Source: an uncultured Phycisphaerales bacterium (GTDB lineage Bacteria > Planctomycetota > Phycisphaerae > WQYP01). From it: 64,000 bases of DNA. Below are positions 1 through 64,000 of this stretch, in pieces. The translations under genes and the position numbers were made by a program. The stretch covers positions 1-64,000 of the forward strand of contig CAIMWO010000094.1 in the NCBI GenBank assembly GCA_903845195.1, in the 5' to 3' direction. The notes below the pieces were generated by a model. That model saw only the letters and a program-made list of their open reading frames with translations, did not search any database and had not been told where the DNA came from. Numbering within the stretch: position 1 is the stretch's first letter; every line of letters starts with the position of its first letter.

Positions 1-2
1 CT

Positions 3-200
3 CTCGACCATCGCCTGCTGGCGGCGCGACCGGTGGCAGCGCGGGTCAAGCCTCTGATCGTGAACAACAAGCCGTGGAAGCCGGCGGCGGACCACCCGTG
101 GAAGCGGGATCCGGTGGGCCGGGCCCACCCGCGAGCAAGGCCCGCTTCGGCTACGCCTCAACGGGCCTTGCTCGCGGGAACCAAGACTCTGTCAGGGTGA
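3..200 (+). CDS. 3' end of an unidentified gene (partial)
   Basis: An open frame runs in from the left edge and stops at a TGA at 198-200. The visible 65 residues are basic and contain a Trp-rich motif reading roughly KPWKPAADHPWKR near residues 24-36. The rest of the frame (residues 43-61) is simply the translation of the strong palindrome at 128-178, so the native protein may have ended near the motif and been extended by a repeat. I cannot assign a family. It may not be a real gene end. Confidence 0.25.
   Translation, partial: LDHRLLAARPVAARVKPLIVNNKPWKPAADHPWKRDPVGRAHPRARPASATPQRALLAGTKTLSG
128..178. repeat. 17-bp perfect palindromic hairpin
   Basis: Arms at 128-144 and 162-178 are exact reverse complements (CCCGCGAGCAAGGCCCG and its partner) with a 17-nt loop. 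No T-run follows on either strand, so it looks more like a dispersed palindromic repeat than a canonical intrinsic terminator. It lies at the end of the partial left-edge frame. Confidence 0.7.
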
Positions 201-536
201 CAGTTCTACTTCTTTACAACAGGAGGTGAGGGACGGGAGGGGGTGACAAGGTGAGGGGGTGAGGGGGTGTTAAGAGTTATGGGCTATGAGTTATGGGGTG
301 AAGCGCGTTTAATTTCGGAGCGGGCGGTCAGTTGTTCTCTTGCCTTATGCGCGGGGGAGGTGTACCGTTTTGTCGTAGGCTTGAGGATGGGAATGTGATT
401 CTTCCCGACACGCCCGGACGGGCCCAGGGATTTGATCCCTGGACTTGGGTCGGTGCGTGCATCTCTTACGATTCCTGCCTTGAGCGAGAGAAAATTTATT
501 TTTCTAACTGACCCATGAGGTCGAGGAGCGTGTTTC
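201..536. other. Intergenic region upstream of the EF-G gene
   Basis: No convincing gene is seen. It holds a G-rich purine tract (about 222-268), a short heptamer-like repeat of the GTTATGG type at 274-298, and a small perfect hairpin (8-bp arms 424-431 and 435-442, 3-nt loop). The EF-G ribosome binding site GAGGAG is at 523-528. Confidence 0.5.
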
Positions 537-2603
537 ATGCCCGCTGTAGGAAGCTACCGGCCCGGAGACATCCGCAACATCGTACTGGTGGGACATGGCG
601 GGGCCGGGAAGACGACGCTTGCAGAGGCCATGCTGCATCGGTGCGGGATCATCACCCGCATGGGGACGGTGGAGGAAGCCAACACGACATCGGATTTTGA
701 ACCGGAGGCGAAGCAGCACAAGCATTCGACTTCGGCGACGCTGTTGTATGCGACGCACGCGGGCAAGGAGATCAATCTGATCGACACGCCGGGATACCCC
801 GATTTCATAGGCCAGGCGCTGGCGGCGCTACCGGCCGTTGAAACCGCGGTGATCGTGGTGAATGCGGAGACGGGGATCGAGGTGAACACGCGGCGGTTGT
901 ATCACGCGGCGGGGGAAATGGGGCTGGCGCGGATGATCGTGATCAACAAGATCGACAAGGTGGCGGGGTCGGGCCGGATCGAGGAACTGGTGGAGAGTTT
1001 GAAGGAGATGTTTGGGCCGCAGCTGCACTGCATCAATCTGCCGAAGGATTACGGGCGGGATGTGGTGGATTGTTTTGATGAGGATCACGGGTCGGCCGAT
1101 TTTGGGGATGTGAAGGCGATTCACCAGGAGATGGTGGAGTCGGTGGTGGAGATCGATGATGCGCAGATGGAGAAGTATCTGTCGGGGGAGAACATTCCGC
1201 TGGCGGATCTGCGCGCGTGTTTCATCAAGGCCATGAACGCGGGGCACGTGGTGCCGATCTTGTTTACGGCGGCGAAGGGGGAGGTGGGGATCGACGATTT
1301 GCTGCACATTCTGGTGGAGGAGGCGCCGTCGCCGGAGACGGCGAAGAGCCGGCGTCTGTCGCGGAAGGTGGAGGGGGATGAGACGGAAGTGGTGGAGATT
1401 CCGTGCGATGCGGAGAAGCCGCTGCTGGCGCATGTGTTCAAGGTGACGACGGACCCGTACGTGGGCAAGCTGGCGATGATCCGGATTTTGCAGGGGAAGA
1501 TGGACAACAACACGCAGTTCATCTGCGGGGATGAGAAGAAAGCGCACAAGACGGGGCATGTGTTGAAGGTGGAGGGGCGGGATCATCCGGAGTTGACGGC
1601 GGTGGCGTATGCGGGGGATCTGGTGGCGTTATCGAAGGTGGAGGAGATCCACGTCGATCAGATTTTGCATGAGCCGGGGACGGCGAACCAGTGGAAAGCG
1701 GTGTCGCCGAAGTATCCGATGCCGATGTTTTCGCTGGCGATCGAGCCGAAGAGCCGGGGTGATGATGTGAAGATTTCGGGGGCGTTGCACAAGCTGTCGG
1801 AGGAAGATCCGACGTTCCGGGTGACGCACGACGTACAGACGCACGAGCTGGTGGTGCACGGGGTGGGCGATCTGCATCTGCGGGTGATGCTGGAGAAGAT
1901 GAAGAACCGGTTCAATCTGGAGGTGATCACGAAGCCGCCGAAGATTGCGTACAAGGAGACGATCACGGCGAAGGCGGAGGGTCATTACCGGCACAAGAAG
2001 CAGACGGGCGGAGCGGGGCAGTTCGGGGAGGTGTTCCTGCGCGTGGAGCCGCTGGAGCGCGGGAAGGGATTTGAGTTCGTCAACGACGTGTTTGGCGGGA
2101 CGATTCCGGGGCAGTACATCCCTTCGGTGGAGAAGGGTGTGCACGACATCTTGAGCGGCGGTGCGATCGCGGGGTATCCGGTGCAGGATATCCGGGTGAG
2201 CGTGTATGACGGGAAGTACCATCCGGTGGATTCGAAGGATATCGCGTTTCGGACGGCGGGGAAGTATGCGTTGAAGGATGCGATCACGAAGGCGCGGCCG
2301 TCGCTGCTGGAGCCGATTGTGAACATGGAGATCACGGTGCCGGAGAAGTATGTGGGGGACATCACGGGCGATTTGAATGGCCGGCGCGGGCGGATCAACG
2401 GGGTGGACACGATGCCGGGTGCGATGAGCATGATCCGGGCGGTGGCCCCGCTGGCGGAAGTGATGACGTATAACAACCAGTTGCGAAGCGTAACGAGCGG
2501 CCAGGGGAGTTTTGTAATGGAGTTCAGCCATTACGATGTGGTGCCGCCGCAGGTTCAGGCGAAGATTGTGGCGGCGTGGAAGCCGAAGGAAGAAGTGGAG
2601 TAG
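537..2603 (+). CDS. fusA: Elongation factor G-like GTPase (EF-G2 type)
   Basis: A 688-residue translational GTPase of full EF-G length. The G1 loop is GHGGAGKT (residues 19-26) instead of the classical AHIDAGKT. G3 is DTPGYPDF (about 83) and G4 is NKID (about 136). After the GTP domain come the domain II barrel, domain III, a domain IV containing the HYRHKKQTGGAGQFG segment, and domain V. The altered G1 resembles the EF-G2-like paralogue subfamily, so it may be a secondary EF-G rather than the main translocase. That is inference, because no other EF-G is visible. The ATG has GAGGAG 8 bases upstream. It stands alone and is followed by heptamer repeats and a hairpin. Confidence 0.9.
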   Translation: MPAVGSYRPGDIRNIVLVGHGGAGKTTLAEAMLHRCGIITRMGTVEEANTTSDFEPEAKQHKHSTSATLLYATHAGKEINLIDTPGYPDFIGQALAALPAVETAVIVVNAETGIEVNTRRLYHAAGEMGLARMIVINKIDKVAGSGRIEELVESLKEMFGPQLHCINLPKDYGRDVVDCFDEDHGSADFGDVKAIHQEMVESVVEIDDAQMEKYLSGENIPLADLRACFIKAMNAGHVVPILFTAAKGEVGIDDLLHILVEEAPSPETAKSRRLSRKVEGDETEVVEIPCDAEKPLLAHVFKVTTDPYVGKLAMIRILQGKMDNNTQFICGDEKKAHKTGHVLKVEGRDHPELTAVAYAGDLVALSKVEEIHVDQILHEPGTANQWKAVSPKYPMPMFSLAIEPKSRGDDVKISGALHKLSEEDPTFRVTHDVQTHELVVHGVGDLHLRVMLEKMKNRFNLEVITKPPKIAYKETITAKAEGHYRHKKQTGGAGQFGEVFLRVEPLERGKGFEFVNDVFGGTIPGQYIPSVEKGVHDILSGGAIAGYPVQDIRVSVYDGKYHPVDSKDIAFRTAGKYALKDAITKARPSLLEPIVNMEITVPEKYVGDITGDLNGRRGRINGVDTMPGAMSMIRAVAPLAEVMTYNNQLRSVTSGQGSFVMEFSHYDVVPPQVQAKIVAAWKPKEEVE

Positions 2604-2638
2604 GTCCGTGGTCCGTGGTTCGTGGTCCGTGGTCAGTT
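2604..2638. repeat. Heptamer repeat array, GTCCGTG family (copy 1)
   Basis: Five consecutive 7-base units: GTCCGTG, GTCCGTG, GTTCGTG, GTCCGTG, GTCAGTT, starting directly after the EF-G stop codon. The same family recurs at 18167-18201 and 58404-58473. Confidence 0.85.
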
Positions 2639-2650
2639 GATTTGAGTGGA

Positions 2651-2733
2651 GCGGCGCTGGGTGGAGGCGCCGCTTCTCTTTTGTGCGAACGGGAGGGGGT
2701 GGGGCGACGTAGGAAGAGAGAAGGATAAGGAGT
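2651..2733 (+). repeat. Duplicated terminator-plus-leader block, copy 1
   Basis: About 80 bp nearly identical to 3498-3578. It contains a GC-rich stem (GCGGCGC...GCGCCGC, 2651-2673) followed by a T-rich run, which could terminate the EF-G transcript. A purine-rich stretch follows, ending in the ribosome binding site AAGGAG used by the next gene. Confidence 0.8.
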
Positions 2734-2738
2734 GACCC

Positions 2739-3449
2739 TTGAACCTGAAAATTGCGCGCGTTCTTCTGTTTGCCATGTTGATTGTCATCGTCCTGGCGAC
2801 GGTGCCGGTAGTCGTCAACATCATCGACGTTCATGGTTTTGCGAGTGGCATTGATGTGGTCATTGCAGCCCTTGGGGTGGGCTTTCTCCTGGTGATGATT
2901 CTTATCTCGTTGCCGGCGATGGTGAAATCTCGACTTCGGTGGATCAGTTATATCGGGGCGGGGCTGGCGGGAATCATGATCATCGCCTTGCCCATTGATA
3001 TGTATTGGGGAAAGTCTTTTGATTACCCACGATCAGCGTATGCGAATGCTATTACACAGTGCATCGAAACTGGGATAACGTGGGCTGCGTTCCTGTGCCT
3101 CAGTTCATCAGTGCTCAATTTCAGACTGAATGCCTTCGGTCGTCTGGTTCAGTTTGCATCCGTCACTTCCATGGCCTGTGCGACCGTCACGCTCACGATT
3201 GCAGAGTGGTTTTACCCGGAAATACCGGGCGTAGAAACGATATTCTGGATTGCATTGGTACTGAGCATTGCCGGATTGTTGAGCGTTTTGACGATTAGCC
3301 GGTTGGTGCAGGTCGCGGTGCTGGACGGCTCTGTAGCGAAGGCGACAGTCTCGTTCAAGTGCCCGCGTTGCCAGGCGGTACAGGATGTCGCGATGGGAGA
3401 GTCGCGCTGTACGAATTGCCAATTGCCGTTCAAGATTGAATTGGGATAA
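2739..3449 (+). CDS. Membrane protein with C-terminal zinc ribbon (paralogue 1)
   Basis: A 236-residue protein starting at TTG, placed by AAGGAG at 2727-2732; no ATG fits as well. About six hydrophobic segments span roughly residues 5-200. The cytosolic tail carries one zinc ribbon of the form CPRC...CTNC near residues 207-228. The gene downstream (3585-4487) has the same plan and is preceded by the same block, so the two arose by tandem duplication. Function is unknown. A role in sensing or binding a partner through the zinc ribbon would be speculation. Confidence 0.7.
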   Translation: MNLKIARVLLFAMLIVIVLATVPVVVNIIDVHGFASGIDVVIAALGVGFLLVMILISLPAMVKSRLRWISYIGAGLAGIMIIALPIDMYWGKSFDYPRSAYANAITQCIETGITWAAFLCLSSSVLNFRLNAFGRLVQFASVTSMACATVTLTIAEWFYPEIPGVETIFWIALVLSIAGLLSVLTISRLVQVAVLDGSVAKATVSFKCPRCQAVQDVAMGESRCTNCQLPFKIELG

Positions 3450-3497
3450 TCTCGTCTGTGAAGTTGAAGCGGTGGCCGGGAAAGGATGCATCGAGAA

Positions 3498-3578
3498 GCG
3501 GCGTTGGGTGGAGGCACCGCTTTTTTTGTGCGAACGGGAGGGGGTGGGGCGACGTAGGAAGAGAGAAGGAAAAGGAGT
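3498..3578 (+). repeat. Duplicated terminator-plus-leader block, copy 2
   Basis: Second copy of the block at 2651-2733. The stem is weaker here (one mismatch) but is followed by a run of seven T, so it is a plausible terminator for the first paralogue. It ends in AAGGAG (3572-3577), the ribosome binding site for the second. Confidence 0.8.
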
Positions 3579-3584
3579 TGGGCG

Positions 3585-4487
3585 GTGGCGACATTCAAGC
3601 GGATCATTCTGCTGGTATTGCTGATATTGACGGGATTGTCGGCGGTGGTGACGGTGGTCGGGGTGATGGCGTCGGGTGGCGGCGGTCGGATGTGGGGAAC
3701 GATGATGGGGTCGGCGTTAGGGTTGGGGTACTTGGTCGTGGCGAGTTTTTCGGCATTGGTGGCGATGGAACGTCCGGCGATTCGATGGCTGGCGGTGGCG
3801 GGGATGTGCATTTCAGCTTTGATGGTGGTGGAATTTCCTGCATACCTGATATTTGATTCAGTATCTGGGAGCGTACCTTGGGCCCAGTCGATCAGCCGGG
3901 CCGTCGGTTGCCTCACCGGTACGGGAATGGTTCTGGCGGGATATTTCTGCGGCAACGCATTTGTGTTAGCGCCGCGAATGAATGTGTGGGGGCGGATGCT
4001 GCAACTGGGGACGGCTGTGGCGATGCTGGCGGCGCTGGTGGCATTTCAACTGCTCATCTGGGGCGAGTGGGGATATAGGAGCGACTTGGAGCAGATTTTG
4101 CCGGCGACCATTATTCTGAGCGTTGCGGGGACGATCAGCGTGTGGGTGCTGCATAAGTTTTTCGGGATCAAGGTGAAGGATGTGTTGAGCAGTGTGCGGG
4201 AGACGATTTTCTTGCGGTGTCCTCGGTGTCTGAACGAGCAGGAAGTGGTGACGGGGGAGTCGGCGTGTGCGGTGTGCAAGCTGCGGATCAAGATCGAAGT
4301 GGAGGAGCCGAAGTGTCCGAAGTGCGGATATAACCTGCATCAGCTGACACGTCCGATATGTCCGGAGTGCGGGACCTGTTTCGGCACGGCAGCCGATAAA
4401 GCGGCGCAATCTGAAAACCTCGCAACTGCCCTCACTGAATTGACCACGGCCCCCCCACTGCAGCCATCCCAAACTGTTTCCTCGTAG
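3585..4487 (+). CDS. Membrane protein with two C-terminal zinc ribbons (paralogue 2)
   Basis: A 300-residue protein starting at GTG, 7 bases after AAGGAG. It has about seven hydrophobic segments, then a zinc ribbon (CPRC...CAVC, near residues 216-237) matching that of paralogue 1. It adds a second ribbon of the CPKCGYNLHQ...CPECG type (about 245-265), common in planctomycete membrane proteins. A polar tail follows. It differs from the first copy mainly by the extra ribbon and tail, suggesting duplication and later domain gain. Function unknown. Confidence 0.75.
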   Translation: MATFKRIILLVLLILTGLSAVVTVVGVMASGGGGRMWGTMMGSALGLGYLVVASFSALVAMERPAIRWLAVAGMCISALMVVEFPAYLIFDSVSGSVPWAQSISRAVGCLTGTGMVLAGYFCGNAFVLAPRMNVWGRMLQLGTAVAMLAALVAFQLLIWGEWGYRSDLEQILPATIILSVAGTISVWVLHKFFGIKVKDVLSSVRETIFLRCPRCLNEQEVVTGESACAVCKLRIKIEVEEPKCPKCGYNLHQLTRPICPECGTCFGTAADKAAQSENLATALTELTTAPPLQPSQTVSS

Positions 4488-4776
4488 AAACTTTAGCACC
4501 TCGCGAGTTATGGGGCGGGGTTATTGATCGAGCCCCCTTTATGGGGCGGTCCGCACGCGACCTATGTGCGAATTGCACCCTTCTTCCCTAAACCCCCCAA
4601 GAGGCAAGGACGATAGTTCGGGTGCGGAGATGCATCGCCTGCATCGGCCGCGCGCCCTTAATTCTCCTGCGAGGGGCAGATCGCCGGAGCCTGAATGGGC
4701 AGTACACGAGGAGTTGCGGATCGCGGAGGCACGATCGCGGGACTTCCGTGAACGTTCAGGCTTATTTGGTGAGGCC
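4488..4776 (+). other. Leader region of the pilus operon
   Basis: No gene is seen, although the pilM frame is open back to 4564. Two short hairpins are visible: 4532-4547 (GCCCC/GGGGC) and 4552-4570 (CGCAC/GTGCG). They may belong to the untranslated leader of the pil operon. No known riboswitch motif was recognised. Confidence 0.35.
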
Positions 4777-5973
4777 ATGGTGTTTGGCTTGTTTTCAAAT
4801 CGCGTCAATCCGATCGCCGTGGATATCGGCACGGATACGATAAAGCTCCTACAGGTGGAGCCGAAGGACGGTCAATTCCGTCTGGTGGCGGCGGCGTGCG
4901 AGATCATTCCGGAAGGGGTGCGGGGGAAGCCTGGGGAACGGGACGCGTTTGCGGCGGACGCAATTCATAAAATGGTTAACGATGGATTCAAGGCGCGGCA
5001 GGCGGTGACATGTTTGCCGGCGATGCACATGGCGGTGCAGCACCTGCGCATGGCGAAGATGGGGCACGATGAGCTGGTGAAGGCATTGCCGTTCGAGGCG
5101 GCGGGGAAGCTGCCGTTCGATGCGGGGCGGGCGGTGATCCGGCACACGATTGCGGGGGAGGTTTATCAGAACCAGGAGGCTTTGCAGGAAGTGATTGTCA
5201 TGGCGGCGCCGCGGGAAGCGGTGGATCGTCATTTGAACATTTTGAGCAAGGCGAAACTGGAGGTGGTGGGGATTCACGTGGAGCCGACGGCGCTGATCGA
5301 ATGTTTTGCACATTTATTCCGGCGCAAGGGGGACGAGACGGTGAGCACGCTGTTCATCGACATGGGGGCGGGCTCGACACACGTGGTGATTGCGCATGGC
5401 AAGAGCATGGTGTTTGCGAAGCATATTCCGGTGGGTGGGGAGACGTTCAACAAGCGGGTGTCCGAGGCGTTGAAGCAGGATGTGCGGGCGGCGCGGGAGC
5501 TGCGGGTGCGGGTGTCGCACCAGGAATCGCCGGCGAACCGACTGCCGGCGGGCGTGGTGCCGATCGGAGTCGAGGGGAACGGTCATCCACTGGGGCACAA
5601 CGGAACGAATGGTGCGGCGGTGGTGGATGAGGCGACGGTGGCGAAGGTGAAGGCGGCGATTGAGGAAGCGCTGGAAACGCTGGTGCTGGATCTGCAATTG
5701 TGCGTGCGCTATTACGAAAGCATCTTCCCGGGCAAGAGCGTGGAGCGGGCGATTTTTGTGGGCGGGGAGAGCCGGCATGTGGCGTTGTGCCAGGCGGTGG
5801 CGAAGCGGTTGTGCCTGCCGGCGACGCTGGGCGATCCGCTGGCGCGGCTGGTGAAGGATGGGCAGACGAAGGTGAAATTTGACATGCGTCAGCCGCAGCC
5901 GGGCTGGGCGATCGCGGTGGGACTGGGGATGGGCATTACAAGTGACAGAACAAATTCCCGAGAGGCGAATTGA
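4777..5973 (+). CDS. pilM: Type IV pilus assembly protein PilM
   Basis: A 398-residue actin-fold ATPase that sits in the cytoplasm, binds the PilN tail and links the inner-membrane platform to the motors. The start MVFGLFSNRVNPIAVDIGTD is typical of PilM (FGLF followed by the ADIG/VDIG phosphate loop), so ATG 4777 is chosen over the frame open to 4564, which encodes low-complexity sequence. A second phosphate loop (FIDMGAGSTHV, near residue 194) and the late FVGGES motif (about 326) match the actin-like fold. It is the first gene of the pil operon and is followed 8 bases later by pilN. Confidence 0.92.
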   Translation: MVFGLFSNRVNPIAVDIGTDTIKLLQVEPKDGQFRLVAAACEIIPEGVRGKPGERDAFAADAIHKMVNDGFKARQAVTCLPAMHMAVQHLRMAKMGHDELVKALPFEAAGKLPFDAGRAVIRHTIAGEVYQNQEALQEVIVMAAPREAVDRHLNILSKAKLEVVGIHVEPTALIECFAHLFRRKGDETVSTLFIDMGAGSTHVVIAHGKSMVFAKHIPVGGETFNKRVSEALKQDVRAARELRVRVSHQESPANRLPAGVVPIGVEGNGHPLGHNGTNGAAVVDEATVAKVKAAIEEALETLVLDLQLCVRYYESIFPGKSVERAIFVGGESRHVALCQAVAKRLCLPATLGDPLARLVKDGQTKVKFDMRQPQPGWAIAVGLGMGITSDRTNSREAN

Positions 5974-5981
5974 GGAGTGTT

Positions 5982-6671
5982 ATGACACAAGCGAACACGA
6001 TGAATTTTCTGCCCGAGGACTACGTTGAGAAGCGCCAGGCGGCGCGCTCGGCGGTGGTGTTCATCGGCCTGCTGGTGATTGTGGTGGGCGGGAGCCTGGG
6101 CACGTGGGTGTTCAAGCAATGGCAGGCGAACCGTACGTTCGAGGTGCTGGAAGCCAAGCGTTCGGAGTTTGAGCAGGCCAGCAAGGACCTGGCGGAGATG
6201 CAGCAATTGCAGCAGGAAAAGTCCCGGATGATGGGCAAAGCGGAAATCACGACGACGTTGATGGAGCGCGTGCGGCGGAGCGATCTGCTGCAGGAATTGA
6301 GCAAGCTGCAACCGCAAGGGGTGAGCCTGCTGAATCTCGAGCTCAAGAGCAAGGAGATTCAGGCGAGCGCCCGGCCGATGAGCGACCTGGAGAAGGCGAA
6401 GCATCAGCAGGAAGGCGCCACGGAAACGATACAGGTACCGCAACTGGAAGTCTCGCTGGACGTGATGGGGCTGGCGCCATCGGACGGGCAGGTAGCGGCG
6501 TACATCGCGGCACTGAGCAAGAGCCCGCTGCTGTCGGACGTGAACATGCTGTTCTCGGAAGAATGCAAGAAGGGCACGGGCGACGCGGTGACGGTGGTGC
6601 GGAAATTCCGTGTGGAGATGAAAGTGAACCCGCAAGCGGATCTGCGGGGAATATCGTCGCTGTTGAAGTGA
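5982..6671 (+). CDS. pilN: Type IV pilus inner-membrane protein PilN
   Basis: About 229 residues. The N-terminus MTQANTMNFLPEDYVEKR has the conserved NxLPxxY-like PilM-binding segment, followed by one membrane helix (about residues 22-44), a coiled coil, and a ferredoxin-like periplasmic domain. GAGGAG at 5972-5977 supports ATG 5982; an in-frame TTG at 5970 overlaps the pilM stop and is less likely. PilN pairs with PilO in the alignment complex. Confidence 0.88.
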   Translation: MTQANTMNFLPEDYVEKRQAARSAVVFIGLLVIVVGGSLGTWVFKQWQANRTFEVLEAKRSEFEQASKDLAEMQQLQQEKSRMMGKAEITTTLMERVRRSDLLQELSKLQPQGVSLLNLELKSKEIQASARPMSDLEKAKHQQEGATETIQVPQLEVSLDVMGLAPSDGQVAAYIAALSKSPLLSDVNMLFSEECKKGTGDAVTVVRKFRVEMKVNPQADLRGISSLLK

Positions 6672-6719
6672 AGCGATGCGCATCGAGGCGTTATTGAACG
6701 GCTCTAGCGAAGGTGAACT

Positions 6720-7277
6720 ATGCAATTCGGACCACGAACATTTTTCTTTGTGCTGCTGCTGCTGGCTTTGCCGATCGCGGCGTACTGGTTCCTGTTCAAG
6801 CCGCTGACGGAGCGTGAGAACGCGGCGAAGCTGGAAATTCAGGACAAGTCGCAGCAACTGCAGACGCTGCATCAGGCACTGGCAGGGCGGACGGGAATGA
6901 AGGGAGAAATCGAGGAGTTGCGGAAGGCGATTTCGTTCCTGGAAAGCCGCCTGCCGGAAGAGAAGGAAATGGACAAGGTGCTGAAGGAAGTATGGCAGCT
7001 TGCGGAAAAGCACGACCTGAACACGCGGAGTGTGCGCAGTTTGAAGGTGACGCAGGGGGCCAACTACAGCGAGCAGCCGATCCGGATGGTGATCTACGGC
7101 AAGCTGAAAGAAGGGTTCTATCCGTTCCTATGGGAGGTGGAGCACCTGCCGCGGCTGACGAAGATCAGCGAGATGAAGATCGACGCGGAGGAGAAGACGG
7201 GGAAAGTGACGGCGGATTTTGTGCTGACGATCTATTTTGAAGGCACGAGTCAGCAGAAAGTGGCGGTGGCACAATGA
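6720..7277 (+). CDS. pilO: Type IV pilus inner-membrane protein PilO
   Basis: A 185-residue protein with a single N-terminal membrane helix (about residues 7-26), a coiled coil (about 28-100 including FLESRLPEEKEM) and a ferredoxin-like fold. This is the standard PilO architecture and length. The FLESRLPEEKEM segment is characteristic of PilO. It overlaps the next gene by 4 bases (ATGA), indicating translational coupling. Confidence 0.88.
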   Translation: MQFGPRTFFFVLLLLALPIAAYWFLFKPLTERENAAKLEIQDKSQQLQTLHQALAGRTGMKGEIEELRKAISFLESRLPEEKEMDKVLKEVWQLAEKHDLNTRSVRSLKVTQGANYSEQPIRMVIYGKLKEGFYPFLWEVEHLPRLTKISEMKIDAEEKTGKVTADFVLTIYFEGTSQQKVAVAQ

Positions 7278-7951
7278 GTCAACAATGGGATGTGCATGAT
7301 GAGGAAGCGCAGGTGCCGCTGGGCGCCGGCGGCGATGCGGGGGCTGAATCGACGTATGTCGAGAACAAGGGAAAGTTCAACACGAGCACGCTGGCGCTGG
7401 TGGCCTCGTTCGTGGCGGCGCTGCTGGTGATCTACCTGCTAGGCCTGCAGAACAAGCCGCGGTCGGCCAGTGCCGAGCAGGTGGCGCGCGAGCAGGAAGT
7501 GCAATCGGCGATCACCGAGTTGCTGGAGAAGAACGGCAAGGCGGAACAGATTCAGGGATTGTTCAAGGACACGAACAAGCTGGTGAAGATGTTCTACAGC
7601 TACCTGGGTGCCCAGGGCGGCGAGCCGCCGGAGTTGGCGCACGATCCGTTTGGGCCGGAGGGAGCGGCGCCCAGCACGATTTCGACGGGCGATTTTTCGC
7701 CGGCGGCTCCGCGGGATTATGCCGAGGCGGAGAAGCTGCGGCGAGTCGCCGAGACGTTCAACGGTTTGAAGCTGCAGAGCGTAATGGTGAGCCGAAGCAT
7801 GTCGACGGCGATGATCAACAACAAGATGGTGACGGTGGGCGCGAAGTTCGGTGACCTGATGGTGATGGAGATTGAAGCGACGCGGGTGGTGCTCGCGTAT
7901 GAGAAGAACAAGTTTGAGTTGAAGCTGGCGCGGCCGGAGATGGAGCGATAG
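7274..7951 (+). CDS. PilP/GspC-like inner-membrane pilus protein
   Basis: A 225-residue protein with a polar N-terminus, one membrane helix (about residues 39-58), a helical/proline-rich linker and a small C-terminal beta domain. In that domain the pattern SVMVSRSMSTAMINNKMVTV...VLAYEKNKFELKL resembles the homology region of PilP and GspC, which contacts the secretin. Position directly after pilO supports a PilP role. It has no lipobox, unlike proteobacterial PilP, so it is an analogue or distant homologue. No secretin gene is in this window. Confidence 0.65.
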   Translation: MSQQWDVHDEEAQVPLGAGGDAGAESTYVENKGKFNTSTLALVASFVAALLVIYLLGLQNKPRSASAEQVAREQEVQSAITELLEKNGKAEQIQGLFKDTNKLVKMFYSYLGAQGGEPPELAHDPFGPEGAAPSTISTGDFSPAAPRDYAEAEKLRRVAETFNGLKLQSVMVSRSMSTAMINNKMVTVGAKFGDLMVMEIEATRVVLAYEKNKFELKLARPEMER

Positions 7952-7968
7952 TGCGTGACTGATGCGGG

Positions 7969-8006
7969 CATGCTCCTGATTGGGTCCCTACCCAATCAGG
8001 AGCATG
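7969..8006. repeat. Dispersed 17-bp hairpin (copy 1)
   Basis: Perfect arms at 7969-7985 and 7990-8006 (CATGCTCCTGATTGGGT and its complement) with loop CCCT. A near-identical hairpin is at 21143-21180. It lies between two pil genes, where a full terminator would be unexpected; it may stabilise mRNA ends or be a REP-like element. Confidence 0.85.
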
Positions 8007-8047
8007 GCACCCGGCACCTGACATTCAGAGTCGAACAGGAAATGTGA

Positions 8048-9943
8048 ATGGCGAAGAGCAAGGTAGATCAGTGGCTGGCGGAGATGGAGCACGATGTCGC
8101 GGCGGCGGAGAGTGCCGGCGGGATATCGAGCACCGGGGTTGTGCCGCTGCCGGCGGAGGACCTTGGGGCGCCGGTGCCTGCTTCGACGGCGGGCGATGCG
8201 CTGGCCGCACTGTGGGCGCCTGAAGGGAAGGCCGCGGCACCGAAGAAGACGGTGGAGGATGTGCTGCTGGCGGAGGGGTTGATCGACGCGGCCAAGCACG
8301 GGCAGGCGCGGGCGGTGCAGACGACCAGCCGCAGCAAGAGCGTGGCGCAGGTGCTGATGGAAATGGGCGCGGTAGGGGAAGAGGACGTACAGCGGGCGCT
8401 GGCGAAGGTTCTCAACCTCCCGTATGAAGCGATCGACGCGAAGAAGCTGGAGCGGCGGGCGCTGGAGGCGTTGCCCACGGAATTCATGAAGGGACGCGGC
8501 TGCTGCGTGCTGCGGATGGATGAGGGGAAGGTGACGCTGGGGATGGTGGACCCGGCGAACGTGTTTTTGCTGGATGAAATTCGCCGCCGGATCAACGCCC
8601 GGAACATGAAGGTGGCGGTGGTCTGCCAGGCGCACATCAACGCGGCGATTGAAGCGGTGAATGCGGCCAACACGGAAGGCGAGAAGTTCGACGAAATCAT
8701 CAAGGATATCGGCGAAGAAGAAATTGAAATCGTCGAGGAAGAGAAGGAAGAGGTCACGGACCTGGCGCGGGCGTCGGGCGAGAGCCCGGTCATCCGGCTG
8801 GTGAACTTTTTGATTTTCGATGCGATCAAGCAGGGCGCTTCGGATATCCACCTGGAGCCGCACGAGAAGCGGCTGGTGGTACGCTACCGGATCGACGGCG
8901 TGCTGTTCGAGGCCATGAATCCCCCCCACCAGATGCATGCGGCGGTGGTGTCGCGGCTCAAGATCATGAGCAACCTGGATATTTCGGAACGACGGCTGCC
9001 GCAGGACGGGCGCATCCGGACGATGGTGCATGGGCGGCACGTGGATCTGCGTGTCAGCACGGTGCCGACGCAATACGGCGAGAAGGCGGTCATCCGAATT
9101 TTGGACAACCGGTCGATCATGCTGGGGCTGGAGCAGCTGGGGTTTTCGGAAGACATGCTGACGATTCTGCACAAGCAGATCGAGCGGCCGAACGGGATCA
9201 TATTGGTGACGGGTCCGACGGGATCGGGAAAGACGACGACGCTGTATTCGTGTCTGCGTTGCCTGGATGGGGCGAAGCTGAATGTGAGCACGGTGGAAGA
9301 CCCGGTGGAATATCACCTGGGTTTTGCGAATCAGATCCAGGTACACGATCGGATCGGGATGACGTTTGCGGCGGCACTGCGGGCGCTGCTGCGGCAGGAC
9401 CCGGACGTGATCATGCTGGGTGAAATCCGCGATCAGGAAACGGCGCACATTGCAGTGCAGGCCGCTCTTACCGGACATCTGGTGCTATCGACACTGCATA
9501 CGAACGATGCTCCGAGCACGGTGACGCGGCTGATAAACATCGGCGTGGAGCCGTATTTGATCAGTGCGTCGGTCAATACGGTGCTGGCCCAGCGGCTGGT
9601 GCGGCGTATCTGCCCGGAGTGCAAGGAGCTTTCGTCGCCGCAGGATGGAGAGTTACGAGAGTTTCTAACGACGCGTGGTTTGAACCCCGATAAAGTTTAC
9701 AAAGGCCGCGGGTGCGAACGTTGCCGCAACACGGGCTACAAGGGTCGCGTGGGGCTGTACGAATTGCTGGTGCTGGATGATGTGGCCCGGGACCTGGTGG
9801 TGAGGAGTCCTAACGTGACGGAACTGCGCCGCATCTGCAAAGAACGGGGCATGATTTCCTTGCGCGAGGATGGTTTGCAGAAAGTGGCTTCGGGGCTGAC
9901 GACGGTGGAAGAGGTGTTTGCGGCGACGGAAAGTGCGATGTGA
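8048..9943 (+). CDS. pilB: Type IV pilus assembly/secretion ATPase PilB (GspE family)
   Basis: A 631-residue hexameric motor ATPase that powers pilus extension. The order is: an Ala/Pro-rich N-terminus, an MshEN-type N-domain (about 75-210), an acidic linker, and the ATPase domain. Walker A GPTGSGKTTT lies near residue 388, an Asp box near 410, Walker B (DPDVIMLGEIRD) near 452, and the His box (TGHLVLSTLHTND) near 475. A zinc finger CPEC...CERC lies near 523-561. Typical length and order for PilB. The stretch EEEIEIVEEEKEE (about 224-236) is unusually acidic. Confidence 0.93.
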   Translation: MAKSKVDQWLAEMEHDVAAAESAGGISSTGVVPLPAEDLGAPVPASTAGDALAALWAPEGKAAAPKKTVEDVLLAEGLIDAAKHGQARAVQTTSRSKSVAQVLMEMGAVGEEDVQRALAKVLNLPYEAIDAKKLERRALEALPTEFMKGRGCCVLRMDEGKVTLGMVDPANVFLLDEIRRRINARNMKVAVVCQAHINAAIEAVNAANTEGEKFDEIIKDIGEEEIEIVEEEKEEVTDLARASGESPVIRLVNFLIFDAIKQGASDIHLEPHEKRLVVRYRIDGVLFEAMNPPHQMHAAVVSRLKIMSNLDISERRLPQDGRIRTMVHGRHVDLRVSTVPTQYGEKAVIRILDNRSIMLGLEQLGFSEDMLTILHKQIERPNGIILVTGPTGSGKTTTLYSCLRCLDGAKLNVSTVEDPVEYHLGFANQIQVHDRIGMTFAAALRALLRQDPDVIMLGEIRDQETAHIAVQAALTGHLVLSTLHTNDAPSTVTRLINIGVEPYLISASVNTVLAQRLVRRICPECKELSSPQDGELREFLTTRGLNPDKVYKGRGCERCRNTGYKGRVGLYELLVLDDVARDLVVRSPNVTELRRICKERGMISLREDGLQKVASGLTTVEEVFAATESAM

Positions 9944-10008
9944 GGCGATTGATTCATTGATTCATTGATCGATCGGGTCATTGAATCAGTCAGACAGAGG
10001 AGCCAGTG

Positions 10009-11067
10009 ATGTCAAACCTGAATGAGATTTTGAAGACAGCCATCGATAACAAGGCGTCGGACATACACATCATTGTGGGACAGCCGCCATTGATTCGCCT
10101 GCACACGCAGATGACGGCGACGGAATATCCCGTGGTGACGTCGGAATCGGCGATGGCGATGGTGAAGGACATGCTGAGCGAGAAGCGCATCGAGGCCTTG
10201 ATGGAAAAGCGGGATGCCGATTTTTCCTATGAAATGCCGAACATGGCGCGATTCCGCGTCAACGCACATTTTCAGCGGAACACGGTGGCGATGGCGTTCC
10301 GCGTGATTACGGACAAGGTGCGGCAGCTGGATGCGCTCAATCTTCCGGAGATCATCACGCGATTGACGTATCTGCCGCGGGGTCTGGTGCTGGTGACGGG
10401 AGACACGGGATCGGGCAAATCGACGACACTGGCGGCGATGATCGACGCGATGAACCGGCGTTATCACAAGCACATCATCACGCTGGAAGATCCGATCGAA
10501 TACCTGCTGCACTCGAACAAGTGCGCGATCGAGCAGCGCGAGGTGGGGTCGGACGTGCCGAGTTTCGCCAGCGGATTGAAGCATGTGCTGCGGCAGGATC
10601 CGGACATCATTCTGGTCGGCGAAATGCGCGACTTGGAGACGACTTCGGCGGCGATCACGGCGGCGGAGACGGGGCATTTCGTGCTCTCGACGCTGCACAC
10701 GAGTACGGCGGCGCAGACGATCGAGCGCATCATCGATATTTATCCGGGCGAGCAGCAGAACCAGATCCGGTCGATGCTGGCCAACACGCTGCAGGCGGTG
10801 ATCTGCCAGGTGTTGTTCAAGCGGATCGATCAGCCGGGGATGGTGCCGGGGGTGGAGATACTGATCTGCACGCCGGCGGTGCGGAACCTGATCCGCGAGA
10901 ACCGGATTTACGAGATTCAGAACGTCATCGAGACCAGCCGTTCGATGGGCATGCAGACGATGGATACGGCGATCAAGCAGCTGTACTTCAACGGGAAGAT
11001 CAGCAAGGAAGACGCGGTGGCGATGGCCCATCATCCGGAGAAACTGGAGCGGCAGTTGGTGGCGTGA
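10009..11067 (+). CDS. pilT: Twitching motility retraction ATPase PilT
   Basis: A 352-residue retraction motor of normal PilT length. Walker A GDTGSGKS is at residues 131-138, Walker B DPDIILVGEMRD near 199-210, the His box TGHFVLSTLHT near 223-233. The C-terminal region matches PilT. AGAGGAG just upstream favours ATG 10009 over the overlapping GTG at 10006. An octamer repeat (ATTGATTC type) precedes it at 9950-9980. Its presence shows the pilus is probably retractile. Confidence 0.93.
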   Translation: MSNLNEILKTAIDNKASDIHIIVGQPPLIRLHTQMTATEYPVVTSESAMAMVKDMLSEKRIEALMEKRDADFSYEMPNMARFRVNAHFQRNTVAMAFRVITDKVRQLDALNLPEIITRLTYLPRGLVLVTGDTGSGKSTTLAAMIDAMNRRYHKHIITLEDPIEYLLHSNKCAIEQREVGSDVPSFASGLKHVLRQDPDIILVGEMRDLETTSAAITAAETGHFVLSTLHTSTAAQTIERIIDIYPGEQQNQIRSMLANTLQAVICQVLFKRIDQPGMVPGVEILICTPAVRNLIRENRIYEIQNVIETSRSMGMQTMDTAIKQLYFNGKISKEDAVAMAHHPEKLERQLVA

Positions 11068-11122
11068 GCGCGTGGCAGCGGCCAGTTAACTCACAGCCCC
11101 ATAATGCCGACGTTGAGGATAT

Positions 11123-12349
11123 ATGCCTAGTTATCGTTACGAGATCAAGCAGCCGAGCGGGCAGGTGCAGGCCGGAGTGATGAGTGCGGCGTCGATGAGC
11201 GCCGCGTCGGAGCTGCTGCGCGCCCAGCAGGGATACATCCTGGCGCTGGCGCCGGTGGACGTGAGCAAGGCGAAGGCGTCGCTGTCGGGCCTGGTGAATT
11301 TTTCGGTATCGAGCGGGCCGGGGCTCAAGGATGTTTCGGGGTTCACGAACCAGCTGGCGGTGATGATCAAGGCGGGCATCAGCATCCGGGCGGCGATCGA
11401 CGGCATTTCGGAGCAGACGGAAAATCCCAAGTTCAAAGAGATCTTGATACAGGTGCGCAAGGACGTGGAGAGCGGGAAATCGTTTTCCGAGGCGCTGAGC
11501 AAACACCCGAAGGTGTTCAGTCCGCTGTACATCAACATGGTGAAGGCGTCGGAGCTTTCGGGGTCGTTCGGACACATGCTGGAGCGGATCGTCGAATATC
11601 TCAACGCGCAGCTGGAGACGCGTCAGATGGTGATCGGGGCAATGGTGTACCCGGCGATCATCTTTTTCATGGCGATATTCACGACGATCTTTCTGCTGGC
11701 GTTTGTGGTGCCGCAGTTCGTGAGCATTTTCAAGGGTCACGAGAACATTCTGCCGGTGCCGACCAAGGTGCTGCTGTTCCTGTCGTATTTCATGCGGACG
11801 TACTGGTACATTCTGCTGGCGGGGGCGATCGGGGGTTCGTGGAGTTTCTGGACGATGATCCAGACGCAATGGGGGCGGCTGTGGTGGGACAAGACGAAGC
11901 TGACGATCCCGCTGTTCCGACGGATGTTCCGGGCGTTGTACATCACGCGGTCGCTGCACACGATGGGCGAGCTGGTGAACGCGGGCGTGCCGATGCTGGA
12001 TACGCTGGCGATTACGGCGGACATCAGCGGGAACTTGTTGTATCGGCGGATGTGGCGGGCGGTGTATGCGAGCGTGAAGCAGGGCAAGAAGATCAGCCAG
12101 CCGCTGCAGAGGAGCCCGCTGTTGCCGCGGGCCGTGGTGCAGATGATCGGGGCGGGCGAGGAATCCGGGAAGCTGGGGGAGACGCTGGACAACGTATCGA
12201 AGTTCTACAACAAGGAACTGAAGGCGACGATCAAGGCGGTGACGAGCATGATCGAGCCGCTGATGATCATGCTGATGGGTGGGTTGGTGGGATTTATTGC
12301 GATGTCGATCATTCTACCGATCTTCAAGATGAGCCAGTTGGTTAAGTAG
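11123..12349 (+). CDS. pilC: Type IV pilus platform protein PilC (GspF family)
   Basis: A 408-residue inner-membrane platform protein with the usual two tandem GspF repeats: the first around residues 70-195 ending in a membrane helix, the second around 270-400 ending in a final helix (MIMLMGGLVGFIAMSIILPI). The N-terminus MPSYRYEIKQPSGQVQAGVM is typical of PilC. It follows pilT by 55 bases in the same operon. Confidence 0.92.
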   Translation: MPSYRYEIKQPSGQVQAGVMSAASMSAASELLRAQQGYILALAPVDVSKAKASLSGLVNFSVSSGPGLKDVSGFTNQLAVMIKAGISIRAAIDGISEQTENPKFKEILIQVRKDVESGKSFSEALSKHPKVFSPLYINMVKASELSGSFGHMLERIVEYLNAQLETRQMVIGAMVYPAIIFFMAIFTTIFLLAFVVPQFVSIFKGHENILPVPTKVLLFLSYFMRTYWYILLAGAIGGSWSFWTMIQTQWGRLWWDKTKLTIPLFRRMFRALYITRSLHTMGELVNAGVPMLDTLAITADISGNLLYRRMWRAVYASVKQGKKISQPLQRSPLLPRAVVQMIGAGEESGKLGETLDNVSKFYNKELKATIKAVTSMIEPLMIMLMGGLVGFIAMSIILPIFKMSQLVK

Positions 12350-12601
12350 GGAATGCGTTGGGCATGACGGGGTGGAACGCTGCGCGCGGGGGCGGCGCTG
12401 GGCTGGCGGTTTACTTTGATGACAATTTCGCAAATATCCGGGGGCTGGATGGTGAAGGCTTTCGGCTGCGTTTTCCGGACCTGTCTCCGGGGCGGTGACA
12501 TCTCATCACTTTTTAATGAATTAAGTTGCCCATCTTCCCTACATATCTTAACTCATACATGAGGTCTCGATCTCACCGGCGTGTGAGCAAGGTGTAGCAG
12601 T

Positions 12602-13168
12602 ATGAATGCGCATGGATTTCGCAGTACCGGCAGAGGACGAGGCCGGTGCAGGCCGAATCGCCGAAGCTCACGGGCGTTTACCGTGATGGAAACGACGCTG
12701 GCGACGATCATCGTCGGGCTGGCGGTGCTGTCGATCGTGAAGCTGATTACGGCGGTGACGCAGCAGAATTTTTATGCCCAGAAGACGACCACGGCGGAGA
12801 TGCTGGCGAACAACATGCGCGAGCTCATGGCGGGCATGCCGTTCAATGATCCGGCGACGGGCACGCACCTGGGGCCGGACAGCGGTGAGACGAGCGTGAG
12901 CCAGTACAACGACGTGGAGGACTTCAACGGGTTTACGGCCAATCCGCCGATCGACGCCCAGCGGCAGCCGATTAACGGCCTGCCGGACTGGCAGCAATCG
13001 GTGACGGTGACGCACATCAGCCCGAACAATTACGGGTTGACGGATTCGCTACCGACGGACTCGGCTTGCGTGCTGGACCGGGTGAAGGTGGTGGTTTCGT
13101 ATCGTCCGCCGGGGTCGGCGACGTGGATACAGATTGTGTCGATGGAATGGCTGAAGGCGAAACTTTGA
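12602..13168 (+). CDS. Type IV pilin-like protein (minor pilin/pseudopilin)
   Basis: A 188-residue protein. A basic leader of about 24 residues is followed by the prepilin signature AFTVMETTLATIIVGLAVLS, with Glu at position +5 after the expected cleavage, then one hydrophobic helix and a small extracytoplasmic domain. The cleaved peptide would be processed by a PilD-type peptidase not present here. The +1 residue is Phe, the usual methylated residue. It resembles PilV/GspI-like minor pilins. It is followed by two more pilus-tip-type genes. Confidence 0.82.
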   Translation: MNAHGFRSTGRGRGRCRPNRRSSRAFTVMETTLATIIVGLAVLSIVKLITAVTQQNFYAQKTTTAEMLANNMRELMAGMPFNDPATGTHLGPDSGETSVSQYNDVEDFNGFTANPPIDAQRQPINGLPDWQQSVTVTHISPNNYGLTDSLPTDSACVLDRVKVVVSYRPPGSATWIQIVSMEWLKAKL

Positions 13169-13233
13169 GGGATGGACGAAGCGTGGTTACGCGAGGCGAT
13201 GAACGGCTGGAATGCTGTTCAGGAGTAGATGAA

Positions 13234-15585
13234 ATGACAATCCTCTCAAGCAGGATGATGCGCGAAGAGGCATTGCGAATTGTTCCGGCGGGGCTGAAGC
13301 GCTTGCGCGTGAGGGGTGCGCGAGGGCGGCGGTGGCGGGGATCGGTGCTGCTGATGAGCATGGTGTATATGCTGTTGTTTGCGGCGCTGGCCAGCTCGAT
13401 GGTGGCATTTTCGACAGGGAACATGCAGGTGGAACGCGCGGAAACGGACGCCAATCGCGCGATTGCGGCGGCGGAGAGCGGGATGTCGTTCCTGCAACTG
13501 CAGTTCAAGCGGATCAGTCAGCCGGTGATCAAGGAGGGGAGCATTTCGCGGATGGCGCAGCCGTCGCTGTTGTGGTCGGGAACGAATATTGAAGGCCTTT
13601 CGGGGAATAACGGCGTTGCGGTGGCACTGGCGACTGCGTTCAACGGCAGCGGTGCGTTTGCGACTTCACCGGTGACGGCTCCGTCCGGGACAAATCCATT
13701 GAATGTGCCGGCGATATCGGTGGATGCGGCCAACAACGATCCGTCGACGTTCAGTCTGACGGTGACGTGGGATTCGGCCAATCCGCAGACGCCGGCGGGG
13801 AGCAATACGTCGATCGTGGTGCTGCACTGCACGAGCACGGGAAGCTCGCACAGTGTTTCGCGTTCGGTGTCGATGGATATCTGGGTGCAAAAGACGCTGA
13901 AATACGCGGTGTACAGCAACGTGGCGATTCAGCTGGGGAAAAATGTGCGGGTCGTCGGCGATGTGGCGAGCACGTACAACGGCACGAGCAAAGGGCCGCC
14001 GATACAGATGTTTTCCGACTTTCACTATCTGCCGAACTTGCCGGCGATGGACAATGACCTGGCGACGCTGCGTGGAATGCTCAATCAATACGACACGAAC
14101 TACAGCAACCGGCTGGACGTGCGCAATCCGAGCAGCCAGGCTGCGGTGGCGGCCAAGCAGGCGGGTTTTTATGACCTGAGCGGCGATGGCTACATCGACG
14201 ATTACGATGTAGCGATCAAGAATCTGGACCGGTCGTATAGCAAGACAAACACGAGTTCGAACGCCATCAGCAGTTCAGACTTCCTCAATCCGAACACGGG
14301 GCAGCCGTACGATCCAGACTTGTTCGCAGTGATCGACGCGCCGATGGGGCCGGTGAGCGGGGGGACGTTGCCAGACGGATCATCGCCGCCGTGGACGGGG
14401 TATGGCGATGGCGTGATCAACAATCTGGACGGCTACGCGAAGGTCAACGGAAACTTGAAGATGGCGCTGAGCTATTCGCAGTGGCAGAGCGCGGCATCGG
14501 GGTGGCAGCAATGGGGCGACACCACCGGCGGGACGGCGGGGACGGCGTTTCGAGATCAATTTGAGGGGCCGGTGATTCCAACGGATAACTCGGCGCCGGT
14601 ACAGTTCGGCGTCGATTTTGGAAGCGACCAGACGCTCAGCCCGCAAGATTTTGATACGAGCGCCTATGACGCACAGGTGCCCAGCGCGACGGCGACGAAG
14701 GTGACCAGCGGTTCGAGCGCGACGATATCGAACGGGACGCTGACGGCGGCGATGGCCAATGGGGGTACTGTTGCGGAGCACTCGCCTTCCGGCGCGACGA
14801 GCGGGTGGCAGGCCACGCTGTCGCGGCCGGTGTTTCAAAACGTGACCTTCAACAACGTGCGCATTCCCAAGGGGCTCAATGCCAAGTTCATCAATTGTAC
14901 ATTCAACGGTTACACCTCAGTCAAGATGAATACGACCATCACGACGGGGGGTACGGTGAATTCCAACGGCACCATTTCGGGCGGGACGACCACGACAGAT
15001 CCCGGCAATGGCATGACGTGGGCGCAGAAGATGATTTCCGGCACATTCAATGCAAACACGACGCTGACGTCATCCAACTCCGTGGCGTATACGCAGGGAA
15101 ATAACCTGCATTTCAGCGGATGCACGTTCAACGGCGTGGTGACATCGGATGTGCCGACCGCGTATACGCATTTCGCCGATTCGTGGGAATTCGACGGGGT
15201 GACGGCGTTCAACAATCAGGTCGATCCTTCCGTGACGATCATGGCGCCGAATACCAACATCGAGATGGGCAGCTATCAGAATCCGGGCGGGAATCCTTCG
15301 ACGCTGGTGGGGGTGGTCGTGGCGGGAAACATCGATATCCGCGGCTCGGCAAATGTTGACGGCAGCCTGCTGGTCACGGGTATGGGCGCATCAAATACGA
15401 CATTGGGCTATTTCGGATCGACGGACCAGGGACAGGCGGTTCCTCCACAAAGTCAGCTGCCGACGCAGGCGAGCGGGCGTTACGGCCACCTGCGGTTCCA
15501 GGTGAACCCGGGCCGCGGAATGCCGGACGGGATTGCGATTCCCGTCGTCGCGACGCCACAGTACACGACGTATCAGATCAAATGA
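13234..15585 (+). CDS. PilX-like pilus protein with dockerin/EF-hand-like calcium motifs
   Basis: About 783 residues from ATG 13234, which has AGGAG at 13221-13225. The frame is open back to 13066 but overlaps the previous gene. A hydrophobic segment (about residues 33-58) is followed by ETDANRAIAAAESG, which is typical of PilX/PilX_N proteins. The large exported region contains an EF-hand-like loop DLSGDGYIDDYD (about 316-327) and a related GYGDGVINNLDGY (about 389-401), together resembling a split dockerin/thrombospondin-type calcium site. The C-terminal half is rich in Thr, Asn and Gly with beta-helix-like spacing. It may be a large tip adhesin, comparable in logic to PilY1; that is inference. 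Confidence 0.7.
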   Translation: MTILSSRMMREEALRIVPAGLKRLRVRGARGRRWRGSVLLMSMVYMLLFAALASSMVAFSTGNMQVERAETDANRAIAAAESGMSFLQLQFKRISQPVIKEGSISRMAQPSLLWSGTNIEGLSGNNGVAVALATAFNGSGAFATSPVTAPSGTNPLNVPAISVDAANNDPSTFSLTVTWDSANPQTPAGSNTSIVVLHCTSTGSSHSVSRSVSMDIWVQKTLKYAVYSNVAIQLGKNVRVVGDVASTYNGTSKGPPIQMFSDFHYLPNLPAMDNDLATLRGMLNQYDTNYSNRLDVRNPSSQAAVAAKQAGFYDLSGDGYIDDYDVAIKNLDRSYSKTNTSSNAISSSDFLNPNTGQPYDPDLFAVIDAPMGPVSGGTLPDGSSPPWTGYGDGVINNLDGYAKVNGNLKMALSYSQWQSAASGWQQWGDTTGGTAGTAFRDQFEGPVIPTDNSAPVQFGVDFGSDQTLSPQDFDTSAYDAQVPSATATKVTSGSSATISNGTLTAAMANGGTVAEHSPSGATSGWQATLSRPVFQNVTFNNVRIPKGLNAKFINCTFNGYTSVKMNTTITTGGTVNSNGTISGGTTTTDPGNGMTWAQKMISGTFNANTTLTSSNSVAYTQGNNLHFSGCTFNGVVTSDVPTAYTHFADSWEFDGVTAFNNQVDPSVTIMAPNTNIEMGSYQNPGGNPSTLVGVVVAGNIDIRGSANVDGSLLVTGMGASNTTLGYFGSTDQGQAVPPQSQLPTQASGRYGHLRFQVNPGRGMPDGIAIPVVATPQYTTYQIK

Positions 15586-16352
15586 CACAGGGAAGGATTG
15601 GTTGGTTGATGACGCACAGAACGCAGACATCACAAAGGAGCCGGGGGGGGTGCGGCCGATCGCGCCAGCGCGGACTGAGCGTTGTTGAATTGACGATATT
15701 CATGACGATCAGTTCGATGCTGCTGATTGCGGTGGGGACGGCTTTTCGGGCGAGCTTCAACAGTTACAAAGATAGCCAGGAGCGGGGGCAACTGCTGAAC
15801 AGTTCCCGCAGTTTCATGTATCAGATTATCAGCGATATCCGCAACTCCGATGCGGCCGGGCCTTACGACACGGTTGCGGGCACGAAGGCGACGGAGAATG
15901 GGCAGTACGTATCGCTGCAGGTGCCGGGAAATCCGACGGCGGGGCTATCGGGCGCGGGGGGATCGGGCATCACGGGGATTCAGTTGATCAAGTCGCATGC
16001 GGATTCGCTCGATCCGACTGCAAGCGTGGCCAATCCGGTCACCATCACGTATTGGTTTGACGCGGCGAACCAGCGGGTGCTGTGTACGCGGCAGACGGGC
16101 GCAACGACGCCTACGCCGCGAACGGTGTGCAGTTTCATGCAGAGTCTGCAGATCTATATGCAGCCGGTCTATGTGCCGGCGAATCCGCGAACGGGGGCCG
16201 GGGCAAGCGTGGCGTTGTCGCGGGCCGTGGTCACGGCGGTGCTGGCCAACAAGGATGTCAACGGCAACCGGCTGATCAGCGACGGCAGCCAGTATCTGAC
16301 GCTGACATTTTGCGATTCGGCGACGCCGCGGAAGAGCTTGAGCGGGTTGTAA
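15582..16352 (+). CDS. Pseudopilin, PilW-like
   Basis: A 256-residue protein with a long basic leader, then the prepilin motif GLSVVELTIFMTISSMLLIA with Glu at +5, one hydrophobic helix, and an extracytoplasmic domain of about 200 residues that includes the QERGQLLNSSRSFMYQIISD segment typical of PilW/GspJ-like minor pilins. It overlaps the previous stop by 4 bases (ATGA), so the two are coupled. It is the last recognisable gene of the pilus operon. Confidence 0.8.
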   Translation: MTQGRIGWLMTHRTQTSQRSRGGCGRSRQRGLSVVELTIFMTISSMLLIAVGTAFRASFNSYKDSQERGQLLNSSRSFMYQIISDIRNSDAAGPYDTVAGTKATENGQYVSLQVPGNPTAGLSGAGGSGITGIQLIKSHADSLDPTASVANPVTITYWFDAANQRVLCTRQTGATTPTPRTVCSFMQSLQIYMQPVYVPANPRTGAGASVALSRAVVTAVLANKDVNGNRLISDGSQYLTLTFCDSATPRKSLSGL

Positions 16353-16465
16353 AGGGGGACCAGGAAGCAGGAACAGCAGCGCTGAAGGCGAGCCGTCGTT
16401 CTTGAATCCTTCTTCTTGCATGGGCCTATTGAAGCGGACGCGTGAAAGCTCTACGATGCGAGGCT

Positions 16466-17338
16466 ATGACGCAGGTGGAAAGCGATAATTTTGCAGAGGG
16501 CGTGAAGCCGCACGTGTTCCCGCGGGAGGAGGCGGCGCCGGAGACCAAGCCGACGCAAGCGCCGGCCGCGATTTCTACGGGCGACGGGCCGCTGGCGATC
16601 ATTTCCGATATTCATGCGAATTTGGAAGCGTTGACCGAAGTGCTGGCGGAGATCGACCGGCAGGGGATCAAGAAGATCGTGTGCCTGGGGGACGTGGTGG
16701 GGTACGGTCCCAATCCGCTGGAATGCATCGACCTGGTGATGACGCGATGCGAATTTTCGCTGATGGGCAACCACGATTTCGCGATTTTTTTTGAGCCGTA
16801 CAATTTCAACCAGGCTGCCGAGAATGCGGCGTACTGGACGCGCACGCAGTTCGAGAACGACACCGACCGCGAACGGCGGAATAAGCGGTGGCGTTACCTG
16901 GGCACGATGCCGACGCGGATGAACAATCATCGGTTCGTCTGTTTTCACGGTTCGCCGCGGCGGCCGATCAACGAGTACGTTTTCCCGGATGACATTTACA
17001 CGGCTCCGCAGAAGATGGCGGCGATATTCGACCGATTCGAGCGGCTGTGTTTCGTGGGCCATACGCACGTTCCGGGCGTGTTCGTTCCCGACCCGGACTT
17101 CTACGCCCCGGAGGAAGTCAATAATCGGTATACGATTTCGAGCGAGCGGGCGATGATCAATGTCGGCAGCGTGGGGCAGCCGCGGGATCGCAATCCGAAG
17201 GCCTCATTTGCCATTCTGCATGATGATTCAGTGGAGTTTGTGCGTGTGGCGTACGATGTGCAGGCGACGGTGGACAAGGTTCGGGCCATCGACGCGCTGG
17301 ACAATTTTCTGGGGGCCCGGTTGCTGGACGGACGGTAG
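16466..17338 (+). CDS. Calcineurin-like metallophosphoesterase
   Basis: A 290-residue protein from ATG 16466; an upstream GTG at 16442 is a less likely start. The two-metal site is complete: DIHAN (about residue 47), GDVVGYGPNP (about 75), GNHD (about 104), His in CFHGSP (about 155) and GHTHVPG (about 199). Family members hydrolyse phosphoesters; the substrate cannot be read from sequence. The GDVVGYGP motif places it with the YfcE/diadenosine-tetraphosphatase-like group. The first 40 residues are polar and probably disordered. Confidence 0.85.
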   Translation: MTQVESDNFAEGVKPHVFPREEAAPETKPTQAPAAISTGDGPLAIISDIHANLEALTEVLAEIDRQGIKKIVCLGDVVGYGPNPLECIDLVMTRCEFSLMGNHDFAIFFEPYNFNQAAENAAYWTRTQFENDTDRERRNKRWRYLGTMPTRMNNHRFVCFHGSPRRPINEYVFPDDIYTAPQKMAAIFDRFERLCFVGHTHVPGVFVPDPDFYAPEEVNNRYTISSERAMINVGSVGQPRDRNPKASFAILHDDSVEFVRVAYDVQATVDKVRAIDALDNFLGARLLDGR

Positions 17339-17431
17339 ACGCCGGCTGGTTCGCGTCCGCGGAGGCTTCCGCGTATACTGACGAACCCAATAAATAGCGG
17401 TAAATGAGCCAGTTTCATAACGGAGTCCTTC

Positions 17432-18157
17432 ATGAAGGCTGAGGAACGTCACGAACTGCAGCAGAACGATCTGGCATCGTGGGTCTACACGCTGCCCTAC
17501 CTGCTGAAGCAATACGGTTCTTATGTTCTGCTGGTGGCGGCGTGCTGCGTGCTGAGTTATCAGCTCTGGAATTACTACCAGACCAAGCAGGAAATCGCGT
17601 TGCAGAGCGCGTGGAACGAAGTGAACGACGCTGACTCGCCGAGCACGATCAATCCACCGGCGAAGCTGCGGAGCGTCATTGAGAAATTTGATGTGCGGCC
17701 GGTGCAGGCGGAGGCCTACCTGCAACTGGGCAAGTTCTATCATGACAGCGTTTTGGCGGGCAATCCGGAAGCGGGCTACAAGGGCGTGAAGATCAAGAAG
17801 GATGCGGCGCTGGAGCAGGCGGAGGCGGCGTTCAAAAAGGTGATCAGCGAATATACTGACTTGCCGCTGGCGGCGGCGCAGGCATACCTGCAACTTGGGG
17901 CCGTGGAGGAGAGCAAGGGCGACTGGGACGCAGCCAAGCGCGACTATCAGAAGCTCATCGACAAGGCGGGGCCGTACGCGGGGACGGCGTTTGCTTCGGA
18001 AGCGCAGTTCCGCCTGGACAGTCTCGACAAGTTCAGTCAGCCGGTGGTGTTCGCGGTGGCGGCCAGCCAGCCGGCGACGGCGACAGCGCCGGCGATGAGG
18101 GCGCCCGCGGCTACGGAGCCGACCACAGTGCCGAAGCTTTCCATTGAAAATCCGTGA
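17432..18157 (+). CDS. Membrane-anchored tetratricopeptide protein (YfgM-like)
   Basis: A 241-residue protein with a short cytoplasmic N-terminus, one membrane helix (about residues 27-46), then TPR-like helices (AEAYLQLGKFYHDS, AAAQAYLQLGAVEESKGDWDAA) and an Ala/Pro/Thr tail. This layout resembles YfgM-type inner-membrane TPR proteins that assist translocon or envelope assembly. The specific role here is not shown. It starts about 90 bases after the phosphoesterase. Confidence 0.6.
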   Translation: MKAEERHELQQNDLASWVYTLPYLLKQYGSYVLLVAACCVLSYQLWNYYQTKQEIALQSAWNEVNDADSPSTINPPAKLRSVIEKFDVRPVQAEAYLQLGKFYHDSVLAGNPEAGYKGVKIKKDAALEQAEAAFKKVISEYTDLPLAAAQAYLQLGAVEESKGDWDAAKRDYQKLIDKAGPYAGTAFASEAQFRLDSLDKFSQPVVFAVAASQPATATAPAMRAPAATEPTTVPKLSIENP

Positions 18158-18166
18158 GGGGGCGAT

Positions 18167-18201
18167 GGTCGTGGTCCGTGGTTCGTGGGCCGTGGGCCGT
18201 G
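18167..18201. repeat. Heptamer repeat array, GTCCGTG family (copy 2)
   Basis: Five 7-base units: GGTCGTG, GTCCGTG, GTTCGTG, GGCCGTG, GGCCGTG, just after the TPR gene stop. The variants GTTCGTG and GGCCGTG are shared with the array at 58404-58473. Confidence 0.85.
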
Positions 18202-18241
18202 ATGGAAACTGCTTCACGAAGCACGAACCTCGAGGTATTCC

Positions 18242-18859
18242 ATGTCTGACATGCTCGCGCTAAGTGTTCATGATTTTTTGACCGCTACGGCAGCCAAGCA
18301 GCCTACGCCGGGCGGCGGCTCGGTGGCGGCCTTAACGGGGGCGCTGGGGGCTTCGCTGGCGGCGATGGCGATGGAGTATACGGTCGGCAAGAAGGCGTAT
18401 GCGGCGCACGATGCAGCGGTGCGGGGGGCACTTCAGCAGTTTCATCAGGCATCGAAACTTTTTCGCGAGCTGCTGGCGGAGGATGTGGCCGCGTATGCAG
18501 CGCTTTCGGCGTTGTTGAAGCTTTCGCCGGAGGAACGGGCGAGGAATGCGGATTATTTGCCGACGGTGATCGCGGCGATACGAGTGCCGCAATCCGTGGG
18601 GGCGCTGGCGATGAATGTGTTGGATCTGTGCGCGTCGCTGCGGGACAAGACGAACAAATACATCCTTTCTGATCTGGCGATTGCGGCGGTTTTGGCGCAT
18701 GCGACGGTGCATGGTTCGGAGTTCAATGTCTGCATCAATCTGCCGCTGCTGGGGGATGTGGAGGAAGCTGCGGTCATCAGGAAATCGACGGGGGAATTGA
18801 CCGCGCGGGCGGATGCTGCGTATAGCGCGCTCCGCGGCGGGATACTTTCTCAAGGCTGA
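18242..18859 (+). CDS. Cyclodeaminase/cyclohydrolase family protein (FTCD_C fold)
   Basis: A 205-residue all-helical protein with the family signature TPGGGSVAALTGALGASLAAM near residues 21-41. Family members are formiminotetrahydrofolate cyclodeaminase domains and the methenyltetrahydrofolate cyclohydrolase FchA, so a one-carbon folate role is the best guess. Length fits a stand-alone domain. No formyltransferase or histidine-degradation gene is adjacent, so the substrate is uncertain. Confidence 0.8.
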   Translation: MSDMLALSVHDFLTATAAKQPTPGGGSVAALTGALGASLAAMAMEYTVGKKAYAAHDAAVRGALQQFHQASKLFRELLAEDVAAYAALSALLKLSPEERARNADYLPTVIAAIRVPQSVGALAMNVLDLCASLRDKTNKYILSDLAIAAVLAHATVHGSEFNVCINLPLLGDVEEAAVIRKSTGELTARADAAYSALRGGILSQG

Positions 18860-18942
18860 TCCGTCCAATGCCAATCGCCACGGCGGATGGGCATTGGGAC
18901 ATCCATCAAACAAATACCCCTTTCGCAGCCGATATATAGCCT

Positions 18943-19239
18943 ATGGATAGTCCTGGACCACTTTCCGATCCTGACGACTACATTCTCGATCTTTCGAGTG
19001 GCGGCACTCCTGAAGCGGATGCAGGTGCGTCGCGTCCCGTGAAGCAGCAGAATCCAAAAGTTGGGAATACGAAGAGTGTGTATCTTTCGATTCATTTCAA
19101 GTGCTGCAATGTTTATGCACCGATCTACAAGAACGCGGCCGGAACGGCTTATGCCGGTCATTGCCCGCGGTGCCAGCGCCAGCTGTCCGTTCCCATAGGG
19201 CCGGGCGGCACCACGCAGCGCGTTTTTGAAGCGGGGTGA
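18943..19239 (+). CDS. Small zinc-ribbon-like hypothetical protein
   Basis: A 98-residue protein. The first 45 residues are polar. The second half has CC near residues 54-55 (FKCCNVYAPIYK) and a CPRC knuckle near 73-76, which together could bind one zinc. No Shine-Dalgarno is visible before ATG 18943, but an AT-rich TATATA (18932-18937) lies 5 bases upstream, so a leaderless message is possible. Function unknown. Confidence 0.55.
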   Translation: MDSPGPLSDPDDYILDLSSGGTPEADAGASRPVKQQNPKVGNTKSVYLSIHFKCCNVYAPIYKNAAGTAYAGHCPRCQRQLSVPIGPGGTTQRVFEAG

Positions 19240-19254
19240 TTCCATTGGCGCCTC

Positions 19255-19284
19255 TTGACCTTACCCCCTTCGAGTCGATATAAG
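19255..19284 (+). promoter_or_regulatory. Promoter of the leucine leader
   Basis: TTGACC at 19255-19260 and TATAAG at 19279-19284 with an 18-base spacer look like a sigma-70-type promoter. The expected start of transcription falls at or next to the leader-peptide ATG (19292), so this message may be leaderless or nearly so, although AAGGAAAGG also precedes the ATG. Confidence 0.55.
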
Positions 19285-19291
19285 GAAAGGC

Positions 19292-19354
19292 ATGAAACTC
19301 GTGACCCTTCAGCTTCAACTGCAGCTTCTTAGCCTTCTTACGGATCGCTCGTAG
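19292..19354 (+). CDS. leuL: Leucine leader peptide for leuA attenuation
   Basis: A 20-residue peptide, MKLVTLQLQLQLLSLLTDRS, with eight leucines. Six of the eight Leu codons are CTT and one is CTC, whereas neighbouring genes mostly use CTG, so the codons would be read slowly when leucyl-tRNA is short. It is preceded by the purine-rich AAGGAAAGG and ends at TAG 19352-19354. The following hairpins and terminator, and leuA 126 bases downstream of the stop, match the classical leader-peptide attenuator design. Confidence 0.85.
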   Translation: MKLVTLQLQLQLLSLLTDRS

Positions 19355-19418
19355 GGTCACCCAACGTTTTGAATAAAACTGGAACCCCGCGAGTGATCCT
19401 CGCGGGGTTCTTCGTTTT
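19301..19418 (+). promoter_or_regulatory. leuA transcription attenuator
   Basis: Three pairings are visible. Pause stem: 19301-19308 (GTGACCCT) with 19353-19360 (AGGGTCAC). Antiterminator: 19342-19351 (GGATCGCTCG) with 19390-19399 (CGAGTGATCC), 10 pairs including one G-U. Terminator: 19382-19393 with 19399-19410, a 12-bp GC-rich stem with a 5-nt loop followed by TTCGTTTTTT. The antiterminator and terminator share 19390-19393 and the loop, so they exclude each other. A ribosome stalled on the Leu codons leaves 19342-19351 free; one at the stop codon covers it and lets the terminator form. Confidence 0.82.
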
Positions 19419-19480
19419 TTGGGATAATGTCAGCCCCAGAGCCCCGCAGCCGGACGCTCGCTCTATTTTCAGGAGTCGCC

Positions 19481-21088
19481 ATGGAAACGCCCGCTCAATC
19501 CTCCCCCCCCCAGCCCACCCCCCCCGCCACTGCCGGTCATTCGCAGGGTGGGGAACTCATCCGCATCTTTGACACGACGCTCCGCGATGGGGAGCAGTCG
19601 CCGGGGGCGTCGATGAACCTCAAGGAGAAGCTGGAGATTGCGCGGGCGCTGGAACAGCTCGGCGTGGACATCATCGAGGCGGGATTTCCGATCACCAGCC
19701 AGGGGGATTTTGATGCGGTGACTGCGATCTCATCGGAGATTACAGGCGCGACCATCGCCGGTCTGGCGCGGTGCACGGAGAAGGATGTGCGGCGTGCGGG
19801 GGAAGCGGTCAAGCATGCCAAGAAGGGACGCATTCACGTGTTCTGCGCCACCAGCAAGATTCACCGCGAGTTCAAGCTGAAGAAGGCCAAGGATGAGATC
19901 ATCCGGATGACGACGGAGAATGTGCGCCTGGCGCGCGAGTATGTGGACGATGTGGAATTTTCGCCGGAGGACGCGTCGCGGACGGAGCACGATTACCTGG
20001 CGGAAGTGGTGCATGCGGCGATCGAGGCGGGGGCGACGACGATCAATTGCCCGGATACCGTCGGCTTCATCACGCCGGCAGAATATCGCATCATGTTTGA
20101 GTACCTGATCGCCCATGTGCCGGGCGCGAAGAATGTGATTTTCTCGACGCATTGCCACAATGATCTGGGGCTCGCGGTGGCGAACTCGCTGGCGGGCGTG
20201 CAGGGCGGCGCGCGGCAGGTGGAATGCACGGTCAACGGCATCGGCGAGCGGGCGGGGAATGCGTCGCTGGAAGAGATCGTCATGGCCATCCGCACGCGCC
20301 ACGACCAATACCCGTATGCCACGCGCATCCAGACGAAGAAGCTGGTGCCCACATCGCGGCTGGTTTCTTCGCTCTCCGGATTGCACGTGCAGCGCAATAA
20401 GGCGATTGTGGGCGAGAACGCGTTTGCACACGAGTCCGGCATTCACCAGGACGGCATGCTCAAGAACAAGTCCACGTATGAAATCATGCTGCCGACTGAT
20501 GTGGGGTGGGCGCGGTCGGAAAATGTGCTCGGAAAACACTCCGGTAGGCATGCGTTCAAGACGCGCCTGGAAGAACTGGGCCTGCGTTTGAATGATGACG
20601 TCCTCAATAAGTCTTTCGAGCAGTTCAAGACGCTGTGCGACAAGAAGAAAGAAATTTACGATGAGGACCTCGAGGCGATCGTCGAGGACCAGTTTGAAAA
20701 TGTGGAACAACTGTTCAAGCTCAAGAGCCTGCAAGTTGTCGCCTCGACCAATGGGACTCCGACGGCGACCGTGACGCTGGTGGATTCCGGCGGCGCAGAG
20801 ATCACCGATGCGGCGACCGGCGATGGGCCGATCGATGCGATGTTTGCGGTGATTCAGCGTATTACGCAGATCAGCGCGACGCTGGTGAATTACCAGGTGC
20901 GCTCGGTGACGGGCGGTAAAGAGGCCCAGGGCGAGGCGGTGGTCGAACTCATGCACTCGGATCGGAAGGTACGCGGCCGGGGCGTGTCGACGGACATTCT
21001 TGAGGCGTCGGCGAAGGCGTACCTGGCGGCGATCAACCGCATTCGGACGCTAACGAAGAAGACTGTGAGCCAGGGGACGCCGATATGA
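19481..21088 (+). CDS. leuA: 2-isopropylmalate synthase
   Basis: About 535 residues. It condenses acetyl-CoA with 2-oxoisovalerate in the first committed step of leucine synthesis. AGGAG at 19471-19475 fixes ATG 19481. After about 25 Pro/Ser-rich residues comes the TIM-barrel start RIFDTTLRDGEQSPG; the metal-binding HCHND motif (near residue 225) and GIGERAGN (near 254) are present. The C-terminal regulatory domain for leucine feedback starts around residue 400. The attenuator upstream gives a second layer of leucine control. No leuB, leuC or leuD is adjacent. Confidence 0.94.
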   Translation: METPAQSSPPQPTPPATAGHSQGGELIRIFDTTLRDGEQSPGASMNLKEKLEIARALEQLGVDIIEAGFPITSQGDFDAVTAISSEITGATIAGLARCTEKDVRRAGEAVKHAKKGRIHVFCATSKIHREFKLKKAKDEIIRMTTENVRLAREYVDDVEFSPEDASRTEHDYLAEVVHAAIEAGATTINCPDTVGFITPAEYRIMFEYLIAHVPGAKNVIFSTHCHNDLGLAVANSLAGVQGGARQVECTVNGIGERAGNASLEEIVMAIRTRHDQYPYATRIQTKKLVPTSRLVSSLSGLHVQRNKAIVGENAFAHESGIHQDGMLKNKSTYEIMLPTDVGWARSENVLGKHSGRHAFKTRLEELGLRLNDDVLNKSFEQFKTLCDKKKEIYDEDLEAIVEDQFENVEQLFKLKSLQVVASTNGTPTATVTLVDSGGAEITDAATGDGPIDAMFAVIQRITQISATLVNYQVRSVTGGKEAQGEAVVELMHSDRKVRGRGVSTDILEASAKAYLAAINRIRTLTKKTVSQGTPI

Positions 21089-21090
21089 CG

Positions 21091-21227
21091 AGAAGCAAGA
21101 AGCAAGAATAAAGAAGTAAAGAAGCAAGAAGTTAACGGTGTGCGTGCTCCTGATCGGGTCCTTACCCAATCAGGAGCACGCCACTCATTTTTGCTTTCTT
21201 GCTTCTTTATTCTTGCTTCTTGCTTCT
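21091..21227. repeat. Nested inverted repeat with heptamer array and hairpin copy 2
   Basis: Outer arms: 21091-21116 and 21202-21227 are exact 26-bp complements made of heptamers of the AGAAGCA type (the left array runs to about 21132). Inside lies a second copy of the dispersed hairpin (21143-21159 and 21164-21180, one mismatch, loop CCTT). The block sits between the convergent leuA and UroD-like genes and could act as a two-way terminator. Confidence 0.85.
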
Positions 21228-21231
21228 GCTC

Positions 21232-22239
21232 TTACCGGTAGATGCCTTCTTCGCGCCAGACTTTCAGCATGAGTTCGTAGCGTTTCAGTTGCATGCCGGT
21301 GTAGATGCAGTTGCTGGTGGAGAAGATGTAGCCGCCGCCGGGCATGCCGTGGCGGAGGGCGTAGCGGACGGATTCGATGACCTGTTCGTCGGTGCCGGTG
21401 TCGAGCAGGGCGCAACTGACGTTGCCGATGAGGCAGACCTTGTCGCCGACGCGTTTCTTGACCTCGGCGATGTCAACGCCGCCCTGGGGATCGAGGCTGT
21501 GAATGGCGTGGGGATTGGCGGCGACCAGGGCATCGAGGATCGGCATGATGTTGCCGTCGGTGTGCTTGATGACGTAGAAGCCGAGTTCGCGATAGCCGGC
21601 GATGAGCCGCACCATGTAGGGGGTGATGAATTCGTCGAACATGGCCGGGGAGAGGAAGGGGTTGTCGTTGAAGCAATAGTCGGCGCAGAGCGCGTAGCAG
21701 TCGAGCACGCCGTGCTTTTTGTATCTGACGGCGCGTTCGAGGGAGCTATCGACCCAGGCCGCGGCGCTGTCTTTGAGTTCCTGGGGGCGGTCGGCGATAT
21801 CCTCGACGAATTTCATCATGCCGGCGCCGTCGGGGATCGAGTAGGTGGCGTCACCATGCATCATGAGGAAGTACTGGCGGTTGGATTGCTGGGCGATGTG
21901 TTCCAGGGTGCGCATTTTTTCGTCATCGCCGGAGGTGCCGCCACTGCTGCCCCAGCCGCTGGGCTCATGGAAGAAGATGGCGGAGTGGTTGTAGGTGCGG
22001 GCGGTGGTCACGAAGAGGTCGGCGATGTCGCGGCGATGGAGATCGCGCTCGCGATCGGACATTTGATCCCATTGGCCGTAGTGGCGCTGGGAGGGATGAA
22101 GCCGGCCGAAGGCTTCCATTGTCAGGAAGAAAACGAGTTCGAAATGGGGCACGAGGCCGGTGATCGGGCGGCGCTCCAGGCAGGCAATGAAACGTTCGCG
22201 GGGGGTGGACGGAATACTCGCGGGTGCAGTGACACTCAC
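21232..22239 (-). CDS. Uroporphyrinogen decarboxylase-family protein (methyltransferase-like subgroup)
   Basis: A 335-residue URO-D barrel protein. GGAGG 8 bases upstream places the start at GTG 22239; the frame upstream has no conserved sequence. The motifs KHTDGNIMPILDAL (about residue 218) and LIGNVSCALL (about 265) belong to the corrinoid/methyltransferase-like URO-D group found in catabolic clusters, not to heme biosynthesis HemE. It follows the PhyH gene on the same strand and is probably co-expressed with it under the divergent AraC regulator. Substrate unknown. Confidence 0.75.
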   Translation of the reverse strand: MSVTAPASIPSTPRERFIACLERRPITGLVPHFELVFFLTMEAFGRLHPSQRHYGQWDQMSDRERDLHRRDIADLFVTTARTYNHSAIFFHEPSGWGSSGGTSGDDEKMRTLEHIAQQSNRQYFLMMHGDATYSIPDGAGMMKFVEDIADRPQELKDSAAAWVDSSLERAVRYKKHGVLDCYALCADYCFNDNPFLSPAMFDEFITPYMVRLIAGYRELGFYVIKHTDGNIMPILDALVAANPHAIHSLDPQGGVDIAEVKKRVGDKVCLIGNVSCALLDTGTDEQVIESVRYALRHGMPGGGYIFSTSNCIYTGMQLKRYELMLKVWREEGIYR

Positions 22240-22304
22240 AACAGGACCTCCAAAAGAACCGGATGACTCCCCTGACGCGATCGGTATGGTCGCGCAAGGA
22301 CGCC

Positions 22305-22335
22305 GCGGCGGCAAGGACCATTTCCTTGCCGCCGC
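22305..22335. other. Strong intercistronic hairpin
   Basis: Arms 22305-22317 (GCGGCGGCAAGGA) and 22323-22335 are exact 13-bp complements with a 5-nt loop, between the PhyH stop and the UroD-like start. No T-run follows on the coding strand. It may tune expression between the two genes or protect the upstream message. Confidence 0.65.
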
Positions 22336-22432
22336 AGCGTTATTCATGCTGTTTTGCGGCGGTCCGTCAGGTGGACGGAGGCACGTGCTCAAGGTGCCGG
22401 CCGCAAATTTTGCAGGCTCCTGTGCCGCCGCG

Positions 22433-23302
22433 TTACTTCACGGCGACAGCGGGCTGACCCATGGTCGAGCCCATCATACCCCCGCCCATGGCGCCCATCG
22501 CACCCATCGCCGGCGCGGCCGTGCCGTTGTCGGAGAGCGGTTTGGTGGTGCAGCAGGACGGATCGACTCCGGCGAGCATCATGCCCTGGCCGCGGGAAAC
22601 GTGCTCGTGGCGGACGGGGCGATCTTCCGGATCGCGCATCTGCACCAGTACGGTGGTGCGGGCTTCGGATGACACGTTCAGGCCCGAGCCGTGGATGGTC
22701 AGGTAGCTGAAGAAGACGGCATCACCGGCTTCGGCAGGAAGGGGCAGGGCCTTTTCGACCGGGTATTCCTCGGGTGAGAGCGAATGGTCGGGGCGATCAG
22801 ACGGAATCACGCCGAGTTTGTGCGATCCGGGGACTACCCGAAGGCAGCCCTTCTCGATGGGGGCATCATCAAAGTGGAAGATCACCGCGATCATGGAATG
22901 TTTTTCGTGTTCGAAATAGGGCGTGTCCTGGTGCATGGGGAACGGTGCGCCTTTTTCGGGCGGCTTGATGAACATCTTCGAGTGGTGCAACTGGACGTTG
23001 GGGCCGATGATCGATTGTGCGATGGAGGTCATCCGTTCATCGACGATGAGGCGTGCGAACGCGGCGCTGTAGAACTGCACATCATGGCAGTGCTGCAGGA
23101 CGGGTTTCTTGCCGGAGGCATCGGCCTTGACGGTCGACCAGACGGCATCGATATCGCGGAACTTTTGCAGGCGAGCGGCGAGCTCGTGGCACTCTTTTCG
23201 ATACTCCGCAGCCTCCTGCTTGGTCAGCAGGCCTTTGACGACGACGTAACCATTCTTCTCGTAAAACGTTTTTTCTTCCGGGGTCAATCCGCGCTTGGGC
23301 AT
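22433..23302 (-). CDS. Phytanoyl-CoA dioxygenase (PhyH) family protein
   Basis: A 289-residue Fe(II)/2-oxoglutarate-dependent oxygenase-like protein. AAGGAG 6 bases before ATG 23302 sets the start. The iron site reads HQD in PMHQDTPYFEHEKHSM (about residue 129), with the distal His in TIHGSGLNVS (about 217) and Arg in SEARTTVL (about 227). The C-terminal tail MGAMGAMGGGMMG is a Met/Gly low-complexity stretch not typical of the family. Its partner genes suggest degradation of a small methylated or alkylated compound; this is inference. Confidence 0.82.
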   Translation of the reverse strand: MPKRGLTPEEKTFYEKNGYVVVKGLLTKQEAAEYRKECHELAARLQKFRDIDAVWSTVKADASGKKPVLQHCHDVQFYSAAFARLIVDERMTSIAQSIIGPNVQLHHSKMFIKPPEKGAPFPMHQDTPYFEHEKHSMIAVIFHFDDAPIEKGCLRVVPGSHKLGVIPSDRPDHSLSPEEYPVEKALPLPAEAGDAVFFSYLTIHGSGLNVSSEARTTVLVQMRDPEDRPVRHEHVSRGQGMMLAGVDPSCCTTKPLSDNGTAAPAMGAMGAMGGGMMGSTMGQPAVAVK

Positions 23303-23404
23303 TGGGGGCTCCTTTCCCATGTTCCAACCGAGCGTTCACGGCACCGGCACAGAACCGGGGCATACGCATCGTGGGAATTTGTAGCATGTTGACCGGGGCG
23401 CAAA

Positions 23405-23443
23405 CAATTGGAACGATTTGCCAATTGTGGTATAAATTCAACA
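23405..23443 (+). promoter_or_regulatory. AraC promoter with overlapping palindrome
   Basis: TTGGAA (23408-23413), a 17-base spacer and TATAAA (23431-23436) form a good promoter ending 7 bases before ATG 23444, which suggests a leaderless message. An 8-bp inverted repeat (ACAATTGG 23405-23412, CCAATTGT 23421-23428) overlaps the -35 box and could be the AraC-type operator. On the other strand TTGTTT with TACAAA 18 bases later could drive the PhyH operon, sharing the same palindrome. Confidence 0.55.
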
Positions 23444-24313
23444 ATGATGAAGCCCACTTCCAGTACCGCTGCCTCCGAAGGACGGCCTTTGCCGCGGCAT
23501 TGGACGCCTACGCTTCACAACGCCGGACAGTTTCCTTTGGATGAGCGCGGCTATCAAACGAAGTACATGGCCAGGACGCACGCCCTCCATATTCACCTCT
23601 ATACGGGTGTGGTACAAATCGGGGCGCAGAGTTACGCCCTGCAGCCGGGTGACTGCACGCTTTCGCCTGCCGGCATCGTGAGCGCTTATGACTTGCCACA
23701 GGCCGGATATCACTGGTGCGTGCATTTCGCCCCCCCTACTGCCACCCCGCGGCGAGCGGCGGACGATACTTTTCGCATCCCGCTTCACCTGCGTCTGGGG
23801 CCCAGGCGGGAATTCATTATCGATCGGCTCAAACAGGTGACCGGTTTCTATGCCAGGGGTAAATTCGGCGACCGCAATGCCGCCGCAGTCGCCGCGGCAG
23901 GGTTTCAGGAAACGCTGCTCCAGATTGCGATGCTCGCCGAGCCCCAGCGAGCGCCACAGCCGACGGCTGCGGATACCGCGCTGGAAAAACTGCTCACCAT
24001 CCTGCACGCGCGCTTCAACGAGCCGTTGCGGGTGGAACAACTGGCGGACGAAGTGGAACTGACCCAGAATTATCTTGCCCGCTGTTTCCGCAGCCGTTTT
24101 GGCATGACGATCCCCCGTTACTTGTTGACTCGGCGCATCGATCATTCCTGCTACCTGCTGACCGCCACCAACATGCCGGTGCATCGCGTGGCCCAGCGTG
24201 TCGGATTGCCGGATGCCCAGTATTTCAACAAGCAATTTCGCCGCATCACGGGACAGAGCCCGTCTGTCTACCGCAGCATCCATGCGAATATGCCGCCGCG
24301 TAACATTCAGTAA
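23444..24313 (+). CDS. AraC-family transcriptional regulator
   Basis: About 289 residues from ATG 23444. An N-terminal cupin-like ligand domain (YTGVVQIGAQSYALQPGDCTL near residues 50-70) is followed by a C-terminal pair of helix-turn-helix motifs (EPLRVEQLADEVELTQNYLARCFRSRFG and PVHRVAQRVGLPDAQYFNKQFRRITGQSP) ending with the usual AraC tail. It is divergent from the PhyH/UroD-like genes, which makes those its most likely targets. The promoter places transcription start at the ATG. Confidence 0.85.
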   Translation: MMKPTSSTAASEGRPLPRHWTPTLHNAGQFPLDERGYQTKYMARTHALHIHLYTGVVQIGAQSYALQPGDCTLSPAGIVSAYDLPQAGYHWCVHFAPPTATPRRAADDTFRIPLHLRLGPRREFIIDRLKQVTGFYARGKFGDRNAAAVAAAGFQETLLQIAMLAEPQRAPQPTAADTALEKLLTILHARFNEPLRVEQLADEVELTQNYLARCFRSRFGMTIPRYLLTRRIDHSCYLLTATNMPVHRVAQRVGLPDAQYFNKQFRRITGQSPSVYRSIHANMPPRNIQ

Positions 24314-24449
24314 ACATCGCCACATGGAAATTTCCCGCCTCTGGGAACTCCACGCTCTATAATTTTGACAATTACATCCGACAAAGCTGTGATGCCTTCT
24401 CGCGCATCATCACGCATTGACCCAGCCAGCACCCTTTCCGGAGGCCACC

Positions 24450-25475
24450 ATGAAACGATCTCTTCTTTTTGGTCTCGCGATGTTCCTCTGTGCCGCGGCG
24501 ATTTCGTTTGCGTACGCTGATGGCCCCGCGACAAAGTCCGCGCCGTACGCCGTCGCCGACCAGTTCCCCATCGCCGGCGACGCCAGATGGGACTACATCA
24601 CCGTGGATTCCAAGGCCCGCCGCCTTTACGTCACGAACGGCACGCGCATCGCCGTTCTCGATGCCGATTCTGGCAAGTCGGTCGGCGAGGTCAAACCCAC
24701 GCCCGGCATTCACGGCATCGCGCTGGACCCGGATCACAACATGGGATTCGCGACGAACGGCCAGGATGCCACTGTTTCGGTTTTCGATCTGACCACGTTC
24801 AAAACCTTGAACAAGGTCAAGGCGTCGATCAAGCCTGATGCCATCGTCTATGACCCTGCCAGCAAACTCGTTTTTGCGTGCAACGGCAAGAACGGGCCCA
24901 TCACGGTGATCGATCCCGCAGCCGTGGATGAGGAACCGCGAGCCATCGCGGTAACCGGCAAGCTTGAATTTGCAGTCGTCGACGGGAAGGGGCGCCTCTA
25001 CGTCAACGTTGAAGACAAGAACGAGCTGGTGGCGATCGACACCAAGACGCTGAAAGTGGAGGCACACTGGTCATTGGCGCCCGGCGAGGAACCGACCGGC
25101 CTGGCAATCGATGTGGCCCATCGCCGCCTGTTTGCGGGTTGCAGCGGCAATCAGAAGATGATCGTGCTCGATGCGGACTCGGGCAAAGTTCTGGCGGTGC
25201 TGCCGATCGGCAAAGGGGTTGACGGCGTCGCGTTCGATCCGGTGAGGAAGCTGGCGATCTCCGCCAATGGCCAGGATGGCACGGCCACGGTCATCGCCGA
25301 AAAGGACGCCAATACTTTCGAAGTCGCGGCGACCGTAGATACCGTTAAGTCTGCACGCACCATCGCGTATGACGAGCATACGGGCCAGCTCTATCTTCCC
25401 TGCAACCTTCCGGCAAAGGGGGATAACAAGGCGGGCTTTGGTGTGCTCGTTCTGAAGCATTCGGAGGCCCAATAG
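24450..25475 (+). CDS. Exported YncE-like beta-propeller protein
   Basis: A 341-residue protein. ATG 24450 follows a GGAGG sequence and gives a clear signal peptide (MKRSLLFGLAMFLCAAAISFAYA). The mature part has repeated blades with patterns such as VLDADSGK and VDGVAFDP, typical of seven-bladed YncE/YVTN-type propellers. These are periplasmic or surface proteins often of unknown ligand. It is followed by an AT-rich gap and an unrelated exported protein. Confidence 0.75.
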   Translation: MKRSLLFGLAMFLCAAAISFAYADGPATKSAPYAVADQFPIAGDARWDYITVDSKARRLYVTNGTRIAVLDADSGKSVGEVKPTPGIHGIALDPDHNMGFATNGQDATVSVFDLTTFKTLNKVKASIKPDAIVYDPASKLVFACNGKNGPITVIDPAAVDEEPRAIAVTGKLEFAVVDGKGRLYVNVEDKNELVAIDTKTLKVEAHWSLAPGEEPTGLAIDVAHRRLFAGCSGNQKMIVLDADSGKVLAVLPIGKGVDGVAFDPVRKLAISANGQDGTATVIAEKDANTFEVAATVDTVKSARTIAYDEHTGQLYLPCNLPAKGDNKAGFGVLVLKHSEAQ

Positions 25476-25595
25476 GATGGAAGTCATTGAAACTTGGCAG
25501 TTTGGATCCATTGAAGAAAAAATATGCTTAATCTTGCGTAATAGATGGTTTAATATGACACTAAAATAAACTTAACTGACCAAATGAGGTCTGCC

Positions 25596-28001
25596 ATGTC
25601 TTTTTCGATTCCCTTCTCAAGAATGCGGAACATCTTTGCGGCGGTTGGCGTGCTCCTGACCGCAGTGCTGCTGCCGCGAGCGCTTCCCGCGGCCGAAGTC
25701 TCGGATGATGAGATTCTCAGCGCGATCAACAAAGGCGCGGACTATCTGCTGTCGCACAAGAACGGGACTGACAACTGGGAAGAGGGCCCCAAATCCGATT
25801 TCGGCGACCAGACGGGCGGCGTCACTTCGCTGGTGCTTTACGCGCTGCTGCAGTGCGGCGAGTCGTCGGAGAATCCGCGCATCATGCGTACCTCGCCGGA
25901 CCTGGCGCCCGTGATCAAGTGGGTCAGCAACACGAAGCCTGCCGCGACGTATGCGGCGTCTTACCAGCTCATGGCGCTGGCGCCGCTGTACAAGAGCAAG
26001 CCGGAAGTGCGCGTCGCGGCCAACCGGGCGCGCGATTATCTGCGCGATGCGATCTCCGCGGATGGCGCCTTCAGCTATCACGGCCCGAGAGACAGGTCGG
26101 TGAAGCCGGAGGCTGACGCGTTCGTCGGCCCGAACTGGTGGGACAATTCCAACAGCCAGCTGGCGGTGCTGGCGATGTGGTATGCGGAAGACTATCAGAT
26201 CGAAGTGCCCGAACGTTTCTGGAAGGCGGTTGACCGCCATTGGCGAGGGCATCAGGACAAGAGCGGGGGATGGTGCTATCACGACACGCCGCCGATCGGC
26301 GATCCGCGCTGGACGGAGATCTCGCCGGCGATGTCGTCGGCGGGACTGGCGACGCTGTACATTACGAGCGATCGGCTGAATAACGATGCCCCGCTGGTGC
26401 CGGTGGTGGATCATAACATCGAGACCGGACTGGCCTGGCTGACTGCGAACTACAAGCCTTCCGTTCCGCAGAACAATCTGTACTACCTGTATGCCCTGGA
26501 ACGGGTCGGCCTTACCGGGGGGATGAAGTTTTTCGGCACCACGCCGTGGTTCGCGACGTCGGCAGCGGAGTTGCTTCGTTCGCAGCATCCCGACGGGAGC
26601 TGGGTGACGGATATGGGAGGGAACTCGCCGGCCGTTAATACTGCGTTCGCCATGCTTTTTCTGGCCCGCGGGCGCAATCCCATCATGTTCAACAAGCTGC
26701 AATATGCGGGGCCGAAGCCCGGTGTCGTCAGCCGCTGGAACGCACGGCCGTTTGATGCGGCACATATCACGCACTGGATGTACCGGGAATTCGAGCGCCC
26801 ATTGAATTGGCAGACCGTCAACCTGAAGGTGCCCGTGGAGGAGTGGCTGGACGCGCCGATCCTGTTGATCACGGGATCGCAGGATCCCATGTTCACCAAG
26901 GATGACATCGCCAAGATCAGGGCTTACGTGAATGCCGGCGGGCTGATCTTTTCCACCGCGGATGGCAAATCCGACGAGTTCACGAAGGCGATGCGGAAAT
27001 ATGCCGCGGCCATCTGCGACGATAAGTACGAAATGCGCGAGTTGCCCAACGAGCATCCGCTCTTCTCGATTATTCCGACGCATAAACTCCGCAACACGAC
27101 AATCCTGGGGCTTTCCAATGGCGCGCGTGAATTGTGGATACATTGCCCGACAGACATGGGCGCTGCATGGGCAATGAAATGGTATTCCAAGACCGCGGCC
27201 TGGGATCTGCCCGCGAACATGTGCATGTACGCGACGGGCAAATCGGGCTTTCGCAAGAAGCTACGTTCACTGCAGGTTCCCGAATCCAATACGCCGGTAA
27301 AGCATTCGATTTCGCTGGCCCTGCTGGATTTTTCCGGCAACGCGGAGCCCGAGCCCGCAGCATGGCCGCGGCTGGCCAGGCTTGCCCGGCGCGATTACGC
27401 CACGGAACTGAAGCTTTCCATGGTGAAAATCGGCGATCTGGATGTGACCAAGACGCCGGTGGCGCATCTGACCGGCACGGGAAACCTGACCTTCACGGAT
27501 GAGCAAAAGGCGAAGATCAAGGCGTTTCTGGATAACGGCGGAACGCTGTTTGTTGATGCGGCCGGAGGTAACGCGCCGTTCGCGCAATCGGTCGCCCACA
27601 GCCTCGTGACACTTTATCCCTCGATTCCCATGGATTTCATTCCGGTGGGAGATGATCTATACAACGGTAAGATCCCGGATTCACTACCCCTGGCGGAAAT
27701 TTCCTATCGACCCTATTACTTGATCGCGCAGGGACGGCAAACGATGCCCAAACTGCAGGCGATGAATTTCGGAAGCCGACATGCTGTGATTTTCTCCGAA
27801 GAAGATGTGACCAGCGGATTGCTGGGCACCAACACCTGGGGAATTCTGGGTTATTCGCCGGAGACCTCGGAAACGTTGGCACGTAACATACTTCTTTACG
27901 CTGCGAACAATTCCCCGGGTGCCGCGACGGCTCCCGCGGCTACGGCGCCAGCAGCCACGGTTCCATCCGCGACGACCGCACCGGCCGCGACGCAGCCTTG
28001 A
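25596..28001 (+). CDS. Exported DUF4159-type protein with alpha-toroid domain
   Basis: About 801 residues; GAGG before ATG 25596 favours it over the ATG at 25584. A signal peptide (about residues 10-33) is followed by a squalene-cyclase/prenyltransferase-like alpha-alpha barrel (about 40-380; repeats such as NSQLAVLAMWYAED and SSAGLATLYIT). Two DUF4159-like modules follow (about 385-600 and 610-780), each with the NGG(L/T)(I/L)F(V/S) strand pattern. An Ala/Thr/Pro-rich repeat ends it. This fusion is common among planctomycete secreted proteins. No catalytic activity is established. Confidence 0.75.
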   Translation: MSFSIPFSRMRNIFAAVGVLLTAVLLPRALPAAEVSDDEILSAINKGADYLLSHKNGTDNWEEGPKSDFGDQTGGVTSLVLYALLQCGESSENPRIMRTSPDLAPVIKWVSNTKPAATYAASYQLMALAPLYKSKPEVRVAANRARDYLRDAISADGAFSYHGPRDRSVKPEADAFVGPNWWDNSNSQLAVLAMWYAEDYQIEVPERFWKAVDRHWRGHQDKSGGWCYHDTPPIGDPRWTEISPAMSSAGLATLYITSDRLNNDAPLVPVVDHNIETGLAWLTANYKPSVPQNNLYYLYALERVGLTGGMKFFGTTPWFATSAAELLRSQHPDGSWVTDMGGNSPAVNTAFAMLFLARGRNPIMFNKLQYAGPKPGVVSRWNARPFDAAHITHWMYREFERPLNWQTVNLKVPVEEWLDAPILLITGSQDPMFTKDDIAKIRAYVNAGGLIFSTADGKSDEFTKAMRKYAAAICDDKYEMRELPNEHPLFSIIPTHKLRNTTILGLSNGARELWIHCPTDMGAAWAMKWYSKTAAWDLPANMCMYATGKSGFRKKLRSLQVPESNTPVKHSISLALLDFSGNAEPEPAAWPRLARLARRDYATELKLSMVKIGDLDVTKTPVAHLTGTGNLTFTDEQKAKIKAFLDNGGTLFVDAAGGNAPFAQSVAHSLVTLYPSIPMDFIPVGDDLYNGKIPDSLPLAEISYRPYYLIAQGRQTMPKLQAMNFGSRHAVIFSEEDVTSGLLGTNTWGILGYSPETSETLARNILLYAANNSPGAATAPAATAPAATVPSATTAPAATQP

Positions 28002-28455
28002 GCAGGAAGCAAGAAGGCTGCTGGCACGCTGAACCGTGCTTCATGCTTCTGTATTCCTGATTCTTGCAGGTTGCCTTCTTTCCCCCCGAATACCGGTCCG
28101 CACGGCGTCCATGCCGTGGGACGGTACGTTCGATCGACTGGCCCGTCCACTGCAAGTGACCTTGCCTGAGGGTCAGTTGCCGCAGAACACTCCGCCATCG
28201 ACCGTTTCGCCCTTTCGCCCGTTCAATCGCCGGCGATCCATGCCGCGCGATTTGCGCCTGCCGCGTCCCTGCGGCTTTCTGCGCCGAGCGTTGGGGGCTT
28301 TCCACGAATCGTTCCGGCGTCCGTTGCCTCATGCGTCGTTGGCCGCGATCCGGGGAACAGGAGATTCGATGCTTCCCTGCATATCAATCCAGGCCACAAC
28401 CTCCGTGTCGTGGCGCTGGGCCCGCGGATCCTCCACGGGTTGGTTCTCTCTTCCG
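28002..28455. other. Intergenic region between convergent genes
   Basis: No gene is supported. A forward frame at 28036-28524 is open but has no recognisable domain and overlaps the sigma-factor gene end. Near 28006-28020 there is a GGAAGCAAGAAGG stretch similar to the AGAAGCA heptamer family. Confidence 0.35.
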
Positions 28456-29271
28456 TCAGATATCCATCGTCACCTGCGGACGACCTCCGCAGTGTGTTAT
28501 ACGTTTCGCCAGTCTTTCCCTTAAACGGGCAATGATTTCGGAATGCATCTGGCTGACGCGCGTTCCGCTGATGCCCATCACATCGCCGATTTCGCGCATC
28601 GTGAGTTCGTCGTAATAATAAAGCATCATCACCAGCCGCTCGTTCTTCGTGAGTTCCTTCATGAACAGTTCGCGCAGATCCCGATGCTGCACTTCATCAG
28701 CGGCCTGCATTTCGCGGGCATCCTGCAGCACGTCCATCTGCCGCATTTCCTTTTCGCCATCGCTCTCCGAGCACGATGCATGCAGGCTGGAAACGCTGCA
28801 GGCGACGGTGTCGCGCATCAGCGCGGCATATTCTTCCCGGGAAATGCCCATGCGGGCGGAGAGCGATTGTTCGTCGGGCTTGCAGCCCATCTCCATCTGC
28901 AGTTGGTCCTGCAGCTCGTTGTAGTGTTGCAGCCGCGAGCGGACATCCCGCGGCGCCCATTGCAGGGCCTTGAGGCCGTCGAGCATGGATCCACGAATCC
29001 GCGGGACGCAGTACGTTTCAAATTTCACGCCGCGGGCGGGATCGAAACTGCGGATGGCGTCGCGCAGACCGAAGACGCCCCACTGCATGAGGTCGTCCAT
29101 CTCGACGCCTCCGCCGCGCCGCTGGAGAACGCGAATGGCAGCGAACTTCACCAGCGGAAGATAGTGCAGTATCAAGATATTGCGGGACTCGGCGGAAAGC
29201 GTTTCCCGATAAGTTTCCCAGGTCGACGTGAGATCGTGTGCGGAAGTCGTGTGCAGTGAAATTGATTCCAT
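28456..29271 (-). CDS. FliA/WhiG-type alternative sigma factor
   Basis: A 271-residue sigma-70-family protein with regions 2, 3 and 4. Region 2: LILHYLPLVKFAAIRVLQRR and DDLMQWGVFGLRDAIRSFDPARGVKFETYCVPRIRGSMLD (about residues 34-105), the hallmark of the FliA/SigD group. Region 4: LTKNERLVMMLYYYDELTMREIGDVMGIS (about 210-245). The start is ATG 29271. FliA-type factors usually drive flagellar or developmental genes; no such genes are in this window. The C-terminal tail after region 4 is short. Confidence 0.85.
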   Translation of the reverse strand: MESISLHTTSAHDLTSTWETYRETLSAESRNILILHYLPLVKFAAIRVLQRRGGGVEMDDLMQWGVFGLRDAIRSFDPARGVKFETYCVPRIRGSMLDGLKALQWAPRDVRSRLQHYNELQDQLQMEMGCKPDEQSLSARMGISREEYAALMRDTVACSVSSLHASCSESDGEKEMRQMDVLQDAREMQAADEVQHRDLRELFMKELTKNERLVMMLYYYDELTMREIGDVMGISGTRVSQMHSEIIARLRERLAKRITHCGGRPQVTMDI

Positions 29272-30657
29272 GTGAGATCCTCTCAACAATCAATCGGTAC
29301 AGAGGGCGCAGACCAACTCCGTGGTCCTTTACGCCTGCTATTTTTCAGTGGCACAATCAAGCAGAATTGCAACGTCCGATTCAGCGGCAGCGCGCACGCT
29401 CCAATACGAGCAGCGGACGCGCGCTGCCGGGTGAACCGGATACGTCCAAGTTTTCATTTACACAAGGTGCCCGAGAACACACGGGCGAGAGTACAACAAA
29501 GGAGCAAGGCCATTTGCAGGAGACAGGAAAGGCCTTGCCGAACCAAGCCGCGTATTGAAATGCCGATCTTCAGGCGAGCAGGTTCATGAATGGTTCGATG
29601 GAGACTAAGGCAACGGCCGTGCCAGACTCGTCGAGAACGTCGCTCCCGATAATAATCGCCAGCGCACTGTTGTCGTAGCGAGTCTGCAAATCCCACGACA
29701 CATTTGACAGGTCAGAAAACTATATCCAAGCTGTCGGAATTCTGTTATACAAAGGCCCACGGGGGTCAAAAAGAGACGAAATGATCAATCAACCGGGCGA
29801 TTTTGCCACATTTTTCCCACAAGTTTTCCACAAGGCTCGCACAGACTTGTCCACAACCCAAGTGCCGCCCTCGACAACTCAATCCATCGAATCTCCCCGC
29901 ATCCGGCGAGGATCGCCGGATCGACTTTCATCCACAATGGGCCACGGCCTGGCCAAAACCAATTGCGGCACTTGCGATTGTTCATAAGAAATGTTAATAA
30001 TCGATTTCGAAAGTAAGCTGTAAATATTGCTATTTTATCCTGTTACCGAAGGCCTTCCACCTAGTTTGGCGACCATATACAGGGGACCAGTTGACTTTGC
30101 CGCGAAGCATCCCCATCCCCTGACTGGTTGACAAGACATCACGCAAGAAGCCATTTTCACGATCATTTTGCCGGAATATTGTGCAGCGATCACAACTTCA
30201 CACGTGATCATTGTTTGTATGCGGCCTCTGAGGCAATGTCGTGTTATACGCCATAAAAGTGCTGCCGGACTGCATATCTATTCAGCAAATTTCCACGCTA
30301 AAAAGCGATTTTCGTAGTCTCAAAAGTTTTCCACATTCATTCTGAATCTCGAAAACACCTTGGTTAAGGGAATCTCACCGCTGCAATTTCCTCCTCCGTG
30401 CAAAGGGCAACACGCAGCTACAAAGTGTCATCGCCCATTCCGGGTATCACACAGCCCATCAGACAGAATGTCGATTGTGTCTCTCAACTTTCGGAGCAAA
30501 TAGACATGCGCACGTCACCGCTTTTCGCCTTTACACCGGCTGCGGAGGCCAACGATATACAAGCATTGTTCGCGGCGATCACGATTGGACTCGCGATGTC
30601 GCCACTGTAATCCGCCGCCAAGGATGGCCGGCGCGTATCCGACGGAGCGGAAACTTT
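29272..30657. other. Long non-coding stretch with DnaA-box-like sites
   Basis: About 1.4 kb without a convincing gene. It holds four 9-mers close to the DnaA box TTATCCACA, all in one orientation: 29824-29832 (TTTTCCACA), 29847-29855 (TTGTCCACA), 29928-29936 (TCATCCACA) and 30327-30335 (TTTTCCACA), plus AT-rich DNA at about 29985-30050. A 34-residue frame at 30506-30610 with a weak ribosome site is possible but not supported. The sequence is more AT-rich than its surroundings. Confidence 0.45.
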
Positions 30658-31479
30658 ATGGCTTATTCTGCTGAATTTCTTCTGGAAAGATTCGTACATC
30701 ATGTTCTGCAAGGCGAAGCGCGGCCCTGTAACGCCCTGATCAATGAGGCGCTCGCCTGGAAGGTGCCTGCCGAGTCCCTCCTTCTGGAAATTCTCTGGCC
30801 TACGCTCGAATGTGCACAGCGACTCAAAGCCGATGGAACCATCGCCGGGCGAACCTACAACACGGCCATACGAACGCTGGGCGGCATGCTCGCGCTTCTG
30901 GAGCCACACCTGGAGCAGGCAGGATTGGATTGCGCCACCGGACGCTCGATCATGGTTCTCACCGCGCCCGGTGAGTGCGAGGAACTCGGGGCACACATCA
31001 CCGCGACGTTGGCCGAGGCGCACGGCTGGACGGTCTTCTTCGCCGGCGCCGGACTGACCCGGGAGGAGATTTCCTTCTCGATAGGCCAGCTCAATCCGGA
31101 TGTGTTGCTCATTCACGGCAGTTTCACGACGAGCGTGCCGCAGACCCGCCAGCTCATCGAGCAACTGCAAAAGATTCGGATCTGGCCGCGCATTCAGATC
31201 GCAGTGACGGGCGGCATCAGTGAATCAACCACGGGGCGTAATCCTCTTGACGCCGACATTCGCGGTCGCGATCCGGTCGAGACGCTTGAACTGCTGACGC
31301 TCTGTCCGGAATATCGTGCCACGCCTCAGGTTCGTCACCCGCCCAAGCACGCAGGAGCATCCGGGAAGCCTCTTGAGTTGCCTTGCGAATCCGTCGTCGA
31401 AACCCTCACGATCTCGACCGAACTGATCCGGAAAATCATGTCACAGCACTTCAGAACGTTATTGCAACACCCCAATTGA
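30658..31479 (+). CDS. B12-binding-domain homologue lacking the ligand histidine (paralogue 1)
   Basis: A 273-residue protein with a helical cap (about residues 1-90, motif LLLEILWPTLECAQRLKADG) and a Rossmann-like B12-binding domain (about 95-215). This is the layout of CarH/MetH-type cobalamin modules. The canonical DxHxxG motif is replaced by ECEELG in APGECEELGAH, so the lower axial histidine is missing. A C-terminal extension of about 50 residues is unrelated. The second homologue at 60318-61040 has the same change. A ligand-free or differently liganded signalling role is inferred. Confidence 0.72.
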   Translation: MAYSAEFLLERFVHHVLQGEARPCNALINEALAWKVPAESLLLEILWPTLECAQRLKADGTIAGRTYNTAIRTLGGMLALLEPHLEQAGLDCATGRSIMVLTAPGECEELGAHITATLAEAHGWTVFFAGAGLTREEISFSIGQLNPDVLLIHGSFTTSVPQTRQLIEQLQKIRIWPRIQIAVTGGISESTTGRNPLDADIRGRDPVETLELLTLCPEYRATPQVRHPPKHAGASGKPLELPCESVVETLTISTELIRKIMSQHFRTLLQHPN

Positions 31480-31651
31480 CCCAACTGCGAACTGGCCAGC
31501 CGGCAAATTCCAATAATTCCCGCCTTGACGGCGGATCTGCAACGCCTGCTCGAACGGGTGGATATTGAGTGTAATCCCGGGAATTACTGCGGGTTAGCCC
31601 GAGGTGCATCGCGTGTATCTTTGGCGGTGCGAAGAGTGTGCCGGGAGGTGC

Positions 31652-32077
31652 ATGATGAAGTACCTAGTTTACGCGATGAGCGGCGTCCTGGCCGTTCTCG
31701 CGTGTCTCTCCTGCACACACCATTTCCTGTTCTCATCGCTTTCCCTGCTGAATACGCTTCCGATCGCCATGACCGCGATTTCTGCAATTTCACTGCTGCT
31801 GGTGCGGCGCGGCGTCTGGATTCTCTTTGCCGGCGGGGTGTTGATGCTGGCCTCCATCCTGGAGTTCGTCGGTGCGTTCTTTGCACTGATTGCGCTCATC
31901 TTCATCTGCTTTGGATCGTCTTCCGCGCCCGTCGGCCACGGCCTGGTGGATCTGGTCATTCTCGTGTGCGTGGCCGTGCTCGGTTCGCTCACCAGTTCAA
32001 TCGCGCTGGGCCTGGGGGTTGCCCGCACGGGCCGGCGTTCGCATCGAAACCTGCTCCATCACACAATGCCATTCTAA
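31652..32077 (+). CDS. Small four-helix membrane protein
   Basis: A 141-residue protein starting at ATG 31652 after GGGAGG. It has four hydrophobic segments (about residues 5-25, 32-52, 56-84, 95-125) and a short basic C-terminus. No conserved motif is recognised. It lies between the B12-like gene and the YdcF/YkuD fusion gene, all on the + strand. Confidence 0.55.
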   Translation: MMKYLVYAMSGVLAVLACLSCTHHFLFSSLSLLNTLPIAMTAISAISLLLVRRGVWILFAGGVLMLASILEFVGAFFALIALIFICFGSSSAPVGHGLVDLVILVCVAVLGSLTSSIALGLGVARTGRRSHRNLLHHTMPF

Positions 32078-32198
32078 GAACCAATCGGAAAACACGTTTC
32101 TGAATCGCCGCGAATTCTCCCATTTATCGAAAATGCGAATCCTCGAGGGCGGCGTTCGTCGATAATGTTTACAAGGTTACGACGGCCGTCTTTTGTTT

Positions 32199-33800
32199 AT
32201 GCACGCGATCAGGCAGAATCAGGTCATGTCCAAGATTATTGCACTTCCGCTCAACACCCGTCTTCTACGTGGTTTCACCTGGGCCCTCCATGTGGCAGTC
32301 TCCCTTCTGGCCATTCTCTCGCTATTCTCGTGGCGCTTCGATCTTTGGATGGATCTGCGTTGGGCCGGCCCTATCTTTGAAAAGGCGATTCCCTGGCTGT
32401 GGGTGGCCTCCGTTCTGATGGTTCCGATTTTCGGGGGACCGCTGTTGCAAGGACTGTCTCATCCGCAATGGGCTCAGCGTCCGCAGGCGCCTGCTGTGGT
32501 CCGCCTCATGCTGTGGCCCACGTACCTGATGATTCTCCTCCTGCTGGGAAACACCGCATATTTTTACACGCTTTGGCATCAGGATCGCACGGATGCCTCG
32601 CCGTATTTTCCCGCCACGCTGCTTGTCGCGGGGCTGCTGGGCGTTTGGGCGATTGCCGTGCGGCGGTGGCTGCAGGTTTCGTCACGGCTGCGCGAAACGG
32701 TCCACATCACACGCTTCACTCAACTGGCGGCGTTCGTGTATGCCGCGGCGCTGGCGGCATTCCTCATGGGCATTGTGGTGCTCTACAGTGCGGAAAATCC
32801 GCCCAAGTCGCCGGTCGATGTCGCCGTGGTGCTGGGCAATCGCGTGCTGCCTAATGGCGACGCTTCGGTGATCCTTCGGGACCGGACACTGGCCGCCATC
32901 GATCTCTACAAGCGCGGCTTGGCACGGCATCTTCTACTATCAGGTGCGGTCACACCGGTGGCGGGACAGGCCCCGGCCGATGAACCCGAAGCCATGCGCC
33001 GGCTGTGCGAGCAGAAGGGCATCCCCGATTCGGCACTCACGCTCGATCCGATCGGGATCAACACGCGCGCCACCGCGGCCAATACGCGACAATTCATGAT
33101 CGACCACGGCTACACCACCGTGGTCGCATGCTCCAGCCCTTCGCACCTTACGCGGGTTCGCATGGCATTTCGCGAAGTGGGCATCAGTTGCACCACGGTG
33201 GCGTCGCGTCCGCAGGAATGGACGCCGCTGGACCCGCGGGAGGCGCTGCGTGAAATCGTCGGCATCGTCGTGTACGCTGTGCACCCCAACTACCATCGAG
33301 CAAAGGCTGTGGAAATGAATCTCACCGCGCCCCGAATCGTCGTTCACAAGGCTGCTGGAAAGCTGGAGCTTTTCGATGGGCCGGCGCTGGTGAAGACCTA
33401 TGCGTGCATCACGGGGTCCAATTCCGGCGACAAGTCGGTCGAAGGCGATCGCAAGACGCCACTGGGCAATTACCGCGTGGTATTCCGTAATCCGGACAGC
33501 AAGTATTATCTTTCGCTCGGCCTCGATTACCCGAACCGCCCAGTCGCTGACAAGGCGCTGGCCGCGGGCCTCATCAACCGCGAGCAGTACGATCAGATTC
33601 TGGCGGCGCTCGATTCCGATCTGACCGTGGAGGAGAACCAGAACAAGCTCTGGAAGACGCCTCTGGGTGGGGAGATATTCATTCACGGCCACGCGGAAGG
33701 CCGCAATGGTACGGCCGGTTGCGTGGCCCTTTCCAATCCGGATATTGAAGAACTCTACGCAATTATCCCCCTCAACACGCTGGTAGAGATCAGAGAGTAA
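32199..33800 (+). CDS. DUF218 (YdcF/SanA) - L,D-transpeptidase (YkuD) fusion
   Basis: About 533 residues; ATG 32226 is an alternative start. The N-terminus has about five membrane helices (to residue 200). It is followed by a DUF218 domain (AVVLGNRVLPNGDAS... about 208-350, ending with the SSPSHLTRVRMAF motif) as in the envelope proteins SanA, ElyC and YdcF. A YkuD L,D-transpeptidase domain follows (about 375-533) with the active-site pattern IHGHAEGRNGTAGCVALSN, catalytic Cys near 511. It probably acts on peptidoglycan or its lipid carrier in the periplasm. The fusion joins two normally separate cell-wall functions. Confidence 0.78.
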   Translation: MHAIRQNQVMSKIIALPLNTRLLRGFTWALHVAVSLLAILSLFSWRFDLWMDLRWAGPIFEKAIPWLWVASVLMVPIFGGPLLQGLSHPQWAQRPQAPAVVRLMLWPTYLMILLLLGNTAYFYTLWHQDRTDASPYFPATLLVAGLLGVWAIAVRRWLQVSSRLRETVHITRFTQLAAFVYAAALAAFLMGIVVLYSAENPPKSPVDVAVVLGNRVLPNGDASVILRDRTLAAIDLYKRGLARHLLLSGAVTPVAGQAPADEPEAMRRLCEQKGIPDSALTLDPIGINTRATAANTRQFMIDHGYTTVVACSSPSHLTRVRMAFREVGISCTTVASRPQEWTPLDPREALREIVGIVVYAVHPNYHRAKAVEMNLTAPRIVVHKAAGKLELFDGPALVKTYACITGSNSGDKSVEGDRKTPLGNYRVVFRNPDSKYYLSLGLDYPNRPVADKALAAGLINREQYDQILAALDSDLTVEENQNKLWKTPLGGEIFIHGHAEGRNGTAGCVALSNPDIEELYAIIPLNTLVEIRE

Positions 33801-33882
33801 GATCGCGTGTTGTCGGGAGTTGCCCCACCGCCCGGGCCGCAAAAAGCACGACAGGCATACGAGACGCATAGGATCGGCTGGA

Positions 33883-33933
33883 AGTGATAATTGGCGAGCT
33901 TCGCCGGTGGCGGCGCTGCCGCCAATTATCACT
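33883..33933. terminator. Hairpin between convergent genes
   Basis: Arms 33883-33896 (AGTGATAATTGGCG) and 33920-33933 are exact 14-bp complements. It sits between two convergent genes. No T-run is present, so a two-way terminator or RNA-end stabiliser is inferred. Confidence 0.5.
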
Positions 33934-33999
33934 GTCCAACGACCCTATTCTCCCTGCGTCTGGTATGCCTGCCGCATACTGGTCGTTTGCAGTTCAGGC

Positions 34000-34692
34000 T
34001 CAGTTCTTGCGACGCACGATCCAACCCAGCGGAAGGAACAGCGCGCCCAGGCCGAGCATGCCGAAGGTCGCCGGACGATGGCGGTCGACATTCGTTTCCG
34101 AAGGTTCGCCGCTGGTTTCCGTGACCGTCTGGCTGACATTCATCACCCGTGCCGCAGGCACCGTGGGCGCCGCCGGCGCAGGGGCCATGCGGACCACCAC
34201 CGCCACGGGTTCTACCTGTTCGATCAAGTTCAATGGCGGATTGGCCCAAGCCACCAGCGCATGAATTTCTTTCTTGCCGCGAACGAGTTTGGGCTTCGGC
34301 GTTGGAATGGAGTTGCTATAGGCCAGCGCCAATAGAGTTGAGGGGTTCGAGGCGGAGATGAATCTCGACTCAGTACTCTCGGTGCGACTGATGGCCACGA
34401 TGGCGTAGCCGGTGGGTCGCTGCGCGTCGTTAACCGCCGCACGCAGAAGCCGCGCGGAGCCCGCATCGAGCGTTCCGCTATAAACGTCCGTTTCGTCCGC
34501 AGCCATACTGGTAATGACAGGGGTGGTCAGATCGAGCACCGTGCTGCCGGCGTTCGAATGTGTCACTCCATGGGAGTTTGTAGCCGCTGAGGTGTCGCCC
34601 ATGCGTGCCACGGCGTTTTGCGGGCCGGCATACGCATTGGCTGCCAACATCAGCGAGCCTGCGATCGAGAGGGCAAAGAACGACTTCTGCAT
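34000..34692 (-). CDS. Exported protein with C-terminal membrane anchor
   Basis: A 230-residue protein. ATG 34692 gives a signal peptide (MQKSFFALSIAGSLMLAANAYA); AAGGAT precedes it. The middle is polar and Ala/Pro/Val-rich. The C-terminus is a hydrophobic helix followed by basic residues (FGMLGLGALFLPLGWIVRRKN), a tripartite sorting-signal look similar to PEP-CTERM or LPXTG tails, but no PEP or LPXTG box is present. Surface protein of unknown function. Confidence 0.55.
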   Translation of the reverse strand: MQKSFFALSIAGSLMLAANAYAGPQNAVARMGDTSAATNSHGVTHSNAGSTVLDLTTPVITSMAADETDVYSGTLDAGSARLLRAAVNDAQRPTGYAIVAISRTESTESRFISASNPSTLLALAYSNSIPTPKPKLVRGKKEIHALVAWANPPLNLIEQVEPVAVVVRMAPAPAAPTVPAARVMNVSQTVTETSGEPSETNVDRHRPATFGMLGLGALFLPLGWIVRRKN

Positions 34693-34917
34693 TACTGGAT
34701 CCTTCCAAGGATTCGGGCGCCAAACAAAATACGACAGCACCAAGTCCTCGCATCCGCGAGTTACTCTCAGCCCCTAAGCCGAACACTCTTCTCTCCGGCT
34801 CAGTTTCTGACGATCCCGGGTTATCTCCAGCCATGCAGGCATTCCGCTTGCAGCGCAAGACATAACTGGTCGCACTACCCTTCAATTTTTCCAAGTTGAG
34901 AAGTCTCAGATATTCCT

Positions 34918-34983
34918 ACCCGATCTCTCCCGGGTAACAACTCTGGGTTCCTGCTGGAACCCGAGGCCGCGTTTCGCGACCTC
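34918..34983. ncRNA. Candidate structured RNA: three consecutive hairpins
   Basis: Three adjacent perfect stems: 34918-34922/34931-34935 (ACCCG/CGGGT), 34945-34951/34956-34962 (GGGTTCC/GGAACCC, 4-nt loop) and 34963-34971/34975-34983 (GAGGCCGCG/CGCGACCTC, 3-nt loop, one wobble). They lie 230-290 bases upstream of the exported-protein gene on its coding strand, so a structured leader is possible. No known riboswitch class was recognised. Confidence 0.4.
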
Positions 34984-35176
34984 TCTCCGAAAACTCCATC
35001 CATAGAATAGCACGTCCGAGTAAAGATGCAAATTAATTTGTGTCATTTTGTGCAATCTATTCTTAGTTTGCGCCAAACTGAGGCCCGATTGATGTTTATG
35101 GAATTTTGGTGCCCACCGGCACCGCGCGCCGGGTTGCCGTCACGACGTGACGCTCCGGTTCGGTTAGAATCCCCGT

Positions 35177-36784
35177 ATGGCCCGAAAGCCCTTTGATCCC
35201 ATGCAAACCGATGCCATGCGTAAGGCTCAAGCCGCACGCAGCCCGGCGTCTTCGCTCTTCAACGCCGATGCCCCCCCACTGACACCCGACCAGGAGCGTG
35301 CCCTGATCGAGCAACGCGCGGAATCTGAAGCACAGGAGCTCGCGGCACTCCCGACGGGCACGGCCCAGAAGCCACTCACGGTGGCCCAGGTCAATTCGCT
35401 GGTCAATCAGCTCCTGCTCAACGCCATTCCCGGTGTCCTGTTCATTCAGGGGGAGATTTCGAACTTCCGCACGTACGATCGCGGACACGCGTTCTTTACG
35501 CTCAAGGAACCCGGCGCCGAATTGCCCTGCGTGCTCTGGAAGGACGCCCTGGCGCGGCTCAAATTCAAACCCAAGGATGGATTGGCCGTCATCGCCCGCG
35601 GGACTCTCAAGCTCTATGAACCCCAGGGCAAACTGCAGTTTTACGTCGAAACGCTTCTGCCGCAGGGGGCTGGCGCGCTCGAACTGGCCTTTCGCCAGTT
35701 GTGCGAAAAGCTTCGCGCCGAGGGACTCTTCGAAGCGGCACGCAAACGTCCGATCCCGTCCTTGCCCCAGCGGATCGTCATTATCACCAGCAAGACCGGC
35801 GATGTGCTCCATGACGTGCTCACGACCGCCTATCGGCGTTTCCCGGGGCTTCACAGCCTGCTCATGCCGGTCCGGGTGCAGGGAGAACAGGCGGCTCCGG
35901 ATATCGTGCGCGCTCTGGAGATGGTCAATCGCCACGCGGAGGCAATCGGTGGTGTGGACCTGATTCTTCTCGTCCGGGGCGGGGGATCGCTGGAGGATCT
36001 CTGGGCGTTCAATGAAGAAAACGTGGCCCGCGCGATTGTCGCTTCGCGGATTCCGATCGCCACAGGCATCGGTCACGAGCCGGACACCACGATTGCCGAT
36101 CTGGTCGGCGATCTGCGCGGCCCCACACCTACAGGCGTTACCGAGCTGACCATTCCAGACGTTGCCGACCTGGGCGCCCGATTGCAGGCGCAGGCGATTC
36201 TGCTGACCCGCGATGTTCGCCGCAGCGTTGAATTGGCCGGGGCAAATCTGCAATCGCTCGGAAGCGATTTGAATGAATCTCTGCGTGAGTCGCTTCGCCA
36301 ACGGGTCCGGCGCGTCGATCAACTCACGCATTTGATCGAACGTATTGAGCCGCGCCATGCGATCGCCCAGGGCTGGCGGCGCGTCGAAGAGGCCCAGCGG
36401 AATTTCAGCAGCGCCGCCGCGGCGCGTCTGAACGGCAGCCGCACGCATCTGGATCGAAGCCAGGGGCGCCTCGAAAAAGCCTCGCCGATGAGTCGCATTC
36501 ATCGCCAGCGCGATCGCGTCGATCATCTGAGCGCCAAGCTCTGGCTGGCGCTCAATGGCCAGGTTGCCGCGTCGAAGCAGCGCATGGCCGCGCTGGCCGG
36601 TCAACTCCGCGTCGTCTCGCCCCACGCCGTGCTGGAACGCGGTTACTCGATCACCACGACCAAGGACGGCCGGATTCTTCGTTCCGTCCGGGATGTCCAG
36701 ACCGGGCAGATCATCACCTCGCGACTGGCTGATGGAACACTCGATTCGACCGTCGGTAAGCCGAAACAGGGCTCACTATTTTGA
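35177..36784 (+). CDS. xseA: Exodeoxyribonuclease VII large subunit
   Basis: A 535-residue catalytic subunit of the single-strand exonuclease. About 65 extra residues precede the OB-fold domain (NQLLLNAIPGVLFIQGEISNFR, about 75-96). The catalytic domain has RIVIITSKTGDVLHDV, LLVRGGGSLEDLWAFN (about 269-284) and TGIGHEPDTTIADL (about 297-310). A coiled coil and the C-terminal domain (ERGYSITTTKDGRIL) follow. The small subunit is encoded 114 bases downstream. The long N-terminus is unusual for the family. Confidence 0.93.
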   Translation: MARKPFDPMQTDAMRKAQAARSPASSLFNADAPPLTPDQERALIEQRAESEAQELAALPTGTAQKPLTVAQVNSLVNQLLLNAIPGVLFIQGEISNFRTYDRGHAFFTLKEPGAELPCVLWKDALARLKFKPKDGLAVIARGTLKLYEPQGKLQFYVETLLPQGAGALELAFRQLCEKLRAEGLFEAARKRPIPSLPQRIVIITSKTGDVLHDVLTTAYRRFPGLHSLLMPVRVQGEQAAPDIVRALEMVNRHAEAIGGVDLILLVRGGGSLEDLWAFNEENVARAIVASRIPIATGIGHEPDTTIADLVGDLRGPTPTGVTELTIPDVADLGARLQAQAILLTRDVRRSVELAGANLQSLGSDLNESLRESLRQRVRRVDQLTHLIERIEPRHAIAQGWRRVEEAQRNFSSAAAARLNGSRTHLDRSQGRLEKASPMSRIHRQRDRVDHLSAKLWLALNGQVAASKQRMAALAGQLRVVSPHAVLERGYSITTTKDGRILRSVRDVQTGQIITSRLADGTLDSTVGKPKQGSLF

Positions 36785-36898
36785 GCGTCCCTCTTGGGGC
36801 GTTTTCACACGTTCGAAAATAATTCGATCGGGCCGATCCACGAACTGTCTGGACCCGCCCACTTGCATCTTTCCCCCCGAACCCGGAAACTTATTCCC

Positions 36899-37159
36899 AT
36901 GGCCAAAGAATCGAAACCATTGTCGTTTGAAGAATCCGTCACGCAGCTCGAGCAGATCGTCGCGGCGATCGAGTCCGGACAGATCGGGCTGGAGGAATCG
37001 CTGGCCAAATATGAGCAGGGCATGGAACTGGTCAAACGCTGCCGGGGCATACTTGAGCGCGCCGAGAAACGCATCGAGCAACTCACCATCACCCCCGACG
37101 GGCTCAAGACTGAACCGCTGAACCCTGCGACCGTTCTCGATCGGCCGCCCGCCCAATAA
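36899..37159 (+). CDS. xseB: Exodeoxyribonuclease VII small subunit
   Basis: An 86-residue helical protein with the family pattern SFEESVTQLEQIVAAIESG, LEESLAKYEQGMEL and RCRGILERAEKRIEQL. It wraps the large subunit as a helical hairpin. ATG 36899 removes an upstream stretch without homology. Expected partner of the upstream xseA. Confidence 0.92.
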   Translation: MAKESKPLSFEESVTQLEQIVAAIESGQIGLEESLAKYEQGMELVKRCRGILERAEKRIEQLTITPDGLKTEPLNPATVLDRPPAQ

Positions 37160-37170
37160 CACCCGCCACT

Positions 37171-38832
37171 TCAATCGCCAAAGTCAAAGATTGTCGCGCG
37201 CTTGCCGGAATTCTCGGAGCTGCGCTCGGCGCTTTGCAGTTTGATCGACTTCTCATACTTCTTCCATGCGTCTTCGCCGGCATTGTCGGTCTTGGGCGGT
37301 TCGCCCGTGCCGGATGATGCCACAGCGGGCGGGTCAGTCTTCGTGGTTTCCACGGTCTTGGGGGTGTCCACCGTCTTCGGCGTATCGACAGTCTTGGGGG
37401 TGTCCACGGTCTTCGGTGGGTCTACGGTTTTCGGAGTATCGACCGTCTTGGGGGTATCTACGGTCTTGGGAGTGTCGACCGTCTTCGGCGAGTGGCCGGT
37501 GTCAAATGGGTTGCCGCCGGTAGTCCTATCGCCCGTATTCCGCGGCACATCCACTTTCTTGGGCGTATCGAGAGTTGCCACCTGGACGGGTTGATCCAGA
37601 GAAGACGAAAATGCCGTGGCCATTTCAACGGCCTTGGTGTCGTCGATGCCCTGCTTTTCCAGTTCTCCGTTGATGCGCGTCAACATGGTCGCCGCCGTGC
37701 GGGCATCCGCATCCTTGGCCGAAGCTTTGGCCACGACCTGCCCAAAGTAAACCCGCTGGCGAATCAGCATCTCGCCATGATTCGAGCTTTGGGGATTGTC
37801 GTCGATTCGTTCGTACCACTTTCCCAGAGCCATGCAATCGGCAACGGAAAGCGTGGTCGGATTCTTTTTCAGCTGGCCGACGAGAGGTTTCAACGGTGCC
37901 GACGTCTGCGCCGCCAGCGCCTGTGCCGCCGCGATGTCGTTGAGTTCGTTGACGTAGATCCGCACGAGGCGATCCGCCAGCGACGTATCGCCCGGATTCG
38001 CCTTAAAGCGGGTCAAAAGTACTTTGTGCTGGTTCAGCGTCTTTTCCAAAGCCTCGGCACGGTGCAGCGGATCAAAGAGTGCCTTCTGCGAGCCGACCAG
38101 TTCGCTCTCAACTTCCTCCGCATCCTGCACGAAATTCTGCAGATCCGTTCGCCCCGCCGCCTGAGGCTTGACTGAACTGATGGCCCCGCGCACCACGCTC
38201 AAGCCCTGCTCGTAAACATCCTGGATTTTGTGCAGTTCCTTGATGAACTCCTGCAGCGGCAAGCCTTGATTCTCCTGTTTGCGCTGCAGCACATCGTACT
38301 CTTCCTGCCCCAACTGCATGCGTACCTTGGCCAGGCCCTTGGCCATGCCAACGTTTTTGGAAGGATTTCGTTCGTACACGGCGATGTACATTTTTTCCAG
38401 TTTTTGCAGACACTCCACGCGGCGATCCGGCACCAGGGACTGTATCAATCCCAGCGATTGGGCAGCTGCGGGGTAACTTGGAATCTGCCGATAGCCCAGC
38501 GCGTAGATCCTGTCACTGAAATACACGACTTTTTCTTTATGATCCGCCGGAAGGCTCGTGAGGAATTGCTGGTCTTCCAAAATGGAAGAAGTTCCCTTGC
38601 CTTTAGTGTGCTTCCGATTCGCGCTACGATTCTCCATCAGTTCGCCCTTGACCGAGTCAAAGATCTGATTGGCCAACTGGGCACGCATCTCCGGCGTTAC
38701 CGCCCGCTTTTCCTCGGTGCCCCATCGCGCGGCATAGTCTTCTGCGGGGCCGGCAAAGGCCCCACGTGCGGCCAACAACGCGGACGCACAGATGATCCAC
38801 CCAAACAATCGCCGATGACCCGTACTCTTCAT
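37171..38832 (-). CDS. Exported protein with PKTVDT repeats
   Basis: A 553-residue protein with a signal peptide (STGHRRLFGWIICASALLAARGAFA) starting at ATG 38832. The main part (about residues 30-420) is helical without a recognised domain. Near residues 447-494 eight 6-residue units of the TPKTVD type occur, encoded by 18-bp DNA repeats at 37351-37494. A polar tail with VASSGTGEPPKTD follows. The repeat probably forms an extended periplasmic linker. Convergent with xseB. Confidence 0.65.
   Translation of the reverse strand: MKSTGHRRLFGWIICASALLAARGAFAGPAEDYAARWGTEEKRAVTPEMRAQLANQIFDSVKGELMENRSANRKHTKGKGTSSILEDQQFLTSLPADHKEKVVYFSDRIYALGYRQIPSYPAAAQSLGLIQSLVPDRRVECLQKLEKMYIAVYERNPSKNVGMAKGLAKVRMQLGQEEYDVLQRKQENQGLPLQEFIKELHKIQDVYEQGLSVVRGAISSVKPQAAGRTDLQNFVQDAEEVESELVGSQKALFDPLHRAEALEKTLNQHKVLLTRFKANPGDTSLADRLVRIYVNELNDIAAAQALAAQTSAPLKPLVGQLKKNPTTLSVADCMALGKWYERIDDNPQSSNHGEMLIRQRVYFGQVVAKASAKDADARTAATMLTRINGELEKQGIDDTKAVEMATAFSSSLDQPVQVATLDTPKKVDVPRNTGDRTTGGNPFDTGHSPKTVDTPKTVDTPKTVDTPKTVDPPKTVDTPKTVDTPKTVDTPKTVETTKTDPPAVASSGTGEPPKTDNAGEDAWKKYEKSIKLQSAERSSENSGKRATIFDFGD
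37351..37494. repeat. Eight tandem 18-bp units encoding TPKTVD
   Basis: Eight imperfect 18-bp repeats (for example CACGGTCTTGGGGGTGTC at 37351-37368), all in frame in the minus-strand gene. Units differ mostly at synonymous positions, so selection on the peptide is likely. Slippage could vary copy number without breaking the frame. Confidence 0.85.
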
Positions 38833-39006
38833 GATTTCTCCCCGGAGGCTGTGAGGTCCATTGAAGCAAAACACCCACGAACAACCGCCATCATATTCCA
38901 AGTGAAAAACGAATCAATAGCCTTCCTATTACTTAATAACACACTAAGAATCACAATATTTTGATCTTTTTTGTGATCCTTTCGAACATGTCCTGTTCTA
39001 GTGGAA

Positions 39007-41370
39007 CTAGGGCCTTGGACTGTCCTTCAGACGCGATATCGCCTCGTGCAACGTCTCAAAATTTACCGGCTTGGTCAGATGCTCCAAAAAGCCTGCCTCT
39101 CGGCTGCGGCGAATGTCGTCCTCACTGCCGAAACCCGAAAGTGCAATTCCGCGAATATGGTTATCCGTGACCAGTTTTCGCATCAAATCGTGTCCCGTGC
39201 CGTCGGGAAGGCCTACATCGCTAATTAGAAAATCAAACTTCCCGTGCGTTGCCTTCTCCAGACCCGTCGCGACGCTCTCCGCTACCGTAACGCGATGGCC
39301 ACGTCTCGTCAGCAGCCGCGAGAGCACGCGAGCCGTATCCACATGGTCTTCGACGAGCAGGATGTCGAGCGGTTCCATCTTTGTCGCCTGCGGATCGGTC
39401 TGGCGGTCGATGGCGGCACTGAGTTCGCCGGCCACGGCCGCCGATGCGCGTACGCCACGCACCGTAACATCGATGTCCGGAGAGAGGCGTCCCTTGGCGA
39501 TGCGCACCAGATCGAGCAGGTCGTCGATCAGCCGCGCCTCCATCTCCGCATTCCGCCGGATCACTTCCATGTCGGCGCGGATGTCCGGGGCCAGACGGGG
39601 ATCGTCTTCCAAAAGGGACGCAAGCGTCAGAATCGGCGTCAGGGGACTGCGTAGCTCATGGCTGAGCAGATTGAGGAAACGGTCCTTGGTCCGATTGGCA
39701 ATTTCCGCGGATTCCTTGGCTTCGCGCAGTTCGCGGGCCGCGCGTTTCTGTTCGGTCAGATCCACCACAAAACTGATCCACTTCAGCGGGTTGTCCTCAA
39801 TTACAGCGGCGCCGATCAGCACCGGAACGCGGGACCCGTCCTTGCGGAACATTTCTTTTTCAAAAGGCGTACAGGCGCCGCGCCGGCTCATCTCGCTGAA
39901 GGCTTTATCGTCTTTCTCCACGAAGTCGGGTAGCTGCAGGAGATCGCGGCGGATCAACCCTTGTTCCATCTCCAGGCGGCTATAGCCCACCATCGACAGG
40001 AATACGTCGTTGGCGTCGAACAGACGTTCCCGGTCGCTGACGATAATCCCGATGATGTTCGAATCGACCAGCCTGCGCAGCAGCATTTCACCGCGCCGCA
40101 AGACGCCTTCCTCGCGGCCCCGCTCGATTGCCACGGCGGCCAGGCGCGACGCGGACTCCAGCACCGAGACTTCCCCCTTGGTCATGGGGCGCACCTCGCG
40201 AAAATGAATCCCCAGTGTGCCCAGCACTTTGCCATCGCGCGCCAGGACCGGCTCGGAATGACATCCCCGCATGCCGAGCCGCAGCGCCAGCGCCGCGTAC
40301 TCGCTCCCTTGGGCATCCTTCGCGAAATCCAGCGTCTGCTCGCGGCGTCCCGTGAAAGCCGCCCGTCCGCAGCTTCCGTTATCGGGGCCGACCGGCGTGT
40401 TATCCGCTGCCGCCCGAAGCTCCGCCGGCAGGCTGGGCGCCGCGGCGAGGCGCAGCGATTTCCCATCCTCCTTGACGATCATGACCATACAGATTGAGCC
40501 GCGAATCAGCCCTTCGATCATCCGCACCGTCGCCAGGAGCGCCGCATCCACGGGCGCTCCCACGGCAATTTTCTCCAGCACCGATCCCTGGGCTGACAGA
40601 AATTCCTGGTACTCGCGTGCCGCGGCCTCGGCCTGCTTCAATTCCGTAATATCCCGAAAACTGTACAGGACCCGGCTGGAAGTCTTTTCCCCCTCTAGAA
40701 TCCGCGAGACGCTCAGCAGAACCGGGAACCGTTCGCCGCTCTTGCGGGTCAGCACCAGCTCAAAATCCAGTTTCTGGCCGCGCATCGAATTCTCCAGCGC
40801 TACCGCTATCGATGCATACTGCTCGATCGGCCAGAATGGAAAAGGCGCCTTGGCTCCGATCAACTCCTCGCGTGAAAAACCCGTCATACGGCTGAAACTC
40901 GCGTTCACATCGCGGATGCCCTTCCAGTCCGTCTCTACGATCGCATCGTGCATGGAGGCCATGATCGCCTGGAAGAGCTCGCGCTCCTCCCGCTGGGGTT
41001 CACTTGTGGCACGGCGCAGTCGCCCCTGAATCGCGGTGACCACCAGCGCGATTCCCACCAGTGATATGGCGTGCATCAGGAATCGCGGCAATATCACAGA
41101 GTTCCAGTCTATTCCCGTATTACGATTTTGGAGGTACGTTTGAAGGAGAATTCCCCCCACAGCGAACACCAGGCTGACCGCCGTCCCCCAAGTGTTATTG
41201 AATAGGCACGAAATTACGAGCAACAGCGCGTAAACAATGCCTGGCACCGGCGATATCGCCCACCCCTGCTGGGCTCCCGCGCACATGATCGCAGCGCCAA
41301 CCGCGATCAATAGTGGACCGGCCAACGTACGCGTAATCACGTTTTGCTTTCGATCGGATAGTTCCACCAT
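39007..41370 (-). CDS. Hybrid PAS/GAF sensor histidine kinase-like protein without an ATPase domain
   Basis: About 787 residues. Three to four membrane helices (about residues 10-105) are followed by PAS (about 125-240), GAF (about 270-420), PAS (about 430-550), a HisKA dimerisation helix with the phosphoacceptor motif LLSHELRSPLTP (about 572), and a receiver domain (DILLVEDHVD to HLTKPVNF, about 669-775; phospho-Asp in LISDVGLPDG). Between HisKA and the receiver there are only about 30 residues; the HATPase domain with its N, G1 and G2 boxes is missing. It cannot autophosphorylate by itself and may act as a partner or phosphotransfer scaffold. Confidence 0.78.
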   Translation of the reverse strand: MVELSDRKQNVITRTLAGPLLIAVGAAIMCAGAQQGWAISPVPGIVYALLLVISCLFNNTWGTAVSLVFAVGGILLQTYLQNRNTGIDWNSVILPRFLMHAISLVGIALVVTAIQGRLRRATSEPQREERELFQAIMASMHDAIVETDWKGIRDVNASFSRMTGFSREELIGAKAPFPFWPIEQYASIAVALENSMRGQKLDFELVLTRKSGERFPVLLSVSRILEGEKTSSRVLYSFRDITELKQAEAAAREYQEFLSAQGSVLEKIAVGAPVDAALLATVRMIEGLIRGSICMVMIVKEDGKSLRLAAAPSLPAELRAAADNTPVGPDNGSCGRAAFTGRREQTLDFAKDAQGSEYAALALRLGMRGCHSEPVLARDGKVLGTLGIHFREVRPMTKGEVSVLESASRLAAVAIERGREEGVLRRGEMLLRRLVDSNIIGIIVSDRERLFDANDVFLSMVGYSRLEMEQGLIRRDLLQLPDFVEKDDKAFSEMSRRGACTPFEKEMFRKDGSRVPVLIGAAVIEDNPLKWISFVVDLTEQKRAARELREAKESAEIANRTKDRFLNLLSHELRSPLTPILTLASLLEDDPRLAPDIRADMEVIRRNAEMEARLIDDLLDLVRIAKGRLSPDIDVTVRGVRASAAVAGELSAAIDRQTDPQATKMEPLDILLVEDHVDTARVLSRLLTRRGHRVTVAESVATGLEKATHGKFDFLISDVGLPDGTGHDLMRKLVTDNHIRGIALSGFGSEDDIRRSREAGFLEHLTKPVNFETLHEAISRLKDSPRP

Positions 41371-41520
41371 GGTGCCATGCCCCTTCGACGTGCGTATATA
41401 CGTCGTTACTATCCGACAACCCGCCCCGCCATGCAACCACCCCGATGACGGTAGTTCCACCTATCCTGCCCCACCGCCGCTGCCGCGCTGCAGATACATC
41501 TATGGTTGCCGTCCAGACCC

Positions 41521-42664
41521 CTACTCTGTCTCTTTTTTCCCCGTTGCCTTGAACCGCAACTGGGCATCGATGAATTCCTGCAAATCGCCATCCAGAATCC
41601 GTTCCGGCTGGAAAACTTCATGCCCGTTGCGGTGGTCCTTCACCCGCCGATCATCCATTACGTAGGAGCGGATCTGCGAACCGAACGATATTTCGCCCTT
41701 CTCGCCGTACAACTTGTATAGCTCCGCGTCGCGCTTGGCCTCTTCCAACTTCTGAATCTTGGCCTTGATCAGGTTCAGCGCCAGCACGCGGTTCTGCACC
41801 TGCGAGCGTTCCGACGTGCAGACCACCTGAATGCCCGTGGGCTTGTGCGTGATCCGGATGGCCGACGCCACCTTGTTCACATTCTGCCCGCCCGGTCCCG
41901 ATGCCCGCACGAACGCAATGATTTCCAGATCGTTCTCGGGAATGACGATATCGTCGTTTTCACCTTCGAACACCGGCGTCACATCCACCGATGCAAATGA
42001 CGTATGCCGCCGCGCGTTCGAATCGAATGGGCTGATCCGTACCAGCCGATGCACCCCCACCTCGCAATTCATGATCCCGGTCGCGTAGGGACCTTTCACC
42101 ATCAGCGTAATGGAGCGGATTCCGGCTTGTTCGCCGTCGGTCCGGTCCACTTCCGAGACGTCCCATCCCTGCCCGCCTTTTCCATCCGGCTGCTTCTCCC
42201 AGTACTTCAGATACATGCGGAACAACATGGAGGTCCAGTCGCAGGCCTCGGTGCCGCCGGCGCCGGCATGAATCTGCACGTAGCAGTCGGACATATCATG
42301 CGGACCGTTGAAGAGTGCCTGTAATTCGACCTTCAGATAATCTTTTTCCACGCGATAGAGCAGGTGGTCGGCCTCGTCGATGGTCGCCTGGTCGGCTGCT
42401 TCCTTGCCCATCAGGTAGAGCGTCTCGACATCCTCCAGTTCCTTTTCCACCGCGAGGAACGGCTCGATGGCTGCGCGGTTCCCCTTCATCTCCTTGATCA
42501 CTTTTTGCGCAGCATCCTGGTTGGACCAGAAGTCTTCGGCATTCATTTTCTCTTCAAGTTCTTTGATTTTGGACTGTTTGGACGGGACGTCAAAGAGAGT
42601 CGCGGATGGTTTTCATCCGCGCCTTGATTTCGTTGATCAGCGCATCCAGATTTTCGCGGGCCAT
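41521..42664 (-). CDS. prfB: Peptide chain release factor 2 with programmed +1 frameshift
   Basis: Zero frame: 24 residues from ATG 42664 (AAGGAGG upstream) to MKTIRDSL, then in-frame TGA at 42592-42590. A +1 shift at CTT TGA C continues as DVPSKQSK into the main frame to 41521, giving about 380 residues. The mature protein has the peptide-anticodon region, with the class SPF motif visible (RISPFDSNARR), and the catalytic GGQ motif (ASGPGGQNVNKV). Class II release factors read UGA and UAA, and the internal UGA gives autoregulation. No AGGGGG-type stimulator precedes the shift; instead there is a hairpin. Confidence 0.93.
42590..42621 (-). promoter_or_regulatory. prfB frameshift site and upstream hairpin
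   Basis: The shift site CTT-TGA-C reads on the minus strand from 42595 to 42589. Directly 5' of it, separated by about 5 bases, is an 8-bp perfect stem (plus-strand arms 42601-42608 and 42614-42621, CGCGGATG and its complement, 5-nt loop). The usual Shine-Dalgarno-like stimulator is absent. Confidence 0.75.
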
Positions 42665-42815
42665 GCGGCCTCCTTTGTAAGAGGCAGAAGTGTAGCGGTG
42701 ATGGCCGCTCGATTCAAATGAAGCCGCAGAAACGCGTCTGCCAAAACAGAAGTGCCAGGGGTTACCGCCCAAATCGCCCAACTGACAAACGGACACTCTC
42801 CGCTGACCGCCCTTC

Positions 42816-43175
42816 TCAAAGCGATTCGAACACGCCGCTCACCGGACGGTCTGCTCCGCAGTAGATGCATTTCTGATGTTTCGGTGACACCGGGCGCCCG
42901 CACTTGCCGCAGGGCTTTACCGTTCGCGTCATCTTTCCGTCGGCCACTCCATCTTTCGCGTCCAGTATGGCGATGCGCTCCACCAGTGCTTCCTCCGTCA
43001 GGCCGTTGCGTTCTTTGACTAGTTCCCACAGCGCTGCGCAGACCAGCGTCAGGCGCTCGACCTTGTCCTCCAACTCCCCGACGTTTCGTTGTGCCGCCGC
43101 CGCCTGGCCTTCTGCACTGGCCGCCTGCCGAATCGCATCCGCACTCCCACCTGTAGTACCGTATACAGCCATCAT
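42816..43175 (-). CDS. Small zinc-ribbon protein with coiled coil
   Basis: A 119-residue protein starting at ATG 43175 after GAGGAG. A helical middle with coiled-coil pattern (VGELEDKVERLTLVCAALWEL) is followed by a zinc ribbon (CGKCGRPVSPKHQKCIYCG) near residues 87-105. Hypothetical; perhaps a small adaptor. It is upstream of prfB on the same strand. Confidence 0.6.
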   Translation of the reverse strand: MMAVYGTTGGSADAIRQAASAEGQAAAAQRNVGELEDKVERLTLVCAALWELVKERNGLTEEALVERIAILDAKDGVADGKMTRTVKPCGKCGRPVSPKHQKCIYCGADRPVSGVFESL

Positions 43176-43457
43176 CCGACTCCTCTGTTGAGACATCCGC
43201 ATTGTAACAGGAACGCGTGGCGATAATTTACCGCCTGTTGCGTATGCTGGATTGATTATCGGTCATCAATACTTCCTCAAGAGCACCCATCTGCGGTCGT
43301 TTTCCCCCCGTACCGGTCAGTGGTAGAATCTATTTATGTGATTCCCAAGCCAACCGATGGCCGAATCAATTGTCTGTACCGCATCATTCGTGGATGCGTT
43401 GTCACCGGGCTTCAACACTATTCCTGTGTTTTCAATCTCTTAGAAGGTCTTTAGCTT

Positions 43458-45305
43458 ATGTGCGGAATTGTCGCCTACGTCGGTAAGAAGAATGCTCAAT
43501 CCCTGCTCCTCGAGGGACTTAAGCGCCTCGAATATCGTGGCTATGACTCCTCCGGCATCTGCATCGGCGACAAGCACGGCCTGCACGTCCGCCGTGCCGT
43601 TGGCCGCATCTCCATCCTCGAAGCCTCCCTAGAAGCTTCCGGCCAGCACCTCCCTCCCGGGCACATCGGCATGGCCCACACTCGCTGGGCCACCCACGGC
43701 GCCCCCACCGAAATCAATGCCCACCCTCACGTCGATGACCACAACACCATCGCCCTGGTTCATAATGGCATCATCGAAAACTACGCCACGCTCAAACAGT
43801 TGCTGATCGAAAAAGGCCACAAGTTTGCCTCGCAGACGGATACCGAAGTCCTTGCCGTGCTCATCGCCCATTTCTACAAGGGGCACGAAGATGACGGCCT
43901 GGCCAAAGCGGTCCAAGCCGCCCTGCACGAAGCCCGTGGCACCTATGGCATTGCGGTCATGTCCGCACATGACCCGGAAACACTTGTCGTCGCCCGCCGC
44001 GGCTCGCCGCTGATCATCGGCGTGGGCAATGGCGAGTATGTCGTCGCATCCGATGCGGCAGCCATCGTCGAACACACCACGCAGGTCGTCTATTTGAACG
44101 ACAACGAAATGGCGGTCATCAAGCCCGCCAGTTTCAAGACCATGACCATCGACGATGTGCCGGTCACCCCGGAGATCAAAGAAGTCGAATTCAAGCTCGA
44201 ACAGATGGAACTCGGCAAGTACGACCACTTCATGCTCAAGGAAATCTTCGAGCAGCCCATCTCCATCGAAAACTGCCTCCGCGGCCGCATCGATCTTCAC
44301 GAAGGCCGCGTCGTCCTTGGCGGCCTGGCCAACTACGCACGCGACCTCGTCCGCGCCCGCCGCATCATCATCACCGGCTGCGGCACCGCCTGGCATGCCG
44401 GGCTCGTCGGTGAATATCTCATGGAAGACCTCGCCAAGATTCCCACCGAAGTCGAATACGCTTCCGAGTTCCGCTACCGCAACCCCATCGTCGAAGATGG
44501 CACCATCGTCATCGCCATCAGCCAGTCCGGCGAAACCGCCGACACGCTGGCCGCACTCCGCGAAGCGAAAGATCGTGGTGCGTTGTCGCTGGGCATCATC
44601 AATACCGTCGGTTCCACGATCGCACGCGAAACTGATGCTGGCGTCTATTTGCATGTCGGTCCGGAAATCGGCGTCGCCTCTACTAAGGCATTTTCCGGGC
44701 AGCTCGTGGTCGAGTCGCTCCTGGCGCTTTTCATCGCTCGCCGCAAGTACATGAGTCAGAATGTGCTCAACGAATTCCTCACCGCCCTGACCAAGGTCCC
44801 TGAGAAGCTCAAGACGGTTCTCGAACAGTCCGAGCACATCAAGACCATCGCCGCCCAGTACGTCGACCGCGAAAACTGGCTTTTCCTCGGCCGCGGATAC
44901 AATTATCCCGTCGCATTGGAAGGCGCCTTGAAGCTCAAGGAGATTTCCTACATCCATGCGGAAGGATTGCCTGCTGCGGAAATGAAGCATGGCCCCATCG
45001 CGTTGATTTCCGCCGGCATGCCCGTGGTGTTCATCGCCCCCAAGGGTTCGCAGTACGAAAAAATTCTCGGTAACATTCAGGAAGTCAAAGCCCGTGGCGG
45101 CAAGATTATCGCCGTGGCCAGCGAAGGCGACGAACACATTCACACCGTCGCCGATCACGTCATCCATGTGCCGGAAATCATCGAGCCTTTGCAGCCCCTG
45201 CTCACCGTTGTGCCGCTGCAGTTGCTGGCCTATCACGCCGCCGTCGCCCGCGGCTGCAACGTCGACAAGCCGCGCAATCTGGCCAAGAGCGTGACGGTGG
45301 AGTAA
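43458..45305 (+). CDS. glmS: Glutamine-fructose-6-phosphate aminotransferase
   Basis: A 615-residue enzyme making glucosamine-6-phosphate for cell-wall synthesis. The N-terminal glutaminase starts with the catalytic Cys (MCGIVAYVG). Two SIS sugar-isomerase domains follow (TGCGTAWHAG near 308; SQSGETADT near 356). It ends in the canonical KPRNLAKSVTVE. No glmS ribozyme is seen in the 255-bp upstream gap, which has a TAGAAT box near 43323. The stop TAA (45303-45305) overlaps the start of the next gene, and the last 66 bp are duplicated at 46263-46328. Confidence 0.96.
   Translation: MCGIVAYVGKKNAQSLLLEGLKRLEYRGYDSSGICIGDKHGLHVRRAVGRISILEASLEASGQHLPPGHIGMAHTRWATHGAPTEINAHPHVDDHNTIALVHNGIIENYATLKQLLIEKGHKFASQTDTEVLAVLIAHFYKGHEDDGLAKAVQAALHEARGTYGIAVMSAHDPETLVVARRGSPLIIGVGNGEYVVASDAAAIVEHTTQVVYLNDNEMAVIKPASFKTMTIDDVPVTPEIKEVEFKLEQMELGKYDHFMLKEIFEQPISIENCLRGRIDLHEGRVVLGGLANYARDLVRARRIIITGCGTAWHAGLVGEYLMEDLAKIPTEVEYASEFRYRNPIVEDGTIVIAISQSGETADTLAALREAKDRGALSLGIINTVGSTIARETDAGVYLHVGPEIGVASTKAFSGQLVVESLLALFIARRKYMSQNVLNEFLTALTKVPEKLKTVLEQSEHIKTIAAQYVDRENWLFLGRGYNYPVALEGALKLKEISYIHAEGLPAAEMKHGPIALISAGMPVVFIAPKGSQYEKILGNIQEVKARGGKIIAVASEGDEHIHTVADHVIHVPEIIEPLQPLLTVVPLQLLAYHAAVARGCNVDKPRNLAKSVTVE
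45240..45305 (+). repeat. glmS 3' end, left attachment-like repeat
   Basis: The last 21 codons plus stop of glmS. It matches 46263-46328 at 64 of 66 positions. The two differences are synonymous in the glmS frame (GTC/GTA and GAG/GAA). It forms the left boundary of the RelA/SpoT module. Confidence 0.9.
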
Positions 45306-45991
45306 TGGCGGCACTGAGCAAGACACAAGTCGACCATCTTGGAGACCGCCTGCGAAATGGTCCACACTCGGAGGCTGATCTTCGTCTGCTCGATGAATAC
45401 CGACTCTCTTTCGGCCCCTCGTATGAATTCGTTCTCCACAGGCTTCGTGAACATTCACAGGCCCCGACGGGTCGGTTCCCAAAATCCACTCCCTCGATCG
45501 TAGAAAAACTCCGCCGCGAGAGTATCAGGCTTAGCCAAGTACAGGACATTGCCGGCTGCAGAGTGATTGTTACAAACATCGCACAGCAGGAAAAGTTGGC
45601 AAATGAGTTGAGGTCGGATTTCCCCTCAATGATCATCGTAGATCGTCGCAAGACGCCAAGTCACGGGTATCGAGCAGTTCACATCATCGTAGAAGTCGGC
45701 GGAAAGCACGTCGAAATTCAAGCACGAACTGCGTTACAACACCAATGGGCCGAAATCTCCGAAAAGGCTTCTGATGTAATTGACGCCACCATTAAATATG
45801 GCGGCGGTGACGATTTCTGGCGACCGTTGTTATTGCAAAGCAGTGATTTCATAAGCTCTTGTGAAGACATGGAAGGCGTCAATTTCGACGCCACGAACCG
45901 GAAACGATTGAAGTCGTATCGAAATAGTATTCTGAAGATCTTGGGCTATATGCTATTATTGCTGGACAAGACCAAGGAGCGTAAAGCATGA
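45305..45991 (+). CDS. RelA/SpoT-domain nucleotidyltransferase (alarmone-synthetase-like)
   Basis: A 228-residue protein with a (p)ppGpp synthetase fold and no hydrolase, TGS or ACT domain. Key motifs: SQVQDIAGCRVIV (about residues 78-90), SHGYRAVHIIVEVGGKHVEIQARTALQHQWAE split as GYRAVH, EIQ and WAE (about 120-151), which hold the catalytic Arg, Glu and the His-x-x-Trp segment. Its ATG overlaps the glmS stop (TAATG), so translation is probably coupled to glmS. The coding sequence is visibly less GC-rich than glmS. It could be a small alarmone synthetase, a toxic (ToxSAS-like) enzyme, or a defence effector. The downstream gene overlaps by 4 bases. Confidence 0.82.
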   Translation: MAALSKTQVDHLGDRLRNGPHSEADLRLLDEYRLSFGPSYEFVLHRLREHSQAPTGRFPKSTPSIVEKLRRESIRLSQVQDIAGCRVIVTNIAQQEKLANELRSDFPSMIIVDRRKTPSHGYRAVHIIVEVGGKHVEIQARTALQHQWAEISEKASDVIDATIKYGGGDDFWRPLLLQSSDFISSCEDMEGVNFDATNRKRLKSYRNSILKILGYMLLLLDKTKERKA

Positions 45992-46230
45992 TCTTCCTTA
46001 TTGAATATAATCGAAGCAGAGGCGCACTTATCACCTTTCGCGCCTTCAAGGATTCCGAGCGACGGAACGCCGAAGGCATTCGCCTCGATCTCGAACTTGA
46101 TCTCAACCGCAAAGGGCTCGATCACGAGGTCGTCATTCTCGAAGCGGCGAACGAAGATGCCTTGCGCCGGACTCATAGACGGTACTTCGAAGACCTCCGT
46201 GGCCTCCTGACGACTGCGCCAGCCGCCTGA
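45988..46230 (+). CDS. Small partner of the RelA/SpoT-domain gene
   Basis: An 80-residue protein whose ATG overlaps the previous stop (ATGA). Sequence begins MIFLIEYNRSRGALITFRAF and continues with an acidic-basic helical part (RNAEGIRLDLELDLNRKG) and a conserved-looking RRTHRRYFEDL end. Such short alpha/beta proteins commonly follow RelA/SpoT-domain genes (recollection, not checked). It could be an antitoxin or regulator. Composition is like its partner and unlike the flanks. Confidence 0.7.
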   Translation: MIFLIEYNRSRGALITFRAFKDSERRNAEGIRLDLELDLNRKGLDHEVVILEAANEDALRRTHRRYFEDLRGLLTTAPAA

Positions 46231-47722
46231 AAAATAACGTCACATTCAAGTCACCCATCCGTGCCGTAGCCCGCGGCTGCAACGTCGACAAGCCGCGCAA
46301 TCTGGCCAAGAGCGTGACGGTGGAATAAGCCCGAATACGACACACGATCAGTGCCGCCAGAATTATCGTTGCGGCCATGACGCACATCGGACCCAGCCAG
46401 GCATCGAGCGGAATGCGACCGTGCGGCTGAATCTGGATTCGGCCGCTGATCCGCTGACCTTGGCCCGGGAACTCGGCGGTTGCCATCACTTGGCCATTCG
46501 GCTCGACGATCTGTGAGATCCCCGAGCTGCACACCCGCACCACCGGCACGGCATATTCGGCAGCACGTACCGGACCCATTCGCGCATGCTCCGCATGTTC
46601 GCTGGCTCCCCATGAGATCAGATCCATCGTCGGCACGATGATCGCTCCTGCCCCATCGCGGATCAGTGCATCCGTCACTTGCCGGTAACTCAAATCGTAA
46701 CAAATGCACAACCCGATTTTTCCCCACGGCGAATCCCACACCCGCTGTTCCTTCGCGGGCAGGCCATCCGAAAAGAACTGGATCGGCCTGCACTTGCCTT
46801 GCTTGAAGGCCACTTCGCCTTGCGGCCCAACCACAAAGGCGGTGTTCATGTAGACGTCTGACGAAGAATTCGCGGGATCGGTGCCGCCGACGATCAGGTA
46901 GCGCCGGTGGATCCTGCACCAGTCGTGTACCGACTTGGGTACGGGGCCGTAGAACGAATATTCGCCGAGGACGAGCAGATCGGCCTGAGGATAGGCGATG
47001 AGCGCCTCGTTGAGCGCCGCGAGAATCTGTTCTTCGGAAACGTTCTCCAACTGAATGCCGACCACAAAGGGTTGGGCCGACTGAGAAACGGCCGGCGGGG
47101 TCCACGTTGAGGGCCAATCCGTAATCCCGGCCCATGCCGCCATAAGGATCGCCCCTGTAATCACGCCCTTTTTCATCGGCAGCAACAATAGTCCCGCGGC
47201 GAGCGTCATCAATACGAACCCCACGCCGTAGACTCCAAGGTTTCCCAGCCTCCCCGCCTCCGGAAAGGCCATGGCCACATTCATCCAAGAAAAACGCAGC
47301 GGATACACCTCGCTGCGAAAGTACTCCAAACCGGTCCACAGTATCGGCAACGCCATTATCGCTAAGAGCGGCGGAAACGATCGGCGGCAACCGCGCCCCA
47401 GAATCAGAAACAGCGCCGGCCAGAGCGCGGCGATCAGCCACAATCCCAACGCTGCGTAGTGAAAGATTCCCCAGAAGAAGGCCAGCCGAGGCGCAAACAG
47501 GGACACACCGAGGATCAGACCGAAATAGAACGTGAAACGGGGCGTTCGCAAAGTCGTCAGTTTGCAGAGGCAAAAGAGAAATACCCCCACCAGAAACCCC
47601 AGCGGGCGGAACGCAAACGCCAGATGAAATGTGGCGATCGCGGCTATCCCGTAGCCGATCGCACTTGTCCAAGAAAGGGGGACAAACCGCTCATCGGACA
47701 GATTCTTCAGCGGAGCGCCCAT
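46133..47722 (-). CDS. lnt: Apolipoprotein N-acyltransferase-like protein with an altered C-terminus
   Basis: A 529-residue frame from ATG 47722 (GGAGG upstream). About six membrane helices (to residue 200) precede a nitrilase-fold domain with the catalytic triad visible: Glu in LVLGEYSFYG, Lys in KQGKCRPIQFF, Cys in LCICYDLSYRQ. A last membrane helix (VMAATIILAALIVC, about 450-463) follows, where Lnt normally ends. The frame then runs through the minus strand of the glmS repeat and into the partner gene for about 64 residues, to the stop at 46133. The native stop was probably lost when the module inserted. Confidence 0.78.
   Translation of the reverse strand: MGAPLKNLSDERFVPLSWTSAIGYGIAAIATFHLAFAFRPLGFLVGVFLFCLCKLTTLRTPRFTFYFGLILGVSLFAPRLAFFWGIFHYAALGLWLIAALWPALFLILGRGCRRSFPPLLAIMALPILWTGLEYFRSEVYPLRFSWMNVAMAFPEAGRLGNLGVYGVGFVLMTLAAGLLLLPMKKGVITGAILMAAWAGITDWPSTWTPPAVSQSAQPFVVGIQLENVSEEQILAALNEALIAYPQADLLVLGEYSFYGPVPKSVHDWCRIHRRYLIVGGTDPANSSSDVYMNTAFVVGPQGEVAFKQGKCRPIQFFSDGLPAKEQRVWDSPWGKIGLCICYDLSYRQVTDALIRDGAGAIIVPTMDLISWGASEHAEHARMGPVRAAEYAVPVVRVCSSGISQIVEPNGQVMATAEFPGQGQRISGRIQIQPHGRIPLDAWLGPMCVMAATIILAALIVCRIRAYSTVTLLARLRGLSTLQPRATARMGDLNVTLFFRRLAQSSGGHGGLRSTVYESGARHLRSPLRE
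46263..46328 (+). repeat. glmS 3' end, right attachment-like repeat
   Basis: 66 bp repeating the last 22 codons (with stop) of glmS, two synonymous changes from the copy at 45240-45305. It marks the right boundary of the inserted module and lies inside the open reading frame of lnt on the other strand. Confidence 0.9.
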
Positions 47723-47935
47723 GATCCTCGATCCTCCAACCCGTTGTGCCTCCCTTGTCTTACGCCCGGCTGAGGGAAAGGATCGGCGATATCTCGAGGA
47801 AACGCATCTTAATATGCAGTTAGCACACGATTCGCTTGCCCCTGTGCGCTGCCACGCTAAACTACTGCTCTCTTGAATCGGGCTGCGCAACGCGCGCCGC
47901 CGTGGCAATCCACTCAATCGCTTACAGGAGCTTTC

Positions 47936-49396
47936 ATGGTCTCGTTCGGCAAAAAGATCCTCTTCGTCGGCTACGGCGCCGTCGCACAGTGCACCCTCCC
48001 GATTCTCTTCAAGTACATCCAGGTGCCGCTGAAGAATATCACCGTCATGGACTTCGAAGACCGCCGCGAATCGCTCGCGCCGTGGATCAAGAAGGGCGTA
48101 AAATTCGTCCGCGCCAAGGTCGATCGCGACAACATGGGCGAAATTCTTGGCGAATACCTCTCCGCCGGCGACGTCCTCATCGACCTCGCCTGGAACATCG
48201 ACTGCTGCGAGCTCCTCCAGTGGTGCCATGATACCGGCGTCCTCTACGTCAACACCTCCGTTGAAGTCTGGGACCCCTACGAAGGCGCCGCCAACAAACA
48301 CCCCACCACCCGCACCCTCTACCACCGCCACATGAATGTCCGCAAGCTCATCAAGAGCTGGCCCGCCGGTTCCCCCACTGCCGTCCTCGAACACGGTGCG
48401 AACCCCGGCCTCATCTCCCACTTCGTTAAGCAGGGACTGCTCGATATCGCCAAGAAAGCCCTCAAGGACGGCAAGTTCAAGGGCCCCAAGGCCAAGAAGA
48501 TCGAAAAGCTCGCCGCCGCTCAGACCTTCAACGAACTCTCGATGGAACTGGGTGTCAAGGTCATCCACTGCTCAGAACGCGATACGCAGATCTCCGACAA
48601 GCCCAAGGAAGTTGACGAATTCGTGAACACATGGAGTGTCGAAGGCTTCCGCGAAGAAGGAACCACCACCGCTGAAATGGGCTGGGGCACCCACGAAAAG
48701 CAGCTCCCCGCCTTCGCCTACACCCACAAGGAAGGCCCCAAAAACCAGATCTGCCTGGCGCGCATGGGCATCAACACGCTCGTCCGCTCCTTCGTCCCGC
48801 CCAACCACCACATCACCGGCATGGTCGTCCGCCACGGTGAGGCCTTCACCATCTCCGATCACCTCACCGTCTGGAAGAACGGCAAGGCTCAGTATCGCCC
48901 GACGATGCACTACGCATACTGCTGTGCCGACGCCGGGATCCTCTCCCTCCACGAACTCCGCGGCAACAACTACAAGATCCAGTCCAAAATCCGCATCATG
49001 AATGATGAGATCACCACGGGTGCCGACATCCTCGGCGCCCTGATCATGGGCCACCCCTATAACTCGTGGTGGGTCGGCTCCGACCTGACCATCGAAGAAT
49101 CGCGTCGCCTGGTGCCGCACCAGAACGCCACCACCATGCAGGTCGCCATCTCCGTCATCGCCGCCGTGAGCTGGATGATCGAAAATCCCGGCATGGGCGT
49201 TGTCGTCCCCGACGATATCCCCCACGATTACGTACTCAAGATCGCCATGCCTTACCTCGGCACCTGGGTCAGCCAGGCCTTCGACTGGACGCCGCTTAAG
49301 CATCTGGAAAATGCCTTCGAAGGTTTCAACAAGCCCGATCTCGACAAGAAAGATCCCTGGCAGTTCAAGAACTTCCTGCTGGCCGACGGAAAGTAA
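47936..49396 (+). CDS. hss: Homospermidine synthase
   Basis: A 486-residue enzyme that makes sym-homospermidine from putrescine using NAD. AGGAG at 47926-47930 sets ATG 47936. The NAD-binding loop VGYGAVAQCTLP is at about 11-22. IDLAWNIDCCELLQW (about 80-94) and ALIMGHPYNSWWVGSDL are family features. It strongly prefers C-ending codons, while the next gene in the same direction prefers G-ending codons. The pairing with an ornithine-decarboxylase-type gene makes a polyamine pathway. Confidence 0.92.
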   Translation: MVSFGKKILFVGYGAVAQCTLPILFKYIQVPLKNITVMDFEDRRESLAPWIKKGVKFVRAKVDRDNMGEILGEYLSAGDVLIDLAWNIDCCELLQWCHDTGVLYVNTSVEVWDPYEGAANKHPTTRTLYHRHMNVRKLIKSWPAGSPTAVLEHGANPGLISHFVKQGLLDIAKKALKDGKFKGPKAKKIEKLAAAQTFNELSMELGVKVIHCSERDTQISDKPKEVDEFVNTWSVEGFREEGTTTAEMGWGTHEKQLPAFAYTHKEGPKNQICLARMGINTLVRSFVPPNHHITGMVVRHGEAFTISDHLTVWKNGKAQYRPTMHYAYCCADAGILSLHELRGNNYKIQSKIRIMNDEITTGADILGALIMGHPYNSWWVGSDLTIEESRRLVPHQNATTMQVAISVIAAVSWMIENPGMGVVVPDDIPHDYVLKIAMPYLGTWVSQAFDWTPLKHLENAFEGFNKPDLDKKDPWQFKNFLLADGK

Positions 49397-49417
49397 GACA
49401 TGATGTTTTAAACCACC

Positions 49418-49508
49418 GAGGACACAGAGAACGGGAAAGGCCATCAGAAAGTTGTCGCCAATTTTCGCAGCCTCCTTCTCTGTGTCCTCTGTGTTCTCTG
49501 TGGCTGAA
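49418..49508. repeat. Inverted repeat of the GGACACAGAG family
   Basis: Arms 49418-49431 (GAGGACACAGAGAA) and 49476-49489 are exact 14-bp complements, with further related units to 49508. Related CACCACCAAGACACGAAG-type sequences occur at 56640-56667 and 61560-61590. The block lies in the 147-bp gap between the two polyamine genes. Confidence 0.75.
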
Positions 49509-49543
49509 ATTCTTCCATCCAATTCCACGGAGGGCTTTGTCCC

Positions 49544-50683
49544 ATGGTGACCACGGCACAAATGAAGAAGCTGGCCAGCGCCCACGGCACGCCGCTGTTC
49601 ATTCTCGATCACGCGGAGCTGCGGAAGAATTTCAAGCAGTTCAAGAAGTATCTTCCGCGGGTGCAGCCGTACTATGCGGTGAAGGCCAATCCGGCGGCGG
49701 AGATCGTGGAGACGCTGTACAAGGTCGGTTCCAGTTTTGATGTGGCGTCGTTCCCGGAATTCCAGATCGTGCACGAGAACATCAAGGATTTGTCGGCGAA
49801 GCAGCGGCAGGATTTCATCTGGGACAAAATCATTTACGCCAACCCGATCAAGGCCACGAAGACGCTGGAGCAGTTGGACCAGTACAAGCCGCTGGTCACG
49901 TATGACAATCTGGATGAGATTCGCAAGATCAAGAAGTACGCGCCGCATGCGGGACTGGCGCTGCGGCTGAAGGTGCCGAACACCGGGGCGATGGTGGAAC
50001 TTTCTTCGAAGTTCGGGGCCAATCCGGGCGAAGCGGTCGATCTGATTCTTGCGGCGACGAAGGCGGGGCTGGGCGTCGAAGGGCTTTCGTTCCATGTGGG
50101 TTCGCAGACGACCAATTTCCAGAATTTCGTGCAGGCGATTCAGCTGGCATCGTCGATTTTCAAGGAATCGGAATCGCGCGGAGTGAAACTCAAGCTGCTC
50201 GATATCGGCGGCGGATTCCCGGCGCCTTACGATTCCGGAGTGAAGCCGTTCAAGGAACTGGCCGCGACGCTCAATTCGGAACTTCATCGGCTGTTTCCCA
50301 AGTCGATCGAAATTCTGGCCGAGCCGGGACGGTATATGGTCGCCACCGCGGCAACGCTGGTCGCGTCGATCATCGGCAAGGCGGTGCGCGACGGGAAGCT
50401 GTGCTACTACATCGATGACGGGGTCTATCACACGTTTTCGGGCATCATTTTCGATCACTGCAAGTATCACATTCACGCGTTCAAGAAGGGGCCGTCGCAG
50501 ATTTGCGCGGTCTTCGGGCCGACGTGTGATGCGCTGGATACGATTTCGCTGTCGGAAGAGTTGCCGGAGAATCTGGGGTTGGGCGATTTGGTCTACAGCC
50601 CGAATATCGGGGCGTATAGCCAGGCGTCGAGCACGTATTTCAACGGTTTCCCGCCGGCGACGATTGTGCATATCAATCGGTGA
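49544..50683 (+). CDS. Ornithine decarboxylase, fold type III
   Basis: A 379-residue PLP enzyme. PLP lysine is in YYAVKANP (Lys47). Glycine loop DIGGGFPAPY (about 222-231) and EPGRYMVA (about 264) bind phosphate. The second-subunit active-site Cys-Asp is in FGPTCDALD (about 323-331). The CDALD form matches ornithine decarboxylases rather than diaminopimelate decarboxylase (CESGD); carboxynorspermidine decarboxylase is the main alternative. Following homospermidine synthase, it would supply putrescine. Confidence 0.82.
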   Translation: MVTTAQMKKLASAHGTPLFILDHAELRKNFKQFKKYLPRVQPYYAVKANPAAEIVETLYKVGSSFDVASFPEFQIVHENIKDLSAKQRQDFIWDKIIYANPIKATKTLEQLDQYKPLVTYDNLDEIRKIKKYAPHAGLALRLKVPNTGAMVELSSKFGANPGEAVDLILAATKAGLGVEGLSFHVGSQTTNFQNFVQAIQLASSIFKESESRGVKLKLLDIGGGFPAPYDSGVKPFKELAATLNSELHRLFPKSIEILAEPGRYMVATAATLVASIIGKAVRDGKLCYYIDDGVYHTFSGIIFDHCKYHIHAFKKGPSQICAVFGPTCDALDTISLSEELPENLGLGDLVYSPNIGAYSQASSTYFNGFPPATIVHINR

Positions 50684-50796
50684 GTGACTCAACGCCAAGC
50701 CGCTTCGTGGCGTCAATCCAGAACCTATGCGGGTACCGTCAGACCAGCGTTCACCGCTATAATAGGGTCATCGCATCCTTACATAGGGATTGGCCC

Positions 50797-51303
50797 ATGT
50801 CGCCTGCCGAGGAATTCATCAGCGAACTCCTCCAGCCGTCCACGACCTTCAGCACCGCGGGAATGTCCCACGGCGAACCGGGACTGCCGACTTCATTCTT
50901 TTGGCGCAAGCAGGAAGTGCACGTCGTCGAGGTCCTCAAGACCTGGAAAGAATCCGGCCCATGCACCCACGGCAGCGGAGAACTCTATCTCCGCAAACAT
51001 TGGTATCAACTGCTCATGAATGACCGCACGGTTTGGACCGTCTACTTCGAACGCAAGGCCCGCTCCACCCACGACCGCAAACGCCGGTGGTGGCTTTACA
51101 CCCGTGCATCTGATTGCCGTGGGCCGGAGCCTTGCAGGTCAACGAAGCGTATCCGGGGGTGTCGCGGGCGCGAAACCCCCGGCTATCATGTGCGTGCCCT
51201 TCGGGCACGGATCGGCGCATGGTGCGCCCCGAAGGGGTGGCGTCGTGCGAGATACCAGTCGCGTTCATTGAATCGCGTTCTGTTTTTTGATCCGTGTCCC
51301 TAA
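50797..51303 (+). CDS. DUF6504-like protein with repeat-derived tail
   Basis: The conserved part is about 105 residues from ATG 50797: FFWRKQEVHVVEVLKTWKESG, LYLRKHWYQLLMNDRTVW and RRWWLYTRASD resemble DUF6504-type small proteins. A promoter-like TATAAT is at 50758-50763. After WWLYTRASD the frame continues through the palindromic repeat at 51153-51209 to 51303, adding some 60 basic residues that look non-native. So the original stop may have been lost through repeat insertion. Confidence 0.6.
   Translation: MSPAEEFISELLQPSTTFSTAGMSHGEPGLPTSFFWRKQEVHVVEVLKTWKESGPCTHGSGELYLRKHWYQLLMNDRTVWTVYFERKARSTHDRKRRWWLYTRASDCRGPEPCRSTKRIRGCRGRETPGYHVRALRARIGAWCAPKGWRRARYQSRSLNRVLFFDPCP
51153..51209. repeat. 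Palindromic repeat flanking the nuclease gene, left copy
   Basis: Two hairpins in series: CCGGGGGT 51153-51160 with ACCCCCGG 51175-51182, then CGTGCCC 51193-51199 with GGGCACG 51203-51209. The sequence between the arms and the CTATCA that follows are shared with 52642-52697. A further hairpin (GCGCCCC...GGGGTGGC) follows near 51223-51242. Confidence 0.85.
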
Positions 51304-51344
51304 TTCTTTTGCTAACGGCAGAACGCGGATATGATCACTTCGTC

Positions 51345-52430
51345 ATGGCTATATCGCCAATTCTCACATGCCACGGACGGCAAGTTGACAATCAATTCGG
51401 CCTGCTCTCACGTAACGAGAACGGATTGACGTTTGCGCTGGGCTATGTTCTCAGCAAATGCCCAAATTTCTTGCGGCATTTTCTTCGACGGCTAGATATT
51501 GGCGCGGCTAGCCATAGGACGATTCGTTCAATTCATCTGCAGCGTCATTCCGACTCTGATGAATCCTTCGGGATCACAGACATCGACATTGTCGGAGAAG
51601 ATTTTTATCTGGTTATCGAGGCAAAAAAACACGGCTGGCCGACGATAAAGCAGCTACGCGGATACGCAGACGAGCTTGCGGCGACTAAACGACAACGAAA
51701 GCTGTATCTATGTGCCTTAGGCGTGTCGCCGGTTTGCGATTCGGAAGCACGGAATTGGGCGGCACGTAATAATGTGAATGTTATACATCTTCGTTGGCAT
51801 GACATTGTGGCAATTATTCGGGCATTATGCCGACAACCGGACAATCAGGAGTCGGTGACTCTTTCTGTCCTTGCCGATTTTATTGAGGAGGTTATCGCCA
51901 TGCCGTCTTACGACGTCGAGGTCCTAGTTCGCGATATTAAATTCCCGCATGAGTCAAGCAGCTTGTACTACGACCACCTTCTCTATAACTCTGGCGCAAA
52001 GCGCATCGCGGAGCCTTTGTTCTTCGCTCCGAATATCACGAAGCCAGCTCCGCTGGCGATGGATGGTATTCAGTTCATCAGTCGGGTTTATCATATAGAT
52101 CGGTTTAACGTACATAATAGACAAGAGGCTCACAGTGCCCTCGAACGCGCAAGGAAACTAATCAACGAGCGAATTGCTGTGCTCAAAAGACGCAAGACCA
52201 CCAAGGATTCGATCACGTATCTGAGCGACCTTCCCAGCAAATGGGCTAGAGGAATACGCCGGATGCCGCACGTTTGGCCATCAGATAAAAAGAATGTCGC
52301 GATCCTGTTTCTCGGAGAGCCAATGCGGTTGCCCATGGCGGTCAAAAAGAAGGGCGGACAGATCCCCCCGGGATTCAATCTCACGCTGGAGTCCCTATTG
52401 ATTGGTGGAAGTAGATCATTTATGTGCTAG
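51345..52430 (+). CDS. PD-(D/E)XK nuclease-like protein
   Basis: About 361 residues from ATG 51345; a GTG at 51294 is an alternative. The nuclease core is near residues 65-120: Asp in GITDIDIVG, then LVIEAKKHGW holding the E-x-K pair, followed by a helix (KQLRGYADELAATK). The C-terminal half has no recognised domain. The gene is less GC-rich than its neighbours and is flanked by direct copies of a palindromic repeat, so horizontal gain is likely. No methylase or specificity subunit is adjacent. It may be a solitary restriction or defence nuclease; inference. Confidence 0.65.
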   Translation: MAISPILTCHGRQVDNQFGLLSRNENGLTFALGYVLSKCPNFLRHFLRRLDIGAASHRTIRSIHLQRHSDSDESFGITDIDIVGEDFYLVIEAKKHGWPTIKQLRGYADELAATKRQRKLYLCALGVSPVCDSEARNWAARNNVNVIHLRWHDIVAIIRALCRQPDNQESVTLSVLADFIEEVIAMPSYDVEVLVRDIKFPHESSSLYYDHLLYNSGAKRIAEPLFFAPNITKPAPLAMDGIQFISRVYHIDRFNVHNRQEAHSALERARKLINERIAVLKRRKTTKDSITYLSDLPSKWARGIRRMPHVWPSDKKNVAILFLGEPMRLPMAVKKKGGQIPPGFNLTLESLLIGGSRSFMC

Positions 52431-52792
52431 GCAGCGTCCGCAATTACCCCATCTGCAGATTGGTCCAATTTGGAATTTTGCGCGAACAGAAAAGAGGACG
52501 CGATTCAGTTCGGTGCATGGTCTTCTGATTTTGAGTGGTCAGTGATTCATGGAAACAAAGCCCCGCATTGCCATGCGGGGCTCTGGGCGGGGGGGTCGAT
52601 GCGACCCCGGTGGGGTCGGGGATGATTTGTGGCGATGTTTACCGGGGGTGTCGCATGCGCGAAACCCCCGGCTATCACGGGTGAGCCCTGCGGGCTCGTT
52701 TGGTTATTCTTCGTTCGACTTCTGCATAACAACCCGGTACGGCTTCATTGCCTTGACTCTCTGCGACACCATTCTGACTCTGCGCGGCACAA
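52431..52792. other. Repeat-rich intergenic region
   Basis: No gene. Contains a hairpin GCCCCGCAT...ATGCGGGGC at about 52560-52581, a GGTCGATGCGACC-type palindrome near 52595-52610, and the right copy of the nuclease-flanking repeat (52642-52697). The leuC stop is at its right end. Confidence 0.55.
52642..52697. repeat. Palindromic repeat flanking the nuclease gene, right copy
   Basis: CCGGGGGT 52642-52649 with ACCCCCGG 52664-52671, then GAGCCC 52683-52688 with GGGCTC 52692-52697. It matches the left copy (51153-51209) in stem, spacing and the shared GCGCGAAACCCCCGGCTATCA core; the second stem differs by compensating changes (GTGCCC/GGGCAC against GAGCCC/GGGCTC), evidence that structure is conserved. 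Confidence 0.85.
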
Positions 52793-54196
52793 TTATAGCA
52801 CGCCGGCGGTGCCGGTTTCGATGGATGACGAGACGTACTCGCGGGGGTCGGTGATTTTGCCGCGGAGGGCGGAGGCTGCCACGGTGAGGGGGCTGGCGAG
52901 GTAGACGGCGCTGGTCATGGAGCCCATGCGTCCGGGGAAGTTGCGGTTGGTGGTGCTGATGCAGACCTCGCTCTTGTTGAGGCGGCCGAAGGTGTCTGGC
53001 GGGCCGCCGAGGCAGGCGGAGCAGCCGGAGGCGCCGACGTTGCAGCCGGCATCGAGGAGGATGTCTTCGATCGATTTTTCGTTGGGGCCCTTTTCGGCGC
53101 CGCGGAGATTGAGGCGTTTCATGTCCTGGTGCACTTCGGTGGAGCCGGGGACGACGTAGGTGGGGATCTGCACCTTGTTACCCTTGAGGATATTGGCGGC
53201 GAAGATCATGTCGGTGATTTTGCCACCGGTGCAGGAGCCGATGTAGGCCTGATCGAGTTTGACGTCGCGGCAGTTGTGGGCGGTGTCCTTGTTGTCGGGA
53301 GAGTGGGGCTTGGCGACGAGGGGCTCGAGGGCGGCGAGGTCATATTCGGACTCATGGCAATACTTGGCGTCGGGATCGTCGGTGAGGACATCCCAGTTTT
53401 TGACGCGGCTGCGGGCGCGGACGTACTGGAGGGTTTTTTCATCGACATCGCAAACGCCATTCTTGCCGCCGGCTTCGATGGCCATGTTGGTGAGGGTCAT
53501 GCGGTCTTCGAGGGTAAGCGAGCCGATGCCTTCGCCGGCGAAGTACATGGTTTTGTAGGTAGCGCCGGAGACGGAGATATCGCCGATGACGGCGAGGATG
53601 AGGTCTTTGGCTGTGAGGTAAGCGGGGATTTTTCCATGGAAGGTGAACTTCATGGTGGGCGGCACTTTGAGCCAGGTTTTGCCGGTGCCGAGGGTGAAGG
53701 CGGCATCGGTGTTGCCGACACCGGTAGCGAACTGTCCGAAAGCGCCTGCGGTACAGGTGTGGCTATCAGTGCCGAGGAGAATTTCGCCGGGGCGGACATG
53801 CCCTTCTTCCGGGAGGGTCTTGTGGCAGACGCCCTTGTAGCTGGTCTTGGAGGGGTCGCGATAGGGGCTGGGCATGCCGGAGCCTTTTACGAACTCGGGA
53901 TCGTAATAGTAGGGCAGGCCCTGTTCGCGGACGAAGTCGCGGAGGATCTGGATGTTGCGATGGCATTTTTCGTCGGCGGTGAAGATGTAGTGGTCGGGGA
54001 TGATGACGACTTTTTCTTTATTCCAGACCTTGGCATTGCGGCCAAACTCTTTGTGGAAGATGCCGATGGTGCCGGGGCCGCAGACGTCGTGGGTCATGAG
54101 GACGTCGACGTCGACCCAGATGTTATCGCCGGGGTTCACGCGTGTGCGGCCGGCGTGTTTAGCCATGATTTTTTCGGTGATGGTCATTCCGGACAT
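52793..54196 (-). CDS. leuC: 3-isopropylmalate dehydratase large subunit/homoaconitase family
   Basis: A 467-residue aconitase-type protein; AAGGAG fixes ATG 54196. It begins TITEKIMAKHAG, as in LeuC/HacA. Iron-sulphur ligands: Cys in YIGSCTGGK (about 330) and the pair in GCSACLGG (about 391-394). GTDSHTCTAGAFG (about 142) is the substrate loop. It isomerises 2- to 3-isopropylmalate (leucine) or homocitrate. No small subunit (leuD) is next to it. Archaeal-type LeuC/HacA length and motifs leave the exact substrate open. Confidence 0.88.
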   Translation of the reverse strand: MSGMTITEKIMAKHAGRTRVNPGDNIWVDVDVLMTHDVCGPGTIGIFHKEFGRNAKVWNKEKVVIIPDHYIFTADEKCHRNIQILRDFVREQGLPYYYDPEFVKGSGMPSPYRDPSKTSYKGVCHKTLPEEGHVRPGEILLGTDSHTCTAGAFGQFATGVGNTDAAFTLGTGKTWLKVPPTMKFTFHGKIPAYLTAKDLILAVIGDISVSGATYKTMYFAGEGIGSLTLEDRMTLTNMAIEAGGKNGVCDVDEKTLQYVRARSRVKNWDVLTDDPDAKYCHESEYDLAALEPLVAKPHSPDNKDTAHNCRDVKLDQAYIGSCTGGKITDMIFAANILKGNKVQIPTYVVPGSTEVHQDMKRLNLRGAEKGPNEKSIEDILLDAGCNVGASGCSACLGGPPDTFGRLNKSEVCISTTNRNFPGRMGSMTSAVYLASPLTVAASALRGKITDPREYVSSSIETGTAGVL

Positions 54197-55010
54197 GGAG
54201 AACTCCTTTGGGCGCCTGGGGCGCGGTAAAACCGAGCGGGTGAGTATAGCAGTAATTTCGGGATGATTGAAGAAGTGACGGGTGGTGGGGGATAGTTGGG
54301 AGGATTTGGGGGCGAAATCAGGGGGAAATGCGTAAGAGGTGTCAAGAGAACGAAAATCGGCAACAATCGCGAAATGTTTACCATTGACCATGGTGGCACA
54401 ATGAGTTATGTTTGCGTTAATTTCCCATTCCGAGCGATTCGGGAGGGTCATTTTGTCCGAATCGCAGGTAGGGAAACGGCTCAGATTGAGTCGATACGGG
54501 GTGCGCAGGAGACAATCGCACGCCGGTTAAAGCCGAGAGGACGACCAACGATTGGGAGGTCTTTCGGACGATCCGTTCAGGCGGACCGACATAGATCGAA
54601 CAGATTGGTGAAACACGTATAAGGCCCGGTCGATGCATGACATCGGCTCATTTATAAAAGCAGCGGGCCACAGGAACATCAGCCGTATGCAGTCACAACC
54701 CGGTGTTATTCGTCGTGCCGCAAGGTCTCTGGGCTATGCCGTAAAGTGCGTAGCTGGTGGGGATTATGTTGGTACGGACGGACTTGGGGCGCGTCAAGCG
54801 TCCCTGGCAACGCAGCCGAGCTGAGCATTTCCGCTGGCCGGAAGATCCGGCAGCAGTCTTCACTGGTCCTTTCTCGATCTTGTCCCACCGAACTGGCGGT
54901 TCACTGCCTCATACCCCGTCGACTGTCGCGCGGCATGTGCCAAGCGACACCGTTACACAACCATCCGCGCGTTTCGCAAGTGCGTGGCGGATGTCGATGA
55001 GGGTTTTTAT
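54197..55010. other. Long non-coding gap upstream of rny
   Basis: About 800 bp without a supported gene. It has a 9-bp hairpin (GCGATTCGG 54434-54442, CCGAATCGC 54457-54465). A 73-residue frame at 54401-54622 lacks a good ribosome site and homology. I recognise no known RNA. Confidence 0.4.
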
Positions 55011-56633
55011 ATGATCTGTTTTTCACCCCATTTCACCCCCCTGCTTTTGCCCGCGGGCATGCTGGCAGAGTTTGATTTGACCGCAGTTGGAGTCGGCATC
55101 GCGGCCGGCCTGGTGGTCGGCATCATCATCACCACAGTGATATTCAAATCCATGGCGACGACGGCATTGAAACGCGGCAAGGCTGAGGCGGAAGAGATCG
55201 TCAGGAAGTCGCGTTCGGAATCGGAGGAAGTGGTCAAGAAGGCGCAACTGGATGGCAAAGCAGAATATTTGAAGATCAAGGAGCAGGCGGAGAAGGAAGT
55301 GGACAGCCTGCGCAAGGAAGTGCGGGAATCGGAGCAGCGTCTGCAGAAGCGGGAGGACACGCTGGATGCGAAGCTCGATACGCTGTCGATGAAAGAAAAG
55401 AATCTCGACAACATCGAGCGGTCGCTGACGGACCGCAAGAAGAATATCGAAGCGAAAGACAAGCAGCTGGATGAGACGCTGGCGCAGCAGAAGGACATGC
55501 TTCTGCGGATCACCAACATGAATGTGGAAGAGGCCCGGCAGTTGGTTCTGACGAAGGTGGAAAACGAGTCGCGGCATGAAGTGGCGCTGATGGTGCAGAA
55601 GATTGAGGATCAGGCCAAGGATGAAGCCAAGGCGAAGTCCACGAACATCATGTTGCAGGCGATGCAGCGCTATGCTGCGGAAGTGACGAGCGAAGGCACG
55701 ACCAAGAGCGTGGCGATTCCCTCGGATGAGATGAAGGGCCGCATCATCGGCCGCGAAGGGCGGAATATCCGGGCGTTCGAGGCGGCGACGGGTGTGGACG
55801 TGATCATCGACGATACGCCGGGGGTCATCACGGTGAACTGCTTTGACCCGGTGCGGCGCGAAGTGGCGAAGATCACGATGGAGAAGCTGATTGCCGACGG
55901 TCGGATTCATCCGGCGCGGATCGAGGAAATCGTCGATCTGACGCAGAAGGAAATCGAGAACAACATCCGGCAGATGGGCAAGAAGGCCGTGCTGGAATGC
56001 AACGTGGCGGGTCTGCATCCGAAGATTGTCGAGCAGCTTGGGCGATTGCACTACCGTACGAGTTATGGGCAGAACGTGCTGCGGCACTCGATTGAAGTGG
56101 CGTACCTGAGCCAGATGATCGCGGACGAACTGCGGATGGACGGGACGCTGGCGCGGCGGGCGGGATTGCTGCACGACATCGGCAAGGCGATGGATCACGA
56201 CCAGGAAGGCGGGCACCCGGCGATCGGCATGGAGTTCTGCCGGAAGTTCAACGAGCCGGAGGCGGTGCTCAACGCGATAGGCGGGCACCACAATGATATC
56301 CCGGCGACGACGCCGTACACGCCGATCATTATGTCGGCCGATGCGATCAGCGGGGCACGGCCCGGTGCGCGGCGTGAGACGTTGGAGCGGTACATCAAGC
56401 GGCTGCAGGATTTGGAAGCGATTGCGACGAGTTTTCCGGGAGTGAAGCAGTCGTTTGCGATTCAGGCGGGCCGGGAGGTGCGCGTGATCGTCGATCCGGA
56501 GCGGTGCGACGATGCGACGGCGAAGTTGATTGCGCGGGATATCGCCAAGCGGATCCAGGCGGAGATGACGTATCCGGGCGAGATTCGCGTGACGGTTTTG
56601 CGCGAGGTGCGGGCAGTCGACTTTGCACGGTGA
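55011..56633 (+). CDS. rny: Ribonuclease Y
   Basis: About 540 residues. One N-terminal membrane helix (VGVGIAAGLVVGIIITTVIF, about 23-42) anchors it; ATG 55059 would remove the preceding hydrophobic stretch and is an alternative start. A long coiled coil (about 50-200) follows, then a KH domain (IPSDEMKGRIIGREGRNIRAFE), then an HD domain with RHSIEVAYLS and LLHDIGKAMDH. It starts mRNA decay by endonucleolytic cleavage at the membrane. Followed by an intrinsic terminator. Confidence 0.95.
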   Translation: MICFSPHFTPLLLPAGMLAEFDLTAVGVGIAAGLVVGIIITTVIFKSMATTALKRGKAEAEEIVRKSRSESEEVVKKAQLDGKAEYLKIKEQAEKEVDSLRKEVRESEQRLQKREDTLDAKLDTLSMKEKNLDNIERSLTDRKKNIEAKDKQLDETLAQQKDMLLRITNMNVEEARQLVLTKVENESRHEVALMVQKIEDQAKDEAKAKSTNIMLQAMQRYAAEVTSEGTTKSVAIPSDEMKGRIIGREGRNIRAFEAATGVDVIIDDTPGVITVNCFDPVRREVAKITMEKLIADGRIHPARIEEIVDLTQKEIENNIRQMGKKAVLECNVAGLHPKIVEQLGRLHYRTSYGQNVLRHSIEVAYLSQMIADELRMDGTLARRAGLLHDIGKAMDHDQEGGHPAIGMEFCRKFNEPEAVLNAIGGHHNDIPATTPYTPIIMSADAISGARPGARRETLERYIKRLQDLEAIATSFPGVKQSFAIQAGREVRVIVDPERCDDATAKLIARDIAKRIQAEMTYPGEIRVTVLREVRAVDFAR

Positions 56634-56695
56634 TTTTTCACCACCAAGACACGAAGGCACCAAGGAGCGCGAAGATAATTGAAGAGTTTTCATTG

Positions 56696-56731
56696 AGCCC
56701 CGGATGGGAATCCGGGGCTTTTTCCTTTTTT
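56696..56731 (+). terminator. Intrinsic terminator after rny
   Basis: Stem AGCCCCGGAT 56696-56705 with ATCCGGGGCT 56710-56719, 4-nt loop, then TTTTCC and eight T. A clean rho-independent terminator 60 bases after the rny stop. Confidence 0.9.
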
Positions 56732-56840
56732 TTGCAACATTGTGTGGCACGCCGCCTGAGGCGACGGTCTTCCGGGCTTTCGGCTCAACATTGGGTCGAA
56801 CGCGGGTATACTGCTTCGACTTTGTTTTGCGAGGGTATTT

Positions 56841-57209
56841 ATGGCTTGGGTTTACCTGATTGCGGCGGGCGTTTTCGAAATGCTTTGGCCGTTCGGACTG
56901 AAGTATACGAACGGCTTTACGCGGCATTGGTGGGCGATGGTGGCGACGGCGCTCATGCTGGTGACGAGTTTTGGATTGATGACCCTGGCGTCGAAGACGC
57001 TGCCCATGGGGACGGTCTATGCCGTGTGGACCGGGATGGGAGCGGTGGGGATTGCGGCAATCGGGATGATCTTTCTCAACGAGCCGCGGGATTTAGCAAG
57101 GATCGTTTGCATCGGGTTGATTGTCGTGGGCCTCGTTGGGCTCAGGTTCTGGACCACGGAGGCACGGGAACCGGCACAGCAGACGGCGGGAGAGGGAGCG
57201 ACACGATGA
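56841..57209 (+). CDS. sugE: SMR-family transporter, SugE/Gdx type
   Basis: A 122-residue protein with four membrane helices and the SMR signature: MAWVYLIAAGVFEMLWPFGLKY carries the essential Glu (residue 13) in helix 1; the WTGMGAVG motif in helix 3 is typical of the SugE/Gdx subgroup, which exports guanidinium. A TATACT box is at about 56805. No guanidine riboswitch was recognised upstream. It ends in a polar tail and overlaps the next gene by 4 bases (ATGA). Confidence 0.88.
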   Translation: MAWVYLIAAGVFEMLWPFGLKYTNGFTRHWWAMVATALMLVTSFGLMTLASKTLPMGTVYAVWTGMGAVGIAAIGMIFLNEPRDLARIVCIGLIVVGLVGLRFWTTEAREPAQQTAGEGATR

Positions 57210-58411
57210 AAAGTAAGCATCTGGAAATCCTGAAGGCGCTGTGCAATCTTCCGACGGCGCCGTATTGCGAGCAGCATGTGATTGCGTGGCTGCTGGCGTG
57301 GGCGAGGCAGCAGGGAAAGCAGATCAGCGTGCGGCGGGATCGGGCGGGGAATGTGCATCTGGAGTATGTGCGCGGGGCGCGGAGCAAGACGCCGCTGGTG
57401 ATCGAGGCGCACATGGATCATCCGGGATTTGTGGTCAAGGGGCGGAAGCGGGATGGGACGATTGTGGCGGATTTCCGCGGGACGGTGAAGCCGTCGCATA
57501 TCAAGGGTGGGCGAGCGAAATTTTGGGTGGAGGAAACGCGAAACGCGAAACGCGAAACACGAAACGACGAAGCAGGTGGGCGGTGGGTGGTGGCGGATGT
57601 GCTGGATGTGAAATCGATTCATGGACGGAAATTTCTGGATGTGCGTTTGAAGGTTCGGGATAAGAAGGCCCCCCCACTGCCGCCGGGGACGCTGGGGATG
57701 TGGGACTTGCCGGACGCTGCGGTGAAGGGGGAGATTTTTTCGGCGCGGGTCTGCGACGATCTGGGCGGCGTGGCGGCGATGATCTGCTTGCTGGAGGAAC
57801 TGATTGCGCGGAAAACCCAGACGCATGTGATCGGGCTGTGCTCGCGGGCGGAGGAGGTGGCCTTCGCCGGGGTGCTGGCGGTGTGCGAGAATGGCTGGAT
57901 TCCCAAGGGTTCGCGGGTGATCGGGCTGGAGACCAGCAAAGCGTCGGCGGCTTCGGGCGGGGCGGCGCAAGGGGGCGGCGCGGTGGTACGCGTCGGCGAT
58001 CGCATCGGAATTTTCTCGGCGGGACTCACGCATTTTATCTCGCAGGCGGCAGGACATATTTCGGATGATGATTCGTCATTTAAGTATCAACGCCGGCTGA
58101 TGGACGGGGGCACGTGCAATTCCACAGCATTTCTGGCGTGGGGTTATGACTCGGCGGCGATGTGCGTGGCGCTGGGCAATTACCATAATCAGACGGTCAA
58201 AGGCGAGATCGGCTGGGGCGATGGGGCGAAGGCGGGACCGGGCATTGCGAGCGAAACGATTCACCTGGGAGATTTTGAGGGGATGGTTCGCATTCTGATC
58301 CAGGTGGCGGAGACGATTGGCAAGTACAAGCCGGGATTTGGGGCGGTGCGGGAACGGTTTGCGAAAATGCATCGGGAGGAACAGGTGGCGTTGCTGTATG
58401 CTAAATCGTGA
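57206..58411 (+). CDS. M42-family aminopeptidase with repeat insertion
   Basis: A 401-residue metallopeptidase with a PDZ-like lid domain. Metal ligands fit the family: His in EAHMDHPGF (about 71), Asp in VCDDLGG (about 183), Glu pair in SRAEEVAFAG (about 213), and a late His in LGNYHNQ (about 331). The lid contains ETRNAKRETRND (about residues 111-122), which is the translation of an in-frame heptamer array at 57535-57569. ATG overlaps the sugE stop. Substrate not identifiable. Confidence 0.82.
   Translation: MKSKHLEILKALCNLPTAPYCEQHVIAWLLAWARQQGKQISVRRDRAGNVHLEYVRGARSKTPLVIEAHMDHPGFVVKGRKRDGTIVADFRGTVKPSHIKGGRAKFWVEETRNAKRETRNDEAGGRWVVADVLDVKSIHGRKFLDVRLKVRDKKAPPLPPGTLGMWDLPDAAVKGEIFSARVCDDLGGVAAMICLLEELIARKTQTHVIGLCSRAEEVAFAGVLAVCENGWIPKGSRVIGLETSKASAASGGAAQGGGAVVRVGDRIGIFSAGLTHFISQAAGHISDDDSSFKYQRRLMDGGTCNSTAFLAWGYDSAAMCVALGNYHNQTVKGEIGWGDGAKAGPGIASETIHLGDFEGMVRILIQVAETIGKYKPGFGAVRERFAKMHREEQVALLYAKS
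57535..57569. repeat. Heptamer array (AACGCGA family) inside the M42 gene
   Basis: Four to five 7-base units: AACGCGA, AACGCGA, AACGCGA, AACACGA, AACGACG. It keeps the reading frame and adds polar residues in the lid domain. A related CACGAAACGCGAAT stretch occurs at 58483-58496. Confidence 0.85.
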
Positions 58412-58503
58412 TCCGTGATCCGTGATCCGTGATCCGTGATCCGTGATTCGTGGGCCGTGGTTCGTGGGCCGAAGTTGCGGGCCACGAAACGCGAATCGCG
58501 ATA
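58404..58503. repeat. Heptamer repeat array, GTCCGTG family (copy 3)
   Basis: Starting at the M42 stop codon: five ATCCGTG units (58411-58445), then ATTCGTG, GGCCGTG, GTTCGTG and GGCCGAA to 58473. A short AACGCGA-type tail follows at 58483-58503. Longest array in the window. Confidence 0.9.
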
Positions 58504-58513
58504 GGATATTGGT

Positions 58514-59080
58514 ATGAGTGATGCGGTCACAATCAGGCAGGCGACGGTTGCGGATGTTCCGGGCATTGGGAAGCTGATCAACGGCTTCGCGGAGCGCGGG
58601 GTGATGCTGTTTCGTTCGCATGCGGAGCTTTACGAGACGCTGCGGGATTTTGTGGTGGCCGAGTCAGGTGGCGCGGTCGTCGGCGCCTGTGCGCTGGAAA
58701 TCGTCTGGGCGGACCTGGCGGAGGTGCGGTCGCTGGCGGTGGATGGGGCATGCCAAGGCAAGGGGGTGGGCAGCCGATTGGTGACGGCGGTGGAGGCCGA
58801 GGCGAAACGGCTGGGGATTCAGCGGATCTTTGCGCTGACGTATGAGCAGCGATTTTTCGAGCGGCTGGGGTTTAAGGTGGTGGACAAGTCGGCGCTGCCG
58901 CTGAAGGTGTGGAGCGGTTGCGTGAAGTGCCCCAAGCGCGACGGGTGCGATGAGATCGCGGTGGTCAAGACGGTGCTGGAGCGGCCGGTGGTGCGGGAGG
59001 ATGATCCGAATCAACACGTGGAGTTGCGCTATGAAGTGCCGACGCCGCTGGTGCAAATCCACCTTCCCCCGCGACAGTAG
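58514..59080 (+). CDS. GNAT N-acetyltransferase, ArgA-like
   Basis: A 188-residue GNAT protein. Acetyl-CoA loop is in VDGACQGKGVGSRLV (about 76-90), preceded by LAEVRSLAV. The C-terminal part EQRFFERLGF and KCPKRDGCDE matches the short ArgA-like N-acetylglutamate synthases that lack a kinase domain. If so it makes N-acetylglutamate for arginine synthesis. No arg gene is adjacent. The last 40 residues are an extension. Confidence 0.78.
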   Translation: MSDAVTIRQATVADVPGIGKLINGFAERGVMLFRSHAELYETLRDFVVAESGGAVVGACALEIVWADLAEVRSLAVDGACQGKGVGSRLVTAVEAEAKRLGIQRIFALTYEQRFFERLGFKVVDKSALPLKVWSGCVKCPKRDGCDEIAVVKTVLERPVVREDDPNQHVELRYEVPTPLVQIHLPPRQ

Positions 59081-59106
59081 TTCGCTGCCCAGTCTGCGAC
59101 GACCTT

Positions 59107-59142
59107 GCCCACGAATGGCAGTTGCGTCCGCCATTCGTGGGC
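59107..59142. terminator. Bidirectional hairpin
   Basis: Perfect 13-bp arms at 59107-59119 (GCCCACGAATGGC) and 59130-59142, 10-nt loop, between the convergent ArgA-like and PEP-CTERM genes. No long T-run. Confidence 0.55.
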
Positions 59143-59186
59143 CCGGTCATCGTCTGGCCCTCTTACTGCTGGCTATCCTATGCCCT

Positions 59187-59846
59187 TTACCTCCGTCGAC
59201 GCAGAGCGCCGACACCGGCCAGGCCGATGCCCAACAGCGCCAGGGTGGTCGGTTCCGGGACTCCTCCGAAGCCCGGCGCCACTGCCGCCGCATCACCGTA
59301 GATCAGGGTATCGAGTGTGTAGGAGAACCCCGTAATGCTGGTGATCGTTACGTTGGAAAACGCGGTATTCGAGACAAACCCGATAAACTGGCCGGTCGAA
59401 AATGAGGGAAACACTTCGTAGTGGCTATTAACAACGTCGCCGGTGTTCAGCGCGGCCGTATAGCTCCCATCCGTGGTCGCGAAGGTGTTGACGTCGATGG
59501 CAAACGCGGTAATGGGACTATTGAACGCAAAAGTCGCGGTCTCGCTCGGCTGGAAGAAGCCGACCGATGTGGAGCCCAATCCATTCGGACTGGTGCTGGT
59601 CAGATATGTATCCGTGACGATGGGTGACCCACCCGAAGCACTGTATGTAAGATCGGGTGTCGCCCCCAGGATGGTGCCGGACACGAGGGAATCAAAGTTC
59701 TGTCCGGTGATGGTGCCCCCTGAAACAGCGGTTTGAAATGTGGCTCGGTCAACGCTGGCAATCACCGCCCCGGCATTGGCGACACCGGGACCGATCATCA
59801 GCGCCACCAAGGCTACGACATACGGCGCACGACATGACAGTCTCAT
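59187..59846 (-). CDS. PEP-CTERM sorting-domain protein
   Basis: A 219-residue exported protein: signal peptide (about residues 1-26, ending GVANA), a beta-rich domain with GQNFDSL and SVGFFQPSETATFAF patterns, and a C-terminal PEP-CTERM tail VPEPTTLALLGIGLAGVGAL followed by RRRR. Such tails are recognised by an exosortase (not in this window) and the proteins are sent to the surface or exopolysaccharide matrix. Confidence 0.9.
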   Translation of the reverse strand: MRLSCRAPYVVALVALMIGPGVANAGAVIASVDRATFQTAVSGGTITGQNFDSLVSGTILGATPDLTYSASGGSPIVTDTYLTSTSPNGLGSTSVGFFQPSETATFAFNSPITAFAIDVNTFATTDGSYTAALNTGDVVNSHYEVFPSFSTGQFIGFVSNTAFSNVTITSITGFSYTLDTLIYGDAAAVAPGFGGVPEPTTLALLGIGLAGVGALRRRR

Positions 59847-60236
59847 GCTCTCTCTCCTTCAAGAGTTCTTCCAGTTCTCCTTACGATTCAGACACGTACA
59901 ACCGACACGCGAGCCACGCGTGCCAACAACTCGAAAACAAATGTGGGAATACCGGCTTTCCCGCAGCCGTGCCTACGACCTTCTCTCTCTCCCTTTCTAC
60001 CAATGGCACGCGGTGAGCCTCGTGATTTGCGGCTCTTCCGCGGTTCCCCGCCCAGAGATGTAAGCTCTATAACCAAATTACCTTTGAACACCGGCGATGC
60101 CAATAAAAACCTTCTATTTTTCTATAAATCTTTTAATTCCCCTAACTATAGAAATAACTCAACATATCTGATTTTCTTGTGCCCCCCGCTGCATGCCCCT
60201 TTTGGCCATCCCCCGTCCCTTAGAACGGCAAAGAAA

Positions 60237-60272
60237 GACGCCGGGGGACGCGTCCTTGCGTCCCCCGGCGTC
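60237..60272 (-). terminator. Intrinsic terminator of the B12-like gene
   Basis: Perfect 15-bp stem (60237-60251 with 60258-60272, 6-nt loop). On the minus strand it is followed by TTTCTTT. It lies 45 bases past the stop of the 60318-61040 gene. Confidence 0.82.
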
Positions 60273-60317
60273 TGCTGTGGATGATATGCACAGGCGCGTA
60301 AGGCACCCGTATTCCAT

Positions 60318-61040
60318 TTACTCGGCGCGGGCGCCGGCGGTTTTCTTGACGCGGCGTTTGCGGCCGACGGTCTGCTGTTCGGGGGTGGCGCGCTGGTTGG
60401 GGTACTGGTCGAGGATGGTGAGGGCTTCGAGGGGGTTGGGGGCGAAGAGGTCGGAGCCGATTTCTTCGGCGAGTCCTTCGGCGCGGTTGAAGACGCCGCC
60501 GGAGCAGATGATCTGGATCTTGGGGCAGATGCCGACGTCGTGGAGGAGGTCGATGAGCTGGCGAACCATGGGGGCGGCCGAGGGGATGGTGCCGTAGCAC
60601 ATGAGGACTTGCGGCTGAAGCTGGCCGATCCAGCCGACGATTTCGTCGTTGGGAACACCACCGCCGGCGAAGTGCACGGTCCACCCGTGGGCTTCGGCCA
60701 GGTCGGTGGTGATTTGGGCGCCGAGTTCTTCGGGTTCTCCAGGGGAGCAAATAACGAGCATGGTGCGGCCGTTACGATCGGAGCGGGAGAGGCGGAGGGT
60801 GAGCTGGTCGGCAAGCATGCGGAGGAGGCGGGCGGCCATGTGGTGGGTGCCGGTGTTGATGCGATCCGCGCGATAGAGAGACTGGATCTTGTCCATGGTC
60901 GGCCAGATGAGCTGCATGAGAATTTCTTCGGCGGAGAGACCTTCTTCAAAGGCTTCGGCAACGATGGCGCGTGCGCCGGAGCGATCGCCGTTGAAGAGGG
61001 GTTCGGTGAACTGTTCGAGAAGAGTTTCGAGGGCGGCCAT
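60318..61040 (-). CDS. B12-binding-domain homologue lacking the ligand histidine (paralogue 2)
   Basis: A 240-residue protein. AGGAG 7 bases before ATG 61040 sets the start. Helical cap: EEILMQLIWPTMDKIQSLYR (about 35-54). Rossmann domain: SPGEPEELGAQITTDLAEAHG (split; about 97-117), where DxHxxG is replaced by EPEELG, so neither Asp nor the cobalamin-binding His is present. The same substitution occurs in 30658-31479. The C-terminus is a basic tail (VGRKRRVKKTAGARAE) that could bind nucleic acid. Probably a signalling protein that no longer binds cobalamin in the base-off/His-on way. Confidence 0.75.
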   Translation of the reverse strand: MAALETLLEQFTEPLFNGDRSGARAIVAEAFEEGLSAEEILMQLIWPTMDKIQSLYRADRINTGTHHMAARLLRMLADQLTLRLSRSDRNGRTMLVICSPGEPEELGAQITTDLAEAHGWTVHFAGGGVPNDEIVGWIGQLQPQVLMCYGTIPSAAPMVRQLIDLLHDVGICPKIQIICSGGVFNRAEGLAEEIGSDLFAPNPLEALTILDQYPNQRATPEQQTVGRKRRVKKTAGARAE

Positions 61041-61626
61041 GAGAAGACTCCTGTGGCTAGCGACCAGCCGAGAGCATCCGTTCTCGAGGCGAGTCACAGG
61101 TATTGATACCGGCCGCTCCGGGCCGGGGATTGTGAAGCTTGTGGGCTGTTTCCTTCGCTTGGGCCTTTGCGTCAGGCGAGGGTCTCGTGCAACCCGTCAA
61201 TCTTCATGCACTAATTATCTGCTAGGCGGCGTGATAAACTCTTCCCATTTTAACATTACGTCTTATCTAGATTACCAAATTTGGCGTTTGACTTGGTAAT
61301 ATGAGACGATAAACACGAATATTAAGCCAAATTATTAGTTCTTATAAGACTATCAGAATGCAATAAAATTTTACCAATTTAACATTTTTTCTGTTAATTT
61401 GGGTAGTTTACAAAAACGGACGTTGGAGTATCGGGGGGAGTTGACGGGGGGGCGCGGCAAGACGGATGCAATTACATGCAGGAGAATTGGGGATACTGCG
61501 GATTTGCTGATTGGGATTCGAAGACTGCTGGCGTATTCCCGCAGAGGACGCGGGAGTTTTCACCGCCAAGGTACGAAGCACAGGGAGACGCACGAAGTTC
61601 TTGATGAACTGGGGCGGCTAATCATC
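61041..61626. other. AT-rich intergenic region
   Basis: No gene supported. It is markedly AT-rich at 61210-61400, with an inverted repeat ATTACCAA 61271-61278 / TTGGTAAT 61293-61300, a possible operator for the minus-strand B12-like gene, and a second TTACCAA at about 61372. A CACCGCCAAGG-type repeat is at 61560-61590. A forward frame from 61399 has no recognisable content. Confidence 0.45.
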
Positions 61627-61980
61627 TTATTTATGGTCAATGACGGGAAATCCGCGTCGATTATCTTTTCGGGGAAACAATTTCATTACGAGCCAAGCGG
61701 ATGGAACCGCCGGAAGTGCTGAGAAAGCTAACGCGACGATCGGCCATGCGGTGATACGCCAATAAAAATCTGGAGTACCCCCCGGGCCGACACACCACTG
61801 CGTGAATGGTTTTCCCAACGGATCATAGATCGCGCAGCTCACTGGAGACGGTAGCACGTACATCAGAATAATTTGGAAGAATTCCAGAATTACCGCACAA
61901 ATGACCCATATAGCGATGAGCCTGCGCAGAGACATGTGTGCATCTTCAAATGTATGACGATCAAGAGTTGATTCTTCCAT
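61627..61980 (-). CDS. Small membrane protein
   Basis: Up to 117 residues; ATG 61935 is an alternative start. Two hydrophobic helices (about residues 20-42 and 75-100) bracket a Cys-containing loop ([16 protein letters not shown]). The start overlaps the end of thiG by about 20 bases, so it may be co-transcribed with the thi genes. No family recognised. Confidence 0.5.
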
Positions 61981-62776
61981 CCCAGGGGCTGCTGGCGGTG
62001 GCGTAGAGTTTGCGGGGGATGCGGCCGGCGCGGGCGGCGTGGTAGCCGGATTGCCAGGCGTGGTTCATGGCCAGGGCCATGGCGAGGGGGTCTTTGGCGC
62101 TGGCGATGGCGGTGTTGAGCAGGACGCCATCGACGCCGAGTTCCATGGCGGCGGAGACGTCGGAGGCGGTGCCGACGCCGGCGTCGACGATGATGGGGAA
62201 GGTGGGATCGTTTTCCTTGAGTTGTTCGAGAATGATGCGGATGGCGTTGGGGTTCAGGACCCCCTGGCCGGAGCCGATGGGGGAGCCGGCGGGCATGATG
62301 GCGGCGGCGCCGGCGTCCTTGAGGCGTTTGCAGAGCATGACATCATCGGAGCAGTAGACGAGGACTTTGAAGCCGTCGGCGACGAGGGTTTTGAGGGCGT
62401 CGAGCGTGCCGAGGGGTTCGGGGAGGAGGGTCTTGGTGTCGCCGAGGCATTCGAGTTTGACCCATTCGGCGCCGCGGTAGCCGGAATGGGTGAGGAGTTC
62501 GCGGCCGAGGCGGGCGATGCGGACGACGTCTTCGGCGTTAAAGCAGCCGGCGGTGTTGGGGAGGATGGTGAATTTTTTGGGGTCAATGTATTCGAGGATG
62601 TTGCGGCCGGAGGATTTATCGAGGAGGCGTTCGCGGCGGACGGCCACGGTGACGCAATCGGCACCGGAGGCTTCGTGGCATTGCTGCATGAGTTCGAGGG
62701 AGGCGTATTTGCCGGTGCCGACGATTAAACGTGAGGCTAATGTGTAGGGGCCGATTTGGAGGGGAGGGATGGTCAT
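61961..62776 (-). CDS. thiG: Thiazole synthase
   Basis: A 271-residue TIM barrel forming the thiazole ring of thiamine from deoxyxylulose phosphate, dehydroglycine and ThiS thiocarboxylate. Start ATG 62776 ([20 protein letters not shown]) is typical; the frame upstream is repeat and thiS antiframe. Conserved Lys in [10 protein letters not shown] (about 96), phosphate loop [10 protein letters not shown] and [10 protein letters not shown] are present. It follows thiS on the same strand. Confidence 0.95.
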
Positions 62777-62793
62777 ATGCGGAGATTCCAAAA

Positions 62794-62869
62794 AACGATG
62801 AACGTGGAACGATGAACGATGAAGACGGGGGACGATGGTTTCAGCGTTCATCGTTCCACGTTCAGCGTT
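62794..62869. repeat. Inverted heptamer repeat between thiS and thiG
   Basis: Left arm 62794-62823 is made of AACGATG/AACGTGG heptamers; the right arm 62840-62869 is its complement with a few differences. An imperfect 30-bp hairpin in the thiS-thiG intercistronic space. Confidence 0.85.
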
Positions 62870-62873
62870 TCGT

Positions 62874-63074
62874 CTAGCCGCCGCCGACGGCGACGACGAC
62901 TTCGATTTTGTCGCCCGGGCACAGACGCGTGGATTCGTGTTCCTTGCGGAAGACGACTTCCTTGTTGCGTTCGACGGCATAGGCGGGGGTTTTGATTTCG
63001 CGGAGTTTGATGAGTCCGGCGACGGTGGTGCCGTCGGGGACTTCAAAATCACGACCGTTAAGGATGATCTTCAT
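62874..63074 (-). CDS. thiS: Sulfur carrier protein ThiS
   Basis: A 66-residue ubiquitin-like protein starting [20 protein letters not shown] and ending in the required Gly-Gly (VVAVGGG), which is adenylated and thiocarboxylated to donate sulfur to ThiG. TATAAT lies 6 bases before the ATG, so the message may be leaderless. No TPP riboswitch is seen in the short upstream gap. Confidence 0.93.
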
Positions 63075-63080
63075 ACCGGG

Positions 63081-63108
63081 ATTATAGAGGATTGGCGGGC
63101 TGGACCAA
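63081..63108 (-). promoter_or_regulatory. Promoter of thiS-thiG
   Basis: On the minus strand TTGGTC (63108-63103), a 16-base spacer, then TATAAT (63086-63081). The ATG follows 6 bases later, consistent with leaderless transcription. Confidence 0.55.
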
Positions 63109-63147
63109 AGGGGCATGGCAAGGCATTCACACGAGTGCGAGCCCTCG

Positions 63148-64000
<853 letters not shown>

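Follow-up and report, generated by a model that had tools for sequence, protein, structure and literature searches.

Classical leucine attenuation is textbook knowledge in Enterobacteria. The DNA analysed here, a stretch of 64,000 nucleotides from a planctomycete genome (hereafter, the window), raises the question of whether the same regulatory logic governs a leuA gene in this phylum, since an earlier note had read a leader-peptide attenuator directly ahead of it. According to our analysis, the leader is with high probability a leucine-specific transcription attenuator acting via translation of its leader peptide. The gene that it would regulate, apparently monocistronic, is leuA, whose product scores 707 bits against TIGR00973 (cut-off 598.7); the gene that follows lies on the opposite strand and belongs to the URO-D family. 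Just upstream of the leader, on the same strand as leuA, a 98-residue ORF with cysteine pairs (18943-19239) has no match in Pfam or NCBIfam. The parts of the locus are the following.

19255 to 19284, + strand: promoter read from the sequence, with the -35 hexamer TTGACC at 19255-19260, an 18-nt spacer, and the -10 hexamer TATAAG at 19279-19284
19292 to 19354, + strand: leader ORF encoding MKLVTLQLQLQLLSLLTDRS, 20 codons with 8 Leu, ending in the TAG stop codon at 19352-19354
19301 to 19308, + strand: region 1, GUGACCCU, the exact complement of 19353-19360 (8 pairs)
19342 to 19360, + strand: region 2, of which 19342-19357 is the antiterminator 5' strand and spans the stop codon, while 19353-19360 also pairs with region 1
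19381 to 19399, + strand: region 3, comprising the antiterminator 3' strand (19384-19399) and the terminator 5' arm (19381-19393)
19399 to 19411, + strand: region 4, the terminator 3' arm, forming 13 pairs with 19381-19393
19412 to 19420, + strand: U tract of the terminator, UCGUUUUUU, read from the sequence
19471 to 19475, + strand: Shine-Dalgarno sequence of leuA, AGGAG, read from the sequence
19481 to 21088, + strand: leuA, encoding 2-isopropylmalate synthase (NCBIfam TIGR00973; Pfam HMGL-like and LeuA_dimer)

Six of the eight Leu codons of the leader ORF are CTT, one is CTC, and one is CTG, whereas of the 157 Leu codons in seven neighbouring genes, 15 are CTT and 76 are CTG; the codon contrast described in the earlier note is therefore confirmed, and a bias of this kind would sharpen the response to one tRNA-Leu. 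The promoter that had been proposed ahead of the ORF can be read directly, and its motif also precedes the leaders of relatives. It was not called in a generic promoter scan of the window, because TTGACC-N18-TATAAG falls outside the scan rule, under which the second hexamer must end in T. As a sequence motif, a strong sigma-70-type promoter lies upstream of 59 of 68 leaders, compared with 39 of 340 shuffles. The -10 hexamer ends 6 to 9 nt before the start codon in 18 of these 59 promoter-bearing leaders, the window included, a gap from which transcription is expected to begin on the start codon or beside it; the remaining ones have a gap of 10 to 61 nt, and some of them carry an AAAGGGA-like Shine-Dalgarno sequence. 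The 7 nt read between the -10 hexamer and the ATG in the window imply a leaderless leader ORF. The leader transcript in the window thus probably starts at or within 1 to 2 nt of the start codon, and the ORF is probably leaderless both here and in about a quarter of the relatives, a form of leader peptide for which trpL of Sinorhizobium meliloti provides a precedent (PMC7298713). Leaders thus seem to have changed their mode of initiation, being leaderless in some cases and led in others. The conserved promoter 5' of the ORF speaks against transcription starting downstream of 19355.

Downstream of the promoter, the leader harbors the three pairings expected of an attenuator. The pause stem 19301-19308/19353-19360 of the earlier note is exact, with 8 pairs, and folds with -18.9 kcal/mol (z -3.0). 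The antiterminator, previously delimited as 19342-19351/19390-19399, is real, with 9 Watson-Crick pairs and 1 G-U pair in that interval, and extends to 19342-19357/19384-19399, joining the final codons and stop of the ORF to the 5' arm and loop of the terminator; 15 of these 16 positions are paired, and the hairpin folds with -30.2 kcal/mol (z -5.6). Its 5' strand had been said to end at the stop codon; it is indeed placed there, but it spans the TAG at 19352-19354 instead of ending at it. The terminator, reported earlier as 19382-19393/19399-19410 with a T-run, comprises 13 pairs at 19381-19393/19399-19411, is followed by TTCGTTTTTT, and folds with -25.5 kcal/mol (z -5.7), while the z score of the whole-leader fold is -3.9. 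Since one strand is common to both structures, the terminator and the antiterminator are mutually exclusive.

These parts suggest the following course of events. RNA polymerase would start at about 19290-19292, and a ribosome would immediately begin on the Leu-rich ORF, probably unaided by a Shine-Dalgarno sequence. With ample charged tRNA-Leu, the ribosome reaching the UAG would cover about 19342-19365 and, as we infer from the geometry, mask the 5' strand of the antiterminator, so that the terminator at 19381-19411 would form before leuA. With uncharged tRNA-Leu, stalling on the CUU, CUC, or CUG codons would remove region 1 and leave region 2 free for region 3, with read-through into leuA as the predicted outcome. 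When the leader is not translated, region 1 would pair with region 2, which would be protected, and termination would occur by default. Among the leaders of the phylum, a stem analogous to the 1:2 stem was found at p<=0.05 in 12 of 51, where about 2.6 are expected, and this element is therefore only moderately supported across the phylum.

Whether the arrangement is kept was inspected in the order to which the window belongs, represented by 28 genomes, the window's own counted. This leuA is present in 25 of them. The upstream DNA could be read at the loci of 23 relatives, and every one of these harbors a Leu-rich ORF, its stop codon, and a terminator, the latter in the form ACCC[TC]GCGAG...CTCGCGGGG or a variant of it. 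The covariance model R1 gave one match of E 1e-9 or better per genome in all 25 genomes, each adjoining leuA, and no match that strong in the three order genomes without this leuA; four of these matches (G398, G399, G400, and G409) are sequences outside the model-building set. As the strong matches occur solely next to leuA and once per genome, the element belongs to leuA. Weaker matches were also obtained in genomes of the order and the class, and those inspected looked like ordinary G+C-rich terminators or coding sequence at places other than leuA, or were the terminator itself read in the opposite direction. No convincing leader of such kind was found at ilvB and trpE of the same order.

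The peptide sequence varies freely between genera, while the run of Leu codons persists. This pattern bears on the proposal that the terminated leader RNA also acts in trans, as a small RNA or as a peptide, such that cis attenuation would be only part of its function. A probable leaderless start combined with a strong terminator would release an RNA of about 120 nt, and rnTrpL and peTrpL of S. meliloti are a precedent for a trans role (PMC7298713); however, the peptide is not conserved beyond its Leu content, which argues against a peptide function, and we deem such an additional role unlikely. Some relatives have only 4 Leu in 20 to 24 codons, two of them together with Val and Ile (LVLIPIAI), and in these low-Leu relatives the specificity for leucine may be broader. 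In L126 and L127 (genomes G407 and G406), the leader peptide LVLIPIAIGNRS mixes Leu, Val, and Ile in place of a pure Leu run, a composition possibly reflecting a widening to branched-chain amino acids.

Beyond the order, we surveyed another 127 regions upstream of leuA from the phylum with a strict test, which calls for a Leu-enriched ORF and, after it, a terminator with a folding energy of -14 kcal/mol or lower. The test was passed by 39 of the 127 regions and by none of 603 controls (127 reverse complements, 254 dinucleotide shuffles, and 222 random windows taken from leuA loci). In family f32, 20 of 23 members passed, and the other three have the leader in a weaker or laxer form; 6 of 7 passed in family f73, as did most members of families f4 and f5, which belong to the window's own class, taken here to be Phycisphaerae. 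No passes occurred among the members examined of families f50, f54, f95, and f17. Named records with the leader include Planctomycetota MAGs (L004-L007) as well as members of Phycisphaerales (L008), Pirellulales (L010), and Phycisphaerae (L014), with a Lentisphaerae record (L018) as a weaker case. A 4-Leu ORF with a terminator in Limnoglobus of the Gemmataceae (L011) was considered too weak to claim.

Absence from the controls, together with the occurrence as a single copy per genome, at leuA only and order-wide, also weighs on the possibility that a constitutive terminator insulates leuA from the gene upstream and that the Leu-rich ORF is there by chance. Such insulation would be in keeping with the same-strand ORF at 18943-19239, which ends 52 nt upstream. 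However, the promoter precedes the terminator, and an insulating terminator in this position would block leuA's own transcription; we regard this possibility as highly improbable.

The survey also brought up leuA loci with other arrangements. Members of f50 (L142, L143, L149, L154, and others) and of f54 (L094, L096, L097, L104, and L111) carry the same leuA without a terminator-type leader, and in L149 the Leu-rich ORF MKNLYSLLPLRGLTYVLYLLL lacks a clear terminator. Other Phycisphaerae families (f6 and f7, of the same class as the window) have a Leu leader of a different kind before leuA, seen in L203, L205, L216, and L234 and possibly in L212 of f3. The leader peptides of this second type end in LLLLRL or LLLLRP and have a short hairpin around the stop codon, for example TGCGCC-nGTAG-GGCGCA, without the TAGGG/terminator pairing; in L216, CCACTTTCGAGGTGGATTTTTT is found further down.

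The position of the antiterminator was then compared in 66 leaders with two anchor points, the stop codon and the CCC of the terminator 5' arm. The best register has its centre at the stop codon of the leader, in most cases UAG, and 9.48 of its 13 positions are paired, whereas the runner-up among the 17 registers reaches 6.41. Roughly one leader in four lies outside this fixed register, and L105 (genome G321) is one that does not fit it. The paired sequences differ between groups, TCGCTCnTAGGGTT pairing with AACCCTGCGAGCGA in the order, CGCTGGATAGGGC with GCCCTGTCCAGCG in f5, and AGGTCTTAGG with CCTGAGACC in f32. Position -4 is a C-G pair in 28 leaders, a G-C pair in 22, and an A-U or U-A pair in 4. 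Combining each stop region with its own arm, as opposed to swapped ones, gave 148 of 238 at the cluster level where 111.8 were expected, and none of 5000 permutations reached a value as high. In the class-level alignment A2, anchored by MAFFT and fitted to neither structure, covariation was 0.186 for the antiterminator (0.101 in shuffles; maximum of 0.138 when slid) and 0.306 for the terminator (0.163 in shuffles; maximum of 0.122 when slid). Comparison with related leuA leaders thus found both the Leu codons and the pairings conserved, and the classical reading of the earlier note is supported by a Leu ORF, a terminator, and a stop-codon-centred antiterminator that are kept throughout the order and across many families of the phylum.

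A geometry about the stop codon that is common to the leaders is what control by the ribosome predicts. Pairing conservation by itself is no proof of such control, and the leader RNA could be a protein- or metabolite-responsive element in which the Leu ORF is incidental or tunes ribosome loading only. Caution on this point comes from Streptomyces coelicolor, where a Leu-rich ORF also precedes leuA and the effects of Leu-codon mutations were inconsistent with classical attenuation (PMC1262725), a warning against deducing function from a Leu-rich ORF alone. However, the only parts common to the leaders are the stop codon with TAGGG and the terminator arms, and no unpaired conserved core able to bind a ligand was seen among the leaders compared. 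Moreover, Leu content is kept though peptide and RNA sequence change, the antiterminator sits on the stop codon in most clades, and searches of Rfam, including Leu_leader (RF00512), riboswitches, and T-box, returned no relevant match at the gathering score or at E<=1. We therefore deem a ligand-responsive element very unlikely and maintain attenuation by leader-peptide translation as the reading of this leader.

As to its descent, a LeuA tree built by a quick method groups the planctomycete proteins with one from Lentisphaerae and one from Myxococcota, apart from those of Alphaproteobacteria (support 97), and the leader, mapped as a label on this tree, requires about five changes. The simplest explanation is a largely vertical inheritance within Planctomycetota, accompanied by losses. 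An independent gain in Phycisphaerae and Planctomycetia is a possible but less likely course, as the register common to the leaders favours a single origin. Since alphaproteobacterial sequences are among the closest LeuA proteins from outside the planctomycetes, joint transfer of leuA and leader from Alphaproteobacteria was also weighed; it is not supported, in view of the separate planctomycete clade and of the different layout of the alphaproteobacterial leaders. The LeuA of the Lentisphaerae record L018 (bin.508) groups with planctomycete LeuA on a long branch, and its leader has Leu codons, TAGGGG, and a terminator; this may reflect a gene-plus-leader transfer or a mislabelled bin.

We tentatively propose, at somewhat less than even chances, that the attenuator dates back to an ancestor shared by Phycisphaerae and Planctomycetia and still functions with one geometry, the stop codon lying inside the antiterminator, which would imply coupling across much of the phylum. 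A working attenuator requires transcription-translation coupling. Separation of the two processes was once argued for Gemmata obscuriglobus, as cited in a later article (Gottshall et al. 2014, in PMC5394234), and the leader offers a direct genetic test of coupling in bacteria of this kind. Genetic tools are available for one tractable planctomycete, Planctopirus limnophila (PMC5394234).

In agreement with the earlier note, which knew of no description in this phylum, we found none of attenuation in planctomycetes in the open-access literature searched, and no matching family in Rfam. The leader-gene survey of Korolev et al. counts short upstream ORFs of Planctomycetes and concerns reinitiation at short distances, with no mention of leuA or leucine (PMC4833913). 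The mechanism itself is already known; its occurrence in Planctomycetota is apparently new. Such an occurrence would widen the range of classical Leu attenuation and offer a rule for how a key biosynthetic gene is regulated in planctomycetes, many of them uncultured and some cultured.

The leader in the window shares with enterobacterial leuL a Leu-rich ORF, alternative 1:2, 2:3, and 3:4 pairings, and a terminator before leuA. It differs in lacking a match to the corresponding Rfam family, in an antiterminator that spans the stop codon in a fixed register, in a target gene that seems to stand alone, and in an ORF that is probably leaderless. With trpL/rnTrpL of S. meliloti it has in common a leaderless ORF beginning at the first base of the transcript and a terminator-antiterminator switch (PMC7298713), although Trp codons and trpE(G) are found there and Leu codons and leuA here. 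The alphaproteobacterial leuA leaders (L046, L049, and L067) likewise have a short Leu-rich ORF right before leuA and a hairpin, but their stop codon is itself the point where the hairpin arm CCCCTGAGGG starts, the TAGGG/antiterminator register is missing, and their LeuA proteins fall in a separate clade; the ORFs of these three end in SRP, INP, or IRP, with a TGA stop that opens a hairpin of the CCCCTGAGGG...CTCAGGGG type before leuA. Finally, the actinobacterial LEU element also places a Leu-rich upstream ORF before leuA, but it forms a pseudoknot whose base stem pairs the Leu codons with the leuA Shine-Dalgarno sequence (PMC1262725), whereas the window has instead an intrinsic terminator and an antiterminator placed on the stop codon.

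Follow-up and report, generated by a model that had tools for sequence, protein, structure and literature searches.

The closest described relatives of the gene pair analysed here are toxSAS toxin-antitoxin systems, namely the PhRel:ATphRel pair of Mycobacterium phage Phrann (gp29/gp30) and the fused CapRel proteins (e.g., CapRel-SJ46; structures 7ztb and 9erv). CapRel has a toxin region related to PhRel and an antitoxin region related to ATphRel, and most of the PhRel subfamily consists of unfused proteins (PMC9712102); the biochemistry of both CapRel and PhRel has been described (PMC9712102; PMC11782079). PADLOC lists a related single-gene, computational phage-defence candidate, PDC-S33. As for the movement of such modules, restriction-modification (RM) systems insert with long and variable target duplications in the order of 100 bp (PMC3874152; PMC3031569), and passages in these two papers refer to Nobusato 2000 and Furuta 2010 for the insertion of RM genes with long target duplication.

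The locus under study lies directly behind glmS, an essential cell-wall gene, in a 64-kb stretch of DNA, the whole of which is referred to below as the window. Like the Phrann pair, it consists of two adjacent genes, the toxin first, with a synthetase-only toxin and a small antitoxin that has the FLIE(Y/F)NR start and the TH(S/R)RYF motif. It differs from the Phrann pair in that the identity to gp29 is about 37% and covers only part of the toxin; moreover, the Phrann pair is phage-borne, whereas the window pair is chromosomal and found in Planctomycetota and other phyla. CapRel is the nearest solved structure and has a homologous antitoxin domain, but it is one polypeptide bearing a YXXY motif (YPNYF), whereas the window pair is encoded by two overlapping ORFs and its partner protein bears HxRY (THRRYF) at the aligned position. 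The PDC-S33 model spans both parts of the window pair; PDC-S33 is a single gene, whereas in the window each half has a gene of its own. With the RM insertions the locus shares an addiction-type module, the lack of a mobility gene and a long, variable direct duplication; it differs from them in that the module is a toxSAS pair and the duplications are gene 3′ ends.

The duplicated glmS end and its surroundings

The features of the locus, all on the plus strand, are as follows.

43458-45305, +: glmS (glucosamine-6-phosphate synthase, 615 aa), the intact host gene, with SIS and GATase domains
45240-45305, +: left copy of the glmS 3′ end (21 codons and the stop), part of the functional glmS, from repeat comparison
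45305-45991, +: ORF1, predicted PhRel/CapRel-type toxSAS toxin, 228 aa, from PF04607, PDC-S33 and AlphaFold2/Foldseek
45988-46230, +: ORF2, predicted stand-alone antitoxin of the ATphRel/CapRel pseudo-zinc-finger type, 80 aa, with THRRYF, from the C-terminal part of PDC-S33, AlphaFold2 and hhalign
46231-46262, +: spacer of 32 nt between the antitoxin stop and the right copy, with no recognised feature on reading the sequence
46263-46328, +: right copy of the glmS 3′ end, 5′-truncated and non-functional, from repeat comparison

The two copies of the glmS end are identical at 64 of 66 positions (self-BLAST E 1.5e-18), and no other short-range direct repeat in the window comes close to them in strength; the second-best ungapped match to the glmS end within 1.5 kb reached 30/66. 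Both mismatches, C/A at 45245/46268 (GTC/GTA, Val) and G/A at 45302/46325 (GAG/GAA, Glu), are synonymous in the glmS frame, and the longest exact run common to the two copies is 56 nt. The module is thus flanked by a direct duplication of 66 nt and 97% identity, within the tens to hundreds of bp expected of a long target duplication. The identity runs exactly to the last A of the glmS TAA, which the toxin ATG overlaps as TAATG, such that the A of this ATG belongs to the duplicated segment; ORF2 in turn overlaps ORF1 by ATGA. The GC content of the module is 51.5% vs. 59.4% for glmS and 58.8% for the whole window, and 3% of 925-nt segments have a GC content as low. One full glmS copy is present in genome G000, and homologues occur in nearly all relatives; the glmS ends of the relatives are equally close to both 66-nt copies, so that by this comparison either could be the ancestral one.

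No integrase, transposase or insertion sequence was found among the Pfam-scanned genes between 39 and 50.7 kb, which leaves about 5 kb around the module free of an integrase. When the region ahead of the toxin was scanned with a consensus, no sigma-70-like promoter emerged; the sole match lay inside the toxin gene, which fits a dependence on glmS without proving it. A preliminary description of the window had reported the repeat copies with their two synonymous differences, the pair comprising a synthetase-only RelA/SpoT protein and an 80-residue partner overlapping by ATGA, the lower GC content of the module and the lack of an integrase, and each of these observations was reproduced. It had also proposed that, given the TAATG overlap, the module needs no promoter of its own; the overlap was confirmed, and it places the module where glmS transcription and translation could feed it.

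A predicted toxin-antitoxin pair of the PhRel:ATphRel group

ORF1 contains a RelA/SpoT synthetase domain only (PF04607, E 2.6e-15), with no hydrolase or regulatory domains. It matched PDC-S33 with an E value of 1.2e-32; along the 349 positions of this model, 7-233 were matched by ORF1 and 265-333 by ORF2. When a profile of eight relatives was compared with the PDB, CapRel (9erv, 7ztb) was the best solved sequence match of the toxin, and the AlphaFold2 model of the toxin (pLDDT 94) gave 7ztb as the top Foldseek match (E 2.8e-9, TM 0.71). Among 39 homologues, D81, the G-loop GYR (Y122), E137 and Q139 are invariant or nearly so. In other words, the catalytic motifs of the toxin, i.e., the metal-binding Asp, the G-loop Tyr and the Glu/Gln on the last strand, are intact, their roles being assigned by homology.

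For ORF2, no sequence match was found in the PDB. Its profile aligned with Phrann gp30, which is ATphRel (hhalign 97.1%, 40% identity over 62 aa), and with the C-terminal domain of fused CapRel-like proteins (hhalign 96.9%). The AlphaFold2 model (pLDDT 86) has a β-β-α-β order of two strands, a long helix and a third strand, with short helices, and this predicted topology is the one described for the pseudo-zinc-finger antitoxin of CapRel (PMC9712102); in the Foldseek comparison, 9erv appeared at rank 5 with E 2. Residues T62, H63, R65 and F67 are invariant in 40 partners, and the THxRYF motif common to the window family and Phrann gp30 aligns with AYPNYF of the fused CapRel-like proteins. In the toxin domain tree, the window family groups together as a large clade of its own and is joined by Phrann gp29, not by the fused proteins, the base of this tree being weakly supported; the separate clade sets the family apart from the Phrann PhRel.

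Taken together, the homologies allow us to conclude that ORF2 is a stand-alone version of the CapRel antitoxin domain, homologous to Phrann gp30, and that the module belongs to the PhRel:ATphRel group of toxSAS toxin-antitoxin pairs, its function being predicted from its homologues. The pair adds a large, sporadically distributed unfused PhRel-like branch, with HxRY in place of the YxxY neutralisation motif. Judging by these relatives, it probably serves as an anti-phage suicide switch, in keeping with the preliminary description, which had suggested a mobile toxin-antitoxin or anti-phage cassette and an integration that restores the end of the host gene.

If the homologues are a guide to toxicity, neutralisation, tRNA target and phage trigger, the 80-aa partner would block the toxin by inserting an HxxY/YxxY-type motif of its own into the ATP-donor site, until a phage product or the loss of the antitoxin frees the toxin. 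The freed toxin would then pyrophosphorylate tRNA 3′ ends, thereby stopping translation and aborting the infection, and would also make the loss of the module costly to the cell, as in addiction. As its start lies on the glmS stop codon, the toxin would probably be expressed from the glmS mRNA and be translationally coupled to glmS.

Homologous modules, their scars and their empty sites

A single-sequence query of genome contigs with the toxin gave no matches; the relatives came from an alignment query of these contigs. In this way, 44 close relatives of the toxin were obtained from Planctomycetota, Acidobacteriota, Gemmatimonadota, Elusimicrobia, Hydrogenedentota, Deltaproteobacteria and others; nearly all sequences analysed come from metagenome-assembled genomes. 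The partner is adjacent to the toxin in 42/44, often with the ATGA overlap, and the other two end at a contig edge. In the family relatives searched, the toxin was not found. The obligate pairing together with the sporadic spread gives the module the look of a horizontally moving toxin-antitoxin system.

The flanks of the homologous modules were then compared with control intervals from the same sequences, using 200-nt flanks, ungapped alignment and a score of at least 14. A strong direct flanking repeat was present at 4 of 40 modules vs. 11 of 753 controls, a moderate enrichment over the background rate (Fisher p = 0.005, or p = 0.028 without the window, the controls within one locus not being independent). 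A comparison of translated flanks was noisy (9/40 modules vs. 53/474 controls) and contributed no further support. According to our reading of the translations, which underlies the gene descriptions for loci L209-L228, the L211 module is followed by a decayed copy of the upstream topoisomerase IB gene end (about 38 nt, 84%), and L213 has a copy of the upstream ABC substrate-binding gene end (about 108 nt, 70%). At L218, the host is a convergent redoxin gene, so that module and host gene point in opposite directions; a second copy of the redoxin end (RPEQMLEAAR...; about 76 nt, 78%) is found beyond the module. Wider flanks revealed two 240-nt fragments of a DUF2130-like gene end at L209 and a gene-end copy of 165 nt at L228. 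All assignable duplications are gene 3′ ends, 38-240 nt in length, and they derive from different genes, differ in length and have no common core. Two further repeats were left out, one of 66 bp at L220, which looks like a dispersed intergenic element, and an inverted one at L224. A detectable duplication is absent from about 34 of the 40 modules, suggesting that scars decay or that other routes dominate. The modules at L083, L084 and L087 stand behind other genes and show no visible duplication.

Comparison with sister genomes provided the empty state for two of these insertions. The L218 host has a relative in G680, in which the stop of the left-flank hydrolase gene lies 13 nt from the redoxin end, and the 2.6 kb of L218, comprising another ORF, the redoxin-end copy and the toxin-antitoxin module, are absent. 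The L213 host likewise has a relative, G738, whose substrate-binding gene is followed by about 110 nt and then by the same cyclase gene, without a module, and the extra L213 copy aligns to the single gene end there. For L211 no empty site was found; the relatives have topoisomerase IB without the adjoining downstream flank. At the level of sequence comparison, insertion with duplication of a gene 3′ end is shown for the L218 and L213 modules, and we infer the same for glmS in the window. That the duplications are confined to gene 3′ ends is probably a matter of gene integrity, which only this position preserves: selection would favour a duplication that includes the stop codon and leaves a complete gene over one further inside.

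At glmS itself, none of the loci of relatives that were read in glmS orientation and not cut by a contig end, a set without L003, L017 and L020, has a second glmS end within 1.5 kb downstream. The downstream neighbour of glmS varies within the family, and with a different gene there in the relatives the ancestral junction of the window is unreadable; no empty site for the window's own insertion was found among them. Such a site would be expected to read as the gene end directly abutting GCCCGAATACG... When about 300 genomes of the class were searched for the exact glmS-end motif, additional partial copies came to light only in the window genome and, in other arrangements, in G112 and G162. The second glmS end of G112 represents a different event, as it lies 14 kb off, beyond a type II secretion operon, and extends past the stop. 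Four genomes flagged for two glmS ends (G170, G189, G197 and G209) have two glmS copies and no insertion.

These results modify the preliminary description in several respects. The view of glmS as a dedicated landing site was not borne out, since homologous pairs stand at many unrelated genes; nor was a site-specific integration of the tRNA-targeting type, since each scar copies the 3′ end of the local gene, with lengths from about 40 to 240 nt. The recurrence of duplicated gene ends was found around homologous pairs, but not at glmS, and empty sites were found for two homologous insertions (L218 and L213) in sister genomes, but not for that of the window. The pattern that would have refuted the preliminary description, i.e., the pair at the same place in all relatives without empty sites or duplication, is not the one observed, as there are relatives without the pair at glmS.

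Possible routes to the glmS end

The most likely explanation, which we hold with some confidence, is that a toxSAS module of the PhRel:ATphRel group came to lie behind glmS by insertion with long target duplication. Its arrival directly 3′ of glmS would have left a second copy of the final 66 nt of the target sequence, and since this segment is the gene's 3′ end with its stop codon, glmS would have remained intact. The pairs behave as if they moved without a known mobility enzyme. How modules move between genomes without mobility genes is a long-standing question, and the duplicated gene 3′ end offers a concrete footprint for such movement of small defence or addiction modules. Within the limited set of papers searched, this extends insertion with long target duplication from RM systems to toxSAS pairs. 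It also offers a reason why such pairs often directly follow a host gene, and suggests a search rule for recently arrived defence modules, namely to look for 5′-truncated copies of the end of a neighbouring gene.

The flanking repeats could themselves be the vehicle of movement: the cassette would excise as a circle between them and enter other genomes through one crossover at the corresponding, conserved gene end, each entry regenerating the duplication, so that no integrase is needed and the intact host gene serves as an expression platform. At lengths of 66-240 nt, recombination between the repeats is plausible, and gene-end fragments bracket cassettes away from any full gene at L209 and in G688. 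Suggestive in this respect are two modules on one contig, each next to the 3′ end of a gene from one substrate-binding family, and a second genome in which an antitoxin without its toxin follows the same gene. If such a cycle operated, the glmS end, whose sequence is strongly conserved throughout bacteria, would make an ideal docking site, and toxin-antitoxin cassettes could spread without a recombinase of their own via a captured gene 3′ end. We nevertheless regard it as unlikely, given that neither a circular form nor a donor was seen, that most modules lack repeats and that the pair was seen at glmS only once. Moreover, a scan of viral contigs for stand-alone glmS ends found none, all 57 matches reading as glmS genes.

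The same scan, which thus yielded no attP-like glmS end, bears on the site-specific integration of an integrase-less element into glmS by means of a recombinase supplied in trans or lost afterwards. Tyrosine recombinases classically leave behind a duplicated gene 3′ end that restores the gene; yet the scanned surroundings hold no integrase, and homologues duplicate the ends of other genes at varied lengths and with no common att core, all of which makes this origin improbable. No better placed is a relic of a tandem glmS duplication, in which the module would have replaced the second glmS except for its last 66 nt. Second glmS genes do occur, in the four genomes with two copies, and G162 has a glmS whose start is fused to an end; against this, the identity of the 66 nt is high and ends abruptly, with no trace of the remaining glmS, and the empty sites of homologous modules show a single gene end.

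An ordinary housekeeping small alarmone synthetase would share its catalytic domain with RelQ/RelP, and an assembly artefact might be suspected in a genome of 97 contigs. Both are very improbable, the former in view of the patchy spread, the obligate antitoxin-like partner and CapRel as the nearest structure, the latter because the exact run between the copies is so short and this type of scar recurs in independent assemblies. Tn7-like transposition also uses the glmS end, whose coding sequence is recognised by TnsD-type targeting, but Tn7 inserts beyond glmS with a 5-bp target duplication vs. 66 nt here, and a 1-kb insert with two genes, no transposase and no element ends leaves this origin with hardly any credit.

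Two minor observations concern glmS ends read in the opposite direction. Endings in YSTVTLLARLRG that recur in unrelated proteins belong to genes which are convergent with glmS and run into its antisense strand, and do not represent a mobile repeat. In the window, the antisense of the right copy (46263-46328) also lengthens a convergent lnt-like ORF.

Neighbours of the toxSAS module in the window

46329-47722, minus strand: lnt-like gene, convergent with the module

The lnt-like gene has no stop codon of its own, and its reading frame continues antisense through the right glmS copy, the second copy of the glmS 3' end on the far side of the module, into the module itself. Among relatives of the family, homologues of this gene are nearly absent or very distant.

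A second low-GC island (51153-52698; GC 50%) lies 5 kb downstream of the module.

51294-52430: 378-aa ORF inside the second low-GC island

The product of this ORF gave a weak match to PD-(D/E)XK nucleases and to PADLOC PDC-M15A, and a palindromic 57-nt direct repeat (86%) stands on both sides of it. The island is possibly another defence gene, inserted with a flanking duplication.

glmS and topoisomerase IB gene ends in other genomes

L129 (genome G162, contig C234), 6083-6562, minus strand: fused glmS
L124 (genome G112, contig C144), 1905 and 15929: glmS 3' ends
L325 (genome G688, contig C48), 3794-5485: two-gene cassette, different from the toxSAS module

The fused glmS of L129, in which the first about 55 codons are joined to the last about 20, adjoins a contig end, and a normal glmS is found elsewhere in the same genome; the fusion may be a real internal deletion or an assembly product. 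At L124, the second glmS 3' end lies 14 kb downstream of the gene, the copy includes about 30 nt past the stop, and a type II secretion operon stands between the two. The L325 cassette is flanked by chimeric repeats combining the topoisomerase IB gene end with the end of another gene, and the true topoisomerase gene lies a long way off. Fragments of gene ends appear to be scattered through the G688 genome.

Orphan antitoxin and redoxin loci

L351 (genome G672, contig C453), about 6858-7420, minus strand: orphan ATphRel-like antitoxin
L218, 5050-5800, minus strand: redoxin adjoining a homologous module

At L351, the end of a substrate-binding gene is directly followed by the ATphRel-like gene, the toxin being missing; the site is of the same kind as that of the full module in L213. 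The L218 redoxin is likely a selenoprotein, with an in-frame TGA read through within its active site (YRGYW-U-PFC), and a fragment of the same active site, fused to the gene end, lies 2.6 kb away.
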